In this document: piece after piece, positions 1 to 64,000 of the stretch
How positions within the stretch are numbered: the stretch's first letter is position 1
Layout of the letters: every line of letters starts with the position of its first letter
Assembly (NCBI GenBank): GCA_937922795.1
Contig: CALAJK010000010.1
Span: 62,001-126,000 of the forward strand
DNA from: an uncultured Anaerolineae bacterium
GTDB lineage: Bacteria; Chloroflexota; Anaerolineae; Aggregatilineales; Phototrophicaceae
Direction: 5' to 3'
DNA: 64,000 nucleotides
Made by a program: the position numbers and the translations under genes
The notes under the pieces: model-generated
Seen by the model: only the letters and a program-made list of their open reading frames with translations
Databases searched by the model: none
What the model was told of the DNA's origin: nothing

Positions 1-208
1 CGAAAATCGCCATCTGGACGATGAACGCCTGATCGCGCGAGATGCGCGACAGCAGCAGGCCGCGCAGCAGGGCGTCGGACTGGAACAGCACAAACGTCGC
101 CAGCATGATCCCCGCCGTGGAGACGATCTCCTTCGTCCAGCCGCGCATCAAGCCGACGATGCCGAAGAAGATCGCCGAGACCCACAGCATCGCAAACAGC
201 GAAATCAT
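1..208 (-). CDS. CvpA-like membrane protein, partial (cut by window edge)
   Basis: The reverse strand reads from an ATG at 208 through position 1 without a stop and gives about 69 residues beginning MISLFAMLWVSAIFFGIVGL. The pattern of hydrophobic start, then RGWTKEIVSTAGI, then FQSD..LRGLLL..I..DQAFIVQ closely parallels the next gene upstream (218-754), so the two are tandem paralogues. The gene starts 9 nt after the stop of that neighbour, so it is probably the same transcript, at the 3' end of the dcw cluster. CvpA-family proteins are small multi-span membrane proteins; a precise role cannot be given from this sequence. The C-terminus lies outside the window. Confidence 0.8.
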   Translation of the reverse strand, partial: MISLFAMLWVSAIFFGIVGLMRGWTKEIVSTAGIMLATFVLFQSDALLRGLLLSRISRDQAFIVQMAIF

Positions 209-217
209 AGCGCACCG

Positions 218-754
218 CTAGATCAGGATGAGGACGAAGATGAACAGCAAGATCACCGCCAGCGCCAGCAGGTTGCCGTCGCCCCCTGGCCCGGTCAGCA
301 CGAACATCGGCAGCACGCTGATGGTCTCCGCGCTGAGCGAACCCGGCGTAGGCCGCACGACGAACGGGCTGAGCGGATAATCATTGATGTGCAGAAAATA
401 CCACAGCGACCCCCAGATCAAGTAGCCGTTGAGGAAACCGATCAGCCCGCCCAGGACGCTGGCCTGAAGTTTATCACGCCCCTCGCCGCGGTCTGGGCCG
501 CGCCGGGGGACTGTGCGGGTCTGGTAGGCGAAGTAGACGATGACGATGAAGATCAACGACTGGACGATGAAACGCTGATCGTTCGGCACATTCGCCAGCA
601 GCACGCCGCGCAGCACATCATCGAACTGGAACAGCGCGAACAGCCCGAGGATGATGCCGGCCGTAGCGATCAGCTCGCGGTTCAAGCCGCGGGCGAAACC
701 GATGCCGGCGAAGACCAGCGCCATCCCCCACATCAACCCCGAAAGCTGGATCAT
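218..754 (-). CDS. CvpA-family membrane protein
   Basis: The product is 178 residues with a hydrophobic N-terminus (MIQLSGLMWGMALVFAGIGF), a short RGLNRELIATAGI segment typical of CvpA-like proteins, and three or four further hydrophobic stretches, ending in a very hydrophobic LLALAVILLFIFVLILI tail. A charged loop (PRRGPDRGEGRDK) sits around residues 83-95. The ATG overlaps the murG stop codon by 4 nt (751-754), which implies translational coupling to murG. The downstream partial gene is a clear paralogue. CvpA homologues have been linked to colicin V export and envelope homeostasis in enterobacteria; here a role in envelope assembly is only suggested by position. Confidence 0.75.
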   Translation of the reverse strand: MIQLSGLMWGMALVFAGIGFARGLNRELIATAGIILGLFALFQFDDVLRGVLLANVPNDQRFIVQSLIFIVIVYFAYQTRTVPRRGPDRGEGRDKLQASVLGGLIGFLNGYLIWGSLWYFLHINDYPLSPFVVRPTPGSLSAETISVLPMFVLTGPGGDGNLLALAVILLFIFVLILI

Positions 755-1857
755 GCGCCCTCCCCCGCCAGCCGTGCCAATTCGAGCGCCACCCGCGCCG
801 CCGCATCGGGGACGGCCAGCGCCGCCGCGGCGGCGCGCATCGCCGCCAGCCGCGCCGGGTCGCCCAGAAGCTCCCGAATTGTGGGCAGCAGGCGGTTCAC
901 CATATCCGGCTCGTCCAGCCGCACCGCTGCGCCGCGGCGCGCCAGATAGTCGGCGTTCACCTGCTGGTAGCGCCAGGCGTGCGGGTAGGGGATGAGGATC
1001 GCAGCCAGCCCGAACAGCGGAAACTCGCCCAACACGCTGGCGCCGGCCCGGCTCACGACCAAATCGGCGGCGGCCAGCGCCAACCCCATCTCGTCGTGCA
1101 GATAGTCAAATAGATGATAGCGCGCCGGCGCGCCCAAAGCCTGCCAGCGCGCCTGCAAGTCCGGCCAATCGAGCGTCCCGGTGATGTGCATGATCTGCAC
1201 ACCGTCGTCCAGCAGCGCCGGCGCGATCGTCATCAGCGCATAATTGATCGCCCGCGCGCCGCGGCTGCCGCCGAAGACCAGCAGCGTCTGGCGGTCGGGG
1301 TCGAGGCCGAAGTGAGCGATGGCGGCCTCGCGGCTGGCGCGGCGCAGGGCAGACCGCAGCGGATACCCCGTGACGACCGCCTGCCCCGGGCGAAAATACC
1401 TGCACGATGCCTCGGCCGTCACCGCCGCCCGCCGGGCGAACCACCGCAGCGCCCGGATCGTCAGCCCCGGCTCAATGTCCGGCAGGTAGATCAACACCGG
1501 TACGCGCCGCAGCCAGGCCGCCAGCGTCGTCGGCAGCGATACCCAGCCGCCGGTCAGCAGCAGCGCCTGCGGCCGGCGCCGGGCGACCAGACGCAGCGCC
1601 TGGAATATGCCCACGATCAAGCTGGCGCTGCTGCGAACTGCCCGCCCAACGCCGACGCCATGCAGCGGCCCGGCGGATACCTCATCATAATGAGCGAAGC
1701 TGACGCTCGCAGCCGCCACCAGCGGGCGCTCAAACCCGCCGGCGCTGCCGACGAACGTCAGCTCAACGCCCGGATACTGGTTGCTCAGCGCTTCGGCCAC
1801 TGCCAGCGCGGGATACACGTGACCGCCGGTCCCGCCAGCCGTAATCATAATTCGCAA
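751..1857 (-). CDS. murG: UDP-GlcNAc:lipid I N-acetylglucosaminyltransferase (MurG)
   Basis: MurG transfers GlcNAc from UDP-GlcNAc onto lipid I to make lipid II at the inner face of the membrane. The product (368 aa, the family's usual size) opens with MRIMITAGGTGGHVYPALA, the MurG glycine-rich N-terminal signature. It carries the GT28 C-terminal motif around VVSRAGASVLGEFPLFG, followed by the nucleotide-sugar binding segment IPYPHAWRYQQVNA. I chose the TTG at 1857 because a GGAG lies 8 nt upstream and it gives the canonical N-terminus; the ATG at 1848 is the alternative. The start lies inside the 3' end of ftsW (about 95 nt overlap), and the stop overlaps the CvpA-like gene, so it is part of one dcw transcript. 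Confidence 0.95.
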   Translation of the reverse strand: MRIMITAGGTGGHVYPALAVAEALSNQYPGVELTFVGSAGGFERPLVAAASVSFAHYDEVSAGPLHGVGVGRAVRSSASLIVGIFQALRLVARRRPQALLLTGGWVSLPTTLAAWLRRVPVLIYLPDIEPGLTIRALRWFARRAAVTAEASCRYFRPGQAVVTGYPLRSALRRASREAAIAHFGLDPDRQTLLVFGGSRGARAINYALMTIAPALLDDGVQIMHITGTLDWPDLQARWQALGAPARYHLFDYLHDEMGLALAAADLVVSRAGASVLGEFPLFGLAAILIPYPHAWRYQQVNADYLARRGAAVRLDEPDMVNRLLPTIRELLGDPARLAAMRAAAAALAVPDAAARVALELARLAGEGA

Positions 1858-3112
1858 CCGTTTTGCTCCGTTCCGCCGCCGGCACACGCTTGGTGAGCTG
1901 AGCGACCGCCCGCACGCGCGCCACACTCAACAGCAGCCCCATCCCAATCAAGAGCACCACCAGTGACGAGCCGCCGAAACTGATGAAGGGCAGCGGTGCG
2001 CCGGTCGGCGGCACCAGCGCCGTCATCACCGCGATGTTGAGCAGCGCTTTGATGGCCACCCAGATCGTCAGCCCGGCCGCCAGCAGCGCGCCGAACGGAT
2101 CTACCGCCCGGCGGGCGATCTGCAGGCCGCGCACCACCAGCCCAATGTACAGCCCGACGACGGCCATCGCGCCCAGTACGCCTAGTTCTTCCCCGATCAC
2201 CGCGAAGATGCTGTCCGTATGAGGAGCCGGCAGGTTGGCAAATTTCTGCTTACCCTGCCCCAGGCCAACCCCCGTCCAGCCGCCGTTAGAGAAAGCTTTG
2301 ATGGCCTGCTGCACATGGTAGTCCGCCTGGGTGACATCGGCGGCGCCCGACAGGAACGACTCGACGCGTCCCTGGGCGTAGCCCGGCCCCAGCCGGGTGA
2401 CCCACAGCACGCCGACGATCGCCACCGCCACTCCCGCTACCGCCAACTGGCGCAGATCGGCGCCCGCCAGGAAGAACATGATGCCGGCCACGACGACGAT
2501 GGTCGCCGCCGTGCTGATGTCCGGCTGAAGCAGCACCAGGCCGGCCACGATGCTCACCAGGACGCCGAAAGGGATGAGCCCGTAGGTGATGCTGCGAATC
2601 TGCGTCCGGCGCGAGGTCAGCCAGGCCGCCATATAGATCACGATGACCAGCTCCGCCAGTTCGCCCGGCTGGAACGACCCGCGCACCAGGGCGCGCCGCG
2701 CGCCAAACGTGTTGTCGCCGAACAGCAGCACGGCGATCAGCGTGCCGATGGTGATCAGCAGCAGCAGCACCGCCAGCCGCCGCCAGCGCCGGTAATCAAT
2801 CAGCGCCAGCAGCAGCAGAAACACGCCGCCGATGGCTACATTGCGCACATGCTGCATGAAGACGGTGGCCGGGTTGCCCCACGTCTGAAAGCTCCAGTCG
2901 AAAGTCGTGCTGTAGACCATCATCAGGCCGATCGCCAGCAGCACCCCGACCAACAGCAGCAGATAGCCGTCAAGCGTTGACCAGAACCGCCGCCGGGTTT
3001 CGGGCGCAGCGTCTATCGGGACGCGCGGCGTGGCGCGCGGCGTGGCGCGGACTGGTCGCGGCGCGGACGCAGTCTCTTCATCAACGAACCGGGGCAGTGA
3101 TTGATCGGTCAT
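1763..3112 (-). CDS. ftsW: Septal peptidoglycan polymerase FtsW (SEDS family)
   Basis: The product is 449 aa. A hydrophilic, Arg/Pro-rich cytoplasmic N-terminus of about 50 residues precedes roughly ten membrane segments. SEDS hallmarks are visible: MMVYSTTFDWSF, FQPGELAELVIVIYMA, LLQPDISTAATI, GPGYAQGRVESFL, and the C-terminal PFISFGGSSLVVLLIGMGLL. SEDS proteins polymerise lipid II and work with a class B PBP, here the gene at 5792. The start at 3112 (MTDQSLPRF) is preferred over an in-frame ATG further upstream because the extra residues are low-complexity Arg-rich. It could be RodA, but the dcw position beside murG and murD supports FtsW. A 225-nt gap separates it from murD. Confidence 0.93.
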   Translation of the reverse strand: MTDQSLPRFVDEETASAPRPVRATPRATPRVPIDAAPETRRRFWSTLDGYLLLLVGVLLAIGLMMVYSTTFDWSFQTWGNPATVFMQHVRNVAIGGVFLLLLALIDYRRWRRLAVLLLLITIGTLIAVLLFGDNTFGARRALVRGSFQPGELAELVIVIYMAAWLTSRRTQIRSITYGLIPFGVLVSIVAGLVLLQPDISTAATIVVVAGIMFFLAGADLRQLAVAGVAVAIVGVLWVTRLGPGYAQGRVESFLSGAADVTQADYHVQQAIKAFSNGGWTGVGLGQGKQKFANLPAPHTDSIFAVIGEELGVLGAMAVVGLYIGLVVRGLQIARRAVDPFGALLAAGLTIWVAIKALLNIAVMTALVPPTGAPLPFISFGGSSLVVLLIGMGLLLSVARVRAVAQLTKRVPAAERSKTVANYDYGWRDRRSRVSRAGSGRSAEQPVSGR

Positions 3113-3336
3113 GCGTCGCGCTTTCGAGAACCCATGCTCATCCCGGACAGTCTGCCGCCGCCCCGCGCCTGGCCGGCATCCCCTGGCAGCGCGCAAACTG
3201 GCGATTTTCGATCAACCCGGCATCAGGTCGTAAGCGAGAGCAAGCCGCTCAGCGCCTCAACCCGACGAGTATGATGGGCGCTGCGCCGGGCTGCGCCTAC
3301 AACCTGTCACATGAATCTTGTCGGACGGCTAGGGAT

Positions 3337-3342
3337 ATTATA
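3337..3342 (-). promoter_or_regulatory. Candidate -10 element before ftsW
   Basis: A perfect TATAAT on the minus strand overlaps the murD stop codon. It is followed by the only long gap (3113-3337, 225 nt) inside this otherwise tight cluster. No good -35 is visible; TTTCGC with a 16-nt spacer is the best. The gap holds no ORF I can support. If used, it would give ftsW, murG and the CvpA genes their own promoter with a leader of over 200 nt. Confidence 0.35.
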
Positions 3343-4732
3343 GCGCCATCACCAGTTGGCGAAAGTGCTCGCCGCGCGCGGCGAAATCGGCATAGGCGTC
3401 GTAGCTGGTGCCTCCTGGAGACAGCAGCACGACATCCCCCGGCTGGGCGACCTGTACCGCCTGGGCTACGGCCTCAGCCAGCGTCGCCACCCGGCTGATC
3501 TGATCCGCCGCGCCGCCCACCCGGCGCGCCGTCTCAATTACCAGGTCGCCCGCCGCGCCGAAGGCGATGATGCGCCGCGCTTTGCGCAGCGCCAGCCGCA
3601 GCATGTCATCCCAGGACAGGTTCTTGTCTTTGCCGCCCGCCAGCAGCACCAGCGGCTCGTCAAAACTGCGCAGCGCCGCCACCACCCGCTCCGGCGCGGT
3701 GGCGATGCTGTCATTGACGAAGGTGACGCCGTTGACCACCCGGACGACCTCCAGCCGGTGCGCCACCGCCCGGAAATCGCGAATGGCGGCGGCCATGACC
3801 TCCGGATGCACGCCGTTCACGCCGGCGATCGCGCAGGCCGCCAGCACGTTCAGCACGTTATGCGCGCCGCGCAGCCGGATGTCCTCCCGGCTGCACACCA
3901 CCCGCGGCTCGCCGTCTGCGCTGGCCGCCCCCGCCACCACCAGCCGCTGGCCGGCCAGAAACGCCCCGTCAGCCACCAGGTCCTGGCCGCTGAACCAGGC
4001 CAACTGGCCCACGACTGCCGGCTCCAACGCACGGCTGCCGGGGTCATCCAGCCCCAACACGACCCAGTCGTGCGGCGACTGGTGCGTCATGATCTGCGCT
4101 TTGGCCAGCGTGTAGGCCGCCATCGTCTTGTGCCGGTCCAGATGGTTAGGGGTGATGTTCAGGATCGCCGCCGTCTGCGGGCTGCGGGTCATGATCTCTA
4201 ACTGGAAGCTCGACAGCTCCATGACGACCACATGCTCCGGGCGGATGTCGCCCAGCACGTCCAGCAGCACATCGCCGATGTTGCCCCCCACCCAGGTGGT
4301 GCGCCCGGCGCGGCACAGGATGTCGCCGGTCAAGGTGGTGGTGGTCGTCTTGCCGGCGCTGCCGGTGATGCCGATGACCGGCGCGGGGCAGCGTTCCAGG
4401 AAGAGCTGGGCGTCATTGGTGAGCGGAATCCGGCGCCGGACCGCCGCCTGAACGATCGGCGCGTCCAGCGGCACGCCGCCCGACACGCACAACACGTCTA
4501 AGCCATCCAGCAGGCTCTCCGGATGACCGCCCAGCACGAACTCCACTTGTGGAAACTCAGCAGTTTCGGCGGCCAGCGCGTCCACGCCCCGCTGGTCGCT
4601 GACGACGACCCGCGCGCCCACCTGCGGCAGCCAGCGCGCCAGCGCCTTGCCCTGACGCGCGAACCCCAACACGCCGACGCGCTTGCCGAACAGAGGATCA
4701 ACTTTGTGCGTGCCGTTCGCCCGCGTGCTCAC
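3338..4732 (-). CDS. murD: UDP-N-acetylmuramoylalanine-D-glutamate ligase (MurD)
   Basis: MurD adds D-Glu to UDP-MurNAc-L-Ala in the cytoplasm using ATP. The 464-aa product has the Rossmann-like N-terminal domain (VGVLGFARQGKALARWL), the Mur ligase P-loop (GITGSAGKTTTTTL), the central MELSSFQLE and NITPNHLDRH motifs, and the C-terminal ligase domain with VNDSIATAPERVVAAL, LAGGKDKNLSW and LLSPGGTSYDAYADF. SSFQLE and the terminal SPGGTSYD pattern distinguish MurD from MurC, MurE and MurF. The start is a GTG with a GGGAAGGGG ribosome site 4 nt upstream. It lies 18 nt downstream of mraY. Confidence 0.95.
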   Translation of the reverse strand: MSTRANGTHKVDPLFGKRVGVLGFARQGKALARWLPQVGARVVVSDQRGVDALAAETAEFPQVEFVLGGHPESLLDGLDVLCVSGGVPLDAPIVQAAVRRRIPLTNDAQLFLERCPAPVIGITGSAGKTTTTTLTGDILCRAGRTTWVGGNIGDVLLDVLGDIRPEHVVVMELSSFQLEIMTRSPQTAAILNITPNHLDRHKTMAAYTLAKAQIMTHQSPHDWVVLGLDDPGSRALEPAVVGQLAWFSGQDLVADGAFLAGQRLVVAGAASADGEPRVVCSREDIRLRGAHNVLNVLAACAIAGVNGVHPEVMAAAIRDFRAVAHRLEVVRVVNGVTFVNDSIATAPERVVAALRSFDEPLVLLAGGKDKNLSWDDMLRLALRKARRIIAFGAAGDLVIETARRVGGAADQISRVATLAEAVAQAVQVAQPGDVVLLSPGGTSYDAYADFAARGEHFRQLVMAL

Positions 4733-4750
4733 GCCGCCCCTTCCCGCCGT

Positions 4751-5767
4751 TCACAGCAGCGCCAGCGCAACGCCGATCATCGCGCTCAACAGCCCCACCA
4801 GCCAGAACCGCTGCACGATCTGCGTCTCGCTCCAACCGCCCATCTCGAAATGGTGGTGCAGCGGCGCCATCCGGAACAGGCGCTGGCCGCCCGTGCGCTT
4901 GAAGTAGGTCACCTGCAAAATGACGCTCAGCGTCTCCATGACCGGCACGATGGCGATGATTGGCAGCAGCAGCCACTGGCCAGTCATCACCGCCACCGTG
5001 CCCAGCGTGGCCCCCAGCGCCAGCGAGCCGGTATCGCCCATGAACAACTGCGCCGGGTGGGCGTTGTACCACAGGAACGCAAAACACGCGCCGACCAGGA
5101 TGAAGCACAACTGGGTGAGGAAGATCTGGCCTTGCAGATAGGCGATCACGCCGTAGGCGGCGAAGGCGCTGGCGGTGATGATCCCGGCCAGCCCGTCCAG
5201 GCCATCGGTCAGGTTGACCGCATTCGACATGGCGATGATGATGAACACCGTCAGCGGGATGAACAACACCGGAGAGATCGGAATGGCGATGCCCAACAGC
5301 GGCAGCGCCATCTGGTTGGCGAACTGGAAGCCGCCGTCATACAGCGAGATGACGGTCGCCACCAGCGTCGCCAGGCCAACCTGCGCCCCAAACTTGATCC
5401 GCGCCGGCAGGCCCTCGCCGCGTGGACGCCCGCGCGACCGCTGGATGCCCTCCCAATCGTCAATCATGCCCAGCATGGCAAAGCTGACCAGCACGAACAG
5501 CGGCAGCAGGATGCTGGCGCCCGTGACCGTGCGGATGACGTTGACGATGTTCAGCCCCAGGGCGATCAGCACCACCGGCAGCACGATCAGGACGCCGCCC
5601 ATGGTCGGCGTGCCCACCTTCTTCTGGTGAACTTCGCCCAGCTCCACCCGAATCTGCTTGCCGATCTTCAGGCGACGCAGCACTTCCACGAACGGCCCGC
5701 CCCAGATGACGCCCAGCAGGAAGGCGACGCCGCCCACGGTCAGCGCAAATGGCAGTTCTCCGGCCAT
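4751..5767 (-). CDS. mraY: Phospho-N-acetylmuramoyl-pentapeptide transferase (MraY)
   Basis: MraY is the membrane enzyme that moves phospho-MurNAc-pentapeptide from UDP to undecaprenyl phosphate, forming lipid I. The 338-aa polytopic product carries the family motifs KKVGTPTMGGVLI near residue 50, the catalytic DDWEG, NAVNLTDGLDGLAG, and the MraY-specific APLHHHFEMGGWSE with its triple His near the C-terminus. An AGGAA ribosome site sits just before the ATG. It follows the class B PBP directly, whereas many dcw clusters have murE and murF at this point. Confidence 0.96.
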   Translation of the reverse strand: MAGELPFALTVGGVAFLLGVIWGGPFVEVLRRLKIGKQIRVELGEVHQKKVGTPTMGGVLIVLPVVLIALGLNIVNVIRTVTGASILLPLFVLVSFAMLGMIDDWEGIQRSRGRPRGEGLPARIKFGAQVGLATLVATVISLYDGGFQFANQMALPLLGIAIPISPVLFIPLTVFIIIAMSNAVNLTDGLDGLAGIITASAFAAYGVIAYLQGQIFLTQLCFILVGACFAFLWYNAHPAQLFMGDTGSLALGATLGTVAVMTGQWLLLPIIAIVPVMETLSVILQVTYFKRTGGQRLFRMAPLHHHFEMGGWSETQIVQRFWLVGLLSAMIGVALALL

Positions 5768-5791
5768 ATTTCCTCAATCCTCAGCCCGCAA

Positions 5792-7522
5792 TCAGCGGTT
5801 CATCGAGCCGATGCGGCCGCCCTGCGCCTGCAGCGCCCGCCGCACATCGTCCGGCGGAATCTCCATCAGCACCACCATCCGCTCGGCCATCCGGCGGAAG
5901 ATCGGCGCCACCACCTGGCTGGCCCAGCGGCCGCTCTTCGGCTCATCCAGCTTGATCAAGACGATCACCTGCGGATCATCAGCGGGCAGAAACCCGACAA
6001 ACGACATGATCCACGCATCCCGCCGGTAGCCCACCGGGGTGGGGATTTCTGACGTGCCCGTCTTGCCGGCGACCGTATAGCCTGGCAGCGAGGCGGCATC
6101 GTCCAGCCCGTCGCGCACCACCGCCACCATCATGTCGCGCACCAGGCGCGCCGTCTCCGCCGAGATCGGACGCCCTAACGGCACGCGCTGCGCCGGGATG
6201 ACCTGGTCGCCATCGACGATCTTCTGCACGATGTTGGGCTGCATCATCAGGCCGTCATTGGCAATGGCCGAGACAGCGGTGATGACCTGCAGCGGCGTGG
6301 CCGCCATGCCCTGCCCAAAGCTGTTGGTCGCCAGGTTGCTGTCGCTGTAATCCGGGTCGCCGGGGACGTACAGCGTCCCCGCCGCCTCGCCCTCCAGGTT
6401 GATGCCGGTCAGCCGGCCAAACCCGAACTGCGCCATCTTACCGTAGAACAGAGACGGCCCCATCATCGTACTGACCGTCACCGCGCCCACATTGAGCGAC
6501 TGCACCAGGATGCCGGTGGTATCCACCAGGCCGTGGGCGCGGCGGTCCCAGTTCTCGATGCCGATGCCGCCCACTTCAATCCGCCCCTGATCGTTGTACG
6601 TCCACTGAGGCGTGATGACGCCGACGTCCAGCGCCGCCGCCACGGTGATCACCTTGATCACCGACCCCGGCTCGTACTGGCCGCTGATGGCGGGGTTGCT
6701 CCATTCGCGCGGGTTGGCCACATCGGTATAGGCATTGGGGTCGAACGCTGGCCAGCTCGCCATCGCCAGCACGTCGCCGGTGCGCGGATGCATGATGATG
6801 ATCGTGCCCGCCTTGGCCCCGGTCTCGGCTACCGACAGCGACAGCTCGCTCTCTGCCAGGTACTGAAGATCGCGGTCAATCGTCAAGTAGATGTCGCTGC
6901 CGCGATCCGGCTCCTGGCGCGACGGCAGATCGAAGGGGATGCTGCTGATGACCTCGTCGCGCGGTTTGCCGGCCAACTGGGACTGGTAGTAGCCCTCGAC
7001 GCCGTAGTAACCGCGCAGATCGCCGCCGACGAACCCCATGACCTGCGACGCCAATGTCCCCTGGGGATAGCTGCGGCGCGGCAGCTTATCAATGGTGACC
7101 GCCAGCAGCTTCAGCTCTTCCACGCGGTGGCCCACGTCGGCGCTGACGCGCGGGGCCAGCAGCACCCACGGCCGCTGGCTGTTGATGGCCTCATACACTT
7201 TCAGCTCATCTAAGTTCAGGATGGCGGCCAACTGCGTCGCCGTCCGCTGCGGATTAGATACCAAATTCGGGCTGATGCCGATGCGGTATTCCAGCGTGTT
7301 CACCGCCAGCCGATGGCCGTTGCGATCGTAGATCGTGCCGCGGGCGGCGGCCAGCTTGATATTGCGGTTGTAATCCGTGCTCAGTTCGTTCAGCACATCG
7401 GGCGCGAGCTGCTGAAACGAAATCAACTGCAGCAGCAGCACGGCGCTCACCACGATCATGCCGATGATGACGAAAGGCAGCCGCCGATTGAAGATCTCCT
7501 GCTGGTTCAGAGCCGACTGCAT
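5792..7522 (-). CDS. ftsI: Class B penicillin-binding protein (FtsI/SpoVD type)
   Basis: This division transpeptidase cross-links septal peptidoglycan in the periplasmic or outer-membrane-facing space. The 576-aa product has a short cytoplasmic tail, one membrane anchor (FVIIGMIVVSAVLLLQLISF), a PBP dimerisation domain beginning AARGTIYDRNGHRLAVN, and a transpeptidase domain with the catalytic SxxK (GSVIK), SxN (QSLNVGAV) and KTG (VAGKTGTSE) motifs. No PASTA domains follow. The ATG overlaps the stop of the FtsL-like gene by one base (TGATG), indicating translational coupling, so I start here rather than at upstream in-frame codons. It is the likely partner of the FtsW encoded downstream. Confidence 0.92.
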   Translation of the reverse strand: MQSALNQQEIFNRRLPFVIIGMIVVSAVLLLQLISFQQLAPDVLNELSTDYNRNIKLAAARGTIYDRNGHRLAVNTLEYRIGISPNLVSNPQRTATQLAAILNLDELKVYEAINSQRPWVLLAPRVSADVGHRVEELKLLAVTIDKLPRRSYPQGTLASQVMGFVGGDLRGYYGVEGYYQSQLAGKPRDEVISSIPFDLPSRQEPDRGSDIYLTIDRDLQYLAESELSLSVAETGAKAGTIIIMHPRTGDVLAMASWPAFDPNAYTDVANPREWSNPAISGQYEPGSVIKVITVAAALDVGVITPQWTYNDQGRIEVGGIGIENWDRRAHGLVDTTGILVQSLNVGAVTVSTMMGPSLFYGKMAQFGFGRLTGINLEGEAAGTLYVPGDPDYSDSNLATNSFGQGMAATPLQVITAVSAIANDGLMMQPNIVQKIVDGDQVIPAQRVPLGRPISAETARLVRDMMVAVVRDGLDDAASLPGYTVAGKTGTSEIPTPVGYRRDAWIMSFVGFLPADDPQVIVLIKLDEPKSGRWASQVVAPIFRRMAERMVVLMEIPPDDVRRALQAQGGRIGSMNR

Positions 7523-7989
7523 CACGGACCTCCCGCGCCGACAAAGCTCTGGAACTGGCTGCTGAACCAGTCCAACTGCTGCCGCAGCCAACCTGTGAAC
7601 GACTCGTCATAGACTGGTCTAGGCTTTTCGACCGCCGGCGGTTGGGGCGGCGGCGGATTGGGATTGTACCCAGACACGACGAGATACTCGATATTTTCGC
7701 GGCGGGCGATGACGAACCCCAGCTCGTGGGCGCGCGCCAGCAGGCGCGGCACGCTGCGCAGTTGGGCGATCTCGGCGCGCAGCCCTTCGTTGGTCTGCTC
7801 AAGCTGATTGCGAACGACGATCAAATTTTCTAACTGGCGTCCCAACGTCGCCACCGACGCCGCCTGCGCCAGATACAGCGCGCTGATGATGATCGCCAGG
7901 ACGACGCCGAGCGCCCCCAGCGCCACCGCCTGCCGCTGCATCCGCCATGTTCGGCTGCGCAGCGCGTGCCGCACCCACTCCTGAGCCAT
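7522..7989 (-). CDS. FtsL-like septum formation protein
   Basis: The 155-aa product sits exactly where ftsL lies in dcw clusters, between rsmH and the division PBP. It has a basic N-terminus, one hydrophobic segment (residues about 22-45, LGALGVVLAIIISALYLAQA), then a heptad-like coiled coil (residues about 46-85, LGRQLENLIVVRNQLEQTN and following) and a proline-rich linker (NPNPPPPQPP). FtsL sequences diverge strongly, so the call rests on topology and position more than residue identity. FtsL scaffolds FtsB, FtsQ and the FtsW-FtsI pair. The tail after the linker (FTGWLRQQLDWFSSQ) looks amphipathic and is not typical of FtsL. Confidence 0.7.
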   Translation of the reverse strand: MAQEWVRHALRSRTWRMQRQAVALGALGVVLAIIISALYLAQAASVATLGRQLENLIVVRNQLEQTNEGLRAEIAQLRSVPRLLARAHELGFVIARRENIEYLVVSGYNPNPPPPQPPAVEKPRPVYDESFTGWLRQQLDWFSSQFQSFVGAGGP

Positions 7990-8007
7990 ACCGGCTGAAT
8001 ACCCTCC

Positions 8008-8955
8008 CTAAACCTCAGCGAGTTTCTCAACCGCCCGCAGTTTGGCGCTGCGGCTGCGCGGATTGCGCTCCACCTCGGCCGCAGACGCCGCCCGCGGCTT
8101 GCGGGTGAGCGTCCGCACGCTGGCGCGGTGACCGCACACGCATACCGGCGTCCGCGGCGGGCAAATGCAGTCAGCGCTGGCCAGCTTGAACGCCTGTTTG
8201 ACGAGGCGGTCTTCCAAGCTGTGGAAGCTAATGACGGCCAGCCGTCCACCCGGCCGCAGCAGGTTGATGGCGAGCGGGAGCGCCCGTTCCAGCGCCCCCA
8301 GCTCATCGTTGACGACGATCCGCAGCGCCTGGAAAACGCGCGTCGCCGGGTGGATCCGGTCGCCCGGCCGCCGGGGCAGCGTCCGTTCGATCACGGCCGC
8401 CAGCTCGCGAGTCGTGGCATACGGCCGCGCGGCGGTGATCGCCCGCGCCAGCCGTCGGCTCTGCGGCTCTTCGCCGTAGCGGAACAGGACGTCGGCCAGT
8501 TCGGCTTCGTCGCAGTGGTTGACCCACTCCGCTGCCGAGGGCCGCAGGCCGCCGGGATCGAAGCGCATATCGAGCGGGCCGTCCTTGGCGAACGCGAAGC
8601 CGCGCTCCGGGTTGTCAAGCTGCATCGACGACACGCCCAGATCGAGCAGGATCGCATCCACTGTCGCCCAGCCCAACCGCCGGGCATGGTCGGCCATCCG
8701 GATATAGCTGTCCTGGACGATGTGGACGCGCCCGGCGAACGGTTCAAGCGCCGCCCGCGCGATCTCCAGGGCGAACGGGTCGCAGTCCAGCCCCAGCGCC
8801 TCGGCAGCGCCGGCTTCCAGCAGGGCGCGCGTATGGCCGCCCGCCCCCAGCGTGCCGTCGACCACGCGCCCGCCGCGCGCGGCCGGCAGCAGCAGCTCCA
8901 GGACGTCGTCCAGCAGCACCGGGATGTGCGGGCGCTCCAGCTTGATCTTGTTCAT
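8008..8955 (-). CDS. rsmH: 16S rRNA (cytosine1402-N4)-methyltransferase RsmH
   Basis: RsmH (MraW) methylates N4 of C1402 in the ribosomal P site using SAM and is the first dcw gene here. The 315-aa product starts with HIPVLLDDVLELL, followed by the SAM-binding VVDGTLGAGGHTRALLEAG. It contains ILLDLGVSSMQLDNPERGF and the RsmH-specific Cys-containing segment near residue 265 (CICPPRTPVCVCGH) preceding RTLTRKP. VISFHSLEDRLVK is also present. The start at 8955 has no ribosome site; a TATAAT lies only 7 nt upstream (see the separate entry), so the transcript may be leaderless. Confidence 0.96.
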   Translation of the reverse strand: MNKIKLERPHIPVLLDDVLELLLPAARGGRVVDGTLGAGGHTRALLEAGAAEALGLDCDPFALEIARAALEPFAGRVHIVQDSYIRMADHARRLGWATVDAILLDLGVSSMQLDNPERGFAFAKDGPLDMRFDPGGLRPSAAEWVNHCDEAELADVLFRYGEEPQSRRLARAITAARPYATTRELAAVIERTLPRRPGDRIHPATRVFQALRIVVNDELGALERALPLAINLLRPGGRLAVISFHSLEDRLVKQAFKLASADCICPPRTPVCVCGHRASVRTLTRKPRAASAAEVERNPRSRSAKLRAVEKLAEV

Positions 8956-8962
8956 GGGGTGA

Positions 8963-8968
8963 ATTATA
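8963..8968 (-). promoter_or_regulatory. -10 element of rsmH / dcw operon, probably leaderless
   Basis: A perfect TATAAT on the minus strand ends 7 nt before the rsmH ATG, which would place the transcription start at or next to the A of the start codon. No Shine-Dalgarno is present between them. The -35 region is poor: two TTGCCT copies lie upstream at non-ideal spacing. Confidence 0.5.
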
Positions 8969-9021
8969 GCACAGGCAACCAGGCAACCCGACGCTCCGCC
9001 TGTCAGCGCCGCCCGTCCCCG

Positions 9022-10002
9022 TCAGCGGCTGGTGACCGCCGTGCCGGTGGATTGGCTCAAGGCACGTTCGAGCGCCGGCCGCAAGCTGCGCGCCGGCGTC
9101 AGGCCGCGAAACGTGGCGACGACCTCGCCCCGGTCGTTCATCACCACCACCAGCGGCACTGACCGCGCCGCGAAACGAGTGACCAGCCCGCGATTGCGCG
9201 GGTTATCAATATCCACGTACTCGACGTAGACATCGCCCCGGTATTCGTCCGCCAGCGCGCTGACAATTGGCCGCTGCTGCTTGCAAAACGTGCACCACGA
9301 CGCCTCGAACATCAACAGCGTGACGTTGCCGTCATGGTAGGCGAAATTGGCCGCCTCGCTGGTTTGAACCCCGCCGCCGCTGAGCAGGCCGTAGGCCACG
9401 ACGCCGACGATGGCCAGCACGCTGATGACGCCTAACAGCGCCGCCGCCAGATGGATGCCGCCCGTCTCAACCTGGGCGGCAGGGCGGTAGATGATCGGCT
9501 CATGCGCAGCCGCCGCCGGCTCGACTGGCGGCGGCTCATCTCCTGCTGGCGCAAGCGCCGGGACAGGCGGAGGGGCGGTCGGCTGCGCCGGCGCTGGCGG
9601 GGCGGCGGGCGTCCAGCCGGCCAGCGGCGGGCGGTCGTCCGGCTCAGCCGCCTCGCCTGCCTGCTGGTCGAAGCGCAGCGTCACCGCGCCGATCTGCACC
9701 ACATCGCCGGGCAGCAGACAGGTCGGCCGGTTGATGCGCCGGCCGTTCACCAGCACGACACAGTGGGGGAAGCGCGGCTGCAAAAAGTAGCCGCCCGCCC
9801 GGCGCAGCAAGATGGCATGGGCCGGCAGCGCGTCGGCGCTCAACTGCAAGTGACTGCGCGGGTCGCTGCCGATGAGAAACGCCGGCCGGCCGCCGTCGAG
9901 TACAGCGCTGATGCTCACTCGCAGTCCGGCGTTTGCGCCAGACTCGATCACAAACGATGCTTGCTCGATGCTAACCTGCTCGCTCATCCCACCTGATCCC
10001 AT
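9022..10002 (-). CDS. FHA-TM-thioredoxin fusion protein
   Basis: The 326-aa product joins three parts. Residues about 12-113 resemble a forkhead-associated domain (LIGSDPRSHLQLSADALPAH, then VLVNGRRINRPTCLLPGDVV). A Pro/Ala-rich linker follows (about 125-165). A membrane segment lies at about 184-207. Then comes a thioredoxin-like domain with the active site WCTFC at 236-240 and the cis-Pro loop SVPLVV near 283. In this orientation the FHA part would be cytoplasmic and the thioredoxin part outside. FHA domains bind phosphothreonine; thioredoxin domains with CxxC reduce or shuffle disulfides. The fusion suggests a phospho-regulated envelope redox protein, which is inference. The start may instead be the second ATG at 9987. 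It stands alone, divergent from uvrC. Confidence 0.8.
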   Translation of the reverse strand: MGSGGMSEQVSIEQASFVIESGANAGLRVSISAVLDGGRPAFLIGSDPRSHLQLSADALPAHAILLRRAGGYFLQPRFPHCVVLVNGRRINRPTCLLPGDVVQIGAVTLRFDQQAGEAAEPDDRPPLAGWTPAAPPAPAQPTAPPPVPALAPAGDEPPPVEPAAAAHEPIIYRPAAQVETGGIHLAAALLGVISVLAIVGVVAYGLLSGGGVQTSEAANFAYHDGNVTLLMFEASWCTFCKQQRPIVSALADEYRGDVYVEYVDIDNPRNRGLVTRFAARSVPLVVVMNDRGEVVATFRGLTPARSLRPALERALSQSTGTAVTSR

Positions 10003-10093
10003 GAACCTTCTCTATACGTAACCTTAGCATAGGTTAAACCGGGGCTTCTAGCTACCTCATTCACAGAATTCTCATATACTACCCGTTCACCCG

Positions 10094-10123
10094 TTCGCAG
10101 CCAGTCCCTAACCTGACTACAAT
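10094..10123 (+). promoter_or_regulatory. Candidate sigma-70 promoter of uvrC
   Basis: TTCGCA and TACAAT are separated by 18 nt, about 33 nt before the uvrC ATG, in an AT-richer divergent region between two genes. Confidence 0.45.
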
Positions 10124-10156
10124 AGAAGGCAAATTCACCTCAGATATGCAGCATGT

Positions 10157-12043
10157 ATGACTGCCTTCCAACCATCTGAACATATTCAGCATATTCTAGC
10201 CAGCCTGCCGGCCAAGCCGGGCTGCTATCTGATGAAGAACGCCGCCGGCGAGATCATCTACGTGGGCAAAGCTAAGAAGCTGCGCAGCCGCGTCCGCAGC
10301 TACTTCAACGCCAGCGCCGAGAGCAGCCCCAAGACGCTGCGCCTGCGCGAACAGATCGCCGATATCGAGGTCATCATCGCCGAGAGCGAAGTCCAAGCGC
10401 TCATCCTGGAAGAGACGCTCATCAAGCGCCACCGGCCGCGTTTCAATATCAGCCTCAAAGACGACAAGCGCTACCCGTACATCCGTGTGCGCTGGCAGGA
10501 CCCCTTCCCCAAAGTCGAGACGACCCGCCGGGTGCTCAACGACGGCAGCCGCTACTTCGGCCCGTACACCGCCATGTGGGCGGTGCAGAACACGCTGCGG
10601 ACGCTGCGCCGCGCCTTCCCCTACCTGACGTGCGACCGCGACATCACCGGCCAGGACGACCGCGCCTGCCTGTTCTACGACATCAAACTATGCAACGCCC
10701 CGTGCATCGGTGCGGTCAGCCAAGAACAGTACCGCGCCATGATCGGCGAACTGATGGACGTTCTGAGCGGCAAATCGGACCGGGTGATGGCGCGTTTGAA
10801 CAGCGAGATGCAGGCTGCCGCCGAGGCGCTCCAGTTCGAGCGCGCCGCCGTCCTGCGCGATCAGCTTCGCGCCATCGAGTACATCAACCAGCGCCACAAG
10901 GTCGTCAACCCCAACATGACCGACCACGACGTCATCGCGCTGGCGCGGGACAAAAACGACGCCTGTGTGCAAATTTTGTTCATCCGCAACGGCAAGCTGG
11001 TGGGCAGCGACGCCCGGATGCTGGGCGGGGCTGAGGACGAGCCGGACGCGGAAGTCCTCAGCCAATTCATCACTCAGTTCTACAGCGAAGCGGCCGACGT
11101 CCCGCACGAGCTGATCCTGCCGGAAGAAGTTGAGGAAGCGCGCATCATCGAGCAGTGGCTGAAGGACAAACGGCGCGGCCACAAGGTGACCATCACCGTC
11201 CCCAAGCGCGGCGACAAACGCGCCTTGATCAAGATGGCCGAAGAGAACGCCGAGGAAGCGCTGCGCATGATCCGCGCCCAGTGGGAAGCCGATACGCTCA
11301 AACATGAGGCCGGCATAGCCGAGCTGCAGCAGGCATTGGGGCTGCCCAAGCCGCCCAACCGCATCGAGTGTTTCGATATCAGCACTACCCAGGGCACAGC
11401 CATCGTGGCCAGCCGAGTGGTGTTCGTGCAGGGCGTGCCGCGCAAGGGCGAGTACCGACGCTTCAATATCCGCAGCGTGGATCATGCCGGCTCAGACGAT
11501 TACCAGTCGATGCGCGAAGCGCTCACCCGACGCTTCAGCCGCTACCAGACCGCCCTGGCCGAACCCGCGCCGCGAGACCCCGCCCAGACCGACCGCGACG
11601 AAACGTGGCGGCTGCTGCCCGATCTGCTGATCGTGGACGGCGGCAAAGGCCAGTTGGGCGTGGCGGTCGGGGTGCTGCGCGAATTCAACCTGCTGGGGCG
11701 CGTGCCGGTGGCGGCGCTGGCCAAACAGTTCGAGGAGCTGTACCTGCCAGATGAGCCCAACCCGGTCATCCTGCCGCGCCGGGGCGAAGCCCTGTTCCTG
11801 GTGCAGCGCGTGCGCGACGAAGCTCACCGCTTCGCTATCACCGCCCACCGCCAGCAGCGGACGAAGCTCGGCATGGCCAGCCGGCTGGAGACGATCCCCG
11901 GCATCGGCCCCAAAAAGCGCCGAGCGCTGCTGAAGGCTTTCGGCAACTCGATCGACGCCATCCGCCGCGCCAGCGTCGAAGAGCTGATGGCCGTCAAAGG
12001 CATCAACGAACAACTGGCGCTGACGCTCAAAGAACTACTGTGA
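10157..12043 (+). CDS. uvrC: Excinuclease ABC subunit C (UvrC)
   Basis: UvrC makes both incisions around a DNA lesion in nucleotide excision repair after UvrA/UvrB loading. The 628-aa product, full length for the family, contains an N-terminal GIY-YIG nuclease (residues about 18-95, GCYLMKNAAGEIIYVGKAKK), a UVR segment that contacts UvrB (about 210-240, EALQFERAAVLRDQLRAIE), the RNase H-like C-terminal nuclease (IECFDISTTQGTAIVAS, LLIVDGGKGQL), and tandem helix-hairpin-helix motifs at the end (IPGIGPKKRRALLKAFG and VKGINEQLALTLKELL). It is transcribed alone, away from the FHA-thioredoxin gene. Confidence 0.97.
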   Translation: MTAFQPSEHIQHILASLPAKPGCYLMKNAAGEIIYVGKAKKLRSRVRSYFNASAESSPKTLRLREQIADIEVIIAESEVQALILEETLIKRHRPRFNISLKDDKRYPYIRVRWQDPFPKVETTRRVLNDGSRYFGPYTAMWAVQNTLRTLRRAFPYLTCDRDITGQDDRACLFYDIKLCNAPCIGAVSQEQYRAMIGELMDVLSGKSDRVMARLNSEMQAAAEALQFERAAVLRDQLRAIEYINQRHKVVNPNMTDHDVIALARDKNDACVQILFIRNGKLVGSDARMLGGAEDEPDAEVLSQFITQFYSEAADVPHELILPEEVEEARIIEQWLKDKRRGHKVTITVPKRGDKRALIKMAEENAEEALRMIRAQWEADTLKHEAGIAELQQALGLPKPPNRIECFDISTTQGTAIVASRVVFVQGVPRKGEYRRFNIRSVDHAGSDDYQSMREALTRRFSRYQTALAEPAPRDPAQTDRDETWRLLPDLLIVDGGKGQLGVAVGVLREFNLLGRVPVAALAKQFEELYLPDEPNPVILPRRGEALFLVQRVRDEAHRFAITAHRQQRTKLGMASRLETIPGIGPKKRRALLKAFGNSIDAIRRASVEELMAVKGINEQLALTLKELL

Positions 12044-12154
12044 ATCATCGCCATCGTCTAGACTGTTTAAATCGCTGGCAAGGTGATTTATGGTACGCTG
12101 GTGAGGCGGCGGTGTTATATCTGTGAACAGCGTTACCAGGAGCATCCAACGATC

Positions 12155-12823
12155 ATGGCCGACATTTTGCAGCAAATCGTCCAGTTTCTGGAGGCCGCTA
12201 TCCACGCAGTGGGCTATCCTGGCATCTTTCTGGTGATGTTCGCCGAGAACATCTTCACGCCCATCCCCACCGAGCCGTTCCTGCCGCTGGCCGGCATGTT
12301 GGCCGCCGACGGCCGCATGACGTTCCTCGGCGTGTGGCTGGCCGCCGGCCTGGGCGCGGTCGCCGGGTCGCTGACCATCTATCTGGTCGGTCGGTACGCC
12401 GGCGAACCGGCGGTGCGCCAACTGCTGCAGCGCTTCGGCCGCTACCTGGGCGTCTCGGAGCGCGAGCTGGATCGGGGGATCGCCCTGTTCAACCGCTACG
12501 GCGCGCCGCTGGTATTCTTCGGGCGGCTCATCCCTATCGTGCGTCCGACGATTTCGATCGTGTCCGGCATCACCCGGCTGCGGCTGCCGGTGTTCATCCT
12601 GTTCACCGCGCTCAGCTCCAGCCTCGTCAACGCCTTTTGGGTGGCCGTCGGTTACTTCCTGGGCGAGAACTGGGAAGCTGTGCTGGGAGCGTTCGACCAG
12701 TTGCAGCCCATGCTGCTGCCAGCCATCGCCGCGGCGGCGCTGGTCGCGGTGATCGTCATCGGCTGGCGGCTGCTGCGCCGGCGCACAACGCACACGCACA
12801 CGCCCATCCCCGAAGGCGAGTGA
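12155..12823 (+). CDS. DedA-family membrane protein (VTT domain)
   Basis: The 222-aa product has the DedA/SNARE-associated (VTT) pattern: MFAENIFTPIPTEPFLPLAG near residue 27, a central GSLTIYLVGRYAG, the family motif FFGRLIPIVRPTISIVSGI with its conserved Arg residues, and C-terminal hydrophobic helices. DedA proteins are re-entrant-loop membrane proteins; members have been shown to act as phospholipid or undecaprenyl-phosphate translocases, but which substrate applies cannot be read from sequence. I start at ATG 12155 because upstream in-frame codons encode non-family sequence; an AGGAG lies 12 nt upstream. A His/Thr-rich tail ends the protein. It is convergent with the next gene at 8 nt. 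Confidence 0.88.
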   Translation: MADILQQIVQFLEAAIHAVGYPGIFLVMFAENIFTPIPTEPFLPLAGMLAADGRMTFLGVWLAAGLGAVAGSLTIYLVGRYAGEPAVRQLLQRFGRYLGVSERELDRGIALFNRYGAPLVFFGRLIPIVRPTISIVSGITRLRLPVFILFTALSSSLVNAFWVAVGYFLGENWEAVLGAFDQLQPMLLPAIAAAALVAVIVIGWRLLRRRTTHTHTPIPEGE

Positions 12824-12830
12824 GAGACGC

Positions 12831-13853
12831 TCACACCCGGTTGGGGTCGATCACATACTCCCACCAGTTGTGAGCGATGCCGTCCATCACGCCGGCGACG
12901 TGCGGCAGATGGCGCAGCCACCACAGATGATGCAGCCGGATGTCGCCGCCGCCCCATTCGCGGCAGTCCACCACTCGGAAGCGATCGCCCGTCAGCTCCG
13001 GGTAGGCGTACCAGTCATCACAGTTGCTGCGCACCGGGCGCGGATTGCCCCAATCGTAATCGCGCTGGCTGTTGGGCGCGAAGTGGACGCTGCCGCACTC
13101 CGCCCGGCCAGGGTGCGTCTGGTCGCAGCGGATGAAGCGCTTCCACAGGTTGGCGTTGTCCGGAACGTCTGCAAATACTCTAGAGAGGATGGACTCGGCG
13201 CGATGGCCTAGGTCTTCGAGCATCTCGCCCACGCCGCGCTCGAAGTTGAAGCCCATGATGACGAACCGGCGGGCGGCCTGTTCCGTCCCACGCAGCGGCG
13301 GGGCGTTGCACCAGAAAGCGCCTGGTCCGGCCATGATCGATTCGTAGTAGCCGCCATACGGGTGACCAAACAGCCACACCTCATCGATCTCACCGTCGCT
13401 GACGCGCTCCACCAGCCGAAACTCGCGCACGAGCGCCAGGTAATCCACGCCGTCGGGCTGGTGAAACCGGCGGGTGCGCCAGGCTTCCAGGTAGCTGGTC
13501 TCATCGTAGCGAAAGCCGTCAGCCTTCACTGGATAGCCATCGACCACCAGGCGCTCGACGACGGCGTAGTTGACGCAGCCGTAGCTGGCCCAGCGCACGT
13601 CTTCGATGTAGTCCGCCGCCAGGTCATCGGGTTCGTTCCAGCGGAAGTATTCGCGCACCGTCCGCCCACCCTGGCTTCGCAGCGCTGGATTGTGAGTGAT
13701 CATCAAGACCCTGCGCTGGATGGGCTCCGGCAGGGCGGCCGGGTCTGGCTCTGGGCCAAAGCCGGGCGACGCCTGCTCGCTCGCCATTTGTTCCAGCGGA
13801 TGCGGCGTGCCTGACGGCCTCAGTTGATCAAACCAGCGCTTAAGATAGTCCAC
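12831..13853 (-). CDS. Uncharacterised conserved protein
   Basis: The 340-aa product starts at a GTG with GGAG 8 nt upstream. It has no signal peptide or membrane segment. Distinctive stretches include VLMITHNPALRSQGG, IEDVRWASYGCVNYAVVERL, DGFRYDETSYLEAWRTR, IDEVWLFGHPYGGYYESIMA, FVIMGFNFERGVGEMLEDLG and CGSVHFAPNSQRDYDWGNPR. Its many Trp, Tyr and His residues in conserved-looking blocks suggest a structured catalytic or binding domain. I recall similar uncharacterised bacterial proteins with the same blocks but cannot name a family or function. Neighbours give no functional hint, as it is convergent with the DedA gene. Confidence 0.75.
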   Translation of the reverse strand: MDYLKRWFDQLRPSGTPHPLEQMASEQASPGFGPEPDPAALPEPIQRRVLMITHNPALRSQGGRTVREYFRWNEPDDLAADYIEDVRWASYGCVNYAVVERLVVDGYPVKADGFRYDETSYLEAWRTRRFHQPDGVDYLALVREFRLVERVSDGEIDEVWLFGHPYGGYYESIMAGPGAFWCNAPPLRGTEQAARRFVIMGFNFERGVGEMLEDLGHRAESILSRVFADVPDNANLWKRFIRCDQTHPGRAECGSVHFAPNSQRDYDWGNPRPVRSNCDDWYAYPELTGDRFRVVDCREWGGGDIRLHHLWWLRHLPHVAGVMDGIAHNWWEYVIDPNRV

Positions 13854-14039
13854 CGCCAGCTCTCCGCCTCATGAGTCCATCGGCAGATTAACCATAGCGG
13901 ATTGCACCCGCGCGCGCAAAAGATCAGGCGGCGAACAGGCGCATTCTTTTGGAGCGCATACGGGAGAACGCCCCGTGTGTCGTCCCGCATGAAGGCAGCG
14001 CCTACTTCCATTTCTAAATGCACCTGGCAGCGGCGGTCG

Positions 14040-14996
14040 TCATTCAAAATCAACGCGCACGATGGGGAAGCTGGCGACCGTCTGGCCGAAGTTCATCGCT
14101 CGCATCCGCGAATACAGCACGTACACCGCGCCGTCACGCACGGCGGCGGTGGTGGCCGGCTCATCGGTCTTCACCCGCCCTTCGATGCGGGCGCTGGCCC
14201 AGCCGTCGTCGCTGCGCAGCCGGAACACAGTCGACAGCGAGCCGCTGATGACGATCAGGCTGCCATCAGGATGCAGCGCCAGCCCGTCCGCGCCGCTGAC
14301 CGGCTCCGGCAGAGTCACCGATGTCACCTTCTCCGGGGAGGCCAACGGTATCTTGTACAGCTCTCCTTTGCCCGCCTGCGCCACAATCAGATAACCGTCC
14401 GGATGCCAGACGATGCCGTTGAGCGTCAGCAGGCCGCCGGCGAACTGTTCATCTTGAGCGAACACCGACGCCTCGCCCTCCGGCGTGACGCGATAGACGA
14501 CCGCCGCGAAGCTGTCAGTGACGTAAGCATTGCCGTCGTCGTCAACGGCCACATCGTTGGGGAAATGACGCCCCGGCCGCAGATGGCGCAGGTCAACCAT
14601 GCGCAGCCGCGCGCCAGTCGCCAGGTCATAGATGCCCAGCGACGCGCCCGGATTCAAATTGAACGGGTTGAACGCGCCGGGATCGGCATTGGCGACCAGC
14701 AGCCGGTTGGTGAGCGCGTCCACCTCTAAGCCGGTCGAGGCCAGCAGGTCGTCATCTTCGATCAGACGCGTCGTCGTGCCATCGTCTTCGACCACGAAGA
14801 CGTCGCCCTCAGCCAGCGAGCCCAGCAAAAACCGGCCAGCCGTCGGATCGTACTCGACGCCCTCCGGAAACAGATTTTCGCGTTCTGCTTCGATGCGCGC
14901 GGGGAGCGCTGGCTCCTGCGCCAACAGCAGCGGCGCGGCCAGCAGCAGTGCCCACGGCACAAACAGCAGGGCGAAGGGGGAGTGCGGGTTGCGCAT
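14040..14996 (-). CDS. Secreted SMP-30/gluconolactonase-like beta-propeller protein
   Basis: The 318-aa product begins with an N-terminal signal peptide (basic start, LLFVPWALLLAAPLLLAQ), and a GAGG ribosome site lies 7 nt before the ATG. The mature part has repeated blade signatures: LFPEGVEYDPTAGRFLLGSL, FPNDVAVDDDGNAYVTDS, LNGIVWHPDGYLIVAQ, ADGLALHPDGSLIVIS. This matches six-bladed SMP-30/gluconolactonase or Strictosidine-synthase-like propellers. The NDV and GLTLNGI positions resemble the metal-site residues of SMP-30, but I would not assign a substrate. The gene is monocistronic, with about 80 nt to the glycerate kinase. Confidence 0.75.
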   Translation of the reverse strand: MRNPHSPFALLFVPWALLLAAPLLLAQEPALPARIEAERENLFPEGVEYDPTAGRFLLGSLAEGDVFVVEDDGTTTRLIEDDDLLASTGLEVDALTNRLLVANADPGAFNPFNLNPGASLGIYDLATGARLRMVDLRHLRPGRHFPNDVAVDDDGNAYVTDSFAAVVYRVTPEGEASVFAQDEQFAGGLLTLNGIVWHPDGYLIVAQAGKGELYKIPLASPEKVTSVTLPEPVSGADGLALHPDGSLIVISGSLSTVFRLRSDDGWASARIEGRVKTDEPATTAAVRDGAVYVLYSRMRAMNFGQTVASFPIVRVDFE

Positions 14997-15078
14997 AGAA
15001 CAACCTCAGCTTCTACGGCACATCAGCTCTTCACGTCCTACCGTAACGCAGTCGGATGAGCCGCCGCTAAAACTGCGC

Positions 15079-16212
15079 TTAACGGTTGATGGCCAGCAGA
15101 TAACCGAGCCGCAGCGCGGCGCGTTCCAGCAGCTCCGGCGCGCGCCGCAGCGCCGCCTCCAGCGTCATCGGCTCGGTGACAATGGACAGCACCGCCTGCA
15201 GGCCGGCTTCATGAAGCTGTTCGTCATCGGCCAGCAGCCCGCCGACCAGCGCCACCGTCGGCACGCCGCGCGCCGCCGCCCGCCGCGCCACGCCGATCGG
15301 CCCCTTGCCGAAGATCGTCTGTTCGTCCATGCGCCCCTCGCCGGTGATCACCAGGTCAGCGCGTTCCAGAAGCCGGTCGAAGCCGCGTTCGTCCAAGATG
15401 AGATCGATCCCAGACTCGATCCGCCCGCCTAGAAACGCCAGCAGCCCGGCGGCCAGCGCGCCGGCCGCCCCGCCGCCGCGCGTCTCGCGGACATCTACGC
15501 CGTGCTGTTCGCTCACCCGCCCGAAAAAGTGGCGCAGCCCGCTCTCCAACACGCGGACTTCATGCGGCCCAGCCCCTTTCTGCGGGCCGAACACGGCAGC
15601 CGCGCCAGCCGCCCCAACCGCTGGGTTCTCAACGTCCGACGCGATGATCAACTCGACCTCGCGCCAGCGCGGGTCCAGGCCGGCGGCGTCCACGGCGGCG
15701 ACGCTCCCCAGCGCGCCGCCGCCGCGCGGCACGTCGCGACCGTACGCATCCAGCAGCCGCACCCCCAGCGCCTGCAGACAGCCCGCGCCGCCGTCCACGG
15801 TGGCGCTGCCGCCCATGCCGACGATGATCCGCCGCGCGCCCGTCTCCAATGCTGCCCGCAGCAGTTGGCCTGTGCCGTAAGTCGAGGCTACCAGCGGGTT
15901 GAGCTCCCCAGGGCGCAGCAGCTCCAACCCAGACGCCAGCGCCATCTCGACCACCGCCGTCTGACCGTCATCTAGCAGACCGAAGGCAGCCTGCACCGGC
16001 CGCCCCAGCGGATCTTGGACGGACAGGGGCACCCGCCGCCCGCCGCCCGCCAGGAACGCGTCCAGCGTGCCGTTGCCGCCGTCAGCGATGGGCAGCCGCA
16101 CCGTGTCCGCCGCCAGACCGGAACGTCGCAGGCCGCGATCGATGGCGGCGGCGGCGGCGACAGCCGTCAGGCTATGCTTGAACGCCCCCGGCGCGATGAG
16201 GATCATCTTCAC
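15079..16212 (-). CDS. Glycerate 2-kinase (GarK/GlxK family)
   Basis: The 377-aa product matches the class II glycerate kinase family from end to end: LIAPGAFKHSLTAVAAA at the N-terminus, the conserved PIADGGNGTLDAFL, STYGTGQLLRAALETG, IVGMGGSATVDGGAGCLQALG, FGPQKGA, and the C-terminal LVITGEGRMDEQTIFGKGPIGVA. These enzymes phosphorylate D-glycerate to 2-phosphoglycerate with ATP, feeding glycolysis. The start is a GTG preceded by GGAGGGG at 5 nt. It appears to be a single-gene unit, so it is not tied to a specific upstream pathway such as glyoxylate or tartronate use. Confidence 0.9.
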   Translation of the reverse strand: MKMILIAPGAFKHSLTAVAAAAAIDRGLRRSGLAADTVRLPIADGGNGTLDAFLAGGGRRVPLSVQDPLGRPVQAAFGLLDDGQTAVVEMALASGLELLRPGELNPLVASTYGTGQLLRAALETGARRIIVGMGGSATVDGGAGCLQALGVRLLDAYGRDVPRGGGALGSVAAVDAAGLDPRWREVELIIASDVENPAVGAAGAAAVFGPQKGAGPHEVRVLESGLRHFFGRVSEQHGVDVRETRGGGAAGALAAGLLAFLGGRIESGIDLILDERGFDRLLERADLVITGEGRMDEQTIFGKGPIGVARRAAARGVPTVALVGGLLADDEQLHEAGLQAVLSIVTEPMTLEAALRRAPELLERAALRLGYLLAINR

Positions 16213-16330
16213 GTCTTCCCCTCCGACTGTGATTTTCTAGGAAAACGCTCATCTGCTACTTTTCGATTGGCTTCACGAAGTATGGTATAGTGCTAACTGT
16301 GCGATACTAAACGACACCAATCGAAAGCGT

Positions 16331-16783
16331 GTGAGCTTGCTGGAAAGTCTGCATTCACTTGCTGGCGCGCGCGCCCTGCTCGTGGCCAGCGACGCGCACC
16401 AACTCCTGGTCGCCAGCAACCTGCTGCGCGAGCTGGGCGTGGAGGTCAAGCGCAACACGACCGGCGTCGGCGTGGCCGCGCAGGCCGCCGCCATGTCCCC
16501 CTGCCCCGATCTCATCCTCCTCGACCTCGATCTGCCCGAAGCCGATCCACTGGCCATCTGCGCCCACCTGAAGCGCCGCCGGCGACTGGCCTCCATCCCG
16601 GTCATCGCCTTCGGGGACGCCCACTGGTGGACTCTACAAACCCGCCTGGAAGCGGCAGGGTTCAGCGGCTTCATCGCCAAACCGCTGCCGCGCAAACTGC
16701 TGCGCGGCCTGCTCCAGCGGGCGCTGGACGGCTTCACTGTCTGGCACGCCCCGGCTAACGCGGCGTCCACAGCAAATCGCTGA
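16331..16783 (+). CDS. Degenerate response-regulator receiver protein
   Basis: The 150-aa product has a CheY-like fold outline: ALLVASDAHQLLVASNLL (helix 1 region), PDLILLDLDLPEADPL with the presumptive phospho-Asp, IPVIAFGD, and GFIAKPLPRKLL with the conserved Lys-Pro. The acidic pair normally at the end of strand 1 is reduced to one Asp (ASDAH), and the Ser/Thr switch position is replaced by Phe-Gly, so normal phosphorelay is doubtful. It has no output domain. The start is a GTG without a clear ribosome site; a TATAGT lies about 40 nt upstream. Its 3' end overlaps the opposing lipoprotein gene by 29 nt. Confidence 0.7.
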   Translation: MSLLESLHSLAGARALLVASDAHQLLVASNLLRELGVEVKRNTTGVGVAAQAAAMSPCPDLILLDLDLPEADPLAICAHLKRRRRLASIPVIAFGDAHWWTLQTRLEAAGFSGFIAKPLPRKLLRGLLQRALDGFTVWHAPANAASTANR

Positions 16784-17984
16784 TCGTCCCCTCTTGATGG
16801 AAAGTGAGCTGCCGGCGGTCTTCCCCCTGGCGGCTGACGACGAACACCTGCGGCACGGTCACCGCGTCCCGCCCGCCATCTACATACGCCACCAGCGCCG
16901 CATCCGGGCTGAAAACGGGCTGCGGGAAGAAATTTCCGCCAGCGACAAGTTGCAGCGCCGTGCCAGTGCGCCGCCCCTGCACCCAGACCTCGCGCTCACC
17001 GGCCACCAGCAGCCAGTCGCCGTCCGGGCTCCAGCGCAGCGACCGGGCGAAATACGGCGCGCCGCGCAGCTCGCGCGGGGCGGAGTCCATCTGCGCCGTC
17101 TCCAGCTCATAGACTGTGCCGCCCGTGCGGCCGGTGCGCGCCTCGCGCTCCGTCTTGAGATAGGTCAGCCGCCGCGTCTGGAAGTTCAGCGCCGGGCTGA
17201 AGTCCGGGCCGAAGCCTGAGGGAATGGTCAAAGCCAACAGCCGGCCATCGACTGTACTGAGGCTGTAGATGGCGGTGGCGGCGAAATACAGCCAGTCGCC
17301 GCCAGGATCCCAACCCAAGTCGGCCAGTTGAGCCGCTTCCAGGGCGGCGACCTGCCGCTGGCCGTTGCCGGTAGGACAGGCGTTGCTGCCGGCGATGGCG
17401 GCGGTATACACGCCCAGCGGCGCGCCCTCGACCGGCGCGGCGGCGAACGCCAGCGCTGCGCCATCCGGGCTCCAGGCCGGCTCAACCACATAGGCGAACC
17501 CCAGACAGGAAATCTGCTGGGTGTAAGCGCCGTCCAGGCTGGCGATGAACACCTCGCGGGCGCTGCCGTTCCCCTGCGCCACATACGCCAGCAGCGAACC
17601 GTCCGGCGACAGCGCCAGATGAGATGGCGCGCCGCCCACCAGGATGATCTGCTCGAACGAGCCGTCCGCCTTGAGCTGCACGATCGAGTCGCCGTTGAAG
17701 ATGAAGTACAGCGTCCCCAGGTCGCGAGCCGGCGTCGCCGTCGGCGAGGGCAGCGCTGCTGATGTCGCCGCGGCGGGCGGCGAAGGCGTCCAGGTCGGCG
17801 GCAGCGTCGGCCGCAGCGCCGATTCGGCCGCCAGCGCCGCCGCTGTAGCCGCGTTGGCCGTCGCGATCGCCTCCAGATCGATCAGGGTAGGGATGATCTC
17901 AGCCGTCGGCGGCGCGCCAGCGGACTGACAGGCCGCCAGCGGCAGCCCCAGCGCCAGCGCCGCCCAGATGAACCATTTCTTCAT
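16755..17984 (-). CDS. TolB/WD40-like beta-propeller lipoprotein
   Basis: The 409-aa product starts MKKWFIWAALALGLPLAAC, a lipoprotein signal with lipobox LAAC, and a GAAAGG sits 9 nt upstream. After an Ala-rich segment and a Thr/Pro linker (TLPPTWTPSPPAAATS), propeller repeats follow: LALSPDGSLLAYVAQGNG, EPAWSPDGAALAFAA, SLRWSPDGDWLLVAGE, PVFSPDAALVAYVDGG. It ends RRQLTFHQEGTISDLLWTPR, the TolB/PD40 type. It is probably anchored outside the membrane; the function is unknown. The long upstream in-frame extension is rejected because it reads antisense through the aldolase gene. Confidence 0.8.
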   Translation of the reverse strand: MKKWFIWAALALGLPLAACQSAGAPPTAEIIPTLIDLEAIATANAATAAALAAESALRPTLPPTWTPSPPAAATSAALPSPTATPARDLGTLYFIFNGDSIVQLKADGSFEQIILVGGAPSHLALSPDGSLLAYVAQGNGSAREVFIASLDGAYTQQISCLGFAYVVEPAWSPDGAALAFAAAPVEGAPLGVYTAAIAGSNACPTGNGQRQVAALEAAQLADLGWDPGGDWLYFAATAIYSLSTVDGRLLALTIPSGFGPDFSPALNFQTRRLTYLKTEREARTGRTGGTVYELETAQMDSAPRELRGAPYFARSLRWSPDGDWLLVAGEREVWVQGRRTGTALQLVAGGNFFPQPVFSPDAALVAYVDGGRDAVTVPQVFVVSRQGEDRRQLTFHQEGTISDLLWTPR

Positions 17985-18005
17985 TGCGGGCTGCCTTTCG
18001 TGGAA

Positions 18006-18034
18006 TTGACACGTTCCTCTGGTATCATTATAGT
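18006..18034 (+). promoter_or_regulatory. Near-consensus sigma-70 promoter of the aldolase-proBA unit
   Basis: TTGACA (18006-18011), a 17-nt spacer and TATAGT (18029-18034) lie 34 nt before the aldolase ATG. This is the best plus-strand promoter in the window. Confidence 0.8.
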
Positions 18035-18068
18035 GCATCCAGCCAGGCTGACCGGATGAGGAGCAGAC

Positions 18069-18728
18069 ATGGATGCCGAACAGGCATTTAAGTACGTCGA
18101 AACCTGCGGCCTGATAGCAGGCCTGCGCGGCCGCTTCCCGCCAGAGACGGCGCTGCGGGTGGCCGAAGTCCTGATGCAAGAGGGCATCATCGTCTTCGAG
18201 ATGACCTTGAACTCCGAACGGCCGCTGGAGGCGATGCAGGCGGTGAAGCGGGCGTTCGGCGACGATGCCTGTGTGGGCATGGGCACGGTATTGGACACGA
18301 CACAGGCGCGGCAGGCATTGGACGCCGGCGCTAACTTCGTCGTCTCGCCGGCTTTCAACCCGGCCGTCGTGCGCGAAGTGCAGGCCGCCGACGTGCTGAT
18401 GGCGCCGGGCGTCATCACGCCGACCGAATGCGCCGAAGCCTGGGCGTTGGGGGCGCGGCTGCTGAAGCTGTTCCCAATTGGACCGCTGGGCGTCGACTAT
18501 CTGCACGCGCTGCGCGGCCCGTTCGACCACATGAAATTCATGTGCAACGGCGGCATGAGCGACCTCAACGTCGGCGCTTTCCTCAAAGCCGGCGCAGTCG
18601 CCTGCGGCCTGGGCGGCTGGCTCACCGGCGACGGCCACATGCCGCTGGAGACGATCCGCGACCGCGCCCGCCGTCTGCGCCAAATCGTGCGCGACGTCCG
18701 CAGCGGGTTCACCACCCAAATGATTTGA
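18069..18728 (+). CDS. KDPG/KHG-family aldolase
   Basis: The 219-aa product is a class I TIM-barrel aldolase of the Eda family. It shows GLIAGLRG at the first strand, the catalytic-Glu region FEMTLNSERPLEAM, GMGTVLDTTQARQALDAGANFVVSP, MAPGVITPTECAEAWALGA, the Schiff-base lysine in LLKLFPIGPLG, and CNGGMSDLNVGAFLKAGA. The family cleaves KDPG or KDPGal to pyruvate and a triose phosphate, or 2-keto-4-hydroxyglutarate to pyruvate and glyoxylate. A GAGGAG ribosome site precedes the ATG. It is 26 nt ahead of proB, which makes a link to hydroxyproline/ketohydroxyglutarate metabolism possible but unproven. Confidence 0.88.
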   Translation: MDAEQAFKYVETCGLIAGLRGRFPPETALRVAEVLMQEGIIVFEMTLNSERPLEAMQAVKRAFGDDACVGMGTVLDTTQARQALDAGANFVVSPAFNPAVVREVQAADVLMAPGVITPTECAEAWALGARLLKLFPIGPLGVDYLHALRGPFDHMKFMCNGGMSDLNVGAFLKAGAVACGLGGWLTGDGHMPLETIRDRARRLRQIVRDVRSGFTTQMI

Positions 18729-18754
18729 ACCGCTTCAACTCAGGTGGATAGAGC

Positions 18755-19858
18755 ATGGCGAGCCAGCGTATCGTCGTCAAAGTGGGAACCAGCACCCTCA
18801 CCGGCGGCACTGACCGGCTGAACCGCCAGCGCATGCTGGAGATCGTGCAGCAGATCGCCCAGCTGCACCAACAAGGGCACGAGACCGTCGTCGTCACCTC
18901 CGGCGCGATGGCCGCGGGGCGCGAACGCTTGGGCTTCCCCGATCTGGGGCGGTCTGTCCCCGCCAAACAGATGCTCAGCGCCATCGGCCAGGTGCGGCTG
19001 ATGCATCTGTACAGCGAACTGTTCGACCTGTTCGACATGGTGGTCGGCCAAGTGCTGCTGACCCGCGACGACCTGGCTGATCGGCCGCGCTACCTGAACG
19101 CCCGCGACACGCTGCTGACGCTCATCGAACGCCGCATCGTCCCGATCATCAACGAGAACGACACGACCGCCACCCACGAAATCCGCGTGGGCGACAACGA
19201 TAACCTGTCGGCGCTCGTCGCCAACCTGCTGGAAGCCAACCTGCTGATCATCCTCACCGACCAGCCCGGGTTGTTCACCGCCGACCCGCGCCGCGATCAG
19301 GGGGCGCGGCTGATCCCCCAGATCACGCGCATTGACGACGAAACCTGGGCGCTGGCCGGCGGGGCCGGATCAGACGTGGGCACTGGCGGCATGGTGACCA
19401 AGCTGCAGGCGGCGCAGTTGGCAGCGCGCAGCGGCGTGACCACGATCATCGCCTCCGGCAAAGAACCCGACGCGCTGTGCCGTATCATCCGCGGCGAATC
19501 GCTGGGCACGCGCTTTGAGCCGGTCGCCACCCATCTCGAAAGCCGCAAGCGCTGGCTGCTGGCCGATAAACCCCGCGGCGCGCTGCGCGTGGACGCCGGC
19601 GCAGCGCGCAAACTGCTCAACGGCGGCGCCAGCCTGCTGCCTGTCGGCATCACGGCGGTCGAAGGCAGTTTCGACCGCGGCGAGACGCTAGCCGTGTTCG
19701 ACCCGAACGGACGCGAAATTGCGCACGGCGTCACCAGCTACAGCAGCGCCGACATCGCCCGCCTGTGCGGGGTGAAGTCCAGTCGCATCGTCGAAATCTT
19801 AGGGTACAGCTATGGCGACGCCGTCATCCACCGCAACAATATGGTGGTGCTGGTCTGA
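18755..19858 (+). CDS. proB: Glutamate 5-kinase (ProB)
   Basis: ProB phosphorylates L-glutamate in the first step of proline synthesis and is normally feedback-inhibited by proline. The 367-aa product has the amino-acid kinase domain ([41 protein letters not shown], the [17 protein letters not shown] nucleotide region, [15 protein letters not shown]) and a C-terminal PUA domain ([24 protein letters not shown] ending [11 protein letters not shown]; shown here in part). It lies directly upstream of proA. Confidence 0.96.
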
Positions 19859-19934
19859 CTGCGCGCGCCTGGCTGGCCAACCGACAGTATTTTTGCAGGC
19901 CGCCGCGCCTGGAATGACAAGGAGATCCATCACG

Positions 19935-21188
19935 ATGGTCAATCTAGTGGAGATGGGCCAGCGCGCCCGCGCCGCTGCCCGCTGGCTGGCGCAGGCCACG
20001 ACTGAACAGAAGAACGCCGCCCTGCTGGCGATGGCCGATGCGCTCGAAGCCCAGGCGGATGACATCCTGGAGGCCAACCGGCTCGACCTAGAAGACGGGC
20101 GCGCCAACGGCCTGAGCGCCGCCTTGCTCGACCGGCTGGATTTGCAGCGCCGGCTGGCGGGCGTGGCGGCTGATGTGCGCCAGGTCGCCCGCCTGCCCGA
20201 TCCCGTCGGCCAGGTGTTCGACGCCAAAGTGCTGGATAACGGACTGCGGGTGTCGAAGCGGCGCACGCCCATCGGCGTGTTGGGCGTGATCTACGAAGCC
20301 CGCCCCAACGTGACCGCCGATGTGGCAGCGCTGGCGCTCAAATCCGGCAACGCCGTCATCCTGCGCGGCGGCTCCGAAACCTACCGCAGCAACCTGGCGC
20401 TGGTGCGGGCGCTGCGCGGCGCGATGGTCGCACACGATTTCCCGGAAGATGCGTTCCAGTACATCGAAAGCCCAGATCGCCGCTACGTCGGCGAGATGCT
20501 GCGCCTGCACGACTACATCGACATGATCATCCCCCGCGGCGGCAGCGCGCTGCATGCCTTCTGCCGGGAGAACAGCTCGATCCCCGTCATCACCGGCGGC
20601 ATCGGCATCTGCCACCTGTATGTCGATGAGACGGCCGACCTGGACGCCGCGCTGCGGGTCATCCACAACGCCAAGACGCAGCGCCCTTCCGTGTGCAATG
20701 CGCTGGATACGCTGCTCGTCAACCAGCAGATCGCCGCCGCGTTCTTGCCGCGAGTGGTCGAGTTCTTAGGGGCGTCCGGCGTGACCTTCCGCGCCGAGCC
20801 GCGCGCCCTGGCGCTGCTGCGCGGCGCAGGCTCCGTCCAGCCGGCCGGCCCGGACGACTTCGACACCGAGTGGATGTCGCTGGTGCTGGGGTTGAAAGTG
20901 GTGGACACGCTGGACGAGGCGATCGCCCACATCCAGCGGCACAGCACCCAGCATTCGGACGGCATCCTCACCCAGAACCCGGCGGCGGCGGAACGTTTCT
21001 TGAACGAGATCGACTCGGCGGCGGTGTACGTCAACGCCAGCACGCGCTTCACCGATGGCAGCGCCCTGGGGCTGGGAGCTGAGATCGCCATCAGCACCCA
21101 GCGGCTGCACGCTCGCGGCCCGATGGCGCTGGCAGAGCTGACCACCTATAAGTGGGTCATCATCGGCGAAGGCCACGTCCGGCCGTGA
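19935..21188 (+). CDS. proA: Gamma-glutamyl phosphate reductase (ProA)
   Basis: ProA reduces glutamyl-5-phosphate to glutamate semialdehyde with NADPH. The 417-aa product belongs to the aldehyde dehydrogenase fold: [47 protein letters not shown], and the catalytic Cys in [16 protein letters not shown]. It ends with [19 protein letters not shown] and the ProA-typical [16 protein letters not shown] start at ATG 19935, preceded by AAGGAG, because upstream codons read through the proB intergenic region. It forms a proBA pair with the kinase. Confidence 0.96.
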
Positions 21189-21222
21189 CACACCGTGATC
21201 TGTAAAACGGCAAAAATGGTCA

Positions 21223-21251
21223 TTCCCAATCAGACATTCCGCACTTATAAT
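21223..21251 (+). promoter_or_regulatory. Candidate promoter of the receiver gene
   Basis: TTCCCA, a 17-nt spacer and a perfect TATAAT lie 30 nt before ATG 21282. This placement makes the further-upstream start codon of the receiver gene unlikely. Confidence 0.55.
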
Positions 21252-21281
21252 GCAGAATGTAAGGTCAGCATCGTCATTTAC

Positions 21282-21665
21282 ATGTCCATTGAGCAGGCGG
21301 ACATCGTTGTGTCGCACATTCTCCTGGTCGAAGACAATCCCGAAATGCGGATGATGCTGTGCGATCTGCTGCAATGGGGCGGTCACTCGGTCACGGCGGA
21401 GCGCAGCGGCGAGGACGCGCTGGCCGCCTTGGCGGGGGGCGCACAGCCAGACATGATCATCAGCGATCTCAAGATGCCGGGCATGGACGGCCTGGAGCTG
21501 CTGCAGCATGTGCGCCAGAATCAAGAATGGGCGCACATCCCGTTCATCATGATGAGCGGCAACTTATCTGATTTTCAATCGGATCACGTATCCGACTTGG
21601 GCATAGATGGACTGCTGCCTAAGCCGTTCGACCTGGAGACGCTGAATCGCGTCCTGGGCGGCTGA
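21282..21665 (+). CDS. Single-domain response regulator (CheY-like)
   Basis: The 127-aa receiver domain has all phosphorylation-site features: acidic pair in HILLVEDNPEMRMML, phospho-acceptor Asp in DMIISDLKMPGMDGLELL, switch Ser in IPFIMMSG, and Lys in GLLPKPFDLETL. It has no output domain, so it would act through protein contact or as a phosphate relay. No histidine kinase is adjacent. Start chosen at 21282, downstream of the candidate promoter. Confidence 0.88.
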   Translation: MSIEQADIVVSHILLVEDNPEMRMMLCDLLQWGGHSVTAERSGEDALAALAGGAQPDMIISDLKMPGMDGLELLQHVRQNQEWAHIPFIMMSGNLSDFQSDHVSDLGIDGLLPKPFDLETLNRVLGG

Positions 21666-21700
21666 CAGCAGGCTTAAACGGGAGGCAGATGAGATAGCGA

Positions 21701-21726
21701 GCGGGCGACCGCAACCGGCCGCCCGC
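21701..21726. terminator. GC-rich hairpin between convergent genes
   Basis: GCGGGCG (21701-21707) pairs with CGCCCGC (21720-21726) around a 12-nt loop, between the converging receiver and thiolase genes. There is no U-tract on either side, so termination activity is uncertain. Confidence 0.35.
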
Positions 21727-21762
21727 CGCTACGACCCAGCGCAGAGACCGAACGGCCAGGGC

Positions 21763-22947
<1,185 letters not shown>

Positions 22948-23065
22948 AATCAGTCTCCCATCCTCAATTCTTCGACAATCAGCCGTCCGTCGGGACACGA
23001 CGGCACTCGCCAGCGCCTGGCCTATGGCTCAACCCTCGCCCCTGATGGCACCCAGGCCATCAAAC

Positions 23066-23632
23066 TCACGAGCGCCGTTTCCCGGTATCTTTGAACACAT
23101 CCCTCACCGGCAGTGTGAACCCCGGCAGCACCTCTCGCCCGTCGAGCGCATCGTTCTCGTCCAGGATCTGCTCATCATCAGGGGTGTAAACTTCGACAAT
23201 GCGCCGTTCCGGGATGACCAGCCATACCAATTGGACGCCGTGCTCGACGTAATAACGCGCTTTCTCGCGCATCTTTTTGAGGGCGTCGTCCGGCGATTTG
23301 ATTTCGACGGCCAGGGCAGGCATCTGCGGCACGCTGCCTTGTGTGACGAGTTCTTCATCGCCGGTGGTGTACGATACATCGGGAATACGGGTATTATGCT
23401 GGTCTTCCAACGCGCGATAACGAACCTCCATCACCACCCGGCCGCCGCGCGCTTGCGCATAGTTCCACAACGGCCCGAAAATGTTGCCCGCGTACAGCCC
23501 GTGTTCCTGCGTGGGCACTTTTTCGACGATCTCCCCGTGGATGAGTTCCAGCAGCCGGTCCCGATTTTGCGGCGCGTCGGCAATCGCCTCGAATTCCTCG
23601 ACCGTATACAGGCGCTGTCGTTCAATCGCCAT
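23066..23632 (-). CDS. Uma2-family (DUF820) PD-(D/E)xK protein
   Basis: The 188-aa product has the Uma2 layout: N-terminal YTVEEFEAIADAPQNRDRLLELIHGEIVEK (seen in part), the region RIPDVSY containing the catalytic Asp, and LAVEIKSPDDALKKM with the Glu-x-Lys of a restriction-like nuclease core, followed by ARYYVEHGVQLVWLVIPE. Uma2 proteins are abundant in Cyanobacteria and Chloroflexota; a nuclease activity is predicted from the fold and no cellular role is established. A GAGG lies 5 nt before ATG 23632. It sits inside the beta-oxidation run without an obvious metabolic link. Confidence 0.88.
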   Translation of the reverse strand: MAIERQRLYTVEEFEAIADAPQNRDRLLELIHGEIVEKVPTQEHGLYAGNIFGPLWNYAQARGGRVVMEVRYRALEDQHNTRIPDVSYTTGDEELVTQGSVPQMPALAVEIKSPDDALKKMREKARYYVEHGVQLVWLVIPERRIVEVYTPDDEQILDENDALDGREVLPGFTLPVRDVFKDTGKRRS

Positions 23633-23693
23633 GACGCCCTCTATCACCCCAACTATCGATTTCTACGATATATAGCCGGCGGCGCACTCGCCC

Positions 23694-26093
23694 CTAATTC
23701 CGCAGCGGCTTGTTCGTTTGCAGCATGTGGCTGATGCGCTCCTGCGTTTTGGGCTCGGTGACCAGGCTGAGGAACGCCTCTCGTTCCAGGTTTAGGATGA
23801 CCTGTTCATCCACCCACTGCGGCTCCGAGACCGCGCCGCCCGTCAGCACATACGCCAGCTTGCGGGCGATGAACGCATCGTAGTCGGTGGCCAAACCGCT
23901 CTCGCGGAAACCCTCGATGCCGATCAGCAGCGCGGCGTAGGCGTCGCGGCCGGCCGCCCACACCTTGCCAGGGCGCTTCGGTTTGTAGCCGTCTGCCAGG
24001 CTGCGCGCGACGCGCTTGGCCTCGCCCAGCAGCAGCCCCCGGTTCATGACGATCACATCGTCTGGGGCCAGAAAACCCATATCCTGGGCTTCCATGGCGC
24101 TGGTGCTGACTTTGGCGGTGGCGATCGCCTCGAACGCTTTCTGCAAGTGCGGCAGCGCGTCGGCGTTGGGCGAGCTCATCATCACCGGGCTGACCACCCG
24201 CCGCAGCATTTCCTTGCAGCCGCCGCCCGCCGGGATGAGGCCGACGCCGAATTCCACCAGGCCGGCGTACAGTTCGGCGTGGGCGACCGTCTTCGTCCCG
24301 GCCATCAGCAGCTCCACGCCGCCCCCCAGCGCCATGTTGAAGGGGGCGGTCACCACCGGCTTGGCGGCATACCGCAGCGCCTGCGTCAGGTCTTGCAGCG
24401 CCCGGATGGATTTGTCCAGCTCATTCAGCTGGCCGCTGTTGACCGCCATGACCACCATGAACACGTTAGCGCCGACGCAGAAGCGTTCGCCGTCATGGCT
24501 GACCACCAGCGCGTCGAAGTCGCTCTGAAGCAGATCCAGCGCCTTGTAGCCCATCTCCACCAGTTCGGCATCGATCGCCAGCGCCTGGCTGTGGAACTCC
24601 CACAGCGCCACTCCATCGCCCATATCGAGCACGCTGGCGCTGGCGTTACCGGCCACTTTCTTGTTGGCCGCATGCAGCGCCGCCGCGGTGATCCGGCGCG
24701 GATCTTTGGCCAGCGGCACGTAGCCGCCGGTCTGCGGGCTGTAGTAGCCGATCACCTGGCCGGCCGCGTCGCGTTGGTAAAAGGTGGGATGACCGGTCGC
24801 CACCATCTGCTTCACCCAGTCCGCCACCGGATAGCCCGCCGCCTCAAACGCCGGGATCGTCTCGGCCACGCCGATGGCATCCCAGATTTCGAACGGACCC
24901 ATCTCATGGCCGAAGCCCCATTTCTGCGCGTTGTCCACGTTGACGATCGTATCGGTGATCTCCGGCACGCGGTTGGAGGCGTAAGCCAGATAGAAGGCGT
25001 GGATGTGCCACAGGAACTGGCCGGCGCGATCTGGCTCGGCGATCAGGCGTTTGATGCGTTCGCCCAGCGGCTCGACTTTGCGGTGCTTGCCGACGATCTC
25101 GAAGCGCGGATTCTGCGGCGGCTGGTACTCGAACGTCTCCAGGTTCAGCGGCCAGAACTCCTTTTCGCCGCCTGCGCCTACTACCTGCTTGTAGAAGCCC
25201 TGGTCGGTCTTGTTGCCCAGCCAGTTGTTGTCCAGCATCCGCTGGCTGAGCGCGACCGTCTTCGGATGGGTGAGCACCTCGCGGGCGGGGTCGTCCGGGA
25301 TCGCCTCGTACAGGTTGCGGGCGACATGCACCGCCACATCGAACCCGACCAGGTCATTCAGCCGGAAGGTGGCCGTCTTGGGGCGTCCGATCAGCGGACC
25401 GGTCAGCGCGTCCACTTCCTCGACCGTGAAACCGTGGTCGAGCGCGTAGTTCATCACCTGCATCCCGGACATGGACATGAAGCGATTGCCGATGAAGTTC
25501 GGCTTGTCCTTGCAGATGACCACCCCTTTGCCCAGGACGCGCGTGCCGAACTCGACCATATACTCGACCAGCGCCGGGTCAGTGCTCGGGTGCGGGATGA
25601 CTTCCAGCAGGTACAGATGGCGCGGCGGGTTGAAGAAGTGAGTCCCCAGAAAGCGCCGGCTGAAGCCTTCGCCCAACCCGTCGGCGATGGCCTGAATCGG
25701 CAGGCCGGAGGTGTTGGTGGTGATGATCGTGTCCGGCCGCACCACCTCGACCAGTTTGCCCATCAAACTGCGCTTCACGTCCAGCCGTTCGACCACAACC
25801 TCGATCACCCAGTCGGCGTCGGCCACCAGCCCCAGATCGTCCTCCAGATTGCCGGTGCGAATCCGCTCCAGGTCAGAGGCGATGAACACCTGCGGCGGGC
25901 GCGCGCCCAACAGCTTCTTCAAATTCTCATTGACCAACGCATTGCGCTTGGCGGGCGGGTCGCCGGGGTTCGTGCCTTTGGCCGGGATGTCCAGCGCCAC
26001 CGTCTCCAGGCCGACCGCCGCCAGCAGCGCCGCGATGCCCGCGCCCATCGTGCCAGAACCGATCACCGCCGCTTTACGAATGTGATAACTCAT
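23694..26093 (-). CDS. fadN: 3-hydroxyacyl-CoA dehydrogenase / enoyl-CoA hydratase fusion (FadN-like)
   Basis: The 799-aa protein has the dehydrogenase at the N-terminus and the crotonase at the C-terminus, the order of Bacillus FadN rather than E. coli FadB. N-terminal features are the NAD site AAVIGSGTMGAGIAALLAAVG, TNTSGLPIQAIADGL, and FLGTHFFNPPRHLYLLEVIP with the catalytic His. A second dehydrogenase C-domain lies around residues 330-450. The crotonase part has ALGGGVELLMAGT for the oxyanion hole and GLVEFGVGLIPAGGG with the active-site Glu. It hydrates enoyl-CoA and oxidises the 3-hydroxyacyl-CoA. The ATG overlaps the upstream small gene by 4 nt. Confidence 0.93.
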   Translation of the reverse strand: MSYHIRKAAVIGSGTMGAGIAALLAAVGLETVALDIPAKGTNPGDPPAKRNALVNENLKKLLGARPPQVFIASDLERIRTGNLEDDLGLVADADWVIEVVVERLDVKRSLMGKLVEVVRPDTIITTNTSGLPIQAIADGLGEGFSRRFLGTHFFNPPRHLYLLEVIPHPSTDPALVEYMVEFGTRVLGKGVVICKDKPNFIGNRFMSMSGMQVMNYALDHGFTVEEVDALTGPLIGRPKTATFRLNDLVGFDVAVHVARNLYEAIPDDPAREVLTHPKTVALSQRMLDNNWLGNKTDQGFYKQVVGAGGEKEFWPLNLETFEYQPPQNPRFEIVGKHRKVEPLGERIKRLIAEPDRAGQFLWHIHAFYLAYASNRVPEITDTIVNVDNAQKWGFGHEMGPFEIWDAIGVAETIPAFEAAGYPVADWVKQMVATGHPTFYQRDAAGQVIGYYSPQTGGYVPLAKDPRRITAAALHAANKKVAGNASASVLDMGDGVALWEFHSQALAIDAELVEMGYKALDLLQSDFDALVVSHDGERFCVGANVFMVVMAVNSGQLNELDKSIRALQDLTQALRYAAKPVVTAPFNMALGGGVELLMAGTKTVAHAELYAGLVEFGVGLIPAGGGCKEMLRRVVSPVMMSSPNADALPHLQKAFEAIATAKVSTSAMEAQDMGFLAPDDVIVMNRGLLLGEAKRVARSLADGYKPKRPGKVWAAGRDAYAALLIGIEGFRESGLATDYDAFIARKLAYVLTGGAVSEPQWVDEQVILNLEREAFLSLVTEPKTQERISHMLQTNKPLRN

Positions 26094-26527
26094 TTTGTCT
26101 CCTTCATACGCTGCGCCCGTAAATCGCTTAACATTTGCAGGGCGGCCTCGATCGAGGCCGCCGTCCGCACGCTGCCCACCGCCGCCGGCATCGCCGCGCG
26201 CGCCGCCGCCAGGATCGCCTCGATGAACCGCCCCATGCCCACCAACACGATGACGCCCAACTGCGGCCGGGGACGCTGATTGATGGCGCGCATGGCCGCC
26301 AAAAAGTCGCCGGCGGGCATGCCAGCCTGCCGGTAGTCGCCGATGGCATCCACGACGCCGGCCGTCCCGGCCGTCAGCGCGTCGAACTGCGCCGCCAGCT
26401 CGCGCAGATCGTCGAATGACCAGCGGCCCTCCACGCGGAACAGGATGATGCGTTCCGCCTTGTCATACCACTCCAGCGAGCGTGTGTTGGCCAACTGATC
26501 CATCCTCAAATCAAACGCTGAGGACAC
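26090..26527 (-). CDS. Small conserved protein, possibly STAS/SpoIIAA-like
   Basis: The product is 145 aa from a GTG at 26527, or 137 aa from ATG 26503. The pattern WYDKAERIILFRVEGRWSFDDLREL, then AGVVDAIGDYRQAGMPAGDF, then LGVIVLVGMGRFIEAI, then VRTAASIEAALQML suggests alternating strands and helices like SpoIIAA/STAS-type domains, which often appear as 'how much energy or identity' sensor folds. That assignment is tentative. It overlaps the FadN-like start by 4 nt, so it is co-translated with the beta-oxidation genes and may regulate or scaffold them. Confidence 0.6.
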   Translation of the reverse strand: MSSAFDLRMDQLANTRSLEWYDKAERIILFRVEGRWSFDDLRELAAQFDALTAGTAGVVDAIGDYRQAGMPAGDFLAAMRAINQRPRPQLGVIVLVGMGRFIEAILAAARAAMPAAVGSVRTAASIEAALQMLSDLRAQRMKETK

Positions 26528-26557
26528 AGCCGTTCGCTGCGCCCTCAGCGCGCCCGC

Positions 26558-27835
26558 TCACGCCAGCTCGCGCCGGGTGTAACCCAGAATGCGCCGGGCG
26601 ACGATCAGCGTGTTGATCTGGCCGGTGCCTTCGTAGATGTCGTTGATCTTGCCGTCGCGCATCCACTTCTCGACCAGCCATTCGCGGCTGTAGCCCATCA
26701 TCCCCAGCAGTTCCACCGCTTTCTGCGTCACCCAGGTGACCGCCTTGCCGGCCTTCACCTTGGCCATGGAGGCCTCTAGGCTGTTGTGCAGCCCTTCATC
26801 CAGCATGGCGATCGAGCGCAGCGTCAGCAGATAGGCCGCGCGCAGTTGGGCTTCCATCTCCAGCACATCGCGCTGCACCGCCGTCAGTTTGTGGTAGGGC
26901 GCGTCGTAGGGGATGGTCACGCCCTGCTCAGCCAGCTTCTCCTTGACGAACTCAATCGCCGCCCGCCCGATGCCGATGGCGCTGGCTGCCACCATGGGAC
27001 GGCTGGCGTCGAAGGTGGCCATCGCCCCTTTGAAGCCTTTGTCTTCTTTGGTGGCCTGCACCTCCGGGCTGCCCAGGATGTTGTCGGCGGGGATGCGGGC
27101 ATTGTTGAAGACGATGGCCGCCGTGTCGCTGGCGCGGATGCCGTGTTTGATCTCCACCTTGCCGATGCTCACGCCCGGCGTCCCCGCCTCAACCACGAAG
27201 GGTTTGATGCCGGCCCGGCCGGCCTCTTTATTCACCGTCGCCCACACGATCACCAGGCCGTTGGACTCTTCCAGCGCCAGCTTGCCGCTGGTGATGAAGA
27301 TCTTTTCGCCGTTGATGATCCATTCGTTGTGTTCTTCGTCGAACACCGCCGTGGTCGCCATGGACGAGTTGTCCGAGCCGGCCCCCGGCTCGGTGATCGC
27401 CATCGCGCCCCACACCGGCTTGTCGCCCTCAGCGAAGCGGCGCAGCAGCCGCAGCTTCTGCTCGGTGGTCCCCACCGCTTCGATGGCGAAACCGCCCAGC
27501 GCCGGGCTGGGCAGGCACAGATAGATGCCGGCGTCGCCCCACGAAAGCTGCTCGACCATCAGCATCAACTGAAGATTGCGCGTGCTGGAGCGTTTCTTCT
27601 TCTCCGATTGTTCGCCGCCGCCGTTGCCGCCGTTGCTGCTCATCACTAGTTTGTCCAGCGAAGCCTTCTGCTGGTCGCGCAGGATCGGCCAGATGGCATT
27701 GATGAACTCTACCGGGCGCTCGTGCTCGTTTTCGTCCAACTGGCGCGCATACGGCCGCATGTAAGTCTGCGCCAAGAAGCTGGCCATCTGCGCCATCTGC
27801 TGGACATAGTCGGGGATTTCAAAGCTGATTGCCAT
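26558..27835 (-). CDS. Acyl-CoA dehydrogenase (FadE-like)
   Basis: The 425-aa flavoprotein oxidises acyl-CoA to trans-2-enoyl-CoA in the first step of beta-oxidation. Visible are the FAD/substrate segment WGAMAITEPGAGSDNSSM, FITSGKLALEESNGLVIVWA, GIRASDTAAIVFNNARIPADNILG, and the C-terminal ELLGMMGYSREWLVEKWMRDGKINDIYEGTGQ (abbreviated here), where YEGTGQ includes the catalytic Glu. An acidic/Gly-rich insert (SSNGGNGGGEQSEKKKR) near residue 66 is unusual. It directly follows the second acyl-CoA dehydrogenase. Confidence 0.93.
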   Translation of the reverse strand: MAISFEIPDYVQQMAQMASFLAQTYMRPYARQLDENEHERPVEFINAIWPILRDQQKASLDKLVMSSNGGNGGGEQSEKKKRSSTRNLQLMLMVEQLSWGDAGIYLCLPSPALGGFAIEAVGTTEQKLRLLRRFAEGDKPVWGAMAITEPGAGSDNSSMATTAVFDEEHNEWIINGEKIFITSGKLALEESNGLVIVWATVNKEAGRAGIKPFVVEAGTPGVSIGKVEIKHGIRASDTAAIVFNNARIPADNILGSPEVQATKEDKGFKGAMATFDASRPMVAASAIGIGRAAIEFVKEKLAEQGVTIPYDAPYHKLTAVQRDVLEMEAQLRAAYLLTLRSIAMLDEGLHNSLEASMAKVKAGKAVTWVTQKAVELLGMMGYSREWLVEKWMRDGKINDIYEGTGQINTLIVARRILGYTRRELA

Positions 27836-27876
27836 AGTCCTCTGCCCTCAATCTGCACTCGATGTCCTAGCCCATG

Positions 27877-28974
27877 CTAAACGATCGCTAGGCCGAGGAA
27901 GGTGGGGAAGCCTCGCCCGTTCCGCAGCCAGCGTTCGACTGGATACTCGCGGATGAACCCATAACCGCCTAGGATCTGCACGCCGTGATCGGTCACCTGC
28001 AGCGCCATACGCTCCGCGTATCGCTGCGCTTGGCAGGCCTCTCGCGTCGCGTCTTCGCCGCGGTCGAGCTTCCAGGCCGCCTCCCACACCATCAGGCGGG
28101 TCGCATCGATCTCGATCGCCATCTCGGCCAGCATGAAGGCGATCGCCTGGTTTTGAGCGATCGGTTTGCCGAACTGCACGCGCTGCTTGGCATAGTCGCG
28201 GGCATACTCGAACGACGCTCGCGCCACGCCGACCGCCAGCGCGCCCAGCGCCACCCGGCTGCGGTTCAGCAGCGTATCGTAGTTCATGCCGACCGCGCCG
28301 CCCAGCCGGGCTGAAATATCGACCGACACGTCCGAAAACTTCACCCGAAACGTCGGCAGCGCGCGCAGCCCCATCAGCAGCTCGCGTTTTTCGATCTGCA
28401 CGCCCGCCGCCTGGCCATCCACGATGTAGGCTTCTACCTGACCGGTCTCTGTGTTGCGGGCGTACACCAGCAGGTATTCCGCCTCGTCCGCCAGCGGCAC
28501 ACAGGCTTTGACGCCGTTCAGGATGACTTTGCTGCCGCTGACCGAGGCTGTGGTCTGAAGCTCATGTGGGTCGAAGAAGACGCCCGGCTCCAGCAGCGCC
28601 GCCGTGGCCGCCGGGAACGACTCCTCCAGGAACAGCGGCAGCAGGTTCTCGCGCTGCTCGGCCGTGCCGAACAAGACGACCGGATAGGCGAACAAGGCCG
28701 GCGTCAGCACGTGCATGGCCACCGACAGATCGCCGAACGCCAGCTCCTCAGCGGCCAGCGCCCCGGTGACGGCGCTCATCTCGCCGAAACCGCCCAGCTC
28801 TTCCGGGATGGCCGACGGGATCAGCCCGATCTGCCAGCCGGTCTTGACCACGTCCAGCGGCGGCGCGCTGGCTTCATCCGCGTCGTGCGCCACCGGGCGC
28901 ACATCTTTCACGGCATAGCGACGAATGGTCTCGATGAGCAACTGCTGTTCTTCGGTTGGGGTAAAAGACACCAT
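27877..28974 (-). CDS. Acyl-CoA dehydrogenase, second copy
   Basis: The 365-aa product has the acyl-CoA dehydrogenase fold: EEQQLLIETIRRYAVKDVRP, AAEELAFGDLSVAMHVL, LGALAVGVARASFEYARDYA, VQFGKPIAQNQAIAFMLAEM, and QILGGYGFIREYPVERWLRN. The usual DAxxxxIYEGTxxI catalytic end is replaced by RGFPTFLGLAIV, so the base is not the standard YEGT Glu. Such C-termini occur in a distinct ACAD subgroup; the acyl substrate may differ from that of the neighbouring enzyme. I start at ATG 28974, since upstream codons belong to the TIR remnant region. Confidence 0.88.
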   Translation of the reverse strand: MVSFTPTEEQQLLIETIRRYAVKDVRPVAHDADEASAPPLDVVKTGWQIGLIPSAIPEELGGFGEMSAVTGALAAEELAFGDLSVAMHVLTPALFAYPVVLFGTAEQRENLLPLFLEESFPAATAALLEPGVFFDPHELQTTASVSGSKVILNGVKACVPLADEAEYLLVYARNTETGQVEAYIVDGQAAGVQIEKRELLMGLRALPTFRVKFSDVSVDISARLGGAVGMNYDTLLNRSRVALGALAVGVARASFEYARDYAKQRVQFGKPIAQNQAIAFMLAEMAIEIDATRLMVWEAAWKLDRGEDATREACQAQRYAERMALQVTDHGVQILGGYGFIREYPVERWLRNGRGFPTFLGLAIV

Positions 28975-28997
28975 GTTGGAATTTCCCTTCAACTGCG

Positions 28998-29183
28998 CTA
29001 AATGACGAACACAACCGCCGACGAGGCCTCGATGCCTGCCTGAATCTCCGCCCACCAGTCAGTGGCGTAGGGGATATCGGCGAAATCTACCCATACATCC
29101 TGGCCGGCGGCCGTCAACGTCTGCACCAACCGTTCGACAAAAGGCTTGTCTCTGCGGGAATAGGAGATGAATACGTCAGGCAT
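28998..29183 (-). pseudogene. Truncated TIR-domain gene remnant
   Basis: The 61-residue ORF is the N-terminal half of a TIR domain: DVFISYSRRDKPFVERLVQ, then GQDVWVDFADIP, then WWAEIQAGIEASSAVVFVI, and then a stop. TIR domains run to about 130 residues, and the missing half would contain the catalytic Glu and the rest of the sheet. It sits in the 225-nt space between the SDR gene and the acyl-CoA dehydrogenase, so it is probably the scar of a TIR-effector gene inserted in, then deleted from, the fatty-acid operon. It is too short to be a functional NADase. Confidence 0.7.
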
Positions 29184-29198
29184 CGGGTTGTGTGCCGG

Positions 29199-30020
29199 CT
29201 ACATGCCGCCGGCCACCTCTAGCACCTGGCCGGACACGTAGTTCGACAGCTCGCTGGCGAAGAACAGCAGCGGCCCGGCCGCCTCTTCCACTGTGCCCGG
29301 CCGGCCGGCCGGGATCGCCATGAACAGCATCTGGCGGATGTTGTCAGGGATGCCCAGCTTGATACGCTTGCCGCCGCGCTCGGTGAAATCGCCCAGTTCA
29401 TCCGGCTGCGTCAGGCGCGTCTCGATGAACCCAAACGCCACCGCGTTCACCTGGATGTTGAACGGCCCCCATTCCCGGGCGAGGGTCTTCGTCAGGCCGA
29501 TGATGCCCGCCTTGCCCGCCGCATAGTTGGCCTGGCCGACGTTGCCGCGCGTGCCGGTGGTGCTGCTGATATTGATGATTTTACGCGCCTTGGCCGCCCC
29601 GGTCTGTTCTTTCTCTTGCTTGGCCGCCTCGCGCATGTAAGGCACGGCGGCGCGGATGAGCCGGAAAGGGGCTGTCAGGTGGATGGCCAGCATCGCCTCC
29701 CACTGTTCATCGCTCATCTTGTGGAACATGCCGTCCCAGGTGTAACCGGCATTGTTGACCAGGATGTCCAGGCCGCCGAAAGCGCTCACAGTCTGCGCTA
29801 CGAGGTTCTCGACGGCCGCCGTCTGGGTCACGTCCGCCGGAACGGCCAGCGCCGCGCCGCCCGCCGCCTGGATCGCCGCGGCCGTTTCCTCGGCTGGCGC
29901 TGGGTCGATGTCGCTGACCACCACCTTCGCCCCATGCGCCGCGTACAATTTCGCAGCGGCCGCGCCGATCCCGCGCCCGCTGCCCGTGATAATCGCCACT
30001 TTATCTTGCAAGAGTGCCAT
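29199..30020 (-). CDS. Short-chain dehydrogenase/reductase (FabG-like)
   Basis: The 273-aa SDR has the cofactor motif ITGSGRGIGAAAAKLYA, NNAG in DILVNNAGYTWDG, the catalytic Ser-Tyr-Lys (INISSTTGTRGNVGQANYAAGKAG), and the C-terminal SNYVSGQVLEVAGG typical of FabG/3-oxoacyl reductases. The Asp in VVVSDIDPAP after strand 2 suggests NAD(H) preference. In this operon it likely interconverts 3-hydroxyacyl- and 3-oxoacyl-CoA. AAAAGGTGAT precedes the start, and the AAGGTGATG string is repeated about 30 nt further upstream. Confidence 0.9.
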   Translation of the reverse strand: MALLQDKVAIITGSGRGIGAAAAKLYAAHGAKVVVSDIDPAPAEETAAAIQAAGGAALAVPADVTQTAAVENLVAQTVSAFGGLDILVNNAGYTWDGMFHKMSDEQWEAMLAIHLTAPFRLIRAAVPYMREAAKQEKEQTGAAKARKIINISSTTGTRGNVGQANYAAGKAGIIGLTKTLAREWGPFNIQVNAVAFGFIETRLTQPDELGDFTERGGKRIKLGIPDNIRQMLFMAIPAGRPGTVEEAAGPLLFFASELSNYVSGQVLEVAGGM

Positions 30021-30091
30021 TTTTCACATCACCTTTTAGATCATAATTCTAGTGTCATCACCTTACAGCCAATTTAACAGCGGCTGAGACT

Positions 30092-30733
30092 TCACGGGCG
30101 CAGCGCGCGCAGGAAGGTATCCGCCATCAACTCGGCGATCTCGTGCCCCTTCAACCGCCCAGATGGCCGATACCAGAGCCCTACCCAGTTGTGCGCCCCC
30201 AGGAAGGTCTTGGTGAAGATGCCCACGTCCACCGGGCGGAACTCGCCGCGCTCGATCCCCTCGCGCACGACCTGACGGAACAGCTCCTCGAACTGATCGC
30301 GCCGGGCGATCACCGCTTGCTGCCGCGCCACGAACTCCTCGTGCGCCGCTGTATCGCCGTTTCGATCCAGCTCAGACCGGCCGCCGACCAGCGACTTCAT
30401 CTCGAAAATCATGGCCGCCGCCACCGCCGTGTTCTGCGTCAAACTGACGATGTGCGCCGTGATCATCTGGCGCAGCTTGTCCGCGCTGGACAGGCGGCTG
30501 TGGACGATCGGCTCAATCTGGCCGATGATCTGTTCTAGACCGGCCTCCAGCACCGCCAGCAGCAGCGTGTCTTTATTGCGGAAATGATGATAGAGGCTGG
30601 CCGCCGTGAGGTTGACTTCGGCGGCGATATCCTTCATCGTGGTGGCCTCGTAGCCGTTGCGCTGCAGCACATCGGCTGCCGCCAGCAGAATGTCCTGCTT
30701 ATTGACCGATTGATCTGCCGGTTTGCGCGCCAC
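30092..30733 (-). CDS. TetR/AcrR-family regulator of the fatty-acid operon
   Basis: The 213-aa product has the TetR helix-turn-helix (residues about 14-60: ILLAAADVLQRNGYEATTMK, AEVNLTAASLYHHFRNKDTLL), followed by an all-helical ligand domain. It is the most upstream gene of the minus-strand beta-oxidation run, the usual arrangement for repressors released by acyl-CoA (FadR- or KstR-like). The ligand is inference. An inverted repeat ATAATC-N12-GATTAT lies 30-54 nt upstream and is the best operator candidate. Confidence 0.88.
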   Translation of the reverse strand: MARKPADQSVNKQDILLAAADVLQRNGYEATTMKDIAAEVNLTAASLYHHFRNKDTLLLAVLEAGLEQIIGQIEPIVHSRLSSADKLRQMITAHIVSLTQNTAVAAAMIFEMKSLVGGRSELDRNGDTAAHEEFVARQQAVIARRDQFEELFRQVVREGIERGEFRPVDVGIFTKTFLGAHNWVGLWYRPSGRLKGHEIAELMADTFLRALRP

Positions 30734-30763
30734 AGCGGTTCATCCTCTCAGCGGAGCGTCAAA

Positions 30764-30787
30764 ATAATCTAACGCACATTTGATTAT
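30764..30787. promoter_or_regulatory. Inverted repeat upstream of the TetR gene
   Basis: ATAATC (30764-30769) and GATTAT (30782-30787) form a perfect inverted repeat with a 12-nt spacer in an AT-rich stretch just before the regulator gene. It may be a TetR-type operator for autoregulation and operon control. Confidence 0.4.
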
Positions 30788-30826
30788 CGAATATCGCGCC
30801 GGCCTTGTCAAGCAGCGCGGCGCGTT

Positions 30827-31681
30827 TCAGCGTTGGTCAGCCGGGTAGTCCCGCCAGGAAAACTGCGCCCGGTAGCCCAGCACTTGCGCCGCCCGCGCGC
30901 TGCTCAACAGCGGCCAGTGGTCCGCGCCCGCCGCGCGTATCGCCGTCTGCGGGTAAAAGCGGCGCACCAGTTCAGCCGTCGGCGTCGGCATGAAGCTGTC
31001 TCCAGCTGCCGCGAAACAAACAGTGTGGCCGGCCGCGTTCGCTTCCAGCGCCAGGCGGCAGGCCAGGGCGGCGTCGCGGGCGTCGATATAGCTCCACAGG
31101 TTCGACGCCCCCGCCGCCGGGTCGTCCCACAGCGGCAGGATGTCGCGCCGGAACGTCTCTGGCGTGTGGATCCAGGGGAAGCGCAGGCTGATGGCCGTCA
31201 GGCCGCCGCGCCGAACGAACGCTTCGGCGATCTCCTCGCCGACGAACTTGGACAGGGCGTAGGCGTCCTGGGGCTGGCGCGGATGGTCTTCGTCAATCGG
31301 CACGTAGGCCGGCGCCAGCGGGCGGACAAAGAAGGGAAACCCCAGCACCGACACGCTGGAGGCATACACCACGCGCGGGATGTCCAGGGCGGCCGCCGCC
31401 TCGAACACGTTGTAGGCCGCCAGCGTGTTGACGCGAAACACCACCTGCGCCGGGTGAAACGTGGGCCGCGGGATGGCCGCCAGATGCACGACGGCGTCGG
31501 CGCCGGCCAGGCACTGGTACGTCTGGCCGAAGTCGGTCAGATCAGCCAAGCGATAGGGCGCGCCGCCCGCCGCCGGCGGCGCTTGATCCACATTGACCAC
31601 CTGGTAGCCATGCTCGGCCAGGTGCTGGACGACAGCCCGGCCGGTGTGCCCGCTGCCGCCGGTGACGACCACCGTTTTCAT
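30827..31681 (-). CDS. NAD-dependent epimerase/dehydratase family protein
   Basis: The 284-aa extended SDR begins MKTVVVTGGSGHTGRAVVQHL with the glycine-rich dinucleotide motif and continues with DAVVHLAAIPRP. It then has VVYASSVSVLGFPF and the catalytic YALSKFVGEEIAE (Tyr-x3-Lys). Later segments LRFPWIHTPETFRRD and NLWSYIDARDAALACRLAL match NAD-dependent sugar epimerases. The substrate is unknown. Start chosen at 31681 from the canonical N-terminus. It stands alone between the TetR gene and the divergent serB-like operon. Confidence 0.85.
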   Translation of the reverse strand: MKTVVVTGGSGHTGRAVVQHLAEHGYQVVNVDQAPPAAGGAPYRLADLTDFGQTYQCLAGADAVVHLAAIPRPTFHPAQVVFRVNTLAAYNVFEAAAALDIPRVVYASSVSVLGFPFFVRPLAPAYVPIDEDHPRQPQDAYALSKFVGEEIAEAFVRRGGLTAISLRFPWIHTPETFRRDILPLWDDPAAGASNLWSYIDARDAALACRLALEANAAGHTVCFAAAGDSFMPTPTAELVRRFYPQTAIRAAGADHWPLLSSARAAQVLGYRAQFSWRDYPADQR

Positions 31682-31814
31682 CGCCGCTCCTCTCCTGACA
31701 ACCGCCTGCGCCCACACCCCCCAAACCTCGACCGCCAAGCGTACCGCGCTCAGGGCGATAAGGCTATGGCCAGCCGGGACGCGCGGCCATCTGCGCCGCC
31801 GAGCTGTGCCGGGG

Positions 31815-31843
31815 TTCACAAACGGCGGCGGGCGCGGTACAAT
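31815..31843 (+). promoter_or_regulatory. Sigma-70-like promoter of the serB-like operon
   Basis: TTCACA, a 17-nt spacer and TACAAT (each 5/6 to consensus) lie 47 nt before the first gene of the 31.9-37.7 kb plus-strand run. Confidence 0.65.
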
Positions 31844-31889
31844 GCCCCCGTCTCAGCTCATCACACATATTCAGACTCGCTAAAACGAC

Positions 31890-32738
31890 ATGAACGATCT
31901 GCGTTGGACCAGTTTCGACCTGATCTTTTTCGACTGCGACAGCACGCTGTCGGCCATCGAAGGCATTGATGAGCTGGCGCGGCTGAAGGGCAAAGAATGG
32001 CGGGTGGGCGTGCTGACCGAGAAAGCCATGAATGGCGATCTCGATCTGGCCGAGGTTTACGGCAAGCGTCTGCGGGCCATTCGCCCGACGCGCGGCCAGC
32101 TCAAGGCGATCGAGGAACGCTACTGGGAGACGCTGGTCGCCGATGCCGCTCAGGTGATCGCGGCGCTGCGCTTCCTGGGCAAGCAGGTGTTCATCGTCAG
32201 CGGCGGCCTGGCCGAACCGGTGCGCGGCTTCGGCAAACGGCTGGGCGTCCCGCCGGAGAACATCCGCGCGGTCGAACTGGAGTACAACGAGCTGTCCGGC
32301 GACTGGTGGCGCTACTATCAGCCGGACACCCGCGCCCGCCAGACCTACCTGGACTATGATGAAGGCCCGCTGACCGTCTCCAGCGGCAAGCCGGCCATCA
32401 TCCAGGCGCTGGCAGCGGGCAAGCACGGGCGGCGGCTGATGATCGGCGACGGCGTCTCCGACCTGGCCGCGCGCAGCGTGGTCGATCTGTTCATCGGTTT
32501 CGGCGGCGTGATCGCCCGCCCGAAAGTCGAACAAGGGGCGGACGTCTTCATCCGCGCCCGATCGCTAGCGCCGGTGCTGCCGCTGGCCGCCGGGCCGGCG
32601 GGCTATGCGCGCGTGTTAGGCACGCCCTACCAGGCGGTCTTCAACCGCGGCATCGCGCTCGCGCGCGGCGACAGCGTCGCCTTCAAGGCCGATGACCTAC
32701 GGCTGGCCTTCCGCCAAGCATTTGAGGAGCAAGCATGA
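31890..32738 (+). CDS. Phosphoserine phosphatase-like HAD hydrolase (SerB-like)
   Basis: The 282-aa protein has every HAD phosphatase motif in SerB style: FFDCDSTLSAIEGIDELA (nucleophile Asp), FIVSGGLAEPVRGF (motif II Ser), SSGKPAII (Lys), and MIGDGVSDLAARSVVDLFIGFGG (motif IV Asp). SerB converts phosphoserine to serine. The 60 or so extra residues at the C-terminus (after VEQGADVFI) are beyond the usual SerB length. It heads a run that also holds a SerA-like gene, which supports serine metabolism; the next gene overlaps its stop by 4 nt. Confidence 0.82.
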   Translation: MNDLRWTSFDLIFFDCDSTLSAIEGIDELARLKGKEWRVGVLTEKAMNGDLDLAEVYGKRLRAIRPTRGQLKAIEERYWETLVADAAQVIAALRFLGKQVFIVSGGLAEPVRGFGKRLGVPPENIRAVELEYNELSGDWWRYYQPDTRARQTYLDYDEGPLTVSSGKPAIIQALAAGKHGRRLMIGDGVSDLAARSVVDLFIGFGGVIARPKVEQGADVFIRARSLAPVLPLAAGPAGYARVLGTPYQAVFNRGIALARGDSVAFKADDLRLAFRQAFEEQA

Positions 32739-33400
32739 CCTGGAAACCGCGCGCGATCATCTTCGACATGGACGGCCTGCTGGTCGACTCAGAAGACACG
32801 TGGGAGATGGCCGAAAACACCGTGCTGGCCGTGCGAGGCCGCCGCTACAGCCCCGGCGAACGGCACAAACTGCTGGGGCTGCGCGTCGATGAGTTCCTGG
32901 CGCGCTGGATCGAGCAGTTTCAACTGGACGACGCGCCGGACGTTCTGCGGCGCGAACTGATCGCCGAGGTGCTCAAACTCGTGCCTCACCATCCCCGGCC
33001 GCAGCCGGGCGCGCCCGAAATCCTGGCCTACGTCGCCCAGCGCCGGCTGCCCCGCGCCATCGCCTCGGCGTCGCCGCCGGAGGTCATCGAAGCGATCGTC
33101 TCCGGCCAAGGCTGGCAGGAGACGCTGCCGCTGCGCGTCTCAGCCGACAGCGTGCCGCGCGGCAAACCCGCCCCGGACGTGTATCTGGAGGCGGCGCGGC
33201 AGCTCGGCGTCGCCCCGGCGGACTGCCTGGCGCTGGAGGACAGCCCGAACGGCGCGCGCGCAGCCGTGGCGGCGGGCATGGTGTGCTTCGCCGTCCCCGA
33301 CCTGGCGCACACCGACCAGCGCGCCTTCCACGGCATCACCCGCCACGTGTTCGACAGCCTGCACGACGTGCTCGCGCGGCTGCAGGCGCTGGGGGTCTGA
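32735..33400 (+). CDS. HAD-IA hydrolase (beta-phosphoglucomutase-like)
   Basis: The 221-aa product has IFDMDGLLVDSEDTWEMAEN (nucleophile Asp and acid/base Asp), AIASASPPEVIEAI (motif II), RGKPAPDVYLEAARQLGV (Lys) and LALEDSPNGARAAVAAGM (motif IV). This is the HAD subfamily IA pattern of beta-phosphoglucomutase and phosphoglycolate phosphatase. The exact substrate is undetermined. It overlaps the serB-like gene by 4 nt and abuts the next gene with no gap, so the three are translationally linked. Confidence 0.88.
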   Translation: MTWKPRAIIFDMDGLLVDSEDTWEMAENTVLAVRGRRYSPGERHKLLGLRVDEFLARWIEQFQLDDAPDVLRRELIAEVLKLVPHHPRPQPGAPEILAYVAQRRLPRAIASASPPEVIEAIVSGQGWQETLPLRVSADSVPRGKPAPDVYLEAARQLGVAPADCLALEDSPNGARAAVAAGMVCFAVPDLAHTDQRAFHGITRHVFDSLHDVLARLQALGV

Positions 33401-34144
33401 ATGGGCGCCGCCGACTCTGAGCGGGCCAGCTTGAAGGCGCAGATCGCGGCCTGGCTGGTGCATCTCTACACCGCTTCAGGCGGGGTCGTCGGCATGTTCG
33501 CGCTGCTGGCGGCCGCCGGCGGCGAGGTGCGGCTGGCGTTCATCCTGCTGGGCGTCGCCGCCCTCATCGACGCCAGCGACGGCATCCTGGCGCGCCGCGT
33601 CCGCGTCGGCGCGGCACTGCCCCGCTTCAGCGGCACGCGGCTGGACGACGTGATTGACGTGCTGACGTTCGTCTGGGTGCCGGTGTTCATCATGGCCTCT
33701 CAGGATTTGCTGCCCCACCCGCTGTGGATCGCGGTGCCGGTGCTGGCGGCGCTGTACGCCTACGGCCAAGTGGACATGAAGACCGACGACGCCTTCTTCC
33801 TGGGGTTCCCCAGCTGCTGGAATTTGATCGCGCTGTATCTGTTCTGGCTGCGCCCAGAGCCAGCCGTGGCCGCGCTGGTGGTGGTCGTGCCGGGCGTCCT
33901 GTCGTTCGTGCCCACCCGCTACCTGTATCCCAGCAAAAACGCGCTGCTGTGGAAAACGTCGTGGACGCTCGGCCTGCTGTGGGCGGCGCTGGTGTTCTAC
34001 CTGCTCATGCAGCCCGCGCCCGATCTGCGCCTGGTCTGGCTGAGCCTGATCTACCCGGTCTATTATCTGGTCGCCAGCTTCATCGTTGACTGGAGGCTGC
34101 GGCAGATGAAGCGGCGCTCGCGTCTATCCGCCATCGGCGATTGA
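33401..34144 (+). CDS. pcs: CDP-alcohol phosphatidyltransferase, phosphatidylcholine synthase-like
   Basis: The 247-aa membrane protein has the CDP-alcohol phosphotransferase motif spread over DASDGILARRV, then PRFSGTRLDDVIDVLTFV (D-x2-DG-x2-AR-x8/9-G-x3-D-x3-D). Flanking signatures VHLYTASGGVVG near the N-terminus, MKTDDAFFLGFPSCWNL in the middle, and FVPTRYLYP are the ones I associate with bacterial phosphatidylcholine synthase (Pcs), which condenses choline with CDP-diacylglycerol. The alternative is a phosphatidylserine synthase (PssA), made attractive by the serB/serA neighbours, but the FxGFPxxWN segment favours Pcs. About eight membrane segments. The ATG immediately follows the HAD stop. 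Confidence 0.72.
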   Translation: MGAADSERASLKAQIAAWLVHLYTASGGVVGMFALLAAAGGEVRLAFILLGVAALIDASDGILARRVRVGAALPRFSGTRLDDVIDVLTFVWVPVFIMASQDLLPHPLWIAVPVLAALYAYGQVDMKTDDAFFLGFPSCWNLIALYLFWLRPEPAVAALVVVVPGVLSFVPTRYLYPSKNALLWKTSWTLGLLWAALVFYLLMQPAPDLRLVWLSLIYPVYYLVASFIVDWRLRQMKRRSRLSAIGD

Positions 34145-34161
34145 CGAGGTTCCAACAGGGT

Positions 34162-35763
34162 ATGTCGAAGTTTCATATTCTGGTCGCCACCGATCTCACT
34201 GAAGAAGGCCTGGCGCGGCTGCAGCAGGCGGAAGATGTGCAGGTTCAACTGGTCACGCCGTCCTTTCAGGCCGTGCGCGATGCGCTGCCGGCTGCCCACG
34301 CCATCATCATGCGGGAAGGCGTGTCGCTGGATCGCACGCTCATTCAGAGCGCGCCGCGCCTGCAAGTCATCGCCCGCGTCGGGACGGGCTTGAACGGCGT
34401 GGACATGGAGGCCGCCACCAGCCAGGGGGTGGTGGTGATGAACACGCCCGGCGTCAGCGCCATCGCCCACGCCGAACTGGCGGTGACGCTGATGCTGGCG
34501 CTCAGCCGCCGGCTGATCACCGCCCACGACAGCCTGCGCAATGGCTGGTGGCTGCTCGACCGCAAACGCCAGGCGGGCGTGCAGCTCTACGGCAAGACGT
34601 TGGGCATCGTCGGCCTGGGGCGCGTCGGGCGGGTGGTCGCGCAGCGCGGTGTGGCCTTCGGCATGACGGTGCTGGCCTGCGATCCGTACATCAGCGAGGA
34701 TCAGGTAGGCGACGAGCGGGTGACGCTGGTCGGCCTGCGCGAGCTGCTGCAGCGGAGCGATTTCGTCAGCCTGCATCTGCCGCTCACGGGCGAAACGCGC
34801 GGCCTGTTCAATGCCCAGCTCATTCGCCAGATGAAGCCCAGAGCGCGCCTGATCAACATCGCCCACGGCGCGATCTGGGACGAACACGCCGTCGCCCAGG
34901 CCGTCAAAGACGGCCATCTCGCGGGCGTGGCCACCGATACCTACCCGGAAGAGCCGCCCTACAACAGCCCGTTGATCGGTCTGGACAACGTCATCCACAC
35001 GCCGCGCATCGGCGACAACACAGTCGAGGCCAACACCGATCTGTCGCTGCAAATCATCGAGCAGGTGCTGGACGCGCTGCGCGGCCAGGACTACCGTAAC
35101 GTGGTCAACCTGCCCTTCATGCCGGGTCTAGACTTCGAGACCAGCCGCCCGTACCTGCGGCTGGCCGAGTGCATCGGCGCGCTGATCCACGCGCTGGCGC
35201 GCCACCCCGTGCGGCGGGTGGCAGTCGAGTACCGCGGCCCGGAGATGAGCGGCATCATCAAGCCGGTGGCGGTGGCGCTGCTCAAGGGGCTGCTCCGGCC
35301 GATGCAGGGCGACAAAGTCAACTACATCAATGCCCCAGTGCTGGCGGCCGAGCGCGGCATTCAGCTCACTCAGACCAAGGGCTTGATCACCAGCGAATAC
35401 ACCAACCTGGTGATGTGCAAGGTGACGCTGGAAGACGGCGACGACATCACCATGTCCGGGACACTGCTCGACCGCCAGGAGCCGTATATCGTCCAGATCA
35501 ACCAGTACCGCATGAACTTCGTGCCGGAAGGCCATCTGCTCATCATGGGCAGCTACGATCAGCCGGGCGTAATCGGGCGCGTGGGCATGTTGATGGCCAA
35601 CAACAACGTCAATATCGCCAGCTGGCACACGGGCCGCGCTGAACCGGGCGGCCAGACGCTGACGGTGCTGACGCTGGATGAGCCCGTGCCCGACGCGGTG
35701 CTGGACGAGCTGCGGCAGCTCGAATTCGTGCGCCATGCTCGCCAAGTTGAAATCCGCGTCTAG
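34162..35763 (+). CDS. serA: D-3-phosphoglycerate dehydrogenase-like protein (SerA family, full-length with ACT domain)
   Basis: The 533-aa product has the long SerA layout: substrate/NAD domains (VIARVGTGLNGVDMEAA, LGIVGLGRVGRVVAQRG, RLINIAHGAIWDE), an intervening domain (about 320-450), and a C-terminal ACT domain (LLIMGSYDQPGVIGRVGMLM, NNNVNIASWHTGRA). SerA oxidises 3-phosphoglycerate in serine synthesis. Unusually, the normal 'TPH-LG-S' segment holding the catalytic His reads HTPRIGDNT: Arg replaces His at residue 282, with a His two residues earlier. The catalytic Arg and Glu regions are kept. It is either divergent in activity or inactive. It overlaps the next gene. Confidence 0.85.
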   Translation: MSKFHILVATDLTEEGLARLQQAEDVQVQLVTPSFQAVRDALPAAHAIIMREGVSLDRTLIQSAPRLQVIARVGTGLNGVDMEAATSQGVVVMNTPGVSAIAHAELAVTLMLALSRRLITAHDSLRNGWWLLDRKRQAGVQLYGKTLGIVGLGRVGRVVAQRGVAFGMTVLACDPYISEDQVGDERVTLVGLRELLQRSDFVSLHLPLTGETRGLFNAQLIRQMKPRARLINIAHGAIWDEHAVAQAVKDGHLAGVATDTYPEEPPYNSPLIGLDNVIHTPRIGDNTVEANTDLSLQIIEQVLDALRGQDYRNVVNLPFMPGLDFETSRPYLRLAECIGALIHALARHPVRRVAVEYRGPEMSGIIKPVAVALLKGLLRPMQGDKVNYINAPVLAAERGIQLTQTKGLITSEYTNLVMCKVTLEDGDDITMSGTLLDRQEPYIVQINQYRMNFVPEGHLLIMGSYDQPGVIGRVGMLMANNNVNIASWHTGRAEPGGQTLTVLTLDEPVPDAVLDELRQLEFVRHARQVEIRV

Positions 35764-37126
35764 GGCTTTCGACGCGCTGTGGCTGCTGGCGCTGATGGCC
35801 TTCGTCTTGGCCGGCGCGCCGGCGGCGTCGTTCCACGGCGACGAGGCCATGCAGATCTACATGAGCCGCGACTATCTCACCGCCTTCGTCGAGCGCGAAC
35901 CGGCTCGGCTCATGGTCGCTCCCCCCTACTACATCGATGACGACCCGTGGCTGCGCATCCTCAACGGTTCGGTCAACCGCTACGCCATCGGCCTGAGCTG
36001 GCATCTGGCCGGCTTCACGGCGGCCGATCTGCCGCCCCGGCCGGGGTGGGACTGGGGGCTGGACTACGCCCGCAACGTTGAGACCGGCCACCGGCCAGCG
36101 CCCGACCGGATGAACGCGGCGCGGCTGCCCTCGGCGCTGATGCTGGCGCTGAGCGTCCCGGTCATTTTCGCCCTCGGTGGGGCGCTGGGCGGCCGGCTGC
36201 CGGCGCTGTTCGCCAGCGGGCTGTACGCGCTGCATCCGGTCATCCTGCTCAACGGGCGGCGGGCGATGATGGAAGGCTCGCTGCTGCTGTTCGGCCTGCT
36301 GACCGTCCTGGCGGCGGCCGCCATCAGCCGCCGGCGTCAGGCCGGAAAGGACAGCGCCTGGGGTTGGTGGGCGCTGCTCGTCCTGGCGGGCGGACTGACC
36401 CTGGCCAGCAAACACAGCGGCATCGTGTACGTGGCCGGGGCGCTGGGCTGGATTCTGGCCGCCGCCGGGCTGCAGGCCGCGCGCGAGCGCAGTTTACGCC
36501 GGCTGCCGACCACGATCGTGAAACTGGCCGCCGCTGGTGGGCTGATCGCGATGCTGTTCCTGGCGCTGTCGCCCGCCCTGTGGAATGACCCGCCCGCCCG
36601 TCTGCGCGATCTGATCGAGCAGCGGCAGGGGCTGCTGGACATTCAAGTCGCCGCCGACCCGCTGGCCCCGACCAGCCTGCTCCAGCGCCTGGAAGGGATC
36701 ATCCTGCAGCCGTTCCTGACGCCGCCCGCCCATTACGAAGTCGCCGCCTGGGCGGAAGCCATGCCGATGGCCGACGAGATCGCCGCCTATATGGCCTCGC
36801 CGGTCAGCGGCTTGCAGTTCGGCGCGCTCGGCGTCCCGCTGACTCTGCTGGCCGGGCTGGGGCTGGCAGCGCTGGTCTGGCCGCGGCTGCGGCCGCCGGG
36901 CGAATGGCAAATCGGCCTGCTGGTCTGGGCAGCGGCGGCGGCGGCCAGCCTGCTGGCCAACCCCCTGCCCTGGCAGCGCTATTACCTGCCGTGGCTGCCG
37001 GTCGCCGTGCTGCTGGCGGGGGTCGGGCTGGTCACGGCGCTGCGGCTGGCGGCGCGCCTGCGGGCTGGCCGCTGGCCTAGAAGTCCACTTGCGGACGCGG
37101 CGGATGTCAACGAAACTGGAGGGTAA
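35735..37126 (+). CDS. GT-C family glycosyltransferase (ArnT/PMT-like)
   Basis: The 463-aa polytopic protein begins with a membrane segment followed by AASFHGDEAMQIYMSRDYL. The acidic GDEA pair in the first large extracytoplasmic loop is the hallmark of GT-C enzymes using polyprenyl-phosphate sugars. About ten hydrophobic segments follow, including ALMLALSVPVIFALGGALGG, FASGLYALHPVILLNGRRAMMEGSL (in part), and PLPWQRYYLPWLPVAVLLAG near the end. It overlaps the serA-like stop by 29 nt, so the two are co-expressed. The sugar and acceptor are unknown. Confidence 0.82.
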   Translation: MLAKLKSASRAFDALWLLALMAFVLAGAPAASFHGDEAMQIYMSRDYLTAFVEREPARLMVAPPYYIDDDPWLRILNGSVNRYAIGLSWHLAGFTAADLPPRPGWDWGLDYARNVETGHRPAPDRMNAARLPSALMLALSVPVIFALGGALGGRLPALFASGLYALHPVILLNGRRAMMEGSLLLFGLLTVLAAAAISRRRQAGKDSAWGWWALLVLAGGLTLASKHSGIVYVAGALGWILAAAGLQAARERSLRRLPTTIVKLAAAGGLIAMLFLALSPALWNDPPARLRDLIEQRQGLLDIQVAADPLAPTSLLQRLEGIILQPFLTPPAHYEVAAWAEAMPMADEIAAYMASPVSGLQFGALGVPLTLLAGLGLAALVWPRLRPPGEWQIGLLVWAAAAAASLLANPLPWQRYYLPWLPVAVLLAGVGLVTALRLAARLRAGRWPRSPLADAADVNETGG

Positions 37127-37149
37127 ATCCTGATCTGAAAGGGGCTGCT

Positions 37150-37722
37150 ATGCGATTTGGATACGTCGTCCTGCTCATCGCCGGCCTGTTGGCGGCGTGC
37201 GGAAGCCCAACGACCGAACCCACAACCCCGCCCAACGACCAGACCGCGCCAGAAAGCGCCACCACGCAGCCGCCGACTGCCGAGCCGACGCTGCCGCTGC
37301 CTGAGCGCCGCATCGTCACCGATGTGCCGCTGCCCATCCCCGGCACGCTGATCGCCGCGCCCGCCACCGAAGACCCGTCAGCAGGCGAGATCTTCACCCG
37401 CATCCTGTACGAGCAAAGCGGCGGGATCGCCGGCCGGTCGCTCACGATTGAGGTGCGCGGCGACGGCACAGTGACGCGCAACGGCGCGGTCAGCACCATC
37501 TCACCGGCTCAGGTCGAGCAGTTGAACGACATCATCAACCAGTTGAACTTTTTCGGCCTGCAAGGCGCGTTCACCGCGCCCGGAACCAGCGCGGACATCA
37601 TCACCTATCAGGTGACCGTAGAACGCGCGGGCAGCGAACGCACCATCGTCGCCCAGGATGGGTTCATACCAGGGCCGCTGGACGCTTTCCTGTCCGTGTT
37701 GGGCACGCTCGGCCAGCCGTGA
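37150..37722 (+). CDS. Small lipoprotein
   Basis: The 190-aa product has a lipoprotein signal (VVLLIAGLLAAC), a Thr/Pro-rich spacer (TEPTTPPNDQTAPESATTQP) and a compact C-terminal domain: LTIEVRGDGTVTRNGAVSTI, VEQLNDIINQLNFFGLQGAF, then ITYQVTVERAGSERTIVAQD. That domain resembles small periplasmic protein-protein interaction modules, but I cannot name it. AAAGGGG sits 5 nt before the ATG. It probably closes the operon begun at 31.9 kb. Confidence 0.78.
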   Translation: MRFGYVVLLIAGLLAACGSPTTEPTTPPNDQTAPESATTQPPTAEPTLPLPERRIVTDVPLPIPGTLIAAPATEDPSAGEIFTRILYEQSGGIAGRSLTIEVRGDGTVTRNGAVSTISPAQVEQLNDIINQLNFFGLQGAFTAPGTSADIITYQVTVERAGSERTIVAQDGFIPGPLDAFLSVLGTLGQP

Positions 37723-37751
37723 CCGGCGCGGCGCGTCAGTTCTGCAGGCGG

Positions 37752-38216
37752 TCAGCGCCGCAGCGTGGCGATCAACCGGGATGGATACAGCAGCAGATCC
37801 AGCCCGTCCGCGATGTTGCGCACCAGTACGTCGGCGGCGGCGACCAGCGGGGCGGCCAGACCCTCTGGCCCCAAGACGGCGATGCGCAGGCTGGCCGCGT
37901 TGAACATGACGAGGTCGTTCGCGCCGTTGCCCACCGCCGCCACCCCCTCGCCGCCCAATCCCAGCACATAGGCGCCCTTCTCCGCCGCGCCATGCCGGAT
38001 GATGGTCGCCTGCAGGCCGAGTTCGGCGTCCACGGCCGCCTGCCTGCCGTGCGTGTCGGCGGTCAGCAGATGCACCTGCACCTGCTGGCGCAGCGCCTCC
38101 AGGCGCGGCTTGACGCCCGGCAGCAGCGCCCCATCCAGCGCCAGCGTGCCGTTCACGTCCAGCACCAGATGGGCGATGGCCAGCGATCGGCCGCCGGGGA
38201 TAGCAATCTCGATCAT
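37752..38216 (-). CDS. HAD-superfamily small hydrolase (soluble P-type-ATPase-like)
   Basis: The 154-aa product begins MIEIAIPGGRSLAIAHLVLD and has the HAD motif LVLDVNGTLALDG, motif II HLLTADTHGRQ (Thr), and motif IV VAVGNGANDLVMFNAA; the length and the DVNGT/GNGAND combination match the soluble, P-type-ATPase-related HAD group. AAGGAG lies 6 nt before ATG 38216. Probably a metal-dependent phosphatase of unknown substrate. Its start is 29 nt from the stop of the lipoprotein gene upstream on the same strand. Confidence 0.82.
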   Translation of the reverse strand: MIEIAIPGGRSLAIAHLVLDVNGTLALDGALLPGVKPRLEALRQQVQVHLLTADTHGRQAAVDAELGLQATIIRHGAAEKGAYVLGLGGEGVAAVGNGANDLVMFNAASLRIAVLGPEGLAAPLVAAADVLVRNIADGLDLLLYPSRLIATLRR

Positions 38217-38244
38217 CACACACTCCTTGCCGCCAGGGACTTGA

Positions 38245-39417
38245 TCAGGGCAAAGCCTGCACGTTGAGGATGTAGCTGGCCGGCTCGCCGCCCATCTCCG
38301 GCACAATGATCTGGAAACGCACCGATTCGCCCGGCGACAGCGCCGGCGTGATGTCGCCATAGCCGGCGGCGATCACGTCGCGCGCCGCATTGAACACCGT
38401 GACCACGGCGCGCAGATCGCGGGCGCGCGCGCCGCCGGCGTTGGTCACACTGCCGGTGATTCGCAGCCGCCCATCCGCCTCCTGCACCGACTCATCTGAC
38501 CAGGACAGCGCCTCGGCCTCTAGCGCCGGCTGAGCCGCCTCCGGCTGCCAATCAGCGCCGCCCAACGTCAGCCTATACGAGGCAGCCAGCGCCGGCTGCC
38601 CCTGCCCAAACCGCAGGCTGAACGGCGCAAACCCGCCGGGCGCGATGCTGTAGCCCATGGTCAGGTCGGCCGCTTCGGCCAGCGGCAGGTCGTCGGCGGT
38701 CAGCAGCGTCGCCCGCACGGGCACGGGCGCGGCCGGCGCGAAGCTGTAGTTGGCCACTTCGCCGGTGATGAAAAAGACGCCCGTCGCGGTCGTCCAGGCG
38801 GACACATGCAGCAGGTCAAGCGCCGCCGTCGAAGCCGCCGCCAGCGCTGACGGCTCAGCCGGCTGCAAACTGCCCACCTCCGCCAGGGCGAAACTGTTGA
38901 TGATCGCCTGCAGTTCCGCCAGCCGCGCGGCTTCTGCCGGCAGCATCACCTCCAGCGCCGCCAGCAGCGAGTCCCGCGCCTCGATGAAGGTGTTCAGCGT
39001 ACGAGTGACGCCGCCCGGCCCGCGCTGCACGCCAGCGAGCCGCCAGCTCCCATCGCCCATGGCCTGCCGGGAGATCTCCGTATAGCGGTCGGCGTCCGGG
39101 CGAATCTGGGTTTGATATTGGTCGAGCAGGCCGGCCAGATCGCGCGAGGTGATGGAACGGCCTAGGTTGACCACTGCCAGCCGCAGCGCCGGCTCGTGCG
39201 CGCCGGGCGGGGCGAAGGCCGCCGCCGCCAGCGCCGTGGTGTGCTGTTCGTAGCGCGACCAATTGCGCGGCACGTCCACCGTGAACGCGCCGCTGGGGTG
39301 GGCGTAGCGCAGCGGCGACACATCCGGCGGCGGCGGCGTAGGCGCGAACACGACCGCGCCGCCGGCGCACCCCGCCAGCAGCCAGCCCAGCAGTCCGATC
39401 AGCAACCCAGCCTTCAT
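38245..39417 (-). CDS. Lipoprotein with FxLYD-like repeats
   Basis: The 390-aa product starts MKAGLLIGLLGWLLAGCAGG, a lipobox signal preceded by GAGGAG. The first domain (residues about 35-175: HPSGAFTVDVPRNWSRYEQ and on) resembles PsbP/DcrB-like modules of membrane lipoproteins. Two C-terminal FxLYD-type repeats follow: VFFITGEVANYSFAPAAPVP and RLRITGSVTNAGGARARDLR. Such repeats are thought to bind partners on the cell surface. The function is unknown. Confidence 0.78.
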   Translation of the reverse strand: MKAGLLIGLLGWLLAGCAGGAVVFAPTPPPPDVSPLRYAHPSGAFTVDVPRNWSRYEQHTTALAAAAFAPPGAHEPALRLAVVNLGRSITSRDLAGLLDQYQTQIRPDADRYTEISRQAMGDGSWRLAGVQRGPGGVTRTLNTFIEARDSLLAALEVMLPAEAARLAELQAIINSFALAEVGSLQPAEPSALAAASTAALDLLHVSAWTTATGVFFITGEVANYSFAPAAPVPVRATLLTADDLPLAEAADLTMGYSIAPGGFAPFSLRFGQGQPALAASYRLTLGGADWQPEAAQPALEAEALSWSDESVQEADGRLRITGSVTNAGGARARDLRAVVTVFNAARDVIAAGYGDITPALSPGESVRFQIIVPEMGGEPASYILNVQALP

Positions 39418-39442
39418 GCGCGCTCCTCGATCCCGGCGCTTC

Positions 39443-39471
39443 AGTATAGCAGCGAACGCGCGGGGCGTCAG
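39443..39471 (-). promoter_or_regulatory. Candidate promoter of the FxLYD lipoprotein gene
   Basis: On the minus strand CTGACG, a 17-nt spacer and TATACT lie about 26-54 nt before the ATG at 39417, in the divergent region. Confidence 0.5.
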
Positions 39472-39610
39472 CTTCTGTGAAATCTTTCATTAACCCTGTC
39501 GCCCGCGCCGTGTGTAGTACGATAGTCATAATGGAAGATCGACCGCGCCGGTATTACCCTTGACTCAAGGTGGTCGAGCAACCGATCCGCAACCAGACGA
39601 GGACGACAGG

Positions 39611-39973
39611 ATGTACACCCCCAATGAGCTGCTGTTCCCCCATCAGGCGATCGCCTCGCTGCGCCGGCTGCGCGGGCCGAAATGGCGTGACCTGGTCGAG
39701 CGCGTGCTCACGCTGCCGGAGACGCACGAGGAAACCCTGGCTTTCATGCTGATGATGATTCGCCTCGACGGCTGCATGGGCTGCGAAACTGACAGCTATC
39801 GCGCCATGCGCGGCTGCCCGGCCTGCGCCCTGCAGACGCTGCGCCGCTTCAAAGGCCAGGACGAAGACCTGCTGAGCAGCTTCGACCAGGCGCTGGCCGA
39901 CATCCGCAGCTTCGCTGACCAAGGCGCGCAGCAGGGCGTCACCATGAGCCAGGGCGTCCTCAGCCTGCTGTAA
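39611..39973 (+). CDS. Small protein with paired CxxC motifs
   Basis: From ATG 39611 the product is 120 aa. It is mainly alpha-helical with a central DGCMGCETDSYRAMRGCPAC, i.e. CxxC-x10-CxxC, a plausible zinc or iron-sulfur site. The flanks read MYTPNELLFPHQAIASLRRL, RGPKWRDLVERVLTLPETHE and FDQALADIRSFADQGAQQ. No signal peptide. I do not recognise the family. A longer frame from 39560 is possible, but the 39611 start has GAGG about 9 nt upstream and a more protein-like N-terminus. Transcribed alone. Confidence 0.65.
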   Translation: MYTPNELLFPHQAIASLRRLRGPKWRDLVERVLTLPETHEETLAFMLMMIRLDGCMGCETDSYRAMRGCPACALQTLRRFKGQDEDLLSSFDQALADIRSFADQGAQQGVTMSQGVLSLL

Positions 39974-40083
39974 CTCGCCGAACCGGGCCCTGGCGTTCAG
40001 ACAGAAACATAAACCGCTCACCCCCTGCCCGCCATCACGAGCGCGCTCAGCGGCTCCGCCTCATCGGCGGCGGCAAATAGATG

Positions 40084-40089
40084 TATAAT
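40084..40089 (+). promoter_or_regulatory. -10 element before the solute-binding lipoprotein gene
   Basis: A perfect TATAAT lies 37 nt before ATG 40127. No convincing -35 box is visible at the right spacing. Confidence 0.4.
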
Positions 40090-40126
40090 CGCAGCGGTTC
40101 TGATCCGGCCATGGAGATCGTCATTG

Positions 40127-41440
40127 ATGTGTGAACGACTGCCGCTGCGGCGCGCCGCGATCTATATCGGAATGACCTTGGCGGCGGCCTGCGGAAACAA
40201 CGCCGCCGACACACCCACGCTGCAGCCGCTGACGCTGCCGCCCGCCCCCACTGCCACCCTAGAGATGTCCCCCACCCCGCCTCCAGAACTCACACCGTCC
40301 GGCCCGTTGAAGCTGGTGATCTGGTGGCCGGATGCGCTGGCTGCCGCTGGCGACGCGGGCATCACCGCTCAACTGCGGGCGCAGCTAGCGGATTACGAGA
40401 CCGCACAGACCGACGTGATGATCGAGCTGAGGTTGAAGAAATCACAAGGAGCCGGCGGCATTTTGGAGACGCTGCGATCGACCACCGCCGTCGCGCCCGG
40501 CGCTCGGCCTGATCTGCTGCTGGTGCAGCGAGCCGATCTGCTGGCCGCCGTCCAAGCCAACCTGCTAGAGCCTCTCGAAGGTCGCGTTTCCTCCGCCATC
40601 CTCGGCGACCTGTATACGGCCGCCCTTGAACTCGGCCAGATCGGCGGCCAGCTTTACGGTTTGGCCTATGCGCTGGAGGCCCTGCATGTCGCCTATCGGC
40701 CGCCTGTGAGCGACTTCACCAGCTTTGAGTCGGCGCTTACGGGGGGGCGTCCGCTGGCTTTCGCCGCCGAGCATTCGACCAGCATCAGCGACGTTTTCCT
40801 GCTGCATTATCTATCCGCCGGCGGCAGCCTGTCTGATCTGAATGTGGGGCGGGTGAACGCCGATGCGCTGCGCGCCGTCCTCCAATTCTACGACGAGGCG
40901 GCCGCGCAGGATATTCTGCCGGCGACCATGACCAGCTTCACCGCCATCGGCGATTACCTTCAAGGCGTTCGCGACGGCCAATGGGCCGGAGTTGTCACGA
41001 CTACCCTGTATCAGCAGTTGGCCGCCGACGGCGAGACGCTGCGGTTCGCGCCGATCCCCACCGCCTCCGGCCGGCCCGCGTCGCTGGTTGACGGCTGGAT
41101 GTGGGTGACAACCGCCGCCAGCGGCGACCGGCAGGCGGCGGTCATGCGCTTCTTGGATTGGATGTTCGAGATCGAACGCCAGGCGGAATTGACGCGCGCC
41201 ATCGGCTGGCTGCCGTCCCAACGCACGGCGCTGCGGGTTCTGGCGCAGCAAGCGCAAGATGGCGACGGCTACCTAGAATTTGTCAATCAACTGCTGGCGA
41301 ACGCTTGGCCGACGCCCGCAGTGGCGCTGAGCGTGAGCACGGCCCGCGTGCTGGAAAACGCGCTGCTGGCGGTGATCTCCGACCAGCAGAGCGCCGAGGA
41401 GGCCGTTCAAACCGTCCTGAGCCAGCTCATGAGGAGCTAA
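40127..41440 (+). CDS. Family 1 extracellular solute-binding lipoprotein, orphan
   Basis: The 437-aa product has a lipoprotein signal (YIGMTLAAACGN) and a Pro/Thr linker. The mature domain has the sugar-binding protein layout: LKLVIWWPDALA at strand 1, GARPDLLLVQRADLLAAVQ, YGLAYALEALHVAYRP, GDYLQGVRDGQWAGVVTTTL and IPTASGRPASLVDGWMWVTT. This matches ABC-type carbohydrate-binding (SBP_bac_1) proteins. No permease or ATPase gene is adjacent, so the transporter partner must be elsewhere or the protein acts as a sensor. GGAG sits 10 nt before ATG. It overlaps the opposing receiver gene by 4 nt. Confidence 0.8.
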   Translation: MCERLPLRRAAIYIGMTLAAACGNNAADTPTLQPLTLPPAPTATLEMSPTPPPELTPSGPLKLVIWWPDALAAAGDAGITAQLRAQLADYETAQTDVMIELRLKKSQGAGGILETLRSTTAVAPGARPDLLLVQRADLLAAVQANLLEPLEGRVSSAILGDLYTAALELGQIGGQLYGLAYALEALHVAYRPPVSDFTSFESALTGGRPLAFAAEHSTSISDVFLLHYLSAGGSLSDLNVGRVNADALRAVLQFYDEAAAQDILPATMTSFTAIGDYLQGVRDGQWAGVVTTTLYQQLAADGETLRFAPIPTASGRPASLVDGWMWVTTAASGDRQAAVMRFLDWMFEIERQAELTRAIGWLPSQRTALRVLAQQAQDGDGYLEFVNQLLANAWPTPAVALSVSTARVLENALLAVISDQQSAEEAVQTVLSQLMRS

Positions 41441-41799
41441 CGCACGCCGACCCGTTCCAGCGCGTCCTTCAAATCGTTGAGCTTGATCGGTTTCACCAGA
41501 TACCCATTCGCGCCGGCGGCCTCCGCCTCTTTGCGCTTGGGCGGCGAGTAGGCGGAGATCATGATGATCGGCAGATGTTGGGTGCGCGGATCGGCTCGCA
41601 GCTGCCGGCAGATCTCCAGCCCATCCTCATCAGGCAGCATGATGTCGAGGATGATCGCGTCTGGCTCCTCATACGCCAGTTTGTCCCAGGTCTGACGCCC
41701 CGAAAACGCCCCAATCGGCTGGTGGCCAATCAGGCTCAAAAACGTGGTGAGCATATCCACCGTCAGGTGTTCATCATCAACAACGAGGATTTTCGCCAT
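41437..41799 (-). CDS. Single-domain response regulator (CheY-like)
   Basis: The 120-aa receiver is canonical: KILVVDDEHLTVDML (acidic pair), DAIILDIMLPDEDGLEICRQ (phospho-Asp), LPIIMISAYSPPKRKE (Ser switch) and GANGYLVKPIKLNDLKDAL (Lys-Pro). No output domain and no kinase nearby. ATG 41799 gives the canonical N-terminus. It converges with the solute-binding gene, with stops overlapping by 4 nt. Confidence 0.88.
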   Translation of the reverse strand: MAKILVVDDEHLTVDMLTTFLSLIGHQPIGAFSGRQTWDKLAYEEPDAIILDIMLPDEDGLEICRQLRADPRTQHLPIIMISAYSPPKRKEAEAAGANGYLVKPIKLNDLKDALERVGVR

Positions 41800-41895
41800 A
41801 AACGGTTCCGCCATCTGGGCGGCGCTGCAGGGGCCCGCTTAAACCGGGCTGTAGTGTAACGAAAATCCGGCTGACCTCACACCCTGACCTTGGTC

Positions 41896-42603
41896 TCAGG
41901 TTGGCAGCAGCCCCGTGCGCCGCCGCTCAGCCTCGGCCGCCATCCGCCGCCCGAACACGACGCCGAAGGCTTCGACCACCCGCCGCGCCGCCTCGTCCTC
42001 ATCCACCGGCGCGCCGAGCAGCGCCGCCAGGCTGGTGACGCCCTTATCACGGATGCCGCAGGGGATGATCCCATCATAGGCGCGCAGATCCGTGTTCAGG
42101 TTGAGCGCGAAGCCATGCCGGGTGACCAGCCGCGCCGTCACCCGCACGCCGATGGCGCAGATTTTGGCCGGGCCTGCCGGCGTGTCCACCCACACGCCGG
42201 TGCAGCCGGTGATCGCCTTGCCGACCACGCCATAGGCCGCCAGCGCCCGGATGACCGCCTGCTCCAGCCGGCGCACATAACCGAGCACATCGGCCCGCAG
42301 ATCGCCCGATCCTGCCAATCGCAGGATCGGATAGCCGACTAACTGCCCCGGCCCATGATAGGTGATGTCGCCGCCGCGATCAGCGCGGGCTAGGACGATG
42401 CCGCGTTGGGCCAGCTCTGCCGGCGTCAGCAGCAGATGCGCCGTGCTGCCGGACGAGCCGAGCGTATAGGTGGGCGGATGGCTGAGCAGCAGCAGCCGGT
42501 CGGGCGGCGACTCGGCGCGCAGGGCGGCCAGCCGCGCCTGGAGCGCCTGCGCCTGCTCGAAGGGCAGCGTGGGCAGCCGCCAGACCTCACACCGTTCCAT
42601 CAA
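41896..42603 (-). CDS. lipB: Lipoyl(octanoyl) transferase LipB
   Basis: LipB transfers octanoyl groups from octanoyl-ACP to lipoyl domains of 2-oxoacid dehydrogenases and the glycine cleavage H protein. The 235-aa product shows LLLLSHPPTYTLGSSG, RADRGGDITYHGPGQLVGYPI, the catalytic Lys in PAKICAIGVRV, GFALNLNTDL, and the catalytic Cys in IIPCGIRDKGVTSL. The start (MM) overlaps the upstream hydrolase stop by 4 nt. No lipA is adjacent within this window. Confidence 0.94.
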   Translation of the reverse strand: MMERCEVWRLPTLPFEQAQALQARLAALRAESPPDRLLLLSHPPTYTLGSSGSTAHLLLTPAELAQRGIVLARADRGGDITYHGPGQLVGYPILRLAGSGDLRADVLGYVRRLEQAVIRALAAYGVVGKAITGCTGVWVDTPAGPAKICAIGVRVTARLVTRHGFALNLNTDLRAYDGIIPCGIRDKGVTSLAALLGAPVDEDEAARRVVEAFGVVFGRRMAAEAERRRTGLLPT

Positions 42604-43346
42604 TAGACCATCCGCGGTTCCAGGCGCGCCGGCGGCTGAAGATGCGCCTCCAGAAAGTTGAAGGTGCGCGCCAGCGCCTGACGCCCAACTTGACGCTGCG
42701 CTTCGGACGCATCTTCGGTGAAGAACTCATGACCGACGCCCGCCAGGATGACGACTTCATGCGCCAGCGGCCCGGCCGCCAGCTCCGCCCGCAGCCGGTC
42801 AATGATCGCCCGGGGGATATAAGGCTCGTCCGCGCCGTAAAATGCCAGGATCGGCGCTTGGGCTTGGCCGAACCGCCCCAGGCAGCGCTGCGGGAAGCCG
42901 CCGTAAGCGACCGCCGCCTCCAGGTCGGGGCGGGTGATAGCCGCCTCGAACGCCAGGCCGCCGCCCAACCCAATGCCAACCGCCGCCACATCGCCGTTGG
43001 TGTTGTGGTGGGTTTCCAGCACGCTCAGCGCCGCGTTCACACGGGCGAATCCCTCCTCGCCCAACGCTCGCACCCGTTCCATCGCCTCCAGCGGCGTGGC
43101 GGCGATCTGGCCGTCGAACAGGTCAGGCGCGATGACGTAGTAGCCGGTCTGGGCGAACAGATTGGCCATGCGCCGGATGATCGGCGTGATCCCCCACCAG
43201 TCGTGGATGAGCGCCACCGCCGGCAGCCGCCGGCCGCTGACCGGATGCGCCCAGTACGCCGGCAGGCTGCGCCCGCCTTCCATCACCACCTGAATGCTGC
43301 CGGTGGTGATGCCGTATTCGACATGTTCCGGATCGTAGATGGGCAT
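42600..43346 (-). CDS. Dienelactone-hydrolase-like alpha/beta hydrolase with substituted nucleophile
   Basis: The 248-aa product follows the dienelactone hydrolase family: LPAVALIHDWWGITPIIRRM, FAQTGYYVIAPDLFDGQ, ILAFYGADEPYIP with the catalytic Asp and VGHEFFTEDASEAQ with the catalytic His. The nucleophile elbow, normally GxCxGG, reads GIGLGGG: codon 126 is GGG (Gly), so the nucleophilic Cys is missing while Asp and His remain. It may be a non-catalytic binder or use another residue. It starts 8 nt after the acetyltransferase gene and overlaps lipB by 4 nt. Confidence 0.85.
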   Translation of the reverse strand: MPIYDPEHVEYGITTGSIQVVMEGGRSLPAYWAHPVSGRRLPAVALIHDWWGITPIIRRMANLFAQTGYYVIAPDLFDGQIAATPLEAMERVRALGEEGFARVNAALSVLETHHNTNGDVAAVGIGLGGGLAFEAAITRPDLEAAVAYGGFPQRCLGRFGQAQAPILAFYGADEPYIPRAIIDRLRAELAAGPLAHEVVILAGVGHEFFTEDASEAQRQVGRQALARTFNFLEAHLQPPARLEPRMVY

Positions 43347-43354
43347 GGCCAACC

Positions 43355-44308
43355 TTACTGCGCCGCAGCGGCGTAAATGTCCTGGACGAAGCCGTCCGGC
43401 TCGGCGTCTGGACCCAACAGGGATGCCACCTCCTGAGCCGTCACCATGACCAGCGTGCGGTAGCCCTCGTGGTGCGCCCAATCGCGCAGCGCGGTCAGCA
43501 CCTGGGTGGACAGCGGCTTGGGCGACCAGCAGGCGACATCGGCGCTGCGCGGCGCGTACAACTGCTGCTCACAGTACACCAGCGCTTCCTGGCCGGCCAC
43601 GCTGAACTTGAGCCGATGAGCGCGCCGGGCGCGCAGCTCCGGGATGGCGTGCCAGGTGCGCGGCCACAGCGTCTCCCACTGGTGGCGGGCGCTGGTCAGC
43701 CGACCCACCGGCATATGCCAGCCGCTGATCTGGGTTGGGTTGGCGCTCAGGTGTTCGGCGGCGCGATAGAACACCTGGCCGGTGCGGGCCGGCAGCGACA
43801 CCCGCACCACCCGCGCCAGCCGGGCCAGCCCCTGGCGCTCGTACAGTCGGCAGGCGAAATCGTCATGCGGGACGACCGCCGTCGTCAGCCGGGCGCAGTC
43901 AGCCTGACGCGCCTGTTCCAGGCTGTAGGTCAGCAGCGCATCGGCCAGCGCCTCCGGCTCGCAGTCAGGGCGCAGGGTGAGGCCGACGATGTGCAGATGG
44001 CTGCCGAACGGCTCCGGCTCCAAGCCGTGAAAGGCTTCCACGTAGCCGCCGATGCGGCCATCCACCAGGGCGACGATCGGCAGGCCAGCGCCGCGCAGCA
44101 GATGGCTGAGGTGCAGCGCCGCCGTCTCGACGCTCATCCACGGGCCGCCGTGCAGCCAGCGCTCATAAATGCTCAGCGACTCGTAGGGCACGTCTTCCAC
44201 CTGCCCGGCGGCATTCAAGCGCTGCCAGCGCGTGACGCGGGCGCGGAACAGGGCGCTGATCGATTGGGTATCGTCTAGGCTTGCCAGGCGGACGCGAATT
44301 TCGGCCAT
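43355..44308 (-). CDS. GNAT-like acetyltransferase, two-domain
   Basis: The 317-aa product begins AEIRVRLASLDDTQSISALF, the GNAT strand-1/helix-1 pattern, with VALVDGRIGGYVEAFHGL and LHIVGLTLRPDCEPEALADALL (AcCoA region) and CRLYERQGLARLARV near residue 155 as the end of a first domain. Residues from about 180 form a second, weaker domain ending LVMVTAQEVASLLGP. Substrate unknown. It heads the lipB-containing minus-strand run; its start lies 52 nt from the divergent peptidase gene. Confidence 0.75.
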   Translation of the reverse strand: MAEIRVRLASLDDTQSISALFRARVTRWQRLNAAGQVEDVPYESLSIYERWLHGGPWMSVETAALHLSHLLRGAGLPIVALVDGRIGGYVEAFHGLEPEPFGSHLHIVGLTLRPDCEPEALADALLTYSLEQARQADCARLTTAVVPHDDFACRLYERQGLARLARVVRVSLPARTGQVFYRAAEHLSANPTQISGWHMPVGRLTSARHQWETLWPRTWHAIPELRARRAHRLKFSVAGQEALVYCEQQLYAPRSADVACWSPKPLSTQVLTALRDWAHHEGYRTLVMVTAQEVASLLGPDAEPDGFVQDIYAAAAQ

Positions 44309-44360
44309 CCTGTGCTATACTTCTAATTCTCTGCTGCATGCTGTTCCTCTAGATTGTACC

Positions 44361-45456
44361 ATGCCCACTGGGCAGAAACAGGCGAACATGACCGAAATCC
44401 CGATCCCACTTGATGCGGCGGTTGACTTCCTGATTGAACTGCTGAACACGCCCAGCCCGACCGGCTACCGGCTACCATGCCGAAGCCGCGGCCGTCGTCC
44501 GGCGCGCGTTCGAGGCGCTGGCCGCGCCCGGCCTGGAAGCCGCGATCACGGCCAAGGGCGCGCTGCTGCTGACCTGGCGCGGGGACGCGGACGATGCACC
44601 GCGCGGCCTGACCGCTCATCTCGACACGCTGGGGCTGATGGTGAAGGAGATCAAACCGAGCGGGCGGCTGAAAGCCACGCCGCTGGGGGGCATCATGTGG
44701 GGCGGCATTGAGATGGAAGGCGTCACCGTGCGCGCCCAGGACGGCCGGCGCTACCGGGGGACGGTGGTGCCCGCCAACCCCAGCGTGCACGTCAACCGCA
44801 ACATCGCCACCGCCGAGCGCAGCGCCGACACCATGGAAATCCGGCTGGACGCCCGCACGACCAGCGCCGCCGAGACGCGGGCGCTGGGCATTGAGGTGGG
44901 CGACTTCATCTTCATTGATCCGCGCGTCGAAACCGGCGAAGCGGGCTTCATCCGTGGGCGCTTCCTGGACGACAAGGCCGGCGTCGCCTGCATCTACGGC
45001 GCCTTCCGGGCGCTCGCCGAGGCTGGGCTGTGGCCGGCGCAGGATACGGCCATCCTGATCGCCAACTATGAGGAAGTCGGGCACGGCGGGGCGGCCGGCT
45101 GGCCGTTCCCGCTGCGCGAGCTGGTGGCGGTGGACATGGGCGCGATCGGCGACGGCCAGAACTCCGACGAGTTCTCGGCCAGCATCTGCATCAAGGACGG
45201 CGGCGGGCCGTACCACTTCGACCTCACCCAGAAACTGCGCCGCCTGGCCGAAGCGCACGGCATCGCCTACCGCCCCGACATCTACCTGTACTACTCGTCG
45301 GACGGCACGGCCTACTGGCGGGCGGGCGGGGCTGCCCAAGTGGCGCTGGTCGGGCCGGGCGTAGACTGTTCCCACAGCTATGAACGCACCCACCGCGAGG
45401 CGCTGCTGCACACGATGCACCTGCTGGCGCGCTATCTGGCCGACGCGGGCGAATAG
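44361..45456 (+). pseudogene. M42-family aminopeptidase disrupted by a 7-bp tandem duplication
   Basis: Two overlapping frames together encode one M42 metallopeptidase. The N-terminal frame reads VDFLIELLNTPSPTGY and then shifts. The second frame continues GYHAEAAAVVRRAFEALA, then RGLTAHLDTLGLMVKEI, and runs to 45456. The break is a perfect tandem copy of CGGCTAC at 44462-44468 and 44469-44475; deleting one copy restores a 362-aa protein. Metal ligands and catalytic residues are all present in the rest (TAHLDTLG, GRFLDDKAG, NYEEVGHGG, VDMGAIGDG, DCSHSYERTH), so the lesion looks recent or is an assembly error. The start may be ATG 44388. Confidence 0.85.
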
Positions 45457-45471
45457 CCGCCGGGCGCAGAA

Positions 45472-46263
45472 ATGGACTCAGCCATGCTGTTAGCAGTGGA
45501 CATCGGCAACACCAACATCCATTTCGGGCTGTGGCAGCACGGCTCCTGGCGGCTGTCCTGGCGGGCGCGCACCGTGGCCAACAAGATGCCGGACGAGTAC
45601 GCCGTGCTGCTGAAGAACTTCCTCAGCAGCGCCGACCTGGGCTACCGGGCGATCACCGACGTGGTCATCTCCAGCGTCGTGCCGCCGCTGACGCCGGCCT
45701 TCGTCGAGCTGTTCCAGCGTTACACCCAGCTTGAACCGCTGGTGGTGACAGCCAGCACGCCGGCCGGCGTGAAGATCGCCATTGACCAGCCGGAACAGGC
45801 CGGCGCGGATCGCATCGTCAACGCGGCGGCGGTGGTGGCGCTGTACGGCCCGCCGGCCATCGTGATCGACTTCGGCACTGCCACCACCTTCGACGTCATC
45901 ACCGGCGGCGGCGCCTACGCCGGCGGCGCCATCGCGCCCGGCATCGGCATCGCCCATGACGCGCTGGTCAGCCGCACCGCCCGGCTGCACAAAGTTGACC
46001 TGGAGCCGCCCCCCAGCCCGATCGGCGCCAACACCATCCACGCCATGCAGTCCGGCATCTTCTGGGGCTACGTGGCGCTGATCGAGGGCATGGTGGCGCG
46101 CCTCAAGGCGGCCATGGACGAGCCCCAGCCCATCAAGGTGATCGCCACCGGCGGGCTGGCGCCGCTGTTCCACCGCCACACGGCGGTGATCGATACGCTG
46201 GCTCCGGAGCTGACGCTGGACGGCCTGCGCATCATCTACGAGCTGAACCGGCGCGGGCCGTGA
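45472..46263 (+). CDS. coaX: Type III pantothenate kinase (CoaX)
   Basis: CoaX phosphorylates pantothenate in the first step of coenzyme A synthesis and is not inhibited by CoA. The 263-aa product has the ASKHA-fold signatures: LLAVDIGNTNIHFGLW, EQAGADRIVNAAAVVALYG, IVIDFGTATTFDVI, GGAIAPGIGIAHDAL and KVIATGGLAPLF. The family usually begins at MLLAVDIG, so ATG 45484 is an equally good start. It follows the M42 gene by 15 nt. Confidence 0.95.
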   Translation: MDSAMLLAVDIGNTNIHFGLWQHGSWRLSWRARTVANKMPDEYAVLLKNFLSSADLGYRAITDVVISSVVPPLTPAFVELFQRYTQLEPLVVTASTPAGVKIAIDQPEQAGADRIVNAAAVVALYGPPAIVIDFGTATTFDVITGGGAYAGGAIAPGIGIAHDALVSRTARLHKVDLEPPPSPIGANTIHAMQSGIFWGYVALIEGMVARLKAAMDEPQPIKVIATGGLAPLFHRHTAVIDTLAPELTLDGLRIIYELNRRGP

Positions 46264-46323
46264 GACGCCCCGCCGGACAGAACGCCCGCCCGATCCATCC
46301 CATCGCCGCGCCGCCCGCGCCGG

Positions 46324-47406
46324 TCAGCCGCCGGACAGCGTCCGGGGCTGGGCGGTGGACTGGCGCACCTGGAGCGTGGGCGTAAACCGCATCATGCTGG
46401 CGTCGGAGACCGGCGGGCGCTGCGCCACCTGTTCCAGCAGCGAATCGATCGCCTGGTGGCTGAGCAGGTCGATCGGCTGGCGAATGGTCGTCAGGCCGGG
46501 ATGCATGAACTTGGCCATCTCGATGTCGTCGAAGCCAGTGATGGACAGATCTTCCGGCACGCGCAAGCCGTGCTGCAGCGCCGCTTTCATCGCGCCCAGC
46601 GCGATCACATCGTCGGCGGCCATGAGCGCCGTCGGCAGATCCCCCTGCGCGATCAGGTCGGTCATCGCTTGGTAACCGCCGGCCAGGCCGTCCACCGCCT
46701 CGCGTATCCAGGCCGGCCGCACCTCCAGGCCTCGCTCCGCCATGCACGCCAGAAACGCTTCGCGGCGTTCGCTGATATCGCCGATCAAGCCGCCGTCCAG
46801 GTAGCCGATATGGCGGTGACCAAGCCCGTACAGGTGATCGAACAGGATGCGGACGCCGGCGGCGTTATCGGTGTTGATCGTGAACAGCGTCTGCGAGGAA
46901 CGCCCCCGGCACAGGCCGACGGCCGCGGTGACGTTTTCCAAGATCGCCCCCAGGATGAGCTCATCATGGGTCAGATCGCCCAGGACGATCATGCCGTCCA
47001 CATGGCGCGTATCCAGAACGCTGGAGACGGTGAGCGCCTGGTCAGGGTCGCCGTGGGCGTAGCCCAAGACGATCTGGTAGCCTCGGCTGCGAGCATTGTT
47101 GGACAGCTCCTGGATCAGCGAGGCGAAAAACGGGTCAGCGATCTCATGGACGATCAGGCCGATCAAGCCGGATGACCCGCCGCGCAGCGCCTTGGCGATC
47201 GGGCTGGGCGTGTACCCCAGTTCCTGAGCCACCTGGCGCACGCGCCGGCGCGTCTCCTCGCTGATGAACTCGCTGCGCGTCCCGTTGTTCAGCACGCGCG
47301 ACACCGTGCTGGGGGAGACGCCCACGATGCGCGCCACGTCGCGCACCGTCACACGCGCGCGGCCGGCGGTGGAGCTGCGGGAACTGCGCTTCGGGCTGTT
47401 TGCCAT
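46324..47406 (-). CDS. LacI-family transcriptional regulator
   Basis: The 360-aa regulator has an N-terminal basic extension, the LacI HTH and hinge (TVRDVARIVGVSPSTVSRVL, RVRQVAQELGYTPSPIAKAL) and a periplasmic-binding-like sensor domain (GLIGLIVHEIADPFFASLIQ, GYQIVLGYAHGDPDQAL, ALMAADDVIALGAMKAALQ, ISITGFDDIEMAKFMHPGLT-type ending). It lies just downstream of the sugar-processing cluster on the same strand and is its likely regulator. Two palindromic sites flank its promoter region. Confidence 0.92.
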   Translation of the reverse strand: MANSPKRSSRSSTAGRARVTVRDVARIVGVSPSTVSRVLNNGTRSEFISEETRRRVRQVAQELGYTPSPIAKALRGGSSGLIGLIVHEIADPFFASLIQELSNNARSRGYQIVLGYAHGDPDQALTVSSVLDTRHVDGMIVLGDLTHDELILGAILENVTAAVGLCRGRSSQTLFTINTDNAAGVRILFDHLYGLGHRHIGYLDGGLIGDISERREAFLACMAERGLEVRPAWIREAVDGLAGGYQAMTDLIAQGDLPTALMAADDVIALGAMKAALQHGLRVPEDLSITGFDDIEMAKFMHPGLTTIRQPIDLLSHQAIDSLLEQVAQRPPVSDASMMRFTPTLQVRQSTAQPRTLSGG

Positions 47407-47430
47407 CTCGCCAACGCTTCCCTACGATCG

Positions 47431-47443
47431 GAGGTCAAACCTC
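47431..47443. promoter_or_regulatory. Palindrome 1 upstream of the LacI gene
   Basis: GAGGTCAAACCTC is a 13-nt perfect inverted repeat 25-37 nt before the LacI start. Its core GGTCAAACC is repeated in inverted orientation at 47541-47549. Confidence 0.4.
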
Positions 47444-47538
47444 AGTTTATCAGACGCCCCGGCAAATCTCATCCCTCAACTGCCGCTTTACCGGGTGCGG
47501 GAGCGGCGCGCCGGGCGGCGCGAGGCGGGGTGAAAACC

Positions 47539-47550
47539 GGGGTTTGACCC
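47539..47550. promoter_or_regulatory. Palindrome 2 upstream of the LacI gene
   Basis: GGGTTTGACCC at 47540-47550 is an inverted repeat. Its GGTTTGACC is the reverse complement of the core of palindrome 1, 108 nt away. It lies just after the NagB-like stop. Confidence 0.4.
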
Positions 47551-47569
47551 TCTAACCGGCGATCACGCC

Positions 47570-48499
47570 CTAGTGCATCTCGGCCTGCACCGTGCCGATG
47601 CCGCGCCGGTAGAAGTGAAAGTGCACGTTGGGATGGTCGGCCAGCAGCGACATCGGCACAGCCGTATCCACGATGCGCTTAGAGATCATCAGCGTGGTCA
47701 GCCGCAGACCGAACGGGTTGTCGTGCGCGCCGGCGTGCCAGATCGAGACTTTCTCCGCCTTCCAGGTTTCATGCGGCCCGACTGTGGCCGCCTGGATGGG
47801 CACGGCCGCCACATAGCCCCCGCCCGAGGTGCGCGCGTTCTGGATCACCGTCATCGGGTGCAGGTCTACCACGCGCGTCTTGAGCGCCCGGTAGACTTCC
47901 GGCGGCGGCGGCGCATCCTCATAGGGCGGGATGCGGCGCGGCGGGTCGTTGAAAGCCCAGTGCTTCACTTCGCCCTGGCCGCCCTGCATGACCACGCACC
48001 GAACCTGATCAAAGCTGCGGCTGTAGGCTTCCAGGTCGCCGGTGGGAAAGTGCAGGTTGGCCGCGGGCATCCGCAGCGCCGGGTCAATCCGATTGAAACA
48101 CAATTCCATATCCGCTCTGGCAAAGGATAGGGGGTGGGTGATCGGCACGGGCTGTCCATTCTCTACCCATTCATCCATGCCCCAGAAGTGGGCGTCGTGC
48201 AGCTTGAGCCCCAGCGCGTTGACGATGCGCGCGACCAGCGGCAGTTGTTCGGTCGGGCCGATCGGGCCGCAGATACCCGCCGGGCGGTCGGGCGTGGCCT
48301 GCCGCCAGGCGTCTATGTACTCCAGCGCTTCGGCCAGATAGAACTCCTCCAGCGTATCGTAGAATGACACCTGGAAACCCGGCCGCGCTAACTGCAGCAG
48401 ATCATCGGCCTCCAGCCGGGCTGCGTCTTCTAAGATTTCTGGGTCGAGCGTCGTGTAATCCCACCACGCCGGCGCCACTTTGCTGATCGGTCGAGTCAC
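47570..48499 (-). CDS. Glucosamine-6-phosphate deaminase-like protein (NagB family)
   Basis: The 309-aa product has the NagB/6-phosphogluconolactonase fold: [20 protein letters not shown] (phosphate loop region), [20 protein letters not shown] with the Asp-Glu pair, [17 protein letters not shown], and the C-terminal [20 protein letters not shown] and [14 protein letters not shown]. It diverges from canonical NagB, so the substrate may be another amino-sugar phosphate. The start is a GTG with GGGGAGGG 4 nt upstream. The PIG-L deacetylase gene precedes it, which fits deacetylation followed by deamination. Confidence 0.8.
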
Positions 48500-48565
48500 A
48501 ATACCCTCCCCATCGGTGTTAGGCGGCTCAAGCCGCAGCGAATAGGCTCATCTAGGCTGAAGGCT

Positions 48566-49351
48566 TCAGCTCGCCGCTGCTGAACAGTACCGGTCGCCCA
48601 GGGCAGCGCGCAGGGGATCAGCCTCGCGTGAGGCGAAACCCAGGTGCAGATGACGCCGCCAGCCTTCAGCATACTCAAAGCGTCCGGAACGCCGGCCAAC
48701 GATGCGGCCAGCGTTTTCCATCTCTACCAGATACGAGTCCATGCCCTGGCTGGCGTCCAGCCATTCCTTCTGAGAGCGGTGCTTCGCCAGCAGGGAGCGT
48801 TTGCGCGCCAGCGTCGAGCTGATGTCGACGTAGAACTCTGGCTGAACCGGCTGGCGCAGCCCGTCTTCCAGGCCGTGCGGCATGGCGTGATAGATGACCG
48901 TCTCGCCGGTCCAGATCGGCTCGGGCGGGCGGGTGGCGAAGTTCGGCATCCCGCGCGCGAACGCGCCGGTCACCACCAGCCGGCAGGTGTTCATATGGTC
49001 TTCCATGTAGTCCTGCGGCGGATGCGTGAGGATGATATCCGGCTTGACCCGCCGAATGACGGCTGCCACGCGGGCGATCATCTCCGCCGTGTAGAAGATG
49101 CACAGGTCATCCACCACCGGCGGGTAGATGGCTGCCCCGGCCTCGCGCGCCGAGTCCTGCGCTTCCTGCCAGCGCATACGGATGATCTGGTCGTAGCTGT
49201 AGACCATCGTCCCGCAGCAGCCATTGGCCAGGTTCCACATGTGGATGTCGGCGCCGGCATCCTTGAGCAGCAGCAGCGTGCCGGCCATGTGGAACTCGAT
49301 ATCATCCGGGTGGGCGCCGACGGCCAGCGCCGTCAGTTTAGGGGCGCTCAT
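48566..49351 (-). CDS. PIG-L family deacetylase
   Basis: The 261-aa product has the zinc-site motif of the PIG-L/LmbE superfamily, LTALAVGAHPDDIEFHMAGT (His-x-Asp-Asp), and the third metal ligand in HPPQDYMEDHMNTCRLV. Members remove acetyl groups from N-acetylglucosaminyl or related moieties. Next to a NagB-like deaminase it likely deacetylates an amino sugar during catabolism. It shares the strand with the neighbouring Gfo/Idh and isomerase genes. Confidence 0.9.
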   Translation of the reverse strand: MSAPKLTALAVGAHPDDIEFHMAGTLLLLKDAGADIHMWNLANGCCGTMVYSYDQIIRMRWQEAQDSAREAGAAIYPPVVDDLCIFYTAEMIARVAAVIRRVKPDIILTHPPQDYMEDHMNTCRLVVTGAFARGMPNFATRPPEPIWTGETVIYHAMPHGLEDGLRQPVQPEFYVDISSTLARKRSLLAKHRSQKEWLDASQGMDSYLVEMENAGRIVGRRSGRFEYAEGWRRHLHLGFASREADPLRAALGDRYCSAAAS

Positions 49352-49397
49352 CAGGCGTCGCTCCCGCGTTCCAGGGGCCGCAGCAGCCCGAATCCGA

Positions 49398-50387
49398 TCA
49401 CAACGGAACTACCGCGCCGGTTTCGAGCGAACGCCGCGCAGCATTGGCCAAATGCACGGCCAGCCGCGCCTGTTCGGGCGTGCCCAGACTCGGCGCGCGG
49501 CGGCTGCGCACACAGTCCACGAAGTACGCGATCTGCCGCTCGTAAGCATCCCCGGCCTCGACTTCCGGCACGTAGGCGCGCCCTGGCTCGTAGATCACCA
49601 GCCGGCTGCCGCCGCCCTGTTCGATGCTGGCGCCGCCCGCGCGGAACAGGAACTCGCCCACCCCGCGCTCACACTGAATCTTCAAGCTGCACGTGAACGG
49701 ATATTCCGCGGGTAGGAATTCGCTGCCATCGATCGTACCCTGGGCGTCGCCGTAGTCCACAATGGCATGCACATCGTTCCACAGGCCCGGCGCGGCCTGA
49801 TGCCCGCGCGCGTAGACGGTCTTCGGGCTGCCGAACACCCAGTTCAGGGCATCGAAGTCGTGGACGACCAGATCGAGCACGGCGCCGCCGCTCAAAGCCG
49901 GATCTTTAAACCAGTCAGCCCACCCCGGCGGCGCCGACAGGCGCGAGGCCACGGCCGACAGCGGCCGCCCCAGAGCGCCGCTGTGCACAATTTCCACCAG
50001 CTTCACGTACTCCGGCCAGAACCGCAGCACATGGGCGATCATCAAGATGCCGCTGCTGGCGCGGTGCGCGTCCATGATCGCGTCGCAGTCGGCGACTGTC
50101 AGACCAAACGGCTTTTCCAGCAGCACATGTTTGCCGGCTTTCAGCGCGGCGATGGCGAACTGCGGGTGCAGGTGCGTGGGCAGCGTGATGCTGACCGCAT
50201 CCAGGCTGGGATCTTCGACGATCTCCCAATCGTTGGCCGTGGCCCGCGCCCCGACTTCCTGCGCCAGCCGGCTGGCCTTGTCCAGCGAGCGCGACGACAC
50301 GACCGCCACCTGCACGTCGGGCATCTTGGCGAAGGCGCGCGCATGGGTGCTTCCCATGAAGCCAGCGCCCAAAATTCCTATCTTCAT
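49398..50387 (-). CDS. Gfo/Idh/MocA-family oxidoreductase
   Basis: The 329-aa NAD(P)-dependent dehydrogenase begins KIGILGAGFMGSTHARAFAK with the Rossmann Gly motif, followed by VSITLPTHLHPQFAIAALKA, KHVLLEKPFGLTVADCDAIM (the EKP catalytic-Lys motif) and GGAVLDLVVHDFDALNWVFG with the active-site Asp/His region. It likely oxidises a sugar, inositol or related polyol. It is 28 nt downstream of the isomerase gene, forming a typical isomerase-dehydrogenase pair. Confidence 0.92.
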   Translation of the reverse strand: MKIGILGAGFMGSTHARAFAKMPDVQVAVVSSRSLDKASRLAQEVGARATANDWEIVEDPSLDAVSITLPTHLHPQFAIAALKAGKHVLLEKPFGLTVADCDAIMDAHRASSGILMIAHVLRFWPEYVKLVEIVHSGALGRPLSAVASRLSAPPGWADWFKDPALSGGAVLDLVVHDFDALNWVFGSPKTVYARGHQAAPGLWNDVHAIVDYGDAQGTIDGSEFLPAEYPFTCSLKIQCERGVGEFLFRAGGASIEQGGGSRLVIYEPGRAYVPEVEAGDAYERQIAYFVDCVRSRRAPSLGTPEQARLAVHLANAARRSLETGAVVPL

Positions 50388-50415
50388 GTCACCCTCTTTC
50401 GGTGCGGCTGAGTGT

Positions 50416-51225
50416 TTACGACAGTCCCAGCGAGACCAGGTGCTGGTAGGCGCTCTTCATGGCGCGGTTGACTTCGGCGACCGGCGGCCAGGGGTCGCCC
50501 GTGAACTCGATCTCCACGCTCAGCGGGCCGGTGTAGCCGCCCTCTTCCATGATGGCCAGCACCCGCTTGAAGTCAATCTGTCCCTCGCCCACGGCTGGGA
50601 AATTCCAGTCGCGCGCCCCGCCGATGTGATCTTTCAGGTGGCAGTGCACCATGTAAGGGATCGCCAGCGGCAGATCATCCACTGCCAGCGCGCCGCTGTA
50701 GAAAGTCACATTGGCGGTGTCGTAGTTGATGCCCACGTTCTTGCGATTGATCTTGTTGATGACCGGGATCGCATTCTTGGCTGAGTTGGTGATCTCGCCG
50801 TGGATCTCGATGCCCACTTGAACATCCAGCTCGGCGGCGCGATCCGCCAGCTTGAAGATGTTGCTCATGAAGGCGGCTTCGTCTTCCTGCTCGCTGTAGT
50901 GCCCGCCGATGGCCGTATTCATGATGCCGATGCCCATGCGGTCGCACAGGTCGAGCGCCATCAGCCCCAGCTTCAGCCCGGCGGCGGTGGTCAAATCAGA
51001 ATGGCCGCTCAAGCTCACCGGGATCAGCCCCAGCGTGTTCAGCATCCGTTGGATACGGCTCAGCGTCCGGGCGTCGGCGTCCAGCGGGACGTGTTCCGTC
51101 CAGCCGTGCACGGCGCTCAGCTCGACGTAGCGGTAGCCGGCGGCGGCGATGCCCTCCAGCGCTTCTTCCAGGCTGTGCGTATGGTAGCTGTTGGTGTGTC
51201 CAGCCAAACGATTCTTCAACGCCAT
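50416..51225 (-). CDS. Sugar phosphate isomerase/epimerase (AP-endonuclease-2 TIM barrel)
   Basis: The 269-aa product has the xylose-isomerase-like TIM-barrel pattern: YRYVELSAVHGWTEHVPLD, LIPVSLSGHSDLTTAAG, DVQVGIEIHGEITNSAKNAI (metal Glu), NVGINYDTANVTFYSG (metal Asp), VHCHLKDHIGG (His), and VEIEFTGDPWPP (second Glu). This is the set used by D-tagatose 3-epimerase, IolE/IolI and related enzymes. A GGAGGAG-type ribosome site precedes the ATG. It precedes the oxidoreductase gene and follows the transporter genes. Confidence 0.88.
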   Translation of the reverse strand: MALKNRLAGHTNSYHTHSLEEALEGIAAAGYRYVELSAVHGWTEHVPLDADARTLSRIQRMLNTLGLIPVSLSGHSDLTTAAGLKLGLMALDLCDRMGIGIMNTAIGGHYSEQEDEAAFMSNIFKLADRAAELDVQVGIEIHGEITNSAKNAIPVINKINRKNVGINYDTANVTFYSGALAVDDLPLAIPYMVHCHLKDHIGGARDWNFPAVGEGQIDFKRVLAIMEEGGYTGPLSVEIEFTGDPWPPVAEVNRAMKSAYQHLVSLGLS

Positions 51226-51312
51226 GACTAAACTCCTCCTCTCAAAAAGCTTATCTTGTGGAGGCCGGGCAGCAGCTCGAAGCCCCGCCCGGCCCAGAGC
51301 AGCCGGCTGCTG

Positions 51313-52458
51313 CTACTCGACCGGCCCTTGCAGTTCCAAACTTGCCCATTCCTCAGACAGCTCAAAGGCGGCCGCATCTGCCGCCACGCGCTCTTTGTCA
51401 AAGGCGTTGAACAGTTCGAGCAGATCGTTGGACACCACCTCTTCGGCCAGCAACCGGCGGGTCGTCTGTCCCAGGTCATACAGACGATCCAGGTAGCTCT
51501 GCCAGTTGTCCATGTCGGAGTAGCCATAGCCCAGCCCGGCCGCATGCGTCTGGTTGTATAGGTACATGAGCTGGCGCATGGACTCCAGCGCCAGTTCGGG
51601 GGTCATCTGTTCGCGGACGGCGGCGAACTGCGCGTAGGTGATCTGGCCGGCGGCCTGCGGGTTCAGGCGGCCAAATTCCAGCCCCATCGCCACGCCGCGC
51701 AGGAAGCAGGCCATGACGGCGCGCTTCTCCGGGTCTTTGAGGTCAGCGGCACGAATGGCATAGCCGTTGGACGGGTCCTTCGAGAATTCGCTGCCGATCA
51801 GGTGGCGGAAGTTATAGCCGATAGCGTCCCACTGAGCGCGCAGGCCCTCCCAGCTCAGCGCGGCATCTGCCTGACCCTGCTGCACGAGCTGGCCCCACTG
51901 ACCGCTGCCCACATAGGTGATCGAGTTGATGTCAATGCCCTGTTCGGCCAAGATGGGATCGACAATGTTCCTGCCGCTGACGTCCCACAGGGCGATGGTT
52001 TTGCCCTCAAGGTCTTTGACCGACTGGATGTCGCTGTCCGCACGCACCGAGAAGTTGAACACCTGACCGGGAGCCATTTCAAACGCGATCACCACCGGGA
52101 TGCCAGCATCCACCGCCGCCGACAGCACGCCCGGCGAGGGGTAGCCTACATCCGCCTGACCTTCGGTCAGCAGCGCTAAGGTGGTCGGACCGCCGGATAC
52201 GCCCGGCTGGAGCTCGACTTCCAGCCCTAACTCTTCGAAGTAACCCAGCTCCTTGGCCACCCACAGCGGGTAATCATCCATCACTTCCAGCGTCCCGCGC
52301 GGCGAGATCCACACGACTTTGGCTCCATCCACCGGACAGGGATCGGCTTCCGACTGCGCCAGCGCCGGCGCGACCGCCGCGCTCACCAGCGCCAGCACGC
52401 CCATCAGCAGCAGTGCCAACCGCAGCCCAGCGCCCCATTGACGAGATCGACGAGTCAT
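51313..52458 (-). CDS. ABC transporter substrate-binding protein (SsuA/TauA/NMT1 type)
   Basis: The 381-aa secreted protein has a signal peptide (LALLLMGVLALVSAAVAPALA) and a strong AGGAGG site 8-10 nt before ATG 52458. The mature part follows the NMT1-like layout: PLWVAKELGYFEELGLEVEL, ALLTEGQADVGYPSPGVLSA, VKDLEGKTIALWDVSGR, GSGQWGQLVQQGQADAALSW. This fold binds taurine, sulfonates, nitrate, thiamine precursors and similar small ligands. The ligand here is unknown, but the neighbours point to a carbohydrate-derived or mixed compound. It is followed on the same strand by the isomerase and dehydrogenase genes. Confidence 0.88.
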   Translation of the reverse strand: MTRRSRQWGAGLRLALLLMGVLALVSAAVAPALAQSEADPCPVDGAKVVWISPRGTLEVMDDYPLWVAKELGYFEELGLEVELQPGVSGGPTTLALLTEGQADVGYPSPGVLSAAVDAGIPVVIAFEMAPGQVFNFSVRADSDIQSVKDLEGKTIALWDVSGRNIVDPILAEQGIDINSITYVGSGQWGQLVQQGQADAALSWEGLRAQWDAIGYNFRHLIGSEFSKDPSNGYAIRAADLKDPEKRAVMACFLRGVAMGLEFGRLNPQAAGQITYAQFAAVREQMTPELALESMRQLMYLYNQTHAAGLGYGYSDMDNWQSYLDRLYDLGQTTRRLLAEEVVSNDLLELFNAFDKERVAADAAAFELSEEWASLELQGPVE

Positions 52459-52591
52459 AGTTGTTACCTCCTCCAAAGAACCTCATTCACGAAAAGAACT
52501 ACCAACTGCCACTGTCTGGCGCCGCAGCCGGCGCGGGCTGCACACCCCGCGCGCCGGCTGAGAGAACCCGTGTGTGCCTGAACGCGCCGGC

Positions 52592-53446
52592 TCAGGCCTC
52601 CCAACTGGCCCATTTCTTGCCGATCAGGAAGAAGATGACGTACATGGTGATGCCGATCGTGGCGATGATCAGGATGGTGGCGAAGAACGCTTCCATACGG
52701 GCCAGCGACGAGTAGTACACCAGCCGGCTGCCCAGCCCGACGCCGCCGCCGACCATCTCCGCGCCGACCGCCGTCAGCAGCCCGAAGATGCCGCCGACCA
52801 TCAGGCCGACGATGATCATGGGCAGGGCGATGGGGAAACGGATCTTGTAGAAGATTTGCAGGGTGTTGGCGCCGTAAGAGCGCGCCAGGGCGATCTTGGC
52901 CAGGTCGGTGCGGCGGAAACCGGTCGCCGAGTTGATCATCACCATCGGCCCGACCGCCAGCGCCACCGCCACGATGCGCGGCTCCAGCCCGAAGCCCAAC
53001 CGCAGCACCAGCAGCGGCACCAGCGCCAGCATGGGGGTGGTCACCAGCAGGATGATATAGGGCGTGATGATCTTCTCAACCAGCGGCGCCTGGGTGACGA
53101 CGCCAGCCAGCAGAATGCCGATGGTGGCGCCGATGAGGTAGCCGCCCACCAGTTCCTGAAGCGTGACCCCGATGTGCGGCAGCAGCGTCTCGAAGTTGTT
53201 CACCAGCGCGTTGAAGATGCCGCTGGGGGCTGGCAGCACGTAGTTCGGCACCTGGAAGGCGCGGATGAGGATTTCGATGGTGGTGACCACCACCACCGCC
53301 ACCCCGACGATGATCAGGAATTCGCGCCGGTTGCGGGCTGTGGGCACATGGGTCAGCGCCGTCCAGTCGATGAACCCCTCATCCTGGGGTTTCACGTCCG
53401 TATCTTTGCGGAACTCCGGTATCTTCTCAAGCAGTTCATCAGCCAT
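52592..53446 (-). CDS. ABC transporter permease (SsuC/TauC type)
   Basis: The 284-aa product has a 48-residue cytoplasmic N-terminus (ADELLEKIPEFRKDTDVK) and about six membrane segments with the BPD_transp_1 motif in the loop FRRTDLAKIALARSYGANTL, followed by FYKIRFPIALPMIIVGL. This EAA-type loop contacts the ATPase. ATG 53446 is chosen because upstream residues read antisense through the ATPase gene. It is 14 nt downstream of the ATPase stop and upstream of the substrate-binding gene. Confidence 0.9.
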   Translation of the reverse strand: MADELLEKIPEFRKDTDVKPQDEGFIDWTALTHVPTARNRREFLIIVGVAVVVVTTIEILIRAFQVPNYVLPAPSGIFNALVNNFETLLPHIGVTLQELVGGYLIGATIGILLAGVVTQAPLVEKIITPYIILLVTTPMLALVPLLVLRLGFGLEPRIVAVALAVGPMVMINSATGFRRTDLAKIALARSYGANTLQIFYKIRFPIALPMIIVGLMVGGIFGLLTAVGAEMVGGGVGLGSRLVYYSSLARMEAFFATILIIATIGITMYVIFFLIGKKWASWEA

Positions 53447-53460
53447 GGCGGCGCTCCATC

Positions 53461-54279
53461 TCACTTCTTGACGCTGGCATGAATGAGCTCTTTGATCTCG
53501 CGGGCGGTCTCGACAAAATACGGTGACGACTGCATCTCCAGCGTGCGAGGCCGAGGCAGGTTCACCACCACCTCGCGCGCCAGCCGACCAGGACGGGGCG
53601 TCATCACCAGGATGCGGTCGGCCATGAACAGCGCCTCGACGATGCTGTGGGTGACGAACACGATCGTCTTGCGCTGTTCCGACCACAGCTTCAGCAGCAG
53701 CAGATTCATCTCGTCGCGGGTGAAGGCGTCCAGCGCGCCGAACGGCTCGTCCATCAGCATCACCGACGGGTCGAACGACAGACAGCGCACCAGCGAAGCG
53801 CGCTGCTGCATCCCGCCCGAAAGCTCGCGCGGGAACTTGTTCTCAAACCCGGCCAGGCCAACCGTCTCCAGCAGGTGCTGAATGCGCGTCCGGTACGGGG
53901 CTGCGTCCAGCCGCTTGATCTCAAACGGGAACAGGATGTTTTTCATCAAGTTGCGCCACGGCAGCAGGTTGGCCTCTTGAAAGACCATGCCAATCTCTGG
54001 CCGCGGACCTTTCACCGGGGTGCCATCCAGCGTGATCGCGCCGGAGGTCAGCGGGTGCAGGCCGCTCAGCGCCCACAGCAGCGTCGTCTTGCCGCAGCCG
54101 CTGGGGCCGACAACGCACACGAATTCGCCCTCGCCGATCTCAGCCGAGAAGCTGTCGAGCGCCAGCAGCGGGCCGGTCGCGGTCTGGTAGATCTTGGTGG
54201 CTTTGTCAATCACCAGGCGAGTAGACGGACGGGCAGAAGCCGCCGCCGTAGTGGGGGTCGTTTGCGCTTCAGCAGCCAC
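53461..54279 (-). CDS. ABC transporter ATP-binding protein (SsuB/TauB type)
   Basis: The 272-aa ATPase has Walker A (VVGPSGCGKTTLLWALSG), Q-loop (MVFQEANLLPWRNLMKN), the signature LSGGMQQRASLVRCLSFD and Walker B with D-loop (VMLMDEPFGALDAFTRDEM), then the switch His in IVFVTHSIVEALFMADR. It belongs to the nitrate/sulfonate/taurine family. A Thr/Ala-rich N-terminal extension of about 20 residues precedes the domain. It is the first transporter gene of the cluster after the VOC gene. Confidence 0.93.
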   Translation of the reverse strand: MAAEAQTTPTTAAASARPSTRLVIDKATKIYQTATGPLLALDSFSAEIGEGEFVCVVGPSGCGKTTLLWALSGLHPLTSGAITLDGTPVKGPRPEIGMVFQEANLLPWRNLMKNILFPFEIKRLDAAPYRTRIQHLLETVGLAGFENKFPRELSGGMQQRASLVRCLSFDPSVMLMDEPFGALDAFTRDEMNLLLLKLWSEQRKTIVFVTHSIVEALFMADRILVMTPRPGRLAREVVVNLPRPRTLEMQSSPYFVETAREIKELIHASVKK

Positions 54280-54319
54280 ACTTTTGTCCTCTCAACTCTC
54301 GAAAACGCGCGTTCAACGT

Positions 54320-54685
54320 TTAAGACGAGCGCTTGCCGAACCACACATCAGGGTCTTTGTAGACCATGTATTCGACCGGCATCCCATGCTGTTTGACGTA
54401 GGCGATCGTCAGGTTGTCGTCCACCGCAAACGGCTCGATCAGGATCTCGGCGCCTTCCAGCAGCGCCGGGAAATCTTCCGCCTTCACTCGGTAGGCGACA
54501 TGCGGCAGGTTGACCACCTCCCAGCGGCAGGGGGTGTCCGGCTCGAACCGCAGGAATTCGACGCGATATTTGTGGTGGCGCGGATTGGTGACCCACACGC
54601 GGGTGGACTCGACCCAATCTTCGTCGGGCTGAGGCTGATCTACGGGGATACCGACGTGGTCAAAAATGAGTTCAATCGGAGCCAT
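54320..54685 (-). CDS. VOC-family (glyoxalase-fold) protein
   Basis: The 121-aa product begins IELIFDHVGIPVDQPQPDED, the DHxGI start of vicinal-oxygen-chelate domains. It has PHVAYRVKAEDFPALLEG in the second half and ends VKQHGMPVEYMVYKDPD, where the Glu and Tyr would be metal or substrate contacts. It is a single domain, so it would dimerise. It may be a sugar-ketone isomerase or lyase accessory in the cluster. It is the first gene of the transporter-isomerase run, with AAGG 9 nt before ATG and a large palindrome 57-98 nt upstream. Confidence 0.78.
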   Translation of the reverse strand: MAPIELIFDHVGIPVDQPQPDEDWVESTRVWVTNPRHHKYRVEFLRFEPDTPCRWEVVNLPHVAYRVKAEDFPALLEGAEILIEPFAVDDNLTIAYVKQHGMPVEYMVYKDPDVWFGKRSS

Positions 54686-55055
54686 CGAAATAACCTTAAC
54701 TCTATTGCGGACGGCAGCGCTATTGGCATTAAAAATTCACACAAACGTGTGCGTGCACACGTTTGCATCAGCATACATGCAAATTTCGCAAATGTCAACC
54801 AGGTCGGGCATGACTCGGGCTCAGGTTGGGGAAGCCGCGGCCAAGCGTCTCCAGCGCCTCGCTGAGCAAGCTGTGCTCCTGTCGCTCGTCGCGCCCGCCG
54901 CGCCAGCGGTCAAGCTGCTCGATCCGTTTGCGGGCGCGGTCGCATTTCTGGAAGCAGCGGCGCGCGCGTGGGCGTGCTTGATTGCACTGAGGAGTCGCCT
55001 GTTATAGAATTCAGCGGAGTCTATTTCGCCCTAGCCCCAGTAGAACGGCCCCCTT
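54686..55055. other. 370-nt region between the VOC gene and the TIR-FGE gene
   Basis: It holds the palindromic operator described separately, an AT-rich promoter-like zone on the VOC side, and TTGATT with a 19-nt spacer and TATAGA (54978-55008), a weak candidate promoter for the TIR-FGE gene. A rightward frame through 54.81-55.01 kb is Ala/Arg-rich and I do not support it as a gene. Confidence 0.5.
54742..54783. promoter_or_regulatory. Overlapping palindromic operators upstream of the sugar/transport cluster
   Basis: CAAACGTGTGC and GCACACGTTTG (54742-54765) form a perfect 11-bp inverted repeat with a 2-nt centre. Overlapping it, TTTGCAT and ATGCAAA (54762-54783) form a second inverted repeat with an 8-nt centre. 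The first lies in the likely promoter region of the VOC-to-NagB run; a LacI-type or other dimeric repressor could bind here. Confidence 0.6.
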
Positions 55056-56345
55056 GTGGAACAGAAGACCGTCTTCATTTCCTATCGACGCGCCCTGAGC
55101 AAGCATCTCGCCCGTTCGATTTACATGGATTTGCGCGCCAACGGTTGGGATGTGTTCCTCGATGTGAACACTATCGACAGCGGCGACTTCGACCGCATCA
55201 TCCTCAACCAGATCGGGGCGCGGGCGCATTTCATCCTGCTGATCTCGCCCGGCTCATTGGAGCGCTGCGCCAATCCGGGTGACTGGGTGCTGCGCGAGAT
55301 CCAAGAAGCGGTGCGGCTGGAACGCAACATCGTGCCGATCATCGAAGAAGGCGTAGACTTCGACCGTGAGATGGGCTATCTGCCCGCTGACCTGCGCCAG
55401 GTTGTGAGCAAAAAGAGCGGCATTCCGCTCGTGCATTCTCATTTTGAAGAGACTGTGGAAAAGCTGCGCACGCGCTTTTTGGAATCGCCTGAGTACGTCA
55501 TCGTCACCGCAACGCCGCCAGCCGAGCGCGCCCCAGTCCAGCGCCGCCTGGCAGCACTAGCAGCCGAAGCCCCCGCGCCGCCCAAGCCCGCCCCCGCCAA
55601 ACCCACCAGCGTCGCACTGCTGCCCGCCCCCTTCGCCTGGGTCGAGATCCCCAGCGGGCGCGGGACGATGCAGACAGACGAAAGCGGCGTCACGCTGGCC
55701 ATCCCGACGGAGCGCTACTGGATCGCCAAATACCCCGTCACCAACGCCCAGTTCCGCCTGTTCATCGAAGCCGGCGGCTACCAAACCGAACGCTGGTGGA
55801 CGGCGGCGGGCTGGCAGGAGCGGCAGCGGGAGAAGTGGACGCAGCCCCGCTTCTGGACGGACAGGGACTTCAACGGCGCCGAACAGCCGGTCGTCGGGGT
55901 ATCCTGGTTCGAGGCGGTGGCGTTCTGCCGGTGGCTGAGCGAGGCGACGGGCGAGGATATCATGCTGCCGACGCAAGCTCAGTGGCAGTACGCCGCACAG
56001 GGGGATGATGGCAGAGCCTATCCCTGGGGAGATGCGTGGGACTGCAAGCGCTGCAATAATTCGGTGTCGCCTTGTGACAGCCGTCGGACGACGCCTGTGC
56101 GCGCCTACGAAGGCAAGGGCGACAGCTCCTTCGGGGTGGTGGATATGGCAGGCAACGTGTGGGAATGGTGTTTGACGGATGATGACGATGGAACCAATAT
56201 TGTTGATAGTATCTCGAACAGCAGGGTGCTGCGGGGCGGCTCGTGGTACGACGATAGTACCGAGTATTTCCGCTGCGTCTATCGCTTTGGGGTCAGCCCT
56301 GACCTCTGGGTCAACGGCTGGGGGTTTCGCCTCGCCCTCTCTTGA
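55056..56345 (+). CDS. TIR-FGE-sulfatase fusion, candidate DGR target protein
   Basis: The 429-aa product starts at a GTG without a clear ribosome site. Residues about 5-140 are a TIR domain (TVFISYRRALSKHLARSIYM, WDVFLDVNTIDSGDFD, DWVLREIQEAVRLERNIVPI). A Pro/Ala linker (about 158-185) joins an FGE-sulfatase/C-type-lectin-like domain (193-429: YWIAKYPVTNAQFRLFIEAG, VVGVSWFEAVAFCRWL, LPTQAQWQYAA, VVDMAGNVWEWCL). The tail RVLRGGSW-...-GFRLALS is where DGR variable regions lie, and its intervening codons look diversified. TIR domains can cleave NAD+; the FGE-like fold displays a variable ligand-binding surface. It may be a sensor or defence protein. Confidence 0.85.
   Translation: MEQKTVFISYRRALSKHLARSIYMDLRANGWDVFLDVNTIDSGDFDRIILNQIGARAHFILLISPGSLERCANPGDWVLREIQEAVRLERNIVPIIEEGVDFDREMGYLPADLRQVVSKKSGIPLVHSHFEETVEKLRTRFLESPEYVIVTATPPAERAPVQRRLAALAAEAPAPPKPAPAKPTSVALLPAPFAWVEIPSGRGTMQTDESGVTLAIPTERYWIAKYPVTNAQFRLFIEAGGYQTERWWTAAGWQERQREKWTQPRFWTDRDFNGAEQPVVGVSWFEAVAFCRWLSEATGEDIMLPTQAQWQYAAQGDDGRAYPWGDAWDCKRCNNSVSPCDSRRTTPVRAYEGKGDSSFGVVDMAGNVWEWCLTDDDDGTNIVDSISNSRVLRGGSWYDDSTEYFRCVYRFGVSPDLWVNGWGFRLALS
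56223..56342 (+). other. Candidate DGR variable region at the 3' end of the TIR-FGE gene
   Basis: It codes for residues 390-428. Between the fixed GGSW and GFRL blocks, many positions that are Asn in typical templates hold other residues whose codons end in C or T (TAC, GAC, TTC, GTC, CTC, GGC, TGC, TAT, TTT). That is what adenine-specific mutagenesis of AAC/AAT triplets would give. No matching adenine-rich template repeat was found in the window by eye. Confidence 0.55.
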
Positions 56346-56397
56346 GGGTGTTCGGGCATTCTGCATTCTGTGATGCCGCATTTCTGATTGTGCGAGC

Positions 56398-56434
56398 GCA
56401 GCGAGCGCCCCTTTCCCGCGAAGCGGGTCGCTGC
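56398..56434 (+). repeat. GC-rich hairpin after the variable region
   Basis: GCAGCGA (56398-56404) pairs with TCGCTGC (56428-56434), enclosing CCCGC-GAA-GCGGG (56415-56427). The left side carries a 10-nt bulge. It lies 53 nt after the target stop. DGRs often have a hairpin or cruciform shortly after the variable region; this position fits. Confidence 0.5.
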
Positions 56435-56444
56435 AAAAATACGG

Positions 56445-56682
56445 ATGAGGACTTATCGCCATCTCTATCCACAAGTGTGCGCCTTCAGCAACCTGTACAA
56501 GGCCTGGCGTCAAGCCTGGCGCGGCAAGCGCTGTAAAGCTGCAGCGGCGGCCTTCGAACAGAACCTAGACGTCGAACTCTGCTGGCGCTGCACCGGGAAT
56601 TGACTACGGAGACCTATCAACCGGGCGCAGATGTCCATTTTGTAGTGCATCAGCCTAAACGTCGCTTGATCAGCGCCGCGCC
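56445..56682 (+). pseudogene. DGR-type reverse transcriptase, frameshifted N-terminal remnant
   Basis: The first frame (56445-56603) reads MRTYRHLYPQVCAFSNLYKA, then WRQAWRGKRCKAAAAAFEQN, the characteristic N-terminus of DGR reverse transcriptases. A two-base insertion near 56579-56582 shifts the frame, and the next frame continues LALHRELTTETYQPGADVHF, then VVHQPKRRLISAA. Homology stops at about 56682, where the 3' end of the opposing WD40 gene begins. The catalytic palm with YxDD is absent, so it is a dead remnant. It lies 99 nt after the TIR-FGE target gene, the arrangement of target followed by RT. Confidence 0.75.
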
Positions 56683-58853
56683 CACACACGGGCTGTGCCA
56701 TCTGTGCTGACCGTGAGGATGCGCGATCCGTCCGGGCTGAAGGCCACGCTGTGGATCTCGCGCCTCATGTGGCGGCCCACCGCGCCGGCCAGCGTCCCGG
56801 TATTCACATCGAGCACCCACACCTGATTTTCCTGCCACGCCACCGCCAGGTACTGGCTGTCCGGGCTGAAGGCCAGGTCGTAGATTGGAAAGTCGCCCGG
56901 GTTGGTCGGCAGCCGGTAGGAAGCCTGCCGCTGACCGTCCGCCACTGACCACAGGCGGACTATGCCGGTCTCATCCCCGGTGGCGATGCGCGTCCCGTCT
57001 GGGCTGAACGCTACGGCCAGCGCCCGCTGGGGGTGGGGCAGCGTGGCGACCACCGCGCCGTCGTCTGTCGCCCACACCCGGGCCTGGTTGTCGGGGCTGA
57101 GCGTGACCAACCAGGTTCCGTCTGGGCTGAAGCGAACGCGGTAAACTGGCATAGGGTTGGCGGCTGGGCTGCCCAAGCTCAGCCGCCGCTGCCCGTCTGG
57201 CACGGTGTACAGCTCAAGACGGCCGTCTGTGCTCCCAAAAGCCAGCAGCGCGCCGTCCGGGCTGATGTCCGCGTCGAACTCGGGTTCAGCGCTCGGAACT
57301 GAAACGACCACCTCGCCCAAGGCGTCCCACAGGATGGCCATGCCCGTTTGCCCCGCAGATACGTCAAGCGTCAGATAGTGCGCGCCGTCCGGGCTGATAA
57401 CCACATCCCGGATGAAGGTCGGGAAAGCAGATGACGGAGCGATGTTGATTGGCAGCCCGCGATAAGCGCTGCCATCCGCTTCCCAGAGCAGTACATTAGC
57501 GCGGTGACACCCCACCATGATCTGCGCGGCGTCCGGGCTGAAGGCCGCAGCGCGCACGGCCGCCGGTTCATGAAATGTTTCGGCCGACAAACACGGCAGT
57601 CTGACAACTGTCGCGCTCTCCTGGGCAAAATCCCACACCACCATGCGCTCGACCGAGCCGAGCAGCACGGCGCGCGCGTCTTGAACGAGAATGCGCCTGT
57701 CAAAGCGCATCAGCCGATCACGGTCGAAGGGGTCGCGTTCGAAGGCTTCATCTGACCAGATGCGCTCGCCAGCAGCGGCATCCCACACAGACGCCCTCAC
57801 GCGCCGCCCCGTTGTGTCAGTTTCCAGTGCCAGAATGCGCGACCCGTCTGGGCTAAAAACCATCGCCTCGATAATCGACGTGAAGTTTTCGCGCGCCGGG
57901 TCGGCGAGGCTGGTGCGCCACAGCTCTACACCGTCAGCCGACCACAGCGCGATCTCACCGGCGCCGACAGTAGCGATGCGCGCGCCGTCCGGGCTGAACA
58001 CGGCGCTCTCGCCTTCCAGGGTCAGCCGCTGGTTCAAGCTTGGGGTGTCTAGCACCTGTACCTGTTTCGCATCGTGGTTGGCGATCAGCAGCAGGTTGTC
58101 CGGCCCGAAAGCCGCGTCGTGGCCGGCGCGGCGTCCGAGTTCAGCGCCGCTGGCAGCGTCCCACAACCGCACCTGTCCGTCATCGCTGACCGAAACGATG
58201 AAACGCCCGTCCGGGCTGAGCGCAGCGCGGCGCGCCCTGAAGTCTTCGTCGCGCCCTAGTACCAGCTCCCGCTCGCCCGTCTCGACAGACCACAGGCAGA
58301 CCTCACCTTCGCTGAAGGTTCCCTCGGCCAAGAACAGGCGCGTGCCGTCAGCGGAGTAGGTTGGGGACGTTGACCAGGTGCAGAACCGGTCAGGGGTAGG
58401 GGCGTGCCGCACTGTCCCGCTGGTCAAATCCAAGATGTGGATCAGCGCTTCGTCAGGTTCCACCCGGTCCGAGGTGAAGGCGAGGTATTGACCATCTGGG
58501 CTGAAAGCGACGCCGGATATGTCATCGGGAGGGTCGTAATCGTAGGGCTGGTTGGCCAGCTCGTAGCCGCTTGCCAAGCGCAGGCTGCCAGGCTCGTCCA
58601 GATCGTAAAGCCACAAGCCAGTTTGGGACGCGATCGCCAGCAGCCGGCCGTCAGGCGACAGCGCTACGTCGTTCGGGCCGACAATGCCGATCCGCAGCAC
58701 CTCACGAAAGCCGCTGTAGGGCTGCCCTTCTGCCGCCGTCGTCGCTGTGCGGACATCAACGATGCGCTCGCGCTGCAGCAGTGCAATCACGGCTGTGACA
58801 GCGCCCGCCACGAGTCCCAGCATCAGCACGCGGGTGATCCAGCTTTTCGGCAT
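56670..58853 (-). CDS. Membrane-anchored WD40 beta-propeller protein
   Basis: The 727-aa product has an N-terminal membrane anchor (residues about 7-27, RVLMLGLVAGAVTAVIALLQ) followed by up to 13 WD40-like repeats with the core AFSPDGxxL..G...G.. and ..xLW (for example SGVAFSPDGQYLAFTSDRV, AALSPDGRFIVSVSDDGQV, AVAFSPDGTRIATGDETGIV, SVAFSPDGSRILTVSTDGTA). It likely forms one or two propellers outside the membrane for protein binding. Its last codons overlap the end of the DGR RT remnant in antisense. GAGG sits upstream of the ATG. In Chloroflexota such proteins often pair with TIR or kinase effectors. Confidence 0.85.
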   Translation of the reverse strand: MPKSWITRVLMLGLVAGAVTAVIALLQRERIVDVRTATTAAEGQPYSGFREVLRIGIVGPNDVALSPDGRLLAIASQTGLWLYDLDEPGSLRLASGYELANQPYDYDPPDDISGVAFSPDGQYLAFTSDRVEPDEALIHILDLTSGTVRHAPTPDRFCTWSTSPTYSADGTRLFLAEGTFSEGEVCLWSVETGERELVLGRDEDFRARRAALSPDGRFIVSVSDDGQVRLWDAASGAELGRRAGHDAAFGPDNLLLIANHDAKQVQVLDTPSLNQRLTLEGESAVFSPDGARIATVGAGEIALWSADGVELWRTSLADPARENFTSIIEAMVFSPDGSRILALETDTTGRRVRASVWDAAAGERIWSDEAFERDPFDRDRLMRFDRRILVQDARAVLLGSVERMVVWDFAQESATVVRLPCLSAETFHEPAAVRAAAFSPDAAQIMVGCHRANVLLWEADGSAYRGLPINIAPSSAFPTFIRDVVISPDGAHYLTLDVSAGQTGMAILWDALGEVVVSVPSAEPEFDADISPDGALLAFGSTDGRLELYTVPDGQRRLSLGSPAANPMPVYRVRFSPDGTWLVTLSPDNQARVWATDDGAVVATLPHPQRALAVAFSPDGTRIATGDETGIVRLWSVADGQRQASYRLPTNPGDFPIYDLAFSPDSQYLAVAWQENQVWVLDVNTGTLAGAVGRHMRREIHSVAFSPDGSRILTVSTDGTARVWARR

Positions 58854-59064
58854 GTGTCGTTTTTCCTACCTCAGCCAACGAGTTAGAAAAGAAGACAACA
58901 AATAGCGAATGACGGCGGCGCTCGATACACCTGCAGACAGTATATCTGTTGTGAGGCTGCCGTGTAATTAGACGCTGATGAGCAAACCACCGTGTGGGTG
59001 CATTTCAAACTAGTGGCAAAGCGCTCAGTTACAAAGATAGGGTGAGACAGTGCAATCAGCGGGC

Positions 59065-59340
59065 ATGTGCCAAAAACGCGAGAGTGAAGACGTTCGCTTT
59101 GCCCGCCTTGCGTATCGCGTCGCCCAGCGCCGAGTGCCGCCGCGCTATACGCATCCCAAAAGCCCGCGGCGCTTCACTCAACCGCAGTGGGTGGTGTGCC
59201 TGCTGCTGACGCAGTATCTCAATCTCAACTACCGCAACACGGAAGCATGGCTGCTGGCGAGCGCGGAAGTGCGAGACGTGTCGGAATTGAGCCAGGTTCC
59301 CGATCACACGGCGATCTCATGCCTGCACTGTCGGCGGCGC
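59065..59340 (+). pseudogene. Transposase N-terminal fragment
   Basis: An in-frame stretch reads KRESEDVRFARLAYRVAQRR, THPKSPRRFTQPQWVVCLLL, QYLNLNYRNTEAWLLASAEV and VPDHTAISCLHCRRR, which I recognise as the N-terminal part of a DDE transposase of the IS4/IS5-like kind common in this phylum. The catalytic DDE region is missing and the frame runs into the terminator of the tRNA. It marks a past insertion next to tRNA-Asn. Confidence 0.65.
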
Positions 59341-59349
59341 GCGTCTACG

Positions 59350-59377
59350 AAAAACGCCCCTCGCGTTGGGGGGCGTT
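59350..59377 (-). terminator. Intrinsic terminator after tRNA-Asn
   Basis: On the minus strand ACGCCCC and GGGGCGT form a 7-bp stem (loop 9 nt) followed by TTTTT, a few nucleotides beyond the tRNA 3' end. Confidence 0.85.
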
Positions 59378-59382
59378 CGCTG

Positions 59383-59454
59383 CTCCACAGCCTGGATTCG
59401 AACCAGGAACCCATCGGTTAACAGCCGATTGCTCTGCCGTTGAGCTACTGTGGA
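59383..59454 (-). tRNA. tRNA-Asn (anticodon GTT)
   Basis: On the minus strand the 72-nt sequence folds as a tRNA: acceptor TCCACAG / CTGTGGA, D-arm AGCTCAACGGCAGAGCA, anticodon arm ATCGGCTGTTAACCGAT with GTT, and T-arm CCTGGTTCGAATCCAGG. The discriminator is G; a CCA tail is not encoded. It has its own promoter and terminator. Confidence 0.95.
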
Positions 59455-59465
59455 AGATGGCCAAC

Positions 59466-59494
59466 ATAGTAGCAAAGCCCGCCGGCGCTGTCAA
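59466..59494 (-). promoter_or_regulatory. Promoter of tRNA-Asn
   Basis: TTGACA, a 17-nt spacer and TACTAT on the minus strand, 11 nt before the tRNA 5' end. Confidence 0.8.
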
Positions 59495-59595
59495 GACGTT
59501 TTGCGCCGGGGCGCGCCTGCTGTAGTATAGGACAGCGTTTCGCCGATCCGGTTGGACGCCGACCCGCGTCAAACGCCGCCGAAAGGATGATCGCC

Positions 59596-60756
59596 ATGTC
59601 CGCCCCCGTCGCTGTGCGCCCGGTTGAAAGCCGCCAGGACTTCCGCGCCTTCTTCGAGTTCCCCTGGACGCTGTACCGCGATGACCCCAACTGGGTTCCG
59701 CCGCTGCTGTCTATGCGCCGCGACCTGCTCGACAAGCGCAAAAACCCCGCCTGGGCCGAATACATGGAAGGCGAGTACTTCGCCGCCTGGCGCGGCGATC
59801 AGATCGTCGGCACGATCGTGGCCTTCATCAACCACCGCCACAACCAGTTCCACCAGGAGCATATCGGCTGGTTCGGCATGTTCGAGGTCTACGACGACCA
59901 AGAAGCGGCCAGCGCCCTGCTGGACACAGCGGCGGACTGGGTGCGGGCGCGGGGGTACGACGCCATCCGCGGGCCGCAGACCTTCACCACCCACGAGGAC
60001 TGCGGCATCCTGGTGGATGGGTTCGTGCGGCCGGTGCTGCTGATGCCCTACAACTTCCCCTACTACGGGCGGCTGGTCGAAGGCGCTGGCTTCGTCAAGG
60101 CGCAGGATCTGTACAGCTTCTACCTCAGCCGGCAGGGCGCGCTGGAACACAAGACCGGCGACCGCCTGGCGCGGCTGACGCAGGCCGTCATGAAGCGCAA
60201 CAAGATCACCGTGCGCCAGATCGATCGGCGCAACCTCAAAGCCGAATTCCAGCTCTTCAAGGACATCTACAACGCCGCCTGGGACCGGAACTGGGGGTTC
60301 GTGCCGATGACGCCGCGCGAACTCGACGCGCTGGTGCACAGCCTGGGCCAGTTCTTCGACCCCGACCTAGCGTTCTTCGCCGAGGTGGAGGGCGACCCGG
60401 CCGGGTTCATCCTGGCCATCCCGGACTTCAATCAGGTGCTGCACCGGGTCTATCCCCGGCCGGGCGTCCCGGAATGGTGGTCGCTGCTGCGGGCGCTGTG
60501 GTATTGGAAGGTGCGCCCGGTCATCGATACGGCGCGCATCCCGCTGATGGGGGTGAAAGAGCCTTACCGCAAGACCGGCGTGGCGGCGGTGCTGTACTAC
60601 TACGTCCTGGAAGCGCTGATGAGCACGCCTCACATCCTGCACTCCGACTCCGGCTGGATCCTGGAGTCCAACGAGAACATGGTCAGCATCGCGCTCAGCT
60701 TCGGCTCCACCATCTACAAGACGCACCGAATTTACGAGAAGCGCTTCCAGCGGTGA
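59596..60756 (+). CDS. Large GNAT-like N-acetyltransferase
   Basis: The 386-aa product has VRPVESRQDFRAFFEFPWTL at the N-terminus, YFAAWRGDQIVGTIVAFINH, FGMFEVYDDQEAASALLD and DYDAIRGPQTFTTHEDCG-like segments (here GYDAIRGPQTFTTHEDCGIL), and later FFAEVEGDPAGFILAIPDFN and KEPYRKTGVAAVLYYYVLEA with GWILESNENM near the end. It matches large bacterial GNAT/DUF-type acyltransferases whose second half carries the AcCoA fold. Substrate unknown. AAAGG sits 9 nt before ATG 59596. It is divergent from the tRNA gene. Confidence 0.78.
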   Translation: MSAPVAVRPVESRQDFRAFFEFPWTLYRDDPNWVPPLLSMRRDLLDKRKNPAWAEYMEGEYFAAWRGDQIVGTIVAFINHRHNQFHQEHIGWFGMFEVYDDQEAASALLDTAADWVRARGYDAIRGPQTFTTHEDCGILVDGFVRPVLLMPYNFPYYGRLVEGAGFVKAQDLYSFYLSRQGALEHKTGDRLARLTQAVMKRNKITVRQIDRRNLKAEFQLFKDIYNAAWDRNWGFVPMTPRELDALVHSLGQFFDPDLAFFAEVEGDPAGFILAIPDFNQVLHRVYPRPGVPEWWSLLRALWYWKVRPVIDTARIPLMGVKEPYRKTGVAAVLYYYVLEALMSTPHILHSDSGWILESNENMVSIALSFGSTIYKTHRIYEKRFQR

Positions 60757-60889
60757 GGTCTGGCTATCTGGGCAGCCCGATGAGCCCGCCCGGTTGGTGC
60801 GCAGGCGTGCGGGCGCACACCGGCGCGCCCCTGTACGCTTTGTGATCCGCGCGCCGCTGCGGATGCGTCTGCCCTGCCCTTGAACGCAA

Positions 60890-60915
60890 GCGCCGGAAGA
60901 ACCTATGTCCGGCGC
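60890..60915. terminator. Hairpin between convergent genes
   Basis: GCGCCGGA (60890-60897) pairs perfectly with TCCGGCGC (60908-60915) around a 10-nt loop, between the converging acetyltransferase and malQ genes. No U-tract. Confidence 0.4.
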
Positions 60916-60939
60916 AGCGCTCATCTCAGATCATCCAGA

Positions 60940-62493
60940 TCAACCGGCGGGATCGTCCGCTTCGTCCTCCTTGCGTTCCGGGGCGCGCCCGAACACCTCC
61001 GTCATCCGCGCCAGCCGCACTTTCGCCGGGTGTTCCAGCCAGTCGGCGGTGAAGCGCCAGCCCCAGTTGCCCGCCTCGCGCCCCGGCGTGTTCATCCGGG
61101 TGTCCGCCCCGAACCCCAATACGTCTTGCAGCGGGGCGATGAAGGTGTGTGCCACCGACATCATCCCCAGCCGGATGAGATCCCAGTGCGGCTCGGTGAC
61201 CGGATGGCCGACGTAATCTTCCAGATAGGCGCGGATGTCGGGCGTGGCCTCGCCGGTCTGCCACCAGCCCAGCGTGGTGTTGTTGTCGTGCGTGCCGGTG
61301 TAGACGACGCAGTTCTTCTCGTGGTGATGCGGCAGGAAGCGGTTCTCGCCGCCCGCGCCGCCAAAAGCGAACTGGAGGATCTTCATGCCGGGCAGCCCCA
61401 GGCCATCGCGCAGCTCGACCACGCCGGGCGTGATGACGCCCAGGTCTTCGGCGATGATCGGCAGCGTGGACAGCGTCTCTTGCAGCCGGTTGAAGAACTC
61501 GAACCGCGGGCCGGGCACCCACTGGCCGATGACGGCCGTCGGTTCGCTGGCGGGCACTTCCCAGTAGGCCTCAAACCCCCGGAAGTGATCCAGCCGCACC
61601 AGGTCGACCGTCGCCAGCGTGGCCTTGAAACGTTCCATCCACCACTGATACCCGTCTTCCGCCATCCGGTCCCAACGGTAAAGCGGGTTGCCCCAGCGCT
61701 GCCCGGTCGGACTGAAGTAATCCGGCGGCACGCCGGCGACCACCGTCGGCCGGCCCAACTCGTCCAGGTAGAACAGATGCCGGTTCGCCCACACGTCGCT
61801 GCTGTCGTGGGCGACGAAGATCGGGATGTCGCCGATCAAGCGGACGCCCTGGGCGTTGGCGTAGGTTTTCAGCGCGTGCCACTGGCGGAAGAACAGCCAT
61901 TGGCGGAAGCGGTGCTCCTCAACCTTCCGCGCGTGTTTCTGGCGCGCGGCGGCCAGCGCCTCAGGATGGCGCAGCGCCTCGCCCTCCGGCCATTCAACCC
62001 ACGGCTGGCCGCCGTAGGACTCTTTGAGCGCCACGAACAGGGCGAAATCCTCCAGCCAGTGCGCATTGGCCGCCGCCCAGCCCTCGTACTCGGCGCGCTG
62101 TTCGGGCGTGCTGTGCGCCTGATAACCCTTGAAGGCCTTCGCCAGCATGTGGTTGTGGTACGCGATGACTGGGCCGAAATCCACCAGATGCGGATTGAAA
62201 GCCGGCGCGTTGGCCAGATCGGCTTCGGTCAGCCAGCCATCCTGCGCCAGCCGGTCGAAGCTGATCAGCAGCGTGTTGCCGGCGAACGCCGACAGACACT
62301 GATAAGGCGAGTCGCCGTAGCTGGTCGGCCCCAGCGGCAGCACCTGCCACAGGCTCTGGTTGGACTCAACCAGCCAGTCCACGAACTGGTAGGCGTAGTC
62401 GCCCAGGTCGCCAATACCGTATTTGCCGGGCAGCGACGTGGGGTGCAGCAGCACACCGCTGGAACGGGGAAATAACGCGCTGGTCGGAGTCAT
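60940..62493 (-). CDS. malQ: 4-alpha-glucanotransferase (MalQ)
   Basis: The 517-aa GH77 enzyme transfers alpha-1,4-glucan segments (amylomaltase). Visible motifs: SSGVLLHPTSLPGKYGIGDL, WQVLPLGPTSYGDSPYQCLS, LIGDIPIFVAHDSSDVWA, VRLDHFRGFEAYWEVP (catalytic nucleophile Asp), PIIAEDLGVITPGV (acid/base Glu) and YTGTHDNNTTLGWW (transition-state Asp). The length is standard. It is preceded at 72 nt by the hisS stop on the same strand. Confidence 0.95.
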   Translation of the reverse strand: MTPTSALFPRSSGVLLHPTSLPGKYGIGDLGDYAYQFVDWLVESNQSLWQVLPLGPTSYGDSPYQCLSAFAGNTLLISFDRLAQDGWLTEADLANAPAFNPHLVDFGPVIAYHNHMLAKAFKGYQAHSTPEQRAEYEGWAAANAHWLEDFALFVALKESYGGQPWVEWPEGEALRHPEALAAARQKHARKVEEHRFRQWLFFRQWHALKTYANAQGVRLIGDIPIFVAHDSSDVWANRHLFYLDELGRPTVVAGVPPDYFSPTGQRWGNPLYRWDRMAEDGYQWWMERFKATLATVDLVRLDHFRGFEAYWEVPASEPTAVIGQWVPGPRFEFFNRLQETLSTLPIIAEDLGVITPGVVELRDGLGLPGMKILQFAFGGAGGENRFLPHHHEKNCVVYTGTHDNNTTLGWWQTGEATPDIRAYLEDYVGHPVTEPHWDLIRLGMMSVAHTFIAPLQDVLGFGADTRMNTPGREAGNWGWRFTADWLEHPAKVRLARMTEVFGRAPERKEDEADDPAG

Positions 62494-62564
62494 GAGCCCA
62501 TCCTATCGTTATCGAACCACAAGCAGGCGCTATTGTACCAGAGGGGGCGATGGCGGCTACCCGC

Positions 62565-63911
62565 TCAGCTCTCCCGCTGCCCCGCCAGCAGGTCGCGCAC
62601 GGCGGCTGCAACCGCCTCCCGCGCCGCGTTCACCTCCAACCCATCGCGCAGCCGTTTGAGCCGCACCACGCCGGCCGCCTGTTCCTCTGGTCCCAGCACG
62701 GCCACCACCGGGATGCCCTTCTTGTCGGCGTAGTTGAACTGCCGCCCCAGGTTCTTATCTTGCAGGTACAGCTCTACATTGACGCCGGCGGCGCGCAGGT
62801 CGGCCGCCAGCGTGACAGCCGCCAGTCGGCTGGCCTCATCGAAGACGGTCACCAGCGCCTGCACCACCGTACCGCCCAGCTCCGGCGGGTACAGCCCTAG
62901 GATGTCCATCAGGTCAATGATGCGCTCGATGCCCAAGGACGTGCCGGTGGTCGGCAGGCTGTCCTTGCGGAACAAGCCGATCAGATCGTCGTAGCGGCCG
63001 CCGCCGGTCACGCTGCCCAGGTTCGGCTCGGTGATGACCGTCTCGAAGATCGGGCCGGTGTAATAGCCCAGGCCGCGCACCATGGTGAAGTCGAACTCGT
63101 AATCCTGCGACGAGATGCGCGCCGCCTCCAGGTAGCCGGCCAGCTCCCGCAGCTCGCGGATGCCTTCGGCGGCTTCCGGGATATGCCCTAGCACCTCGTC
63201 CATGTAGTCCAGGTTGGCCGCGCCCGGCCGGCGGGACTGGATGAGCGCCATCATGCGGTTCACCGCCGCCGCTGGCAGGCCGCGCTCCAGCAGTTCAGCC
63301 TCTACGCCCGCCGCCCCGATCTTGTCAAACTTATCGATGCTGCGGTACAGGTCGCCGAGCTGCGCCGCCGGCACGCCGGCATAGTGGCCCATGCCGGTCA
63401 GGATTTTGCGGTTGTTGATCTTGACGGTGAACTGCTGGAAGCCCAACCGCCGCAGCGCGGTGACGACCACGCCCAGCACTTCGGCGTCGGCGCTCATGCT
63501 GGCCACCCCCACGATGTCCACGTCGCATTGGTAGAACTCGCGGTAGCGCCCGCGCTGCGGCCGTTCGGCGCGCCACACCGGCGCTAGTTGGTAGCGCTTG
63601 AACGGCAGCGTCAGGTCATTCTCGTACTGCGCCACCACCCGCGCCAGCGGCACGGTCAGATCATAGCGCAGCGAGACTTCTTCTTTGCCGCCGGGATGCT
63701 GGGCGTGGTAGATGAGCTTCTCGGCCTCCTCGCCATATTTGCCCATCAGCGTCTCGCGCAGCTCCAGCGTGGGCGTGTGCAGCGGCTCGAACCCGTACAG
63801 ATGGAACACGTCGCGCACCACGCCGAACACATACTCGCGCTTGAGCATGTCGCCCGGCAGGAAGTCGCGCATCCCTTTCGGCAGCCGGGGCTTGATCTTG
63901 ACCTGAGACAT
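62565..63911 (-). CDS. hisS: Histidyl-tRNA synthetase (HisRS)
   Basis: The class II synthetase is 448 aa, with KIKPRLPKGMRDFLPGDML at the N-terminus, motif 1 around FEPLHTPTLELRETLMGKYG, motif 2 in VWRAERPQRGRYREFYQCDV, the HisRS-specific FDFTMVRGLGYYTGPIFE and motif 3 in TTGTSLGIERIIDLM. A C-terminal anticodon-binding domain follows (VQALVTVFDEASRLAAVTLA). ATG 63911 gives the family N-terminus. Only 27 nt separate it from a terminator hairpin upstream. Confidence 0.96.
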   Translation of the reverse strand: MSQVKIKPRLPKGMRDFLPGDMLKREYVFGVVRDVFHLYGFEPLHTPTLELRETLMGKYGEEAEKLIYHAQHPGGKEEVSLRYDLTVPLARVVAQYENDLTLPFKRYQLAPVWRAERPQRGRYREFYQCDVDIVGVASMSADAEVLGVVVTALRRLGFQQFTVKINNRKILTGMGHYAGVPAAQLGDLYRSIDKFDKIGAAGVEAELLERGLPAAAVNRMMALIQSRRPGAANLDYMDEVLGHIPEAAEGIRELRELAGYLEAARISSQDYEFDFTMVRGLGYYTGPIFETVITEPNLGSVTGGGRYDDLIGLFRKDSLPTTGTSLGIERIIDLMDILGLYPPELGGTVVQALVTVFDEASRLAAVTLAADLRAAGVNVELYLQDKNLGRQFNYADKKGIPVVAVLGPEEQAAGVVRLKRLRDGLEVNAAREAVAAAVRDLLAGQRES

Positions 63912-63938
63912 AGGCGTTCCTCGCGTCCTCACAGGCAT

Positions 63939-63965
63939 AAAAAAAGCGCAGACCAGCGTCCGCGC
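63939..63965 (-). terminator. Intrinsic terminator/attenuator immediately before hisS
   Basis: On the minus strand GCGCGGAC and GTCTGCGC form an 8-bp stem (one G-T pair) with a CAGC-complement tetraloop, followed by TTTTTTT, 27 nt before the hisS start. There is no room for a promoter between, so it may be a regulatory attenuator for hisS. Confidence 0.8.
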
Positions 63966-64000
63966 TTCGCAAGTAAAGCGGGGCTGGTCAGCGGTTCAAT

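Follow-up and report, generated by a model that had tools for sequence, protein, structure and literature searches.

The locus at 55056-56683 of the window, the 64-kb stretch of DNA analysed here (G000:C10:62001-126000), is very probably the relic of a chromosomal diversity-generating retroelement (DGR) that has left behind a SARM1-like TIR receptor, diversified in the past and by now most likely frozen. The original prediction, a degenerate DGR whose target is a TIR-FGE protein, is borne out by homology to reverse transcriptases (RTs) beside the target gene, by a variable-region (VR) signature measured against template repeats (TRs) of related species, by a gene order shared with relatives, and by the TIR-FGE targets that those relatives carry. 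The parts of the locus are collected in Table 1. A phage collection searched with positions 54700-58000 gave 0 matches.

Table 1. Parts of the relic locus, in window coordinates.
Feature	Position	Strand	Basis
TIR-FGE fusion, former DGR target, 429 aa, GTG start	55056..56345	+	PF13676, PF03781
E81 codon (aligns with the SARM1 DWVHKE glutamate)	55296..55298	+	phmmer alignment
VR, VLRGGSW...GFRL; variable codons within residues 398-422	56226..56333	+	ungapped TR comparison (L051, L085, L174); third-base test 15/15
Post-VR hairpin; core CCCGC-GAA-GCGGG at 56415-56427	56398..56434	+	fold prediction
RT remnant, frame A = RT residues 1-46	56445..56582	+	L051 RT 56.5% identity; phrog_1423 E 1.9e-7
RT remnant, frame B = RT residues 45-79; RT homology ends here	56579..56683	+	L051 RT 65.7% identity; phrog_1423 E 8.7e-5
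WD40-repeat protein; 3' end antisense over RT remnant; marks truncation point	56670..58853	-	ORF list, domain search

The target gene is open over its whole length, and Pfam finds two domains only in its product, TIR_2 (aa 6-113) and FGE-sulfatase (aa 195-427, E 5.7e-48), in agreement with the proposed fusion of a TIR to an FGE-like domain. In a sequence search the TIR part matched SARM1 TIR structures over aa 5-142 (E 7e-22), and the glutamate of the SARM1 DWVxxE motif, the catalytic residue of SARM1, aligned with E81 of the window protein. The window TIR is predicted on the basis of this sequence likeness to be a SARM1-like NAD hydrolase; SARM1 itself is an animal protein with other domains. 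For the TIR-encoding stretch (55056-55505), SARM1 was by far the nearer match, as the two other TIR entries listed gave E 0.67 and 0.89. One alignment (A1) includes a caspase-FGE protein (L085), and invariance in its TIR columns was not counted as evidence. Among TIR anti-phage systems (Thoeris and kin) none matched above a curated cut-off; NCBIfam ThcB4 reached 41.1 bits against a cut-off of 220, and the PADLOC ThsB model, for which PADLOC gives no cut-off, matched aa 3-87 only (1.1e-8). The FGE part matched TvpA of Treponema denticola (2y3c, E 6e-10), likewise a DGR variable protein of FGE type, although this 294-residue chain was matched in its FGE part only and is not known to have a TIR domain. 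By sequence, the protein possesses the CLec/FGE-fold domain seen in DGR targets. Its AlphaFold model had a mean pLDDT of 63 and was poor in the VR, with pLDDT <50 at 393-421.

The RT-like stretch begins 99 nt after the target stop as a frameshifted, truncated ORF, both frames of which had been predicted to match the N-terminus of DGR RTs. They did so in a search limited to the analysed loci, where the RT of L051 was matched with E 1.1e-18; among 17 RTs, two more being too short, the top identities were 30/45 for frame A (L204) and 26/35 for frame B (L085). A profile search of the two frames was answered in part: they fell on adjoining positions of PHROG RT family 1423 (96-140 and 141-175), whereas Pfam, NCBIfam and PADLOC were silent on these two short frames. 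The remnant comprises the N-terminal 79 residues, and residues 80 onward are missing; RVT_1 occupies residues 71-284 of the L051 RT, and nearly the whole of this domain is gone. In relatives, the order target, RT, TR is found at L051, L053, L057, L085, L222 and L223, with Avd after the RT at L051, L053, L057 and L085, and the gap from target to RT is 107 nt at L051 versus 99 nt in the window. DGR RT sequence adjoins the window target in the canonical order.

The codons between GGSW and GFRL had been proposed to fit adenine-to-any mutagenesis of AAC/AAT triplets. No TR of the window locus was found, and the tail was compared, without gaps over 108 nt, with TRs from other species. Against the same-genus TR (L174 of genome G012), differences occurred at 20/32 TR adenines and at 13/76 other bases (p 6.9e-6), and 12 of these 13 were third codon positions (12 of the 36), as expected between species. 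The bias was also seen against the TRs of L051 (p 2.5e-5) and L085 (p 1.0e-5), whereas the FGE codons upstream of the VR, compared with four targets as a control, showed no significant bias (p 0.087-0.21) and diverged most at third positions. At the 15 AAY/AGG sites of the G012 TR, the closest found, the window kept the third-base class (Y or G) in every codon and had the first or second base altered in 14/15, which fits A-to-N mutagenesis of AAY and AGG codons. The tail holds an adenine-derived codon pattern, as measured against these related TRs.

We then asked how far such a pattern is shared among other FGE tails. Third-base scores of 14-15 were obtained for tails with a matching TR or of TR type, namely G012, L051, L063b, L006 and the window's relatives in G040; elsewhere the scores were 12 (L007) and 11 (L087a), but also 14 (L008) and 15 (L087b). 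Among 15 equal-length tails in 80 named loci, four scored 15, three of which are VR or TR sequences of this analysis, the fourth being L087b. With an RT match the scores were 11 (L145) and 13 (L134), and without one 15 (L087b) and 14 (L105). The score depends on the TR type used here. AAY sites in FGE tails vary naturally too, since non-DGR-looking tails compared with the L051 TR gave adenine bias with p 0.0056 (L060), 0.012 (L061), 0.045 (L008) and 0.085 (L007). The TIR-FGE orthologues L060 and L061 lacked a clear signature (10 and 12 of 15). The tail pattern used had no match in L062, L084 and L018, and the six closest TIR-FGE orthologues had no RT match within the 2-13 kb of sequence examined around each.

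Genome G040 encodes three TIR-FGE proteins (L059 2728-4260, L059 4430-5704 and L189 4886-6601), whose VRs differ pairwise at first, second and third codon positions by 10/7/0, 9/11/1 and 14/15/1, while over the 199-200 codons upstream the differences are greatest at position 3. For the two that share 65% and 47% identity with the window protein, the counts were 10/7/0 in the VR versus 13/9/25 upstream. G040 gave no RVT_1, bAvd or TR pattern match.

The GC-rich hairpin predicted 53 nt after the stop was located there. Its 5-bp core stem lies 81 nt past the VR and carries a GAA loop with C-G as the closing pair, a combination present at one place on the window's + strand. GAA-loop 5-bp hairpins were found within 220 nt after 9/19 VRs or VR-like tails and after 0/8 TRs, against a background of 21 in 381,411 bases of both strands, counted hits included, or 0.0055 per 200 nt of one strand. 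The hairpin is absent after 10/19 VRs; L188 of G012 is without it, and so are three (L057, L222 and L223) of the four cis or proven TIR-FGE neighbours. The phage BPP-1 DGR resembles the window locus as described (PMC3240598, PMC12875486) in having a hairpin downstream of its VR, which it requires (PMC3240598), together with adenine-specific changes and an RT with Avd; it differs in being functional and having a phage target, and the published phage hairpin has a longer stem of 7-10 bp, a GRNA tetraloop and a shorter distance of 4-34 bp from the VR (PMC3240598, PMC12875486). The window hairpin departs from that consensus in stem, loop and distance, though it is common to several related DGR targets, and by analogy it is probably a homing element. 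It was also considered as a terminator and rejected, as the terminator scan lists none there.

DGRs that look intact were found in relatives. A TIR-FGE target, recognised by Pfam, directly precedes the RT at L222, L223 and L057, with TR/VR mismatches at TR adenines in 26/27, 18/18 and 20/20 cases, respectively. These were among the adenine-type pairs revealed by two scans. The first, of 12 loci, gave such pairs in six (L051 19/19, L052 21/21, L053 18/18, L055 22/23, L057, and the weaker L054 14/20) and was empty for the other six. The second, of 20 loci, gave seven (L222, L223, L225 18/18, L231 15/16, L232 17/17, L204 14/16, and the weak L228 5/6); repeats at L224, L230, L176 and L059 were not adenine-type, and no pairs were found at L226, L227, L229, L234, L189, L060, L061, L062 and L084. 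Targets other than TIR-FGE were also present, a caspase-FGE protein at L085 and a kinase-FGE protein in G012, where the TR and the VR (L188), on different contigs, show 20 base differences, 19 of which fall on TR adenines. In G018, of the same family as the window genome, a single TR pairs with four VRs, spread over three contigs, and every mismatch is at an adenine (18, 14, 19 and 16 changes; L051 3953-4060, L063 226-333 and 9446-9553, L006 2170-2277). Other contigs carry two of these VRs, in TIR-FGE proteins (L063 9416-11065 and L006/L176), and the remaining two, in the target beside the RT and in a fragment, are both cut by contig ends. This suggests that TIR-FGE proteins are diversified in trans.

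The window genome was examined for any such machinery by searching its assembly (G000, 3.6 Mb, 127 contigs, 85% complete). The original prediction had called for a search there for an adenine-rich TR matching the tail and for other DGR RTs, and neither was found. No RVT_1 was present, and bAvd (PF22296) had 0 matches in G000, compared with 15/41 genomes matching at E <= 0.001 and 8/41 over the cut-off. A DNA search of G000 for the TR returned 25 matches at E <= 10, of which the query was the sole strong one and the next had E 0.015; pattern searches of G000 revealed no TR, the sole match of one being the VR itself, and a TR/VR pair scan of window positions 52001-62000 found none. The marks of a functional DGR, an intact RT, a TR matching the VR, and Avd, are all missing from the locus and from G000. 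TR-like AAY-rich sequences (L165, L166, L168 and L170) occur in four further genomes, G008, G002, G006 and G019, with no DGR RT there at E <= 1e-30.

The prediction had left the target either frozen or diversified in trans, and we favour the former, given that the genome searches turned up neither RT nor Avd nor TR. Continued diversification, with RT and TR encoded in the unassembled part of the genome, is an unlikely, lesser reading. It can draw on the incompleteness of the assembly, on the intact VR and hairpin of the window, on the single TR serving four VRs in G018, and on the incomplete loci of Thiohalocapsa, for which diversification in trans is explored by the authors (PMC10907252). What weighs against it, besides the searches of G000, is the rarity of the enzyme, a DGR RT at E <= 1e-30 being present in only 15/154 genomes of the order and 2/17 of the genus (G000 among the 17).

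Frame B runs into the antisense of the last codons of the WD40 gene. The stop and last codons of that gene (56670-56690) are antisense to the RT remnant. Most of the listed matches to WD40 homologues end at residue 724-725 of 727, and a few reach 726-727, which hints at a deletion junction. An empty-site test with the gene gave, among the matches listed, none of full length except the gene itself, the best being 38% over 481-725. A fragmented assembly might suggest that the truncation is an artefact and the locus intact in the organism, which we consider very improbable: the junction lies inside a 128.6-kb contig and adjoins an open WD40 ORF, the frameshift is present too, and a second cut RT is known from genome G088. 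There, an intact FGE target is followed by a DGR RT matching residues 2-92 only (L234 2835-4642). From this and the window remnant, RT loss beside a retained target seems to have occurred more than once. Least credible of all is an ordinary FGE protein lying beside an unrelated RT fragment, its tail a normal FGE C-terminus, for although GGSW...GFRL is a general FGE motif, and L060 and L061 show a weak signature with no RT match in the flank examined, the third-base conservation, the lack of significant adenine bias upstream, a post-VR hairpin common to DGR targets and the conserved target-then-RT order all speak against it.

On the basis of a decayed DGR, we propose the following course of events. 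An error-prone RT with Avd would once have copied a TR, randomised its adenines, and overwritten the target gene at its 3' end; the ligand face of the C-type-lectin-like FGE domain would thereby have become hypervariable, as the relatives suggest. RT residues 80 onward, Avd and the TR would then have been lost, most simply by a deletion joining the remnant to the WD40 gene, and the frameshift would have arisen as well. The target was kept intact, leaving a receptor that is most likely fixed in a single variant. Its FGE domain may recognise some ligand, perhaps a molecule from a phage or a competitor, and activate the SARM1-like TIR, which would deplete NAD+ in an abortive form of defence.

DGR targets that carry TIR domains, and loci that are incomplete, have already been published for multicellular bacteria (PMC10907252). 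The targets described there similarly join a CLec/FGE VR to effector domains including TIR, the DGR 2 target having CHAT and TIR, but many come with STAND or MoxR NTPases, whereas the window target is TIR and FGE only by Pfam and its RT is destroyed. DGR variable proteins of cyanobacteria likewise carry TIR-like, kinase and orthocaspase-like domains (PMC7517822). One cyanobacterial paralogue is described with remnant TR-VR homology and no RT gene or pseudogene nearby, and loss of the machinery after variant selection is suggested (PMC7517822); the window, by comparison, keeps an RT remnant beside the target. The idea of a TIR effector with a hypervariable surface as a striking new recognition system is weakened accordingly: the window locus is a decayed example of a published kind (PMC10907252), and the cis and trans TIR-FGE DGRs of the order extend the picture.

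A broader proposal, which we put forward only tentatively, is that bacteria of this Anaerolineae-like order diversify, by one DGR lineage, one-piece effector-sensor receptors (TIR-FGE, caspase-FGE and kinase-FGE) that lack an NTPase switch, with several of them supplied in trans by a single TR, and that some species, this one among them, then discard the retroelement, fixing a selected SARM1-like TIR receptor. If so, the fixed receptor would be the bacterial counterpart of a germline receptor that has been frozen. The intact-looking TIR-FGE DGRs of relatives and the broken one here form a before-and-after case, in which one can follow what becomes of a diversified receptor once its mutator is gone. 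The locus agrees with the published proposal of DGR targets as antigen sensors, and with a SARM1-like TIR fused straight to a variable FGE domain, the link from ligand to NADase becomes testable in one protein. In the literature searched, no paper combined SARM1, bacterial TIR and Chloroflexi. In the window, Rfam at gathering thresholds found nothing except one tRNA gene, at 59383-59454 on the - strand.
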